The translations under genes and the position numbers were made by a program. 23,426 bases of DNA from a virus. Below, one piece after another: positions 1 to 23,426 of the stretch; positions within the stretch are counted from its first letter, which is position 1, and each line of letters begins with the position of its first letter. The DNA lies in IMG/VR virus record IMGVR_UViG_3300009149_000293, positions 1 to 23,426 of that record; one strand, written 5' to 3'. Under the pieces are notes generated by a model. It made no database searches. It was given only the letters and a program-made list of their open reading frames with translations, and was not told the origin of the DNA.

Positions 1-13
1 GTGGGTGGGTAGT

Positions 14-1732
14 TCACTCACAACTAACACATTCTAAGATATTTCTTGCGAACGCTTGAGCAGAATTCTGTGAGAATTGGTAATATAATGTCTTAACACC
101 TTCTTCATGCGCATATAAATATAATTGATTAATATCTTTCGCCGGAATTGAAGGGTGAATCATAAGATTCAAACTCTGAGATTGGTCAATGTACTTTTGT
201 CTTTGAGCCGCTTGTAAAATAATTTCTTTAGGAGTAATCTCCAAGAATGTTTTAAAAACATTTTTAGTGGGTAAATCTAAATGTTGGACTGAACCATCTT
301 TTTTAAGAATAGTCTCCCAAACTTCAGGTGTGTTTATTCCATATTTATCTAATTCATCAATTAAATAAGGGTTTTTATAAACCGTTTTAATTTTAGCTAA
401 ATCTTTAACGAAGTAGTTAGATTTAATCGGTTCTATCCCCATACTTACTTGACCTAAAATAAATGAACTTGATTTAGTAGGTGCTATTGCAACTAAAGTA
501 GTATTAGCAAAACCGTCTCTGATTGATTGGTATTTTTCAGGATTATGGTTAAATAACCCCTGAGACGCTTTGTCAGTTCTTTCTTTTAGAGTCTTAAAAA
601 TTATATTATTATAGTACTTACTATCCATCGATTCAAAATCAATTAATTTTGACTGTAAAAATGAGTGATACCCTAAAACACCAACACCTATCGCTCTATG
701 GTCTTTAGCAAATCTCCAAGCTCTTTTCATACCAGCCATATTATAAGATTTAAATATGAATTCATCGAGAACGGCATTTAGAAACTGAGTATAGACCTCA
801 ATAGCATCTGTTTTCTCAATCTCTTCCCAATGTAATAGATTAATAGACCCAATACAACAAACAAACGAGTTAAAACTATCAGTCGGTAACTGTATTTCAG
901 AACATAAATTAGAGGCTGTAATTTCCAAACCTAATTCCTTGTAAGGTGTATTATTATTTGTATTATCTTTAAACATAATATATGGAAATCCAAACTCACT
1001 TCGTCTTTGAATAACTTTAGCCCATATTTTACGTTTACTAGAATCCCCTTCTTTCATCTCTTTTATCCATTCATCAGTTATGGTAACACCAAACTGTAAG
1101 TTTTGAATTGGATTACCTTCGGTACCAATATCTAAAAATTCCTCAATATCTTCATGTTCTATCGGTAACCACACTGCACAAGCCCCTCTTCGAGCTTCAG
1201 ATTGTTTACATACGTCAACCGTCGTATCATACAGTCTAGCGTAGTGTACAGGTCCATCCGCGCGACCACCTGTTTTAATAATAGACCCCCTCTGTCTAAT
1301 ATTACCTAAATATGCCGATGTACCACCACCATATTTAGACATCATACCTATTTCTCGACCCGCGTTCAATATACTATCTAATGAATCATCAATATTTGAC
1401 CCATAACAACTAATCGGTAATCCCTTTTCTTTTCCAAAGTTAATCCAAACGGGGGTAGATAAACTATAAAAACCTTTAGACATATATTTTTCAAATTTAT
1501 CAGCCCAACCTTCAATTTTTAGATATTTTTCTGCTATATTAGAAATATCTTTAATTCTTTGTTCTGGAGATTCTGTAATATAACCTCTTGATAAAAACAA
1601 TCTACTGTCATCATTTAGCCAGTAATATTTTTCTCTATTATTTAAAGATGAAGTATCTTTTGTATCTTCTAATATCGATTGTATTTCAAGTTCTCTAACC
1701 TCATCTAGAGAATAACCATTGTTCATGTTCAT
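14..1732 (-). CDS. nrdA: Ribonucleoside-diphosphate reductase large (alpha) subunit, class I
   Basis: Catalytic subunit that reduces ribonucleoside diphosphates to deoxy forms for phage DNA synthesis, working with NrdB. Visible residues of the family: Cys109 (in PISCYGS) and Cys292/Cys293 as the candidate redox pair, Asn275-Cys277-Glu279 (SNLCSE) as the active-site triad with the thiyl cysteine, Tyr550-Tyr551 for radical transfer, and a C-terminal Cys568-x-x-Cys571 that passes electrons from thioredoxin or glutaredoxin. The protein is 572 residues, well short of the roughly 750 of E. coli NrdA, and the family core begins almost at once, so the N-terminal ATP-cone (overall activity site) is absent. 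It lies directly after nrdB; its ATG at 1732 follows an A-rich leader without a Shine-Dalgarno sequence. It stops with TGA, unlike its mostly TAA-ending neighbours. Identification is firm. Confidence 0.96.
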   Translation of the reverse strand: MNMNNGYSLDEVRELEIQSILEDTKDTSSLNNREKYYWLNDDSRLFLSRGYITESPEQRIKDISNIAEKYLKIEGWADKFEKYMSKGFYSLSTPVWINFGKEKGLPISCYGSNIDDSLDSILNAGREIGMMSKYGGGTSAYLGNIRQRGSIIKTGGRADGPVHYARLYDTTVDVCKQSEARRGACAVWLPIEHEDIEEFLDIGTEGNPIQNLQFGVTITDEWIKEMKEGDSSKRKIWAKVIQRRSEFGFPYIMFKDNTNNNTPYKELGLEITASNLCSEIQLPTDSFNSFVCCIGSINLLHWEEIEKTDAIEVYTQFLNAVLDEFIFKSYNMAGMKRAWRFAKDHRAIGVGVLGYHSFLQSKLIDFESMDSKYYNNIIFKTLKERTDKASQGLFNHNPEKYQSIRDGFANTTLVAIAPTKSSSFILGQVSMGIEPIKSNYFVKDLAKIKTVYKNPYLIDELDKYGINTPEVWETILKKDGSVQHLDLPTKNVFKTFLEITPKEIILQAAQRQKYIDQSQSLNLMIHPSIPAKDINQLYLYAHEEGVKTLYYQFSQNSAQAFARNILECVSCE

Positions 1733-2742
1733 ATTTTTTGTTTTTTTTTATTTTTATTTTTAAAATAAATCATCTTCCGTAATTGATTTTTGTTTTTTGG
1801 AATAATCGACTTGACGCTTATAAAAGAAATCCCTTCTTTAGTTGATGTAATTTCTACCTCAAACCATAGTGTTCTTTCTAACTTATCAATATCAATATCA
1901 AATACGGGTTTCATCCCAATTTTACCTAATGAATTATTAAATCTGTTCATTATAAAATGTTTTATGGTTTCTTTAGGTAAAAACTCTAATTCCCCATTTT
2001 CAAAAATCCAATCTAATATCTTACATTCCGCTTGAAAAGATTTTTCACAAGCCGAATTAATTAGATTATTAAACTCCTCATCAAACCACTCCGGGTTTTC
2101 ACTTTTAATTATATTGATTAATTCAACACCAAAGTTACCGTGAATATCCTCCTCTTTAGATGTTGCCTCAACAACATTAGAAATACCCTTAAAGACATTT
2201 TTCTCTTTGTTAAATGACATCATAATTAAAAATTGTGAAAATAATGAAACGTGTTCAATAAATAAAGAAAATAATAATACTGATTTAGTATACATCTTAT
2301 TATCTCGACTTCTAGTCCCATCTAAGTATTTTTTCAAATATTTAATTCTATCTTTAATCGCTGGAATTTCAATAACGTGTTTAAACTCTTCTTCTAAACC
2401 AAGAATAATTAAAAGTCTAGCATAAGCATCTTTATGTCTAACCTCAGACTCCGCAAATGTCATGCCAACATCACCAATTTCCGTAATTGGCATTCTCTTA
2501 TAAAGGTCAGCCCAAAAAGTTTTTACCGAAACCTCAATTTGAGCGATAGCTAACATCGTTCTTTTTATAACCTGCCTTTCATTATCGTTTATCACCACTT
2601 TAAAATCATTAATGTCAGTAGTGAAATTATATTCCGTATCAATCCAATAAGAATGTCTAATCGCATCCTTATACTTTAATAATGAAGGATATTCATAAGG
2701 TAATATATTTTCCCTTCTGTTAAAAATGCTTTGTTTTTCCAT
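1729..2742 (-). CDS. nrdB: Ribonucleoside-diphosphate reductase small (beta) subunit, 3' end frameshifted
   Basis: Di-iron subunit that makes and stores the tyrosyl radical used by NrdA. Ferritin-like metal ligands are visible as Glu70, Glu100, His103, Glu163, Glu198 and His201, with the radical tyrosine at Tyr107, four residues after His103 as in E. coli Tyr122. No ATP-cone precedes the core. The body to about Gly304 is normal, but the last 33 residues of the open frame are lysine-rich and unlike the family. Read in another frame from 1831, the DNA encodes DFFYKRQVDY ... TEDDLF and then TAA at 1760, which is the expected acidic-hydrophobic docking tail. Adding one base in the GGG run at 1831-1833 would give a 327-residue protein and leave a 27-base A-rich gap before nrdA instead of a 4-base overlap. 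Function is certain; the 3' end is probably a sequence error or mutation. Confidence 0.94.
   Translation of the reverse strand: MEKQSIFNRRENILPYEYPSLLKYKDAIRHSYWIDTEYNFTTDINDFKVVINDNERQVIKRTMLAIAQIEVSVKTFWADLYKRMPITEIGDVGMTFAESEVRHKDAYARLLIILGLEEEFKHVIEIPAIKDRIKYLKKYLDGTRSRDNKMYTKSVLLFSLFIEHVSLFSQFLIMMSFNKEKNVFKGISNVVEATSKEEDIHGNFGVELINIIKSENPEWFDEEFNNLINSACEKSFQAECKILDWIFENGELEFLPKETIKHFIMNRFNNSLGKIGMKPVFDIDIDKLERTLWFEVEITSTKEGISFISVKSIIPKNKNQLRKMIYFKNKNKKKQKI
1760..1833 (-). other. nrdB: Displaced nrdB C-terminal tail in alternative frame
   Basis: Starting from the GGG at 1831-1833 (minus strand), the frame offset by one base reads DFFYKRQVDY, then SKKQKSI, then TEDDLF and a TAA at 1760-1762. 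This 23-residue string resembles NrdB C-termini: a tyrosine near the end (candidate equivalent of the E. coli Tyr356 radical-relay residue) and an acidic-hydrophobic end that docks into NrdA. The open frame of nrdB misses it by one base. Confidence 0.85.
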
Positions 2743-2811
2743 GTTTTTTATTTTATAAAATAATTAATAATTTTGTTAAACTTTTTTTTATTTTTTTAAA
2801 CAACTAACCAA

Positions 2812-4191
2812 TTAAGATTGTATTTGTTTTAATTTTTTCTTTTCGAGTAAGTCCTTAACTCGTTGTCTGTTTCTTTCTTCTTTATTATCTTCTAAACCTA
2901 AAAAAGTTACAGAACTCTCAGTATCAATCTCCAACATGCCGTTATCAAATTTACAATTTTCAAAGACAATACCATCATCACCAATTCTTGATTTAGTTAT
3001 TGCTATAGTTGCTAATTTCATTTCTTTTTGTTGTAGAGATTTAGCCACGGTAATGATTACATGCCCAACCTGAGCTTTTTTGATAGAACCACCCATTTGA
3101 TCTGTAGTTACCACATCAGAAGAGATTGAACTTCTATTACCCTGAGTTGCGGTCCATCCAACTAAATCTAATTCGTGACACATAGATTCGAATGATCTCA
3201 TAACAGAACCTTCAGATTTCCATTCATCACCCAAGTTTTTTTCAGGTAATACACAATCAATATAGTCCAAAAGAATAACATCGATATTAATACCTTCAGC
3301 TATCATTTTTCTAACTTGGTTTTTAATCTGACTCATAGTTATAGTATCAGATGGAAGTTTTTTTAAAATTAACTTATTTGGCATACTATCTTTAACCTCA
3401 TTTACTTTTATCATAACCTCCTCTTTCCTTTCTGATAACTCATCAGGATGAACTTTAGTCCAAAGAGTAATATGTTTCCTTTGAATAATTTTTGGATTAT
3501 CCTCAAAAAACACTTGTAATACGTTATTACCTATATTAAATGCGTGATTAGCGATTTTTGTTAATAATGTAGATTTACCAACACCTGTAGGTGCTAAAAT
3601 AACCCCAATTTCCCCTTTAGCTAAACCACCTTTTAAGAGTCTATCTATTCCGGGTATCCCCATTGGTACCGGATGTCTATAATCCTCATTTAAAACCTCG
3701 TCTAGATTGTAAAAAACATCTGACATGTTGTCCTCTCTCTCCCCAACTAATAGAGCTTCTCGAACTAACTTTTCTAAAGTGTCGTAGTTTTCAAATTCGC
3801 CGTCATCAATTATCTGTTGAGCCTTGACCATAACTTTTTGTAACTCTTGTTGTTTACAAAATTTCATAGCCTTTTCTTGAACAAACTCAGAACCCTCAAT
3901 ACTCGACTCTTTTATTTTATTTATCGTATCAATTATAATTTTAGAAGCTAATTCTTGTTTAATTTCAGACTTAGTCAATTGTTCTAATGTTTCAAAATTA
4001 GGTACGTGTTCATATTTTAAATAATACTCTCTAATCATCTGTATTATAATTTTAAAATATTTATTATCGAAATAGTCAGTTTCTATAACATCTATAATCG
4101 ACCTAGAAAAATCCTTATCAAGAATAATTTGGTTTAGTAATTGTTGTTGGAATGTCGACCCTAAATAATCGAATTTTTTTGTTATTTTCAT
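2812..4191 (-). CDS. 41: DnaB-like replicative DNA helicase (T4 gp41 type)
   Basis: Hexameric 5'-3' helicase that unwinds the fork and couples to primase. The N-terminal region (about 10-150) is helical, with the DnaB/gp41-type opening that includes FQQQLLNQIILDKDF. The RecA-like motor follows: Walker A at 200-208 (APTGVGKST), the catalytic glutamate at Glu230, Walker B around Asp309 (ILLDY), the motif-H4 glutamine at Gln350 (TATQGN), and an arginine-finger-like KSR at 400-402. Length 459 is close to T4 gp41 (475). The C-terminal tail (435-459) is strongly charged. The ATG at 4191 follows an A-rich leader. It sits between an unknown 150-residue gene and nrdB, in a block of replication genes. 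I do not see a primase gene in the window. Confidence 0.93.
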   Translation of the reverse strand: MKITKKFDYLGSTFQQQLLNQIILDKDFSRSIIDVIETDYFDNKYFKIIIQMIREYYLKYEHVPNFETLEQLTKSEIKQELASKIIIDTINKIKESSIEGSEFVQEKAMKFCKQQELQKVMVKAQQIIDDGEFENYDTLEKLVREALLVGEREDNMSDVFYNLDEVLNEDYRHPVPMGIPGIDRLLKGGLAKGEIGVILAPTGVGKSTLLTKIANHAFNIGNNVLQVFFEDNPKIIQRKHITLWTKVHPDELSERKEEVMIKVNEVKDSMPNKLILKKLPSDTITMSQIKNQVRKMIAEGINIDVILLDYIDCVLPEKNLGDEWKSEGSVMRSFESMCHELDLVGWTATQGNRSSISSDVVTTDQMGGSIKKAQVGHVIITVAKSLQQKEMKLATIAITKSRIGDDGIVFENCKFDNGMLEIDTESSVTFLGLEDNKEERNRQRVKDLLEKKKLKQIQS

Positions 4192-4219
4192 ATGATTTTA
4201 TTTGTAGTAAAAATAAATA

Positions 4220-4672
4220 TTACTGAGTTAGATTAAAACCCAAATATTCATAATTTAAATCCTGTGATGAAAATATGTCAGTCAATTCGTAAAGTACACT
4301 TTTTAGGTGAGGACGCACATCTACGGTATATCTTATTTTAGGTGGGTATAGTTTTGCATCTATAATTCTATGACACATTGTCACCCCATCTTTTTTAAGA
4401 TATATATTAATATATTCTGGACCTTCCGTATTTGAAGTTTCTAACATCATCGGATTACTCATGATTTGGTTCGCATTTTCAGACAAATAATCCATAGTTT
4501 TATATTTTAAATCATTAATCAATATTTCTGAAAAATATCTCATATAACTATATAACTCGTAAGAGTTTTTAGCATTTTTGTTATAATCTCTCACGTTGAA
4601 GAAACGTTGTACGATAAAGTTATCGTTAACCGTCATTAATAATTCTAACTTTGTTGAATCTTGGGTTTTCAT
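4220..4672 (-). CDS. Hypothetical protein, 150 residues, in the replication block
   Basis: I do not recognise this protein. It is soluble-looking, with mixed charge and no signal peptide, membrane segment or nucleotide-binding motif. The middle contains an aromatic-rich stretch with repeated tyrosines (SYELYSYMRYFSE, about 37-49), and the second half looks like alternating strand and helix (EYINIYLKK, IRYTVDVRPHLKSVLYEL). It ends 28 bases before the helicase start and begins 4 bases after the end of the membrane-protein gene, so it is probably co-transcribed with both. Its place between exonuclease and helicase suggests a replication-associated role, but this is position only. The ATG at 4672 has an AATAAT leader typical of the window. 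Confidence 0.8.
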   Translation of the reverse strand: MKTQDSTKLELLMTVNDNFIVQRFFNVRDYNKNAKNSYELYSYMRYFSEILINDLKYKTMDYLSENANQIMSNPMMLETSNTEGPEYINIYLKKDGVTMCHRIIDAKLYPPKIRYTVDVRPHLKSVLYELTDIFSSQDLNYEYLGFNLTQ

Positions 4673-4676
4673 ATTA

Positions 4677-5042
4677 TTATTTTTTTTGTTGTTTTACTAT
4701 TTTAAAATCACCACATATGGTAATTAATCTATTTTTTTTATTTCTATTAAATTCTACACACTGACCATTAATTATATATTGGTTCGTATTATATTCAATA
4801 CCTAATGAATCTGTCACCAAATACACCCCCTTTTTTTCCGATAACATAATTTTAAATCCAAATATAACAGTTAAAATTATTAGACTATATATAATAATCT
4901 TTTTTGTGTTTTTCTTTAACCATTTTTTAAATTTGTTTTTAATATTAGAAATCATAGTCGATGGACTTGTAAAATGGGGAACACCTCCATTAGTACCTCC
5001 CATCATCATCCCCATTTGTTTTTCTATTTCTTTTAAATTCAT
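4677..5042 (-). CDS. Small one-pass membrane protein, unknown function
   Basis: The 121-residue product has a Met/Gly-rich N-terminus (MGMMMGGTNGG), a very basic stretch at about 35-48 (KNKFKKWLKKNTKK) and one clear hydrophobic segment at about 49-67 (IIIYSLIILTVIFGFKIML). By the positive-inside rule the N-terminus should be cytoplasmic and the last 50 residues outside. That outer part has beta-type sequence and two cysteines (Cys95, Cys110) that could form a disulfide. It abuts the exonuclease gene with one base between them, and the 150-residue gene follows, so it belongs to the replication operon. A phage membrane protein here could anchor replication, alter the envelope or exclude other phages; the sequence does not decide. 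Confidence 0.8.
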   Translation of the reverse strand: MNLKEIEKQMGMMMGGTNGGVPHFTSPSTMISNIKNKFKKWLKKNTKKIIIYSLIILTVIFGFKIMLSEKKGVYLVTDSLGIEYNTNQYIINGQCVEFNRNKKNRLITICGDFKIVKQQKK

Positions 5043-5043
5043 A

Positions 5044-6084
5044 TTACTTATTTTGTTTAAAATTTCTTTTTTCTTTTCTAGTTAACTTTAAGAATGGGGT
5101 TAAAAAATAAACCCAATTATCCTCTCCTTTTGGTAAGTATTTAAAAATACCATCGTCCATCATCATCCTTATTAAATTTCGATGACTTCTACCCTCAGGG
5201 TCTAAAGTTTCAGTGTAATACAGTTCCACAAGTTCTTTACCCTCATTAGTTATCATAGGTATCGATAAATCAACTATCTTTTTATTTACCTTAAAAAACT
5301 CATCCCCGTGAATTCCTGTTTTAGTTTTACCGGTTAATAAATTCTTAATCGCAGTACCACCTTCCTTATTCTCGAATAACCTTTGTGCTTTTGTTAAAAT
5401 ATCGGTAACGGAAACTGTATTATCAAGTATTTCAGGGAAAAATTTAACTAAAGTTTTCTCACCAAAATAATATATTCCGTCAATATTGTCAGATTTATCA
5501 CCAGATAAAATTTTAAGGGTGGTAATGTTAGAGTGTGGAAACTCATAATATTTACCCTTAATTTTATCACCATTATGGTAGAATTGTCTTGCGTTTGGAG
5601 AGTATACAGAGACGTTCTCCCCAATTAGTTGGGTAAGGTCCTTATCCCCCGAAAAGATTGTTTTGTGTTCGTTATTTGATATCTGACAATAATAAGCAAT
5701 TAAGTCATCAGACTCATTATTGTTAATATCGATTTGTCGGATAAACATCTCTTCCAAATAAAGTTTAACCCTACCTTTTTGTTCAATAAAAGACTCTTCT
5801 TTGTCTTCATTTGAATCAGAATGTTGTTTTCGATTTTCTTTATATTGGGGATATATCAGTTTTCTCACATTAGAACTACCTTCACCATCCCAAAAAACAA
5901 CAACTTTATCATAATTATATTCCTCAATGAAACGTCTTGTAGTATTCAAGAAATGCCATATCCCACCAATATGTTTACCATTATGATAAAAATCTTTTAC
6001 CCCATGAAATCCAATCTTAAGGAGGTTATTCCCATCAATTAATAATGTTTTAGTCACATTTCTTTTGTTGTGGTGATTTCTCAC
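5044..6084 (-). CDS. rnh: 5'-3' exonuclease / RNase H (flap endonuclease type)
   Basis: Member of the FEN/PIN 5'-nuclease family, like T4 RNase H, which removes RNA primers and 5' flaps on the lagging strand. The metal-binding acidic residues are in the usual order: Asp17 (LLIDGNN), Asp66 (VVFWDGEGSSNVRK), Glu124/Asp126/Asp127 (NESDDLIAYY), Asp147 and Asp149 (FSGDKDLTQ), and Asp196/Asp199 (SGDKSDNIDG) in the helix-hairpin-helix region. Length 346 fits the family. The given start is a GTG. A second GTG at 6057 (codon 10) is the better candidate: it is preceded by an A-rich CACAACAAAAGAAAT leader and gives the typical opening MTKTLLIDGNN (337 residues). The broken HNH gene ends 10 bases upstream. 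Confidence 0.92.
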   Translation of the reverse strand: MRNHHNKRNVTKTLLIDGNNLLKIGFHGVKDFYHNGKHIGGIWHFLNTTRRFIEEYNYDKVVVFWDGEGSSNVRKLIYPQYKENRKQHSDSNEDKEESFIEQKGRVKLYLEEMFIRQIDINNNESDDLIAYYCQISNNEHKTIFSGDKDLTQLIGENVSVYSPNARQFYHNGDKIKGKYYEFPHSNITTLKILSGDKSDNIDGIYYFGEKTLVKFFPEILDNTVSVTDILTKAQRLFENKEGGTAIKNLLTGKTKTGIHGDEFFKVNKKIVDLSIPMITNEGKELVELYYTETLDPEGRSHRNLIRMMMDDGIFKYLPKGEDNWVYFLTPFLKLTRKEKRNFKQNK

Positions 6085-6094
6085 CGGTTCGTTA

Positions 6095-6754
6095 CTACAA
6101 TATTTTGTTACTCTTTTTCAAATTATCTTCAGCCCACAAGGGTTGGAGATTTTCATAATGAGACAACTTGTGAAGTTCGTCTTCTGTTTTTGCCGATGAT
6201 AATGGAATGACGTGGTCAATATGCCACTCACCCCTGTTATCCCAAGTCATACCATCAGTAAATTGGTTTTCTAAATATTCTTTAAGAAATTGGGGGGAAC
6301 AACCAACAATGTCAAAGGTTTTGTTTTTCTTGGTAATGTTCCGAGACTTTAAGAACTTATTTAATCTACATCTAACTTTATTTGTTAAGTTAAAAATGGG
6401 GTCATTATCTCTTCGTTCTTTTCTTCATTCGTGTTTTCTTAATTTATAATTCTCCCGATACTCTTTTCTTTTTTCTGGATTTTTATCTAACCAATTTTTC
6501 TTTATTTCTTTAAGTTTTTCCGGATTTTCTTCTCTCCATTTTTTGTGACGATTATAAACCCATTCAGGATTCTTGTCCCTCCATTTTTTTTGTTGTTCTA
6601 AAACTTTTTTAGGATTTTCTTTTACATATTTCTTACCACGCTCACCATTACATTTTTTACAACAATACAACAACCCATCTTTTGAACTCTTAGACTTACC
6701 AAACTCACAAACACTTTTATCGTTTTTACAGATACTACAAACTTTAGTTTCCAT
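6095..6754 (-). pseudogene. HNH homing-type endonuclease interrupted by in-frame TGA
   Basis: Read through, the frame codes for 219 residues with one TGA (6425-6427) at codon 110. Residues 1-40 hold a zinc-ribbon-like CxxC ... CxxC (Cys6, Cys9, Cys32, Cys35). Residues 41-100 are four 15-residue lysine-rich repeats. After the TGA the same frame continues into an intact HNH nuclease domain: WHIDHVIPLS (His178, Asp180, His181), YENLQPLW (Asn202) and Asn211, ending in TAG-TAA. Such genes act as free-standing homing endonucleases in phages. No other methionine precedes the nuclease region until codon 169, so the nuclease could not be made without readthrough. TGA is not a sense codon here, because the large tail genes use TGG for tryptophan and hold no in-frame TGA. 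A CGA-to-TGA change is the simplest origin. It sits between uvsX and the exonuclease, overlapping the small ribbon-helix-helix gene by 11 bases. Confidence 0.85.
6455..6634 (-). repeat. Four tandem 15-residue repeats inside the HNH gene
   Basis: Residues 41-100 split into four units with an exact 15-residue period: KKYVKENPKKVLEQQ, KKWRDKNPEWVYNRH, KKWREENPEKLKEIK and KNWLDKNPEKRKEYR. The invariant core is K-[KN]-x-x-x-[KE]-N-P. The units are basic and probably helical, which suits a DNA-binding linker between the zinc ribbon and the nuclease domain. The DNA is diverged between units, so this is an old protein repeat rather than a recent duplication. Confidence 0.8.
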
Positions 6755-6896
6755 CTTTAATATAATTTTTTAATAATTTATTAACAAGGGAAGATAAATT
6801 TATAGATTTATCCTTAAAGTATTGAGGTAATTCGGGGTCAATCGCAACCGAAACCTTTACCTTTTTTTTATCTTCATCAATCTTATGTCTTCCCAT
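6744..6896 (-). CDS. Ribbon-helix-helix DNA-binding mini-protein (50 residues)
   Basis: A 50-residue reading frame with ATG at 6896 and TAA at 6744-6746. The sequence fits the Arc/MetJ ribbon-helix-helix fold: a basic N-terminus (MGRHKIDEDKKK), one strand of alternating residues (KVKVSVAID, 12-20), helix one after Pro21 (PELPQYFKDK), a turn, then helix two (INLSSLVNKLLKNYIK, 32-47). Such proteins bind operators as dimers through the strand. It overlaps the start of the HNH endonuclease gene by 11 bases, which suggests coupled translation, and it follows a plausible promoter at 6914-6942. It may regulate that promoter or the endonuclease; both are inference. Confidence 0.72.
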   Translation of the reverse strand: MGRHKIDEDKKKVKVSVAIDPELPQYFKDKSINLSSLVNKLLKNYIKDGN

Positions 6897-6913
6897 ATTA
6901 TATAAATATCTTA

Positions 6914-6942
6914 AAAATACTTAAAAGTAGTAATAGTATCAA
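6914..6942 (-). promoter_or_regulatory. Candidate promoter for the ribbon-helix-helix / HNH / exonuclease genes
   Basis: On the minus strand TTGATA (6937-6942) is followed after 17 bases by TATTTT (6914-6919). The spacing matches the much stronger gene 32 promoter, and in Bacteroidota terms ATTG is followed after 20 bases by TATTTTTA. It lies in the 57-base gap after uvsX. The -10 match is weak in an AT-rich context. Confidence 0.35.
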
Positions 6943-6953
6943 TTTTTTTTTAA

Positions 6954-7955
6954 TTAATCTTCATCATCAGATATAACATTAAGAATAATATCGTCCTTAA
7001 ATGTTATACTACCTTCACCACCAAGAATTTTATTCCAATATTCAGAATATTCTTTTTTATATTTATCAATTGCGGATTTATCATCTTTAATGTATCCTTG
7101 AGGGACCGCAATAATTTTACCATCCTTAAATGATATCCCATTCACGTGATTTTTTAATATTGATATTTTAGTTCTAACCGCATATGATATTGTTCTACTA
7201 TTTTTAGTAGCTGTAATATGACTAATACCTGATTTCTTTTGATTCCCAAATAAAAACACAATACTTGACGCCAACCATAATGCCTCTCCACCCTTAGCTT
7301 TAATTTCCGGTTGACCAAAAGGATTATCCGCTGGAAGAACCCACGGCTGGTTGATTACGACTAATGTATTATAATATAAATAATCATCTTTTTTTGATTT
7401 AGATATTCTAGAATGAACCCCCATGCCTATTTTATCCGCCAATACTCCGGCCGTGTGCATTTTACCTCCGGCGCCATTAAATGTCATCTTACAAGGAATA
7501 CTTCCAACGCTATCCCATAAGAAAAGAAGACTATACGATATGTCTCCATTTTCTTGAGCATCAATTATATCATTAATAAATTCGGTCGCTTGTTCAACAT
7601 AATCAAAACTATCATTAAAGATAAATTGACCATCCCACTCCCCATTTTCATTTTGTTCAGCTTGTAAACCCAATTCAACGGCATGTTCCCAACTCCTTTT
7701 CTTTTCTGTTATTATAAACACGGGTAAATGACCTTTTTTTTGAGCGTCAACCGCCGCTAATATCATTGCCGTTGTTTTTGAAGAATTTGAATGTCCCAAG
7801 AACATATTAATACCCCCCATTACAGGTCCTGGTAATCCACAAGCATTCATAAATGCTTCGCCACAATTATAAAAACTTTCGGGTTTATATTTTGTTTTTG
7901 TTGAGAATTTACTCTTTATATCTTCTAATGAGAATGTTTTCTTCTTAATTGCCAT
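6954..7955 (-). CDS. uvsX: UvsX-like RecA-family recombinase
   Basis: Strand-exchange protein of T4-type recombination and recombination-dependent replication. The RecA core is clear: an atypical Walker A at 54-61 (GHSNSSKT, with Ser where RecA has Gly), a catalytic glutamate at Glu84 (IITEKKRSW), Walker B around Asp148 (LLFLWDSVGSIP), a sensor glutamine at Gln203 (VVINQPW) and the KGGEALW element at 221-227. The 333-residue length is a little shorter than T4 UvsX (391). The C-terminus is acidic (SDDED), as in many RecA-like proteins. It starts one base after the stop of the 72-residue gene (TAATATGG junction), so the two are probably translated together. Gene 32 lies just upstream, as expected for its partner. 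Confidence 0.93.
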   Translation of the reverse strand: MAIKKKTFSLEDIKSKFSTKTKYKPESFYNCGEAFMNACGLPGPVMGGINMFLGHSNSSKTTAMILAAVDAQKKGHLPVFIITEKKRSWEHAVELGLQAEQNENGEWDGQFIFNDSFDYVEQATEFINDIIDAQENGDISYSLLFLWDSVGSIPCKMTFNGAGGKMHTAGVLADKIGMGVHSRISKSKKDDYLYYNTLVVINQPWVLPADNPFGQPEIKAKGGEALWLASSIVFLFGNQKKSGISHITATKNSRTISYAVRTKISILKNHVNGISFKDGKIIAVPQGYIKDDKSAIDKYKKEYSEYWNKILGGEGSITFKDDIILNVISDDED

Positions 7956-7956
7956 A

Positions 7957-8175
7957 TTAGTTATATGTTTCTTTTAATGTTTTTAATTTATCTCTAGCTT
8001 CACCCAATTTACCAATTGCGTTATCAATTTCTTTTACGATTTGAGGGTGTTCTCCCACCGCTGACGGATTGTTATAATATAAATCTAATATAACCTCAGC
8101 ATCTGCAATTTCGGATCTATATTTTAATTCTAAAGACTCGTAAATCTTATCTTGTAATGTTTTAACCACTTTCAT
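7957..8175 (-). CDS. Small helical protein between gene 32 and uvsX
   Basis: A 72-residue product that is almost all helix-forming and rich in Lys, Glu and Leu, with two likely amphipathic helices (about 1-33 and 44-70) joined by a short NNPSAVGEHP turn. There is no cysteine, membrane segment or catalytic motif. I do not recognise the family. It begins after the gene 32 terminator hairpin and ends one base before uvsX. That slot would suit a recombination accessory factor such as a UvsY-like mediator, but it is about half the length of T4 UvsY (137 residues) and no homology can be claimed. The ATG at 8175 follows the leader CATAAAAAAAAT. Confidence 0.75.
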   Translation of the reverse strand: MKVVKTLQDKIYESLELKYRSEIADAEVILDLYYNNPSAVGEHPQIVKEIDNAIGKLGEARDKLKTLKETYN

Positions 8176-8187
8176 ATTTTTTTTATG

Positions 8188-8222
8188 ATAAAAATGGTAA
8201 CGACATTAGTGTCGTTACCATT
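8188..8222 (-). terminator. Intrinsic terminator after gene 32
   Basis: A perfect 13-base-pair hairpin, AATGGTAACGACA / TGTCGTTACCATT (8193-8205 with 8210-8222), has a 4-base loop. On the minus strand it is followed by a short T run (ATTTTTATC). It starts 20 bases past the gene 32 stop and lies before the 72-residue gene. The T tract is modest, so it may be leaky or protect the mRNA 3' end. Confidence 0.8.
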
Positions 8223-8241
8223 CAATTAATTATTATGTTTA

Positions 8242-9102
8242 TTAGAACGGCATATCATCCGACTGAACTTCATCATCTTGTAGGTCCAATTTTGGAGTTT
8301 CCTCTTGTTTTGACTTACCCCCAAAAGAAACTTCACCTTGACTACTATCTCCGAAAACATATTTACCTGTTACCGTATCCCATTTAGGTGTTTCACCATT
8401 CGCAACGGCGTCTAAGTACTCTACCGGTTTTTTAGCATAAACATCATGTAATGTTGATGGGTCATTTATCCACGACTCTGAGGTTTCATTATCTTCGTGT
8501 ACCGGAGCTGGGTCGTCAAACATAACTGTTTGTACCACAGTATATTGATTACCATTATTAGCCTTAGTTTTAGTTAGTTCTAAGATAATATCTCTTCCTT
8601 TTTCAGGGTCTGTAATATCACCTTTAGTTCTGAAGATAGGGATAATTTTATCTAAGACGCCTTCGTTTTTGTAATTGTGTTTGAATCTCCAAAATTTAAC
8701 TCCATCGGCCTCATTATCTCTATCGACAACTTTTACAATGTAGAATTTACGTGATCGATACTGAGACGCTAATTGTCTATCAGAATCTTTTCCTGTTGAA
8801 GTCAGGGCTTCGTACACTTCAGTTAATGGTGAACGTTCGTTATCGTTCGCTCCCGGGTCATATAATTTAACCCACTTACCATCTACCTGCATTTCGTGGT
8901 ACCACACCTCTTTAAAAGGTGAAGAACCATCTGATGTAGGTAAGATTCTAAGTCTTCTTTGTCCTTGTTTTTCATCTTTTGGTAGGATAGCTGCGAAATA
9001 CTTTTTTAGTCTTTCTTCACTAGTCATTTTGATTGAGGAACTCCCCGAGTTTTGTGCTTTCTCATATTGATTTAAGATAGCATCTAATGCGTTGTTTGCC
9101 AT
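8242..9102 (-). CDS. 32: Single-stranded DNA-binding protein (T4 gp32 type)
   Basis: Coats single-stranded DNA at forks and recombination sites and recruits UvsX and helicase partners. It is 286 residues (T4 gp32 is 301). The central region (about 35-200) has a gp32-like OB-fold pattern: RRLRILP, PFKEVWYHE, RKFYIVKVVDRDN and KFWRFKHNYKNEGVLDKI. The end is acidic and finishes DDEVQSDDMPF, like the partner-binding tails of SSB proteins. Oddly there is no cysteine in the whole protein, so the His-Cys3 zinc site of T4 gp32 is missing; the equivalent stretch reads about KLYDPGANDNERSPLTEV. The gene has its own promoter (9134-9165) and terminators on both sides. The leader is AAAACAAAAAAAATT with no Shine-Dalgarno sequence. 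Confidence 0.9.
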   Translation of the reverse strand: MANNALDAILNQYEKAQNSGSSSIKMTSEERLKKYFAAILPKDEKQGQRRLRILPTSDGSSPFKEVWYHEMQVDGKWVKLYDPGANDNERSPLTEVYEALTSTGKDSDRQLASQYRSRKFYIVKVVDRDNEADGVKFWRFKHNYKNEGVLDKIIPIFRTKGDITDPEKGRDIILELTKTKANNGNQYTVVQTVMFDDPAPVHEDNETSESWINDPSTLHDVYAKKPVEYLDAVANGETPKWDTVTGKYVFGDSSQGEVSFGGKSKQEETPKLDLQDDEVQSDDMPF

Positions 9103-9116
9103 AATTTTTTTTGTTT

Positions 9117-9152
9117 TAAATGTTTAATTACCTCAATGATAGTAAACATTTA
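9117..9152 (-). promoter_or_regulatory. 10-bp inverted repeat straddling the gene 32 -10 region
   Basis: Perfect arms TAAATGTTTA and TAAACATTTA (9117-9126 and 9143-9152) are separated by 16 bases. The -10 element (9134-9141) sits between the arms, one arm lies in the promoter spacer and the other in the 5' leader. The geometry fits an operator for a dimeric regulator. The outer arm is not transcribed, so it is not an mRNA hairpin. The AT-rich arms could be chance. Confidence 0.4.
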
Positions 9153-9165
9153 TTGATTTGTCAAA
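9134..9165 (-). promoter_or_regulatory. Promoter of gene 32
   Basis: On the minus strand, TTTGACA (9159-9165) contains a perfect sigma-70 -35 box. After a 17-base spacer comes TATCAT, extended to TATCATTG (9134-9141). The same bases fit the Bacteroidota consensus TTTG, 20 bases, TAnnTTTG with one mismatch. The start of transcription would fall near 9127, about 25 bases before the ATG. It lies between the upstream terminator and gene 32. Confidence 0.75.
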
Positions 9166-9174
9166 CTATTATTT

Positions 9175-9201
9175 AAAAAAAAAGAGACCTAATTGGTCTC
9201 T
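9175..9201 (-). terminator. Strong intrinsic terminator ending the structural block
   Basis: On the minus strand AGAGACC, a 5-base loop and GGTCTCT (9183-9201) are followed at once by a run of nine T (complement of 9175-9183). It lies about 75 bases past the stop of the 213-residue gene and just before the gene 32 promoter, separating late structural from replication transcription. I see nothing else in 9202-9277. Confidence 0.88.
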
Positions 9202-9277
9202 CTTAAATTTTTAATTTATATGAATTCACCGAAAAACCAAATCATCTTTAGTTCGTGGGTAGTTTAATGTGGTATGG

Positions 9278-9919
9278 TTAACTAAAAGATTGTTTGATTT
9301 CGTCGTCCGTAAAATTTTCAACATCATCAGTAGTTAAAATATACTCATTTTTACCTGATTTCACCATATCTTCTTGCTTATCAACAAAGAAATCAGTTAA
9401 CTTCTGACTATATGGTCCTGAATCGAGACTTCTTAACTCTAATCTTTCTTCAGGTGTTTTAGGTCTATATTTTTCAATCTTATCTTCTAAACTATTAAGT
9501 TTGTTAACAATATTGTCCATATTATGTAATTTAGTCTCTAAATCACCCAATTGTTTAAATAGATTGTCGAAATAATTATCCTGTTTAGTTTCAATGCTTT
9601 TTTGAGAATTAACTAAATCGGTGATGTCCAATTCTTCAGACTCATCATCAGTCGTGTTTTCACCACCAACAACATCACCATCATTGTTAATTTTATCAAC
9701 ATCTGGGTCATTTTTAACATCTATAGGTTGACCTGTTTCAGGCTCCATAGGTGGTTCAACACCTAAATCACCCTCAGGTGGCATAGGACCACCAACTTCA
9801 CCATCCGGTAACGATTCTTCATCAGGTGATGGTGGTAATTCACCCTCTTGTTCAATAATGTAGTTATTAATAGCGTTATATCTTGATATCTCTAATAATA
9901 TTTTTTTATCAATTTCCAT
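9278..9919 (-). CDS. Acidic, Pro/Gly-rich coiled-coil protein, probable structural or assembly role
   Basis: 213 residues that I cannot assign to a family. The N-terminus (1-25) may be helical. Residues about 26-98 form a low-complexity, strongly acidic Pro/Gly/Asp/Glu stretch (ELPPSPDEESLPDG, GGPMPPEGDLGVEPP) that should be disordered. Residues about 105-150 have heptad-like spacing (LFKQLGDLETKLHNM, IVNKLNSLEDKIEKY), predicting a coiled coil. The C-terminal 60 residues look folded and end FTDDEIKQSFS. It is the last gene of the structural transcription block before a strong terminator. Six bases separate it from the 74-residue gene, so they are co-transcribed. A virion assembly or scaffold-like role is possible from composition and position only. 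Confidence 0.8.
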   Translation of the reverse strand: MEIDKKILLEISRYNAINNYIIEQEGELPPSPDEESLPDGEVGGPMPPEGDLGVEPPMEPETGQPIDVKNDPDVDKINNDGDVVGGENTTDDESEELDITDLVNSQKSIETKQDNYFDNLFKQLGDLETKLHNMDNIVNKLNSLEDKIEKYRPKTPEERLELRSLDSGPYSQKLTDFFVDKQEDMVKSGKNEYILTTDDVENFTDDEIKQSFS

Positions 9920-9925
9920 ATTAAA

Positions 9926-10150
9926 TTAACCGTTTAACAGTTGTTTAACCCCATTTGAAGTTTCAACCTGAATTCGTTTATTTGTTCTCATAATATTATC
10001 GACTCTTTCTATCAGACCATCTCTCATATTTACAGTATAACAATCACCTGTATCCAAATCACACACTTGTTTGGTCCCGTCTCCATTATCTTTTTCAGAT
10101 ATTTTGGTATTTTTACCCAAATAATTATCTAGTATTAATTTTAAATCCAT
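9926..10150 (-). CDS. Small hypothetical protein with paired cysteines
   Basis: 74 residues, unknown family. The middle has a strand-turn-strand look with two cysteines seven apart (KQVCDLDTGDCYTVNMRDG), which could bind metal or form a disulfide. It starts after a conserved 17-base motif (10155-10171) shared with another structural gene, so it may begin a transcript with the 213-residue gene downstream. The leader is AAAAACAAAAC before ATG. Confidence 0.7.
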   Translation of the reverse strand: MDLKLILDNYLGKNTKISEKDNGDGTKQVCDLDTGDCYTVNMRDGLIERVDNIMRTNKRIQVETSNGVKQLLNG

Positions 10151-10154
10151 GTTT

Positions 10155-10171
10155 TGTTTTTATTATAAATA
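10155..10171 (-). promoter_or_regulatory. Candidate late promoter/leader motif, copy 1
   Basis: TATTTATAATAAAAACA on the minus strand, 4 bases before the ATG of the 74-residue gene. It matches the motif at 21985-22001 in 16 of 17 positions. Both lie in 46-base gaps in front of structural genes. If the first part is a -10 element, the 5' leader would be very short. Confidence 0.4.
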
Positions 10172-10196
10172 TCTCTTATTCTGAAAAAAATTAAAT

Positions 10197-13100
10197 TTAT
10201 TTTACAACATCATATAAAATAATAGATTTTTCAACTAAAGCCTCTATTTTTTCCCTGTCTAATTTATCCATATCACTGTAAACATTTTCATTTAGAGTTA
10301 CCGGACCACTATTTAATATTAAGAATTTAGTAACACTAACTTTATCTTTAGTTACACCACCAACTCTTTTTTCCCATCTACTTTTAAGTAAACCAACGTT
10401 GTCACTTAAACTATTAAAAGAAACGTATGGGGTATTAGTTTTAGAACAATAAAAAGTTTTACTCGACATATATTGATTAACAATACCTTGAGGGTATTTT
10501 TCCTTAATATCAACACCTGAGAAATTATTGTCATAAGATGTGAACATGTCGTTTGTTTTTGATTTTAAATATATTGAGGCAAATATAATATATTTAAGAT
10601 TACTATTATTAGAACCTAATGTAGTCTCTATATTAACCTTAACATCATTATAACTACTTTTAGTTAAAGATGGTGTCACAATATCAAACCCACTATATAC
10701 ACCATTAGAATTAGGTTCACAATTACTCACATTAGAAATCTTTTTGTTAGGTTGATCCGTTAAATCATTAACAATACCATCTTTTTGAGATATAACATTA
10801 GAGTCTACCGTTCCCGTTTGAGTTGTACTAGTAGTGGCTATTCTATCTTGATTTTTATCAAGTATACTGTTTAATAAATTAGCCCTTAAAGTTTGTAAAA
10901 ATGAATCGACTTTAGGTAATCCTGCCGTCGGTTGTCTAATCCCCTCAATGATAGTTTCAAAAGTACCGGGGCTAATAACGTGGTCAACTCTTGTAATCAT
11001 ATAAGGACCATTAAACATAGGTACGTGTCTTAAGTTAAAATACATAGTTGGTTGCATCACGGCATTACCCATCATACTAAGTACACAACTATAACTTCTA
11101 TTTTTATAAAGATTATATAACGATAAATTTTGTGTGGAACCACCTCTTCGATTACCCTCAACTAACAAATTTGTTGCCTCAATAGATTCATAAGTGGCTT
11201 TTCCTGGGTCTTGTGAAACTCTAAAAGAAGTAAAAATTGACTGATTTTGAGGCCCTATATCAACATTAAACCCAACTACTTTATTAGAAATAGCATAATC
11301 TGACTTATCCGCCTTAATATCGTCAAGCAATGGATTATCACTCTTTCTACGTAAATCAAACGAATCACTCTTAAACCTATAGTCAACATTATCTTTTAAA
11401 TCCAAAACCGAACTACCTTTGTTAGTGTAAAAACAAACTAATTTAGTAGATGAATCTCTATAATCAACATTTGCAAATGTACCAAATAAAGTATTTGCAA
11501 TTTCTAAACTATCTTCCAATTTAGGTGTGGGGTTTTTTACAACATCTTGTACATTATAAAAATTAACATATGAAGGAAGGTTCATTACTTGAAAACCATT
11601 TTCCACTAAAATTCCTGTTATAAAAGTCAACATATCAATCGTTGAGGAATTTTCTATATCAAATAAAGAATCTTTTAACTTATATATGTCAACAAAAACC
11701 TTATCCCCAATGTTTCTACTTGCTCTATCTAATAGTAAAACATCCTCAAATAGAGTTTTATTAGATGAAAAGTCATTTCCAGCAATCCATTTATCGTTTA
11801 AAGCTTTAAATATTTCATATAATTCTACTTTAGTTTGGTCACCTTCAATAACACTTTTTTTATTAAGTGGAGTTGTCGAGTCCACATCCGGTAAACTGGA
11901 TTTTAATTTAGTGATTAAATTATTTGTTATTTTATTTTGAAAACTATCAACGTTATTTAAATATGTATCCATTAATTGTCCGAACTTTGCCGAAGTCATT
12001 GTCCCATCAACCAACTTTTGGGTCGCATATATTTTAATTATCGGTGAAAAGTCTTTAATATTTTGAGATTCAAACGCTATATTATTATCAACAAAAAAAT
12101 CAGTAATATAGGAACCATCATCGTCATATTCTAACTCTGATATATCTGAAAAACCAACATATAATTCTAAATCTACCCACTCAGTAGGGTACGCAAGTTT
12201 AGACGACGCAAAGGTCGTAGTATTACTACCTGTTGGTAAAGCATTTGGTGTAGATAAGGTATATTGGTTCCAAGTGTAACCGTCTACTATCGTAACGTTA
12301 TTTGAGAATGAATAAAAAAGTTTCTTATCAAAAAGACCGGGATTTCCGTATTTGAAAGCAACATCATAATCCAAAAACTTAGACAAATAATCGGTTATTT
12401 TACCCATTTGGTCATTCTGTGAATTACCAACTGTTTCTTCACCTGTCGTTAAAGTCACCTTAGGGGATTTAGCCATATCAATAAGCATCAGATGAAAATT
12501 TTGAAAATCCCCATTAAAAGAAGGTGATTCATTTTCTATTAATTCTTGTACACTTGTAGTACCTTGTTGAGCCTGATTTATCACAGAAAAAGGGTCTCCT
12601 AAATAATCAAATCTACTTTCGGTAAACGTTAAAAAAACGGATTCAAATTGGTCCATAACGTCTTTTTCAAAAGATGAAAACATTTCACTAATATTACTAT
12701 ATTCATCAACGAGCCCATTAATTGAAAAGTTTTGTGGTGGGCTTGGTAAATCAACATTTGACCCTAAAACATTGACAGTAATGGTGTTAGACTCATCAGA
12801 ATAAACCTTTTTAATATGTTGGTTATACTCAGGTTTAACAACTTTACTATTATCAAAATACCCATAATTAGGTGCCGACCAAAATAATCGAACCGAACCA
12901 TTATACATTGATTGATTATTCTTTATTTCAAATTTCATATCACCATTGATATCAATACACTCATCTTTAGTTTGATTAATTAAAGAACCATTTGAGGGTA
13001 TTATAAATGATGACACACCATCGTTACTTTTATAAAAAACACTCCAAGGAACCACTTTAATATCTTCATATAAACTAGTATAGTTTATAACCGCATCATC

Positions 13101-16100
13101 GACAAATGTCATATCCAAATTTGTATCAATACCATATTGTATATCCGAATCAGTATATCCGTTGAAAACATCTACACCATCATATAAAAAAGTAAAGTCA
13201 TTGATTAATTTAGGGTAAAATCCGGTATTAATCATCGTAACATTTTTAGTTATCAGAACCGGAGAATAGAATGGAATTGGTACAGTTTCCTCCATTACCA
13301 TATCATATGGAGAACCATTTATATTTAAATTGTATTTCTTATTAGGTGAAGAAGTAATTGGGTCGTAATTTGAGTTTTCATCAAAATCATTCCAAGAATC
13401 ACTTAATATATCAACATTACTTTCAATATACGTTTTATACCTATGCCACTCAGAACCAATCTTTAGGACCCAAGCGTAAGGTACTTTATGTATACCCCCA
13501 AACTTTTTAATCGTACTAAATATATAATCCAAATTAATAGGGTTAACATAATTACCGTTATTTGTTGTAAATTTTTCTCTAAGTGTAGCTAAAGGTAAAC
13601 TATTAATAAATAAATAAGCTGGGACAATAAATGGGTTCGAACTAGAATTTCTTATTTTATCAGCTGAACTCTGTAATGAATTTATAAAATAAGGCGTATT
13701 CATAATAGATACAGTCTGATTTGCTCTCACCAAACCAATATAATCATAATAATTTAAATTACCTTCAGTTAATAACTGTATATTGGGGCTACGATAGAGG
13801 TAAAAATCACTTAAATTAGTGTTCTCATAATTTGGCATAATTAAGGTCCGTTTAAACCCAAAATTCGTTATCGGCCTAATTTCATCTGAAGTAGTATTAA
13901 CTTTGAAGTTCGAAATAACTTTTTTATCCTCATTGAGGAATAATGTTTTGGAAGTACTTTTAGAACCATTAACATCACTAATCTTGTCACCATCTTGTAA
14001 ATTATTTTTTATCCAAGTTAAATCAGTAAAAGGATATGTATCAACAAAACTAATAATATTACTCTTGCTAGATTTCAAATAATCAACTAAGTTTTCACTA
14101 CCAGGTAATCCGGATTGGGGTCTTGTCACTTCACTATTTAAAAAATAATCAGAAAGAAACATAAAGCTAGCATTATCAACATCATTTTTTATGTACCCCG
14201 TATTAAAAATACCTCTTATTAAATTATTCCAAGATAACCCTTGTCCATCATTAGAAATTGACTCTAAAATCGTTAAAAAGTTTTCACCGGTGATATTAAA
14301 AGTTTTAAGGTCTTGTATTAAAAAAGGATTATCATTAGATAAACTTTCAATAATATTATTTTTTTCAACCTCCGCCAGTATGTTAGTAATCTTATCAGAA
14401 TCAAGTAAACCATTAACTCTAACAAGTCCGGTATAATTAGAAGTTAAAAATAACCTTTCATATATTTCATAAAAATATTTTATCTTTTCTTTATTTTGAT
14501 AAACTTCATTACCAATTGGGAATTCAATAGCATTAACCGAAACTCTATTTGTCTCAAATAATTCGTTAGGGTTTGATGTTGATTGGGTAGGTGACAACCC
14601 TCTTTTAGTTAACCCCCTTAAATATTCTTCAACAAATTCAACTTCAGGCCAAACATCATATAAATAACCCTTAGTGATATTAGTATATCTACTATCTCCC
14701 GGATAAGCGATTTCATATTTTTCCCTATCATCACCCGCGTTAGTTGCAACAATAAATTGAGGCCAAGGATAAACCGGATTATTACTATTAACACCCGATG
14801 AAACATTATCAGGGTTAGCGTTGGCGACTTCACTGTTAAATATAGCGTCTTGTCTGTTCTTATCATCTCTAACGTCCCAAGCTTCTCTATGAGTATTATC
14901 CAATAATCTAAGAAACGCCTCTCCATTGGCGAATATTACGGCTAAAACATTTCTAATAGTCGGAACAAAACCAATACCATTATTCCCTTTATCATTTAAT
15001 AATTCAGATAAAGAGTCGGTTAATTGTTCTTGTATTTTTTCTTTAATCTGTCTAACTTTTACTTCGATTTCATCAATAATCCCCATAAAGGACTCTTTAC
15101 CTTCAAAAACATAATAATAACTAACCTTATCCGGGTTCGAATCTGATGAGTTTTGATTTGAGGAAAAATCTAATTCGGTATTATTAAAAATACCTTTTGT
15201 TATTAATTCAACTTTAAAATCGTCAATTTGACCATCTGTAGGTTGAACACCTAAACCTTTTTGTTGGATATAAGTTTCTCTTAAATCGATATCATTTATC
15301 GTCGAATTTTTTTTATAGAATGTATCGTAGGTTATAGGATTTGGTATGGACGATGGAACAGGTGGTTTACCACCAATAACGTAAGAACCATTTTCACCTA
15401 AAGTTTCATTTTCACTCAATTTAGAATTAAATTTAACTATTAACCCTTTCAAGTTTGATATTGCGGTACTTCTTTTTTGAGGGTCCCTTAACTCTTTTTT
15501 GAAAGTATATACTTTGGTTTTATTGGTATCGTCAAGAATAAAAAAGTTTTGAGTATCCATATTCTGATTAAACCAGGAACCGCTCTTGTCGGTACCAGCA
15601 TAACTAAAAACCTCTTTTGTATAATCTACTAAATCATTAGTATATTGGGTAACATTAGTTAAAGGGTCCAAATTCTCTTTAGTGAAAGTATCTAATGTGT
15701 TTTTTATAAATAATTCCAACCTAAACTTTAATTGCATCAAAGTTAACTCAGGAAAACCATCATCTATAAGTCCCTTAGATTTATATTCCCCATATAATTC
15801 TCTAATTTTTTGATAACCCAACTCAACAACCCCATCTTCTACATCAGAAAAGTTTGTTGAGGTATTTTTTTTAGTTTGTATTTGAATTCTTGAAGAGTAC
15901 ATGTGGGGGACGGCTAACAAAGAACCCATAGTCACCTCCGCCAATATAGTATATTTGTAAGTATAAAATTCTAAATCTATACTAAAGTTACCCTTGGCGG
16001 TATCATATCTAGAAGAAAAACTTTGCAACATTAAAGGTAATCTAACGGCCTTCCCATAATAACCTTTAATCGTTAAATTAAATTTAGGATATGGAAAATT

Positions 16101-16667
16101 AAAGAACGCAGCATATGGGGAACTATCACCACCTTCAAACATAGCTCGACCTTTTATATCTTCTAATTCAATTCTTATACTTGGTAAGAAATCCAATCCT
16201 TGCCTTATATTTATACTAGTAATACCTAATAATCCATTATCAGTACCACCTTGATCCCCATCAGAAAGAAGGGTTTGTCTAACATAAAACGATTCATCAT
16301 TTTTAGCGGTTTCATTAGGGGTTCGATTAAATTTTTGTTTTACCTGATTAGAACCCTGACCTTTAAGAGAACCTTTACCCGTTAACTCATCAGTATATGA
16401 ATTATCTAAATTTGTTTTATCACCTTGCTTTAAAAAATTGATAGAACCTACGGTTATTGTCTGATTTCTATCGTCATTAGACACCCCTAAGGCAAGTTTA
16501 GTTCTTGGTAGTAAGTTACACTCCAAGTTGGCATACATAACCAAATTTTCATGGTTAACAAGTCGGTCTTTGATTTTACCTTCACTATCAACAACCTTAT
16601 TAGGGTCAATTAAGGTAATATTATTATAATCAAATTCAACAAAAATATTTTCATTATTATCTACCAT
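10197..16667 (-). CDS. Giant baseplate hub-like structural protein (2156 residues)
   Basis: One uninterrupted frame of 2156 residues. An N-terminal module (about 145-260) has GITSINIRQGLDFLPSIRI, SPYAAFFNFPYPKFNLTIKG and YYGKAVRLPLML, a pattern seen in large tail/baseplate proteins of T4-type phages. The middle is long and low in recognisable motifs. Near 1780-1915 a hub-like (gp27/gpD type) segment appears: NRSYSCVLSMMGNAVMQPT, MYFNLRHVPMFNGPYMITRV and PGTFETIIEGIRQPTAG. After a Ser/Thr-rich linker, the last 170 residues (from about 1985) form a separate domain with KYIIFASIYLKSKTN, TSYDNNFSGV and FNSLSDNV, faintly like a peptidoglycan glucosaminidase. The expected acid appears replaced by Lys2035. 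It probably sits at the tail tip. The start overlaps the gp53-like gene by 11 bases (TATGGTAGATAA). Role by pattern recall and position, not by search. Confidence 0.78.
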   Translation of the reverse strand: MVDNNENIFVEFDYNNITLIDPNKVVDSEGKIKDRLVNHENLVMYANLECNLLPRTKLALGVSNDDRNQTITVGSINFLKQGDKTNLDNSYTDELTGKGSLKGQGSNQVKQKFNRTPNETAKNDESFYVRQTLLSDGDQGGTDNGLLGITSINIRQGLDFLPSIRIELEDIKGRAMFEGGDSSPYAAFFNFPYPKFNLTIKGYYGKAVRLPLMLQSFSSRYDTAKGNFSIDLEFYTYKYTILAEVTMGSLLAVPHMYSSRIQIQTKKNTSTNFSDVEDGVVELGYQKIRELYGEYKSKGLIDDGFPELTLMQLKFRLELFIKNTLDTFTKENLDPLTNVTQYTNDLVDYTKEVFSYAGTDKSGSWFNQNMDTQNFFILDDTNKTKVYTFKKELRDPQKRSTAISNLKGLIVKFNSKLSENETLGENGSYVIGGKPPVPSSIPNPITYDTFYKKNSTINDIDLRETYIQQKGLGVQPTDGQIDDFKVELITKGIFNNTELDFSSNQNSSDSNPDKVSYYYVFEGKESFMGIIDEIEVKVRQIKEKIQEQLTDSLSELLNDKGNNGIGFVPTIRNVLAVIFANGEAFLRLLDNTHREAWDVRDDKNRQDAIFNSEVANANPDNVSSGVNSNNPVYPWPQFIVATNAGDDREKYEIAYPGDSRYTNITKGYLYDVWPEVEFVEEYLRGLTKRGLSPTQSTSNPNELFETNRVSVNAIEFPIGNEVYQNKEKIKYFYEIYERLFLTSNYTGLVRVNGLLDSDKITNILAEVEKNNIIESLSNDNPFLIQDLKTFNITGENFLTILESISNDGQGLSWNNLIRGIFNTGYIKNDVDNASFMFLSDYFLNSEVTRPQSGLPGSENLVDYLKSSKSNIISFVDTYPFTDLTWIKNNLQDGDKISDVNGSKSTSKTLFLNEDKKVISNFKVNTTSDEIRPITNFGFKRTLIMPNYENTNLSDFYLYRSPNIQLLTEGNLNYYDYIGLVRANQTVSIMNTPYFINSLQSSADKIRNSSSNPFIVPAYLFINSLPLATLREKFTTNNGNYVNPINLDYIFSTIKKFGGIHKVPYAWVLKIGSEWHRYKTYIESNVDILSDSWNDFDENSNYDPITSSPNKKYNLNINGSPYDMVMEETVPIPFYSPVLITKNVTMINTGFYPKLINDFTFLYDGVDVFNGYTDSDIQYGIDTNLDMTFVDDAVINYTSLYEDIKVVPWSVFYKSNDGVSSFIIPSNGSLINQTKDECIDINGDMKFEIKNNQSMYNGSVRLFWSAPNYGYFDNSKVVKPEYNQHIKKVYSDESNTITVNVLGSNVDLPSPPQNFSINGLVDEYSNISEMFSSFEKDVMDQFESVFLTFTESRFDYLGDPFSVINQAQQGTTSVQELIENESPSFNGDFQNFHLMLIDMAKSPKVTLTTGEETVGNSQNDQMGKITDYLSKFLDYDVAFKYGNPGLFDKKLFYSFSNNVTIVDGYTWNQYTLSTPNALPTGSNTTTFASSKLAYPTEWVDLELYVGFSDISELEYDDDGSYITDFFVDNNIAFESQNIKDFSPIIKIYATQKLVDGTMTSAKFGQLMDTYLNNVDSFQNKITNNLITKLKSSLPDVDSTTPLNKKSVIEGDQTKVELYEIFKALNDKWIAGNDFSSNKTLFEDVLLLDRASRNIGDKVFVDIYKLKDSLFDIENSSTIDMLTFITGILVENGFQVMNLPSYVNFYNVQDVVKNPTPKLEDSLEIANTLFGTFANVDYRDSSTKLVCFYTNKGSSVLDLKDNVDYRFKSDSFDLRRKSDNPLLDDIKADKSDYAISNKVVGFNVDIGPQNQSIFTSFRVSQDPGKATYESIEATNLLVEGNRRGGSTQNLSLYNLYKNRSYSCVLSMMGNAVMQPTMYFNLRHVPMFNGPYMITRVDHVISPGTFETIIEGIRQPTAGLPKVDSFLQTLRANLLNSILDKNQDRIATTSTTQTGTVDSNVISQKDGIVNDLTDQPNKKISNVSNCEPNSNGVYSGFDIVTPSLTKSSYNDVKVNIETTLGSNNSNLKYIIFASIYLKSKTNDMFTSYDNNFSGVDIKEKYPQGIVNQYMSSKTFYCSKTNTPYVSFNSLSDNVGLLKSRWEKRVGGVTKDKVSVTKFLILNSGPVTLNENVYSDMDKLDREKIEALVEKSIILYDVVK

Positions 16668-16980
16668 AATAAAAGAAGTGACTATCTAATTGAGATTTAT
16701 AGTCTTGTATAGAACTTACTAAAGGATATGGAATAGTCAAGATAGATGCGTCAGATATATTCCACTCTTGACCACCAAATTCAGGATTCGCACTCATTAT
16801 TAACCAACCAAAAAAAGGTGTACCGTAATATTGTTGAGACACTTTATCTAGTCTTGACTGACTAACTTTATATATATATTTTTTATCACTACTTTTACTA
16901 GGTAATGATATGTAAGGTACCGTAGTTTGTTTACCTTCAATAACAAAACCTTTGTATCTATTATAATATTCTTTTCCCAT
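16657..16980 (-). CDS. 53: Baseplate wedge protein, LysM-like (T4 gp53 type)
   Basis: 107 residues. Residues about 35-87 follow the LysM-like pattern of gp53 and tail protein X: a strand, RLDKVSQQYYG, TPFFGWLIMSANPEFGG, then a WNISDASILTIPYPL strand. In T4, gp53 joins wedges into the six-fold baseplate. The family of short tail LysM proteins is structural rather than peptidoglycan-degrading. The gene lies between the long baseplate frame (3-base gap) and the giant hub gene (11-base overlap), a typical baseplate operon position. The assignment to gp53 rather than gpX-type is by similarity of pattern only. Confidence 0.7.
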   Translation of the reverse strand: MGKEYYNRYKGFVIEGKQTTVPYISLPSKSSDKKYIYKVSQSRLDKVSQQYYGTPFFGWLIMSANPEFGGQEWNISDASILTIPYPLVSSIQDYKSQLDSHFFYYGR

Positions 16981-16983
16981 TTC

Positions 16984-19512
16984 TTAAGTTAATTTTACAA
17001 CACCATCCCATTTATCACCACCAACACCAGTATAAAGCTCTTTTACTTGTATTTGTTGATTTTCTATTTCTGAAGCCACAACTACAGTGGAATAATTAAA
17101 TTCCCTAACCTTACCTTTAACATAATCAGGTTCCGACATGAACTGCACATACGCCTCATCCACCTTAAACCCATCTATTAATTTTTTCTCTGCATTTAAT
17201 TCATCTTTAACTATATCCGCAAATTCATCACAAAGTCCCCTAAAAACTTTTTTTAATTTACCATCTTCATTTATAGGTTTGGATATTACGGCTTCATTAA
17301 ACATTTCAAGTTTATCATTATTATTAAACACATTTGATAAAATCAAAAACATATGTTGGTTCTCCGGAATTTTAAAGTTATTGATTTTGGAGTCACTTAC
17401 CCAATTAAATGTACCATCTGCTTCATTATAATCGCTACCATTTTCGGTTATAAATCTTTCCTCTATTGGAGATGCCGTATTTACACCGGATAAATATTCT
17501 TTATAGAACTGATTAAGACCTTTAAGAACTTTACCATAATCACTAACCATTTCTTGGAAAGTATTTTCAGGAACTGGTTGGTCTGATGAATTATCAACTT
17601 TATCGGTTGAGGTTGTATTATATATTATAGGAATACCTGGCTTTGGTATTTTACCGTCAAACTTTTTTGAGATTAAATTAATTTGTCTTAAAGTTTGAAT
17701 CATGTTTTGTTGTTGTTCCGTTATTTCGTTAATTTTTGTAAATATGGGTGATGAAAACGTAACTTTATAACCATTAATATAATTTACCATGTTAGTCTGA
17801 ACAGACGATATCTTACTATATGAGAATTTTTTTTCACGTAATCCTTTTATTATAAAATTTTCATTATTATCTATAGGTTTTTGTATGTCATCAATTAAAA
17901 ATTTAAATAAATTATCTATATTTGTTTGAGTGTTTTCAGGTTTCCCATAAATTTTAACTGGCTCTTCAGTTCCATCGTTAACACTTGTTCCCGCACCAAT
18001 AAAACCATTACCATCAATATATTTCCTATTTTTAGAAACCAACTGCCAAATACCAAAGTTTTCTTCATTAATAAACGTCTCAACCTTATTTGGTATAGAA
18101 ACATAATAGTTTTTCTGAGATTCTAATAAACTATCCATTATTTTTTGATAAGTCATAATTCCCGACATACCACCGGGAACGGTGTTATTAGAAGTGACCG
18201 TTCCAATAGTGTTACCCCCTTCATTTGGTAGGTCATTCTCAACTCTTACCTGTTCTTCCGCATCTTCAATTCTATTAATTAACTCTCGGTCTAAGATTGA
18301 CCTATCTTCGGTTGCCACCGCTCTTTCATCATATATTTCAGTGTTAGCATAATAATTGAATGATAACGCGTTTTGTAATTGTTCAACCGGTCCGGTTAAC
18401 CCCTGACCACCAATAAAATCAAAACTCAAATTAATTTCCGCAATCATAGGTTGAACACCTATTCCCTCCGGATTTAAATCTAAATTAAGTGGGTTATATG
18501 CTATGTTTATACTCTTAGGTACTATTTTAGTATTATAAAAATCCCCTATCCTTAAAACTAAAATTGGTGGTGTACCGAATGAAGTATTGGTGGCGTCATT
18601 ACTAACTAAAGTATTGTTACCATTACTATCAGTCCTAACTATAGGTATTGTTTCACCAGGTCTTAAACATTGATTTAAAAAAGTCAACCTCCCATTTAAA
18701 CCTTCCGGAGTCATCGAATGAAAAGCAGGATTAAAATATTTTATTTTTTCCTTAATAGAATCGTACACCATTGGACTTTCTTGTTGAACAACTTCAAAAT
18801 AATCACATTCCGATAATAGTTTTCTTAAAATTCTTTTACCTATACCATCTTTTAGTTTCTCTTGAACCGTTTTAGTAAATTTATCACTTATAACATTAGT
18901 CTCTTTTATAACATCTACCAATTCAGGTATAGTCTCAGTAGGTATAACTTCAATTTGATTAATAGACACTCTTCTACAGGCCATAGCATTTACAGAATAT
19001 ATTTGAGAACCTCTATTAGTTTTACCATCCCTATCTTTAATATTTTTTGTACAATCAACCTGTGACCCAAAATCACCATTAGAGGTTTTAGGAGAAATAA
19101 TTTCTTCATTAGAGATATTTTCCTCACCTACAGCCTTTGTTTCACTTATTAAAATGGTTTTATCATCAAAATATTGTTTTAAATTAGCATCCCCTGATGT
19201 AAAACTCTCAAGAAATTGTTTAACCGAATCAATTCTTCTTTGAGATAATGTTTTATTATAATCTTCGGATGCGGGTGCCGATGCCGACCCAATTAATGTT
19301 ATATTTATTCTACCCTTTTTTTCCTTTAATATATCGAAAGCGTCTTTAATAAAATTACCACTTGCATTATTAGCAATAGCATTATAATTATCGATTACAA
19401 CAGTATCAAAGAATTCTTTAACATTTCTTTCAGAGCTACCATCAACAAAAAGACCATTGGATTTAGATACATAATTATCAATGTTTGACTGGTCAGTGTA
19501 TGGACCATACGT
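16984..19512 (-). CDS. Baseplate/tail protein, C-terminal part after an in-frame stop; no start codon of its own
   Basis: The frame is open for 842 codons after the TAA at 19513, in the same frame as the upstream gene. The first ATG is at 18984 (giving 666 residues: MACRRVSIN). The 176 codons before it contain no ATG, GTG or TTG but clearly code: residues 31-104 form an OmpA-like segment (GRINITLIGSASAP, YNKTLSQRRIDSV). After residue 176 comes a baseplate-type region with PPILVLRIGDFYNTKIVP, NLSFDFIGGQGLTGPVEQLQ and NALSFNYYANTEIYDERA, resembling large tail-tube/baseplate proteins of T4-type phages. The rest has no motif I know. With the upstream ORF it would make one protein of about 1662 residues. 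The ATG at 18984 lacks the usual A-rich leader, so independent expression from it is doubtful. Confidence 0.75.
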   Translation of the reverse strand, partial: TYGPYTDQSNIDNYVSKSNGLFVDGSSERNVKEFFDTVVIDNYNAIANNASGNFIKDAFDILKEKKGRINITLIGSASAPASEDYNKTLSQRRIDSVKQFLESFTSGDANLKQYFDDKTILISETKAVGEENISNEEIISPKTSNGDFGSQVDCTKNIKDRDGKTNRGSQIYSVNAMACRRVSINQIEVIPTETIPELVDVIKETNVISDKFTKTVQEKLKDGIGKRILRKLLSECDYFEVVQQESPMVYDSIKEKIKYFNPAFHSMTPEGLNGRLTFLNQCLRPGETIPIVRTDSNGNNTLVSNDATNTSFGTPPILVLRIGDFYNTKIVPKSINIAYNPLNLDLNPEGIGVQPMIAEINLSFDFIGGQGLTGPVEQLQNALSFNYYANTEIYDERAVATEDRSILDRELINRIEDAEEQVRVENDLPNEGGNTIGTVTSNNTVPGGMSGIMTYQKIMDSLLESQKNYYVSIPNKVETFINEENFGIWQLVSKNRKYIDGNGFIGAGTSVNDGTEEPVKIYGKPENTQTNIDNLFKFLIDDIQKPIDNNENFIIKGLREKKFSYSKISSVQTNMVNYINGYKVTFSSPIFTKINEITEQQQNMIQTLRQINLISKKFDGKIPKPGIPIIYNTTSTDKVDNSSDQPVPENTFQEMVSDYGKVLKGLNQFYKEYLSGVNTASPIEERFITENGSDYNEADGTFNWVSDSKINNFKIPENQHMFLILSNVFNNNDKLEMFNEAVISKPINEDGKLKKVFRGLCDEFADIVKDELNAEKKLIDGFKVDEAYVQFMSEPDYVKGKVREFNYSTVVVASEIENQQIQVKELYTGVGGDKWDGVVKLT

Positions 19513-19515
19513 TTA
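19513..19515 (-). other. In-frame TAA inside an OmpA-like domain
   Basis: The codons run CAA TAA ACG TAT GGT. Upstream of the stop lies the probable first strand of the domain (GLAFYFDNDIPDPN, residues 796-809); downstream is the rest of it. A single CAA-to-TAA or TAT-to-TAA change, a base-call error or programmed readthrough would all explain it. TAA is the usual stop in this window, so it is not reassigned. Confidence 0.7.
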
Positions 19516-21972
19516 TTGAAACGGTACAGACGATGTGGTATTTTTAGTGTTAGGGTCAGGAATATCGTTGTCGAAATAGAACGCTAATCCTTGATACTTA
19601 GTTTTAAAAGTATTAATACTAGGGTCAGGAGTATCTTTAGGATCATCTTTAGATGGCCCTTTAGGTAGTTCTTTTACGATTTCTGTTACCACCTCCGTTG
19701 TAGGGTAATTACTTAATAACTCTTGATACGTATATAAGTCAGACGATGGAATAGTATTAAATTTAATACCTAAATCATATAAATCATATTTTAAACATCC
19801 AGCAAAGAAAGAATCCAACATAGAATTTACCCTATCCCTATCCTTAGAAGCTCCTTCTAATTGTTTCTTAACAATTAAATTCATTATTGATGGATGGTCG
19901 ACCACTATTCTCCATTTTAAAGTACCAGTTCTAGAAGTATCTTTATATGTATACATAAGTTCGGGTCTTCCTAAAAATGAAGTCGAATTCCAATTAGCGG
20001 TAGTACTCTCACTGAAAGAAATATCATAAGGTGGAAACCACATTACCCTACCACCATTAGGACCTTTTTCACAATTAGGTAAATCGTCATATCTAAACCC
20101 TGGTTTACTTGATGTTCTCCAAGCTAAATTTTCAATCGAGAACATATATTTTTTAGCGATAAAGTTATTTTGACTAACCTCAACAACATTTTCACTCGTA
20201 GGGGCAATATTTAAATTAAAAGTATTTTTTAGAACCGAATTATTAAATTTTCGACCTGAATCGACAATACCTTCTGTTTTTTGTAAATCATTGTAAGTGT
20301 AGTAAGGAGTGTCTTTAGTAAAAACTCGACAATATTCAATACCGGCTTGAGACCCGTCAGAATTATTAGTATATGATAATACTTGAGAACCTTTAGTTAT
20401 CTCTTTATACCCATCATTAAAAACTTTACTAACTTGATTAATAGCGTTACCTACGTGTTTTAATCTAGCAATTCCCGAAACGTTATCCGCCGAATCAACA
20501 AGTCTTTGTGTTCGGTCTAATATTGAAGTCTCTTTAAATGTGAGATTGGTAGATTCTCCTCTAGTAAACTGGCTAGATATACCATTCCAATCTTCATCTT
20601 GAGATCCACTACCCCCTCCCGGAGTAGCTTTAAATCCAGCATTTGGTTTATATTTAGGAGAAACCCAAACAAATTCTCCCGTTATTCCTCCACCATCAGT
20701 AAATGATTTCCCTGCAAGTCCAAAATTTAAACTATCAATATTACCCTCATATAGTTTACCCATCTCAGACGGACCATAAACAGGGGACTGTTCTTGTTGA
20801 CCAAATGGGTTAATAGGGACTTGATTAGGTGGTGATGTTATTGTAGATGGGTCGGCGTCTTTACTACCAACATAATAACCCCCGTTTAATGTTCCGTTAT
20901 TTGGGTTTATTAAATCAATTGCAAGATTAACTAAAGCTTGACCAATACCTAATAACCCACCAAAATCCTTATTAAAACCTGGTTGATACCTATTATAGTT
21001 TAACGACCTAAAAAGAACTGACCTTTGACCATTACCGGTGTTAGCTATAAATACTTCTGAAGGTTGTCTTCTTTTATTAAGAATAGGACCTAAAAAACCA
21101 CCCGTTAATTGATTAACAACATTCAAAGCTTTAGACGTTTGTTTACTATCAAAATTAAGTTCCTCAAAATAATCACCCGGTATAGGAGATACAGGCCAAT
21201 ATGCCCCTCCCAATCTAGTAACAAAATCAACCGCTCGTAATATCGGATTCTCAGGGACCGTAATCCTCCAATTTCTATATATTAAAGGTTCTTTACCTGT
21301 TGCAATTAAAGACGCCTCAAATGGGTCTTGTAACGAATCTAAATTAACTAAACCAACCGTATTTTGATATATCTCAGCATCAACTCTATTCTGAAAAGAA
21401 ATTTTAAGTTGTTCGGCTCCTAATCTAGCTAAATACGAATCTTGAGATAAAGGTCCAGAATCCCCTTGGGGGTTATCCGAAAAAAGTATTGTATAAGGAC
21501 TATAACTTGACGATACAAAATTAGACGGGTCCCAATAAGGTTGATAAATAAAGTTATTTAACTGTATATCCGTTATGTCAACCATATACTGATAACCCCC
21601 ATTGGGTCCATAAGAATTCTGTAGGTAAGCCGCGTCAATGAATGTGTCGTTTAATATATCCATATTAGTCTGATTGGGACTATATTCCGCATATGTCGGT
21701 AAAACAGGTACTAAAGGACCATTAAACGTAATCGCATTATTAAAACCACCCGTAGGACCAAACTCATTTAAAACATATGATTGATTAGGGAATGGACTAT
21801 TAGCAATTAAAAAATCAGGTGAATCAACAACACTATAATTACTTAATTGTGTTGGGTATGTTAAAACACCAACCGAAGGTGTATAAGTACCCAGAACAGT
21901 ATATGGGGGTAGATTAACACCCATAAGAGCATTCCTAAATGTAGATGTTGAAGCGAATGATAAACTACTCAT
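19513..21972 (-). CDS. Tail/baseplate structural protein, N-terminal part (819 residues)
   Basis: A large structural protein. It holds Gly/Tyr motifs repeated near the N-terminus (FGPTGGFNN at 71, YGPNGGYQYMVD at 121, and GPNGG again near 637). Near the end, PPYDISFSESTTANWN, GRPELMYTYKDTSRTG and LKWRIVVDHPSIMNLI (about 647-700) resemble the domain of tail-tube or baseplate proteins that reads GRPE-Y-Y followed by a strand-rich fold. The C-terminus has a Pro/Asp/Lys linker (765-786), then GLAFYFDNDIPDPN, which looks like the first strand of an OmpA-like domain continuing past the stop. It lies between the probable tape-measure gene and the gp53-like gene, as for central baseplate or tube-end proteins. 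The ATG at 21972 follows an A-rich leader and a conserved 17-base motif. Exact role unknown. Confidence 0.8.
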   Translation of the reverse strand: MSSLSFASTSTFRNALMGVNLPPYTVLGTYTPSVGVLTYPTQLSNYSVVDSPDFLIANSPFPNQSYVLNEFGPTGGFNNAITFNGPLVPVLPTYAEYSPNQTNMDILNDTFIDAAYLQNSYGPNGGYQYMVDITDIQLNNFIYQPYWDPSNFVSSSYSPYTILFSDNPQGDSGPLSQDSYLARLGAEQLKISFQNRVDAEIYQNTVGLVNLDSLQDPFEASLIATGKEPLIYRNWRITVPENPILRAVDFVTRLGGAYWPVSPIPGDYFEELNFDSKQTSKALNVVNQLTGGFLGPILNKRRQPSEVFIANTGNGQRSVLFRSLNYNRYQPGFNKDFGGLLGIGQALVNLAIDLINPNNGTLNGGYYVGSKDADPSTITSPPNQVPINPFGQQEQSPVYGPSEMGKLYEGNIDSLNFGLAGKSFTDGGGITGEFVWVSPKYKPNAGFKATPGGGSGSQDEDWNGISSQFTRGESTNLTFKETSILDRTQRLVDSADNVSGIARLKHVGNAINQVSKVFNDGYKEITKGSQVLSYTNNSDGSQAGIEYCRVFTKDTPYYTYNDLQKTEGIVDSGRKFNNSVLKNTFNLNIAPTSENVVEVSQNNFIAKKYMFSIENLAWRTSSKPGFRYDDLPNCEKGPNGGRVMWFPPYDISFSESTTANWNSTSFLGRPELMYTYKDTSRTGTLKWRIVVDHPSIMNLIVKKQLEGASKDRDRVNSMLDSFFAGCLKYDLYDLGIKFNTIPSSDLYTYQELLSNYPTTEVVTEIVKELPKGPSKDDPKDTPDPSINTFKTKYQGLAFYFDNDIPDPNTKNTTSSVPFQ

Positions 21973-21984
21973 AATAAGTTTTTA

Positions 21985-22001
21985 TGTTTTTATAATAAAT
22001 A
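21985..22001 (-). promoter_or_regulatory. Candidate late promoter/leader motif, copy 2
   Basis: TATTTATTATAAAAACA on the minus strand, 12 bases before the ATG of the 819-residue tail gene. It differs from the copy at 10155-10171 at one base. It lies in the 46-base gap after the probable tape-measure gene. Confidence 0.4.
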
Positions 22002-22018
22002 GAGTAGTAAGTTATTTT

Positions 22019-23426
22019 TTAACGGTTTAAATAAGGGTTCATTAGTTTAGTTTTTGAAGAAGTTGGAGAACTTAACCCATTATTGTACATGGCTTCTTTC
22101 ATAGACTGATATAATTTTTGTTTCACCCCTTGGTTTTCCAACGCTAAAATAATTTGATTGGTATCTATTTGATTAGGTGCGTCTATTTTTATATTTAAAT
22201 TAATTTCAGCCGTAGATTTTATCTCAATCGGAGTTTGGGGTTCGTTACTACCATTATTTGGCTTAACATCCTTAAACTTTTTTAAAAATTCCTCAAATTG
22301 ATTATTACCCACATTCGTATTATTAGGAAGGGTCTTCATTTCTTTAAGACCATCGATAAAACTTTCGAACCCTGTACCTCCAAATATTGTATCTTTCGCT
22401 AACGGCTCTATTGTCATTCCGGGCATTTTTATAAAATCTTCAACCGGTGTAATCGGTGTTTGAGAATTATTCCCTACCGTCGTCATTTTATCCATTAACG
22501 TCTGCAACAGAGGTACAATTTTATTATCACCACTTGCAAATTTATCAAGGTTAGTTTCCGCATTACTGAGAGCGACTTTAAAATTTTCATTTAATTGTGT
22601 TGCAATTTCATTACCAACAGACCCTATATTAGTAAAAACCTTACTTAGACTTTGTTCACCCGATACTAAATTTTCTATAGAGTCAATTAAAACATAAGAT
22701 GTTTTATCAAAAGTACTACTTATTTTACTGGTTGCACCTAAACTATCCGATATAAAATCATATATAGCTGTTTCTATTTTTGCCGCCACCTTATAAGTAT
22801 CATCCGTAGTTTTAGCTCCGGCAACACCCGTAGCCACTTTATTTTTTATAACAGTAAGTGACGCGTTTATTCTTTCTTGAAGATTTAGTTGTCCTTTTTG
22901 AATCTCCTCAATAGATTTAGGTCTCCCTGTTTCCGCAATAGCCGCCAAGTCACCCTCTTTTAACTCCATTACATTTTTGGTTTGAGCTTCCCCTTTGTCA
23001 TCCGTAAATTTAATTGTCGCCACCCCGTCTTTCATCTCAGACATATTAGCAATCATTGTTTGTTGTTCTTTACTAAGATTTAACCCTGAAGGCATCCTAA
23101 TTTGACTCATTTTTTTATCTAACTCTCTAGCCGCTAATCCCATTCTTTCAAGTTCACCAGCAGGCATCCCAAGTTCTATACTTAATTCTCTTAACCTTCT
23201 TTTAGCTCCCGGCATAATTTCAAAATTACCGTCGGCATTCATTTTAGTGAAAGATTTACCTAATTCCGCTAATTGGTCTTGTAATTTTTCAGGATTATTC
23301 ATAGCGTTGTACATCAACTCTAATGGGTCTTTCAAACCACTAACATTAACACCTAATCTCTGCATAGATGCCGCCATTTTAATAGCCCCCTCAGGGTCAA
23401 AAACTTTATCTGCGAAATCTAATGTA
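22019..23426 (-). CDS. Probable tail tape-measure protein, C-terminal part (5' end beyond window)
   Basis: The frame stays open to the right edge: before the first in-window ATG (23377) it reads LDFADKVFDPEGAIK without a stop, so the gene begins outside and the ATG is internal. About 469 codons are visible. The sequence is helical and repetitive in character (ELGKSFTKMNADGNFEIM, LRELSIELGMPAGELERMG, TYKVAAKIETAIYDFISDSL), with few cysteines, typical of a tape-measure protein that sets tail length. The last 80 residues form a distinct end: a Pro/Asn-rich linker, strand-like STAEINLNIKIDAPNQID, then a helical tail. It precedes the baseplate genes, matching the usual order. Other virion proteins with long helices are possible. 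Confidence 0.65.
   Translation of the reverse strand, partial: TLDFADKVFDPEGAIKMAASMQRLGVNVSGLKDPLELMYNAMNNPEKLQDQLAELGKSFTKMNADGNFEIMPGAKRRLRELSIELGMPAGELERMGLAARELDKKMSQIRMPSGLNLSKEQQTMIANMSEMKDGVATIKFTDDKGEAQTKNVMELKEGDLAAIAETGRPKSIEEIQKGQLNLQERINASLTVIKNKVATGVAGAKTTDDTYKVAAKIETAIYDFISDSLGATSKISSTFDKTSYVLIDSIENLVSGEQSLSKVFTNIGSVGNEIATQLNENFKVALSNAETNLDKFASGDNKIVPLLQTLMDKMTTVGNNSQTPITPVEDFIKMPGMTIEPLAKDTIFGGTGFESFIDGLKEMKTLPNNTNVGNNQFEEFLKKFKDVKPNNGSNEPQTPIEIKSTAEINLNIKIDAPNQIDTNQIILALENQGVKQKLYQSMKEAMYNNGLSSPTSSKTKLMNPYLNR

Follow-up and report, generated by a model that had tools for sequence, protein, structure and literature searches.

Among the closest described counterparts of the locus analysed here are the OmpA-like domains of Pal and OmpA proteins (Pfam PF00691), represented by the structures 4r40 (Pal in the TolB/Pal complex), 4pwt and 3td5 (A. 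baumannii OmpA with a peptidoglycan peptide). In A. baumannii OmpA, D271 and R286 bind diaminopimelate, according to excerpts of the published account (PMC6572160). Literature excerpts that bring together OmpA-like domains, baseplates and phages deal with type VI secretion. We describe a domain of this type encoded by a phage gene in a 23,426-nucleotide stretch of viral DNA (IMG/VR record IMGVR_UViG_3300009149_000293, positions 1 to 23,426; hereafter the window). The phage domain shares with Pal and OmpA proteins the predicted fold and a YNxxLSxRR-like stretch with an invariant Arg. Unlike those proteins, it is embedded in what is probably a large phage structural protein and scores under the Pfam cut-off, and the Asp of A. 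baumannii OmpA is replaced by a Ser that is invariant in the phage relatives.

Two further points of reference come from phages. A0A6J5L6C4, an uncharacterised protein of an uncultured Caudovirales phage (BFVD), matched a structure model of an intact relative of the gene (L002, below) with a Foldseek E of 4.5e-41 and 30% identity over 865 columns. Flavobacterium phage immuto (Immutovirus) was the only phage to match the window's RecA-like recombinase (38%, 4 records) and came second in the matches to the window's helicase (25%). Profiles of both halves of the gene found no match in the immuto translations; in a control to which the window halves had been added, these were found.

The gene, here called the tail gene, lies on the minus strand of the window, a point on which a preliminary description of this DNA was silent. 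Its 819-codon reading frame opens with an ATG at 21972 and is terminated by a TAA, past which the same frame stays open for 842 codons, up to a TAA at 16984–16986. From base composition, an open run of this length has a chance probability of ~7e-34. Past the other listed open reading frame (ORF) ends in the window, the frame stayed open for 0–33 codons in 12 of 14 cases; the two exceptions were 109 codons, in a broken HNH gene discussed below, and 108 codons, past 16984 and into the next gene. The earliest ATG, GTG or TTG after the premature TAA is codon 177, at 18984, and because the 176 codons before it hold no start, 528 bases would stay a gap in an annotation. The window letters thus confirm the layout given in the preliminary description, and its proposal that these 528 bases are coding was borne out by low dN/dS ratios against the two nearest intact copies (Table 1).

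Table 1. Positions in the window of the tail gene, its neighbours and the second interrupted gene.
Feature	Position	Strand	Remarks
Tail gene, N-terminal half	19516..21972	-	819 codons, ATG start; OmpA-like strand 1 near the end
Premature in-frame TAA	19513..19515	-	Apparently private to the window contig; absent from the 148 relatives compared
Start-less 528 bases, most of the OmpA-like domain	18985..19512	-	Coding; dN/dS 0.07 (L002), 0.21 (L003)
Tail gene, remainder	16984..18984	-	Mechanical 666-aa ORF; its ATG is an internal Met, not a start
OmpA-like domain	19516-19635 + 18985-19512	-	Spans the TAA at 19513-19515
107-aa gene	16657..16980	-	Baseplate wedge subunit family; phrog_7145, E 2e-5
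2156-aa protein	10197..16667	-	Follows the 107-aa gene; order conserved in relatives
HNH endonuclease gene	6095-6754	-	Cut by an in-frame TGA at 6425-6427

Relatives were collected from viral contigs by searching with each half of the gene. The first half gave 88 matches, of which the best 80 (78 distinct loci) were kept; the second half gave at least 594 matching stretches, and again the best 80 were kept. Of the 160 sequences examined, 150 hold both halves; this number includes the window and its own copy (L001), leaving 148 relatives. Among these matches, the junction is free of a stop in all 148, 146 carry both halves in one frame, and 145 are uninterrupted by any stop or frame change along the whole matched span. 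The 148 loci include loci on the same contig and near copies, and the 146 in-frame loci amount to 107 distinct proteins. Where both ends were present, 87 of 91 relatives among the matches listed were 1537–1709 residues long (range used, 1500–1720), and the other four measured 1004, 1103, 1750 and 1897 residues. At the column of the stop, ten kinds of sense residue occur among the 91 aligned relatives, and likewise among a set of 54.

The nearest intact copies among the matches listed are L002 (IMGVR_UViG_3300035487_000676) and L003 (IMGVR_UViG_3300000128_000012). The first half of the window gene is 93% identical to each, and the second half is 81% identical to L002 and 79% to L003. Both copies agree with the window gene in length, in domain order and in the 107-aa and 2156-aa genes downstream; unlike it, they form a single continuous frame without a stop. 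In none of the relatives compared was the gene divided into two with a genuine start between 18985 and 19512. The preliminary description had offered, as one of its explanations, that a nonsense change or base error split a gene of about 1662 residues, and the relatives, with one gene of that size and a stop-free junction, support it.

Three of the 148 relatives are broken elsewhere in the same gene, in ways that look like frame slips. L158 carries two adjacent stops far upstream of the junction (6304–6309), in a short stretch resembling a local frame slip. In L055 the frame changes before the junction (near 5630), and in L124 it changes ~210 codons past it (near 8100); the junction is open in the coding frame of both.

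When the exact junction sequence was used as a pattern, with any codon allowed at the position of the stop, no near-identical contig turned up in a search that may omit such records. A degenerate version of the pattern found three contigs, each already in the compared set. By tblastn, the tail gene family had no match in 50,697 phage records. A genome collection yielded 54 pattern matches, of which 3 code for portions of the second half; these lie on contigs titled Holophagaceae, Prochlorococcus and Paludibacteraceae and are too partial for naming a host. Judged by the matches in viral contigs, the family is widespread in metagenomic phage contigs.

The preliminary description had also placed the first strand of an OmpA-like domain just before the stop and the body of the domain after it. 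The strand GLAFYFDND does lie before the TAA, and the match of the body proved real, though weak by sequence. PF00691 matched the region past the stop with an E of 7.6e-7 and 24.1 bits in a genome search and with an E of 6e-4 and 20.5 bits by hmmscan; both are below the curated 27.2 bits, and both come from the broken window copy, which is scored without strand 1. A profile of intact relatives matched six Pal or OmpA-family sequences (E 1.2e-4 to 7e-4). An AlphaFold model was examined for an intact segment of L002 that comprises the end of the first half and the whole second half (mean pLDDT 77.5); over residues 1–230, pLDDT by block ranged from 61 to 96 and was at least 85 in 19 of 23 blocks. 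With residues 1–232 of this model, VIA aligned 4r40 (Z 9.2, rmsd 3.1, 121 residues), 4pwt (Z 9.0, rmsd 2.7, 121 residues) and 3td5 (Z 8.8, rmsd 2.5, 119 residues), scores to be read against the tool's own warning that a Z of 7–8 is common. Nearly all of the top 48 VIA rows were of OmpA, Pal or MotB type. Helical VIA rows outside residues 1–232 were weak (Z < 5) and were set aside. A Foldseek search of the PDB with the L002 model returned no row at E ≤ 0.001; the OmpA-like assignment rests on the agreement between the profile search and VIA, and the model predicts an OmpA-like fold that spans the junction in the intact relative.

Within the L002 segment, strand 1 occupies residues 18–20 and the column of the stop is residue 41, which places the stop in a variable linker that separates strand 1 from the remainder of the domain. 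The Met at 18984 stands directly ahead of the last OmpA-like strand and is invariant in all 54 relatives aligned there. HMMER alignments set the register of the diaminopimelate-binding Asp, and all 54 relatives have Ser at that position. The position that, by the register of the motif, would be that of the diaminopimelate-binding Arg is Arg in every one of the 54.

The neighbouring genes bear on the role of the protein. Neither half matched a baseplate family in PHROGs or Pfam; searches of Pfam, PHROGs and PDB sequences found nothing for the first half, and the structure model of that half (mean pLDDT 42.7) was too poor to use. The next gene, of 107 aa, provides the link, as it matches phrog_7145 and its place in the gene order is conserved. 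Among the matches listed, tblastn found this gene in 144 of the 160 sequences (window included), and it lies at most 300 bases after the tail-gene match in 130 of the 143 sequences that have both. The 2156-aa gene was found in 142 of the 160, again counting the window, and adjoins the 107-aa gene in 141 of 141; it had no tblastn match in the 50,697 phage records. The tail gene product is probably a large structural protein, with a baseplate role suggested by this neighbourhood. At the end of the window, a 452-aa ORF (22019–23426) falls short of the length of its relatives (657 aa in L002); the contig probably stops before the true start of this ORF is reached.

We compared divergence beyond the stop between the window and intact genes. 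Identity to a further relative, L006, was 49.4% for the window and 49.6% for intact L002, with dN/dS of 0.324 and 0.315, respectively. The 666-aa stretch gave a dN/dS of 0.47 between the window and L002, which alone could hint at relaxation. Measured against L006 (window 0.312, L002 0.319) and L086 (window 0.361, L002 0.390), the two ratios are alike, which marks this stretch as a fast part of the gene rather than as decay in the window. On these ratios, the coding constraint after the stop appears not to be relaxed, and because divergence past the stop is no faster than in intact relatives, the break would be either very recent or confined to the assembly.

A second, unrelated gene of the window is also interrupted. 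The HNH endonuclease gene has 109 codons ahead of its TGA and 109 after it in the same frame, and the part after the TGA holds the HNH domain (PF01844, 22.3 bits; cut-off 21.4). In the best 80 of 361 relatives, both parts lie in one open frame in 73; the first part was not found in 6, and in 1 it lies in another frame. At the sites of both window stops, the relatives among the matches listed have sense codons. Genes for HNH-type endonucleases are often lost. Either window stop could be a base error or a real change.

We also looked for a general excess of private residues in the contig. At conserved columns, odd residues numbered 0 of 245 in the tail gene, 0 of 27 in the 107-aa gene and 0 of 7 in the 452-aa ORF; for the 2156-aa protein there were 4 of 279 in the window and 3 of 268 in L003. 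These counts do not appear to point to a broadly error-rich contig, although they carry little power: with ~560 conserved columns, a modest error rate could go unnoticed.

Taken together, the split is real in the letters yet appears to be private to the window contig. The reading that we favour, with a probability of about 0.93, is that of one gene of ~1662 codons interrupted in a single contig by one premature stop, arising from a base error or a recent nonsense mutation. Between these two origins, we lean somewhat towards a wrong base in the assembly; a real and very recent nonsense mutation in the population is the lesser but still substantial possibility. A single long gene of a phage known from metagenomes would thus have acquired a stop in the linker of its OmpA-like domain, or the assembly would carry a wrong base there. 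Should the stop be real, the truncated protein would miss the greater part of the OmpA-like domain as well as ~650 further residues, and it would probably be non-working unless the host suppresses the stop.

A variant in which the stop is real but leaky or suppressed by the host in one lineage, giving a mix of short and long forms in particles as a newly arisen and unshared trait, seems to us very unlikely. We hold it similarly improbable that TAA and TGA are decoded as an amino acid by the phage or its host, or that a suppressor tRNA is supplied. The occurrence of two window genes with in-frame stops, one TAA and one TGA, is what such a code would produce, but 12 other ORFs end in TAA (10) or TGA (2) with 0–33 open codons beyond, and the relatives among the matches listed have sense codons at both places. 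With TAA ending 10 of those 12 ORFs, it is not reassigned, and an alternative genetic code was rejected; as for a suppressor, the window contains no tRNA genes.

More doubtful still is programmed readthrough of the TAA, which the preliminary description had raised as a way for the phage to make a short and a long form (here 819 aa and 1662 aa). The frame past the stop is open and still constrained, as readthrough would have it, but an erroneous or new stop would leave the same constraint in place. The stop is absent from all 148 relatives among the matches listed, including L002 and L003 with first halves 93% identical to that of the window, and its column falls in a variable linker. For the 100 bases that follow the TAA, folding was no better than in 300 codon shuffles (z 0.44), and after the TGA of the HNH gene no RNA structure beyond that of shuffles was found (z −0.85). 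That two unrelated genes of a single 23.4-kb contig are cut, each by a different stop codon, also argues against a site-specific readthrough device. The proposal of two forms is not supported, and the stop is most likely not a new way of making two proteins.

Equally hard to sustain is the presence of two real genes, the second beginning with the ATG at 18984 after a true gap of 528 bases: a mechanical ORF list does give a 666-aa ORF from 18984, but the Met there is internal and invariant (54/54 relatives), the 528 bases encode a conserved domain, and no stop splits any of the 148 relatives among the matches listed at this place. No weight was given to the missing ribosome-binding site at 18984; few window ORFs show a clear one, which makes it uninformative.

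For the favoured reading of one interrupted gene, the practical meaning is one of caution: automatic annotation would give two proteins and a gap where the relatives hold one gene. The replacement of Asp by Ser in all 54 relatives suggests that the module either docks to the cell wall in an altered way or is purely structural; from its sequence, the OmpA-like domain may bind a different ligand or have a structural role. The gene family is more notable than the stop, with 107 distinct sequences among the matches listed and an OmpA-like domain in which Ser takes the place of Asp.
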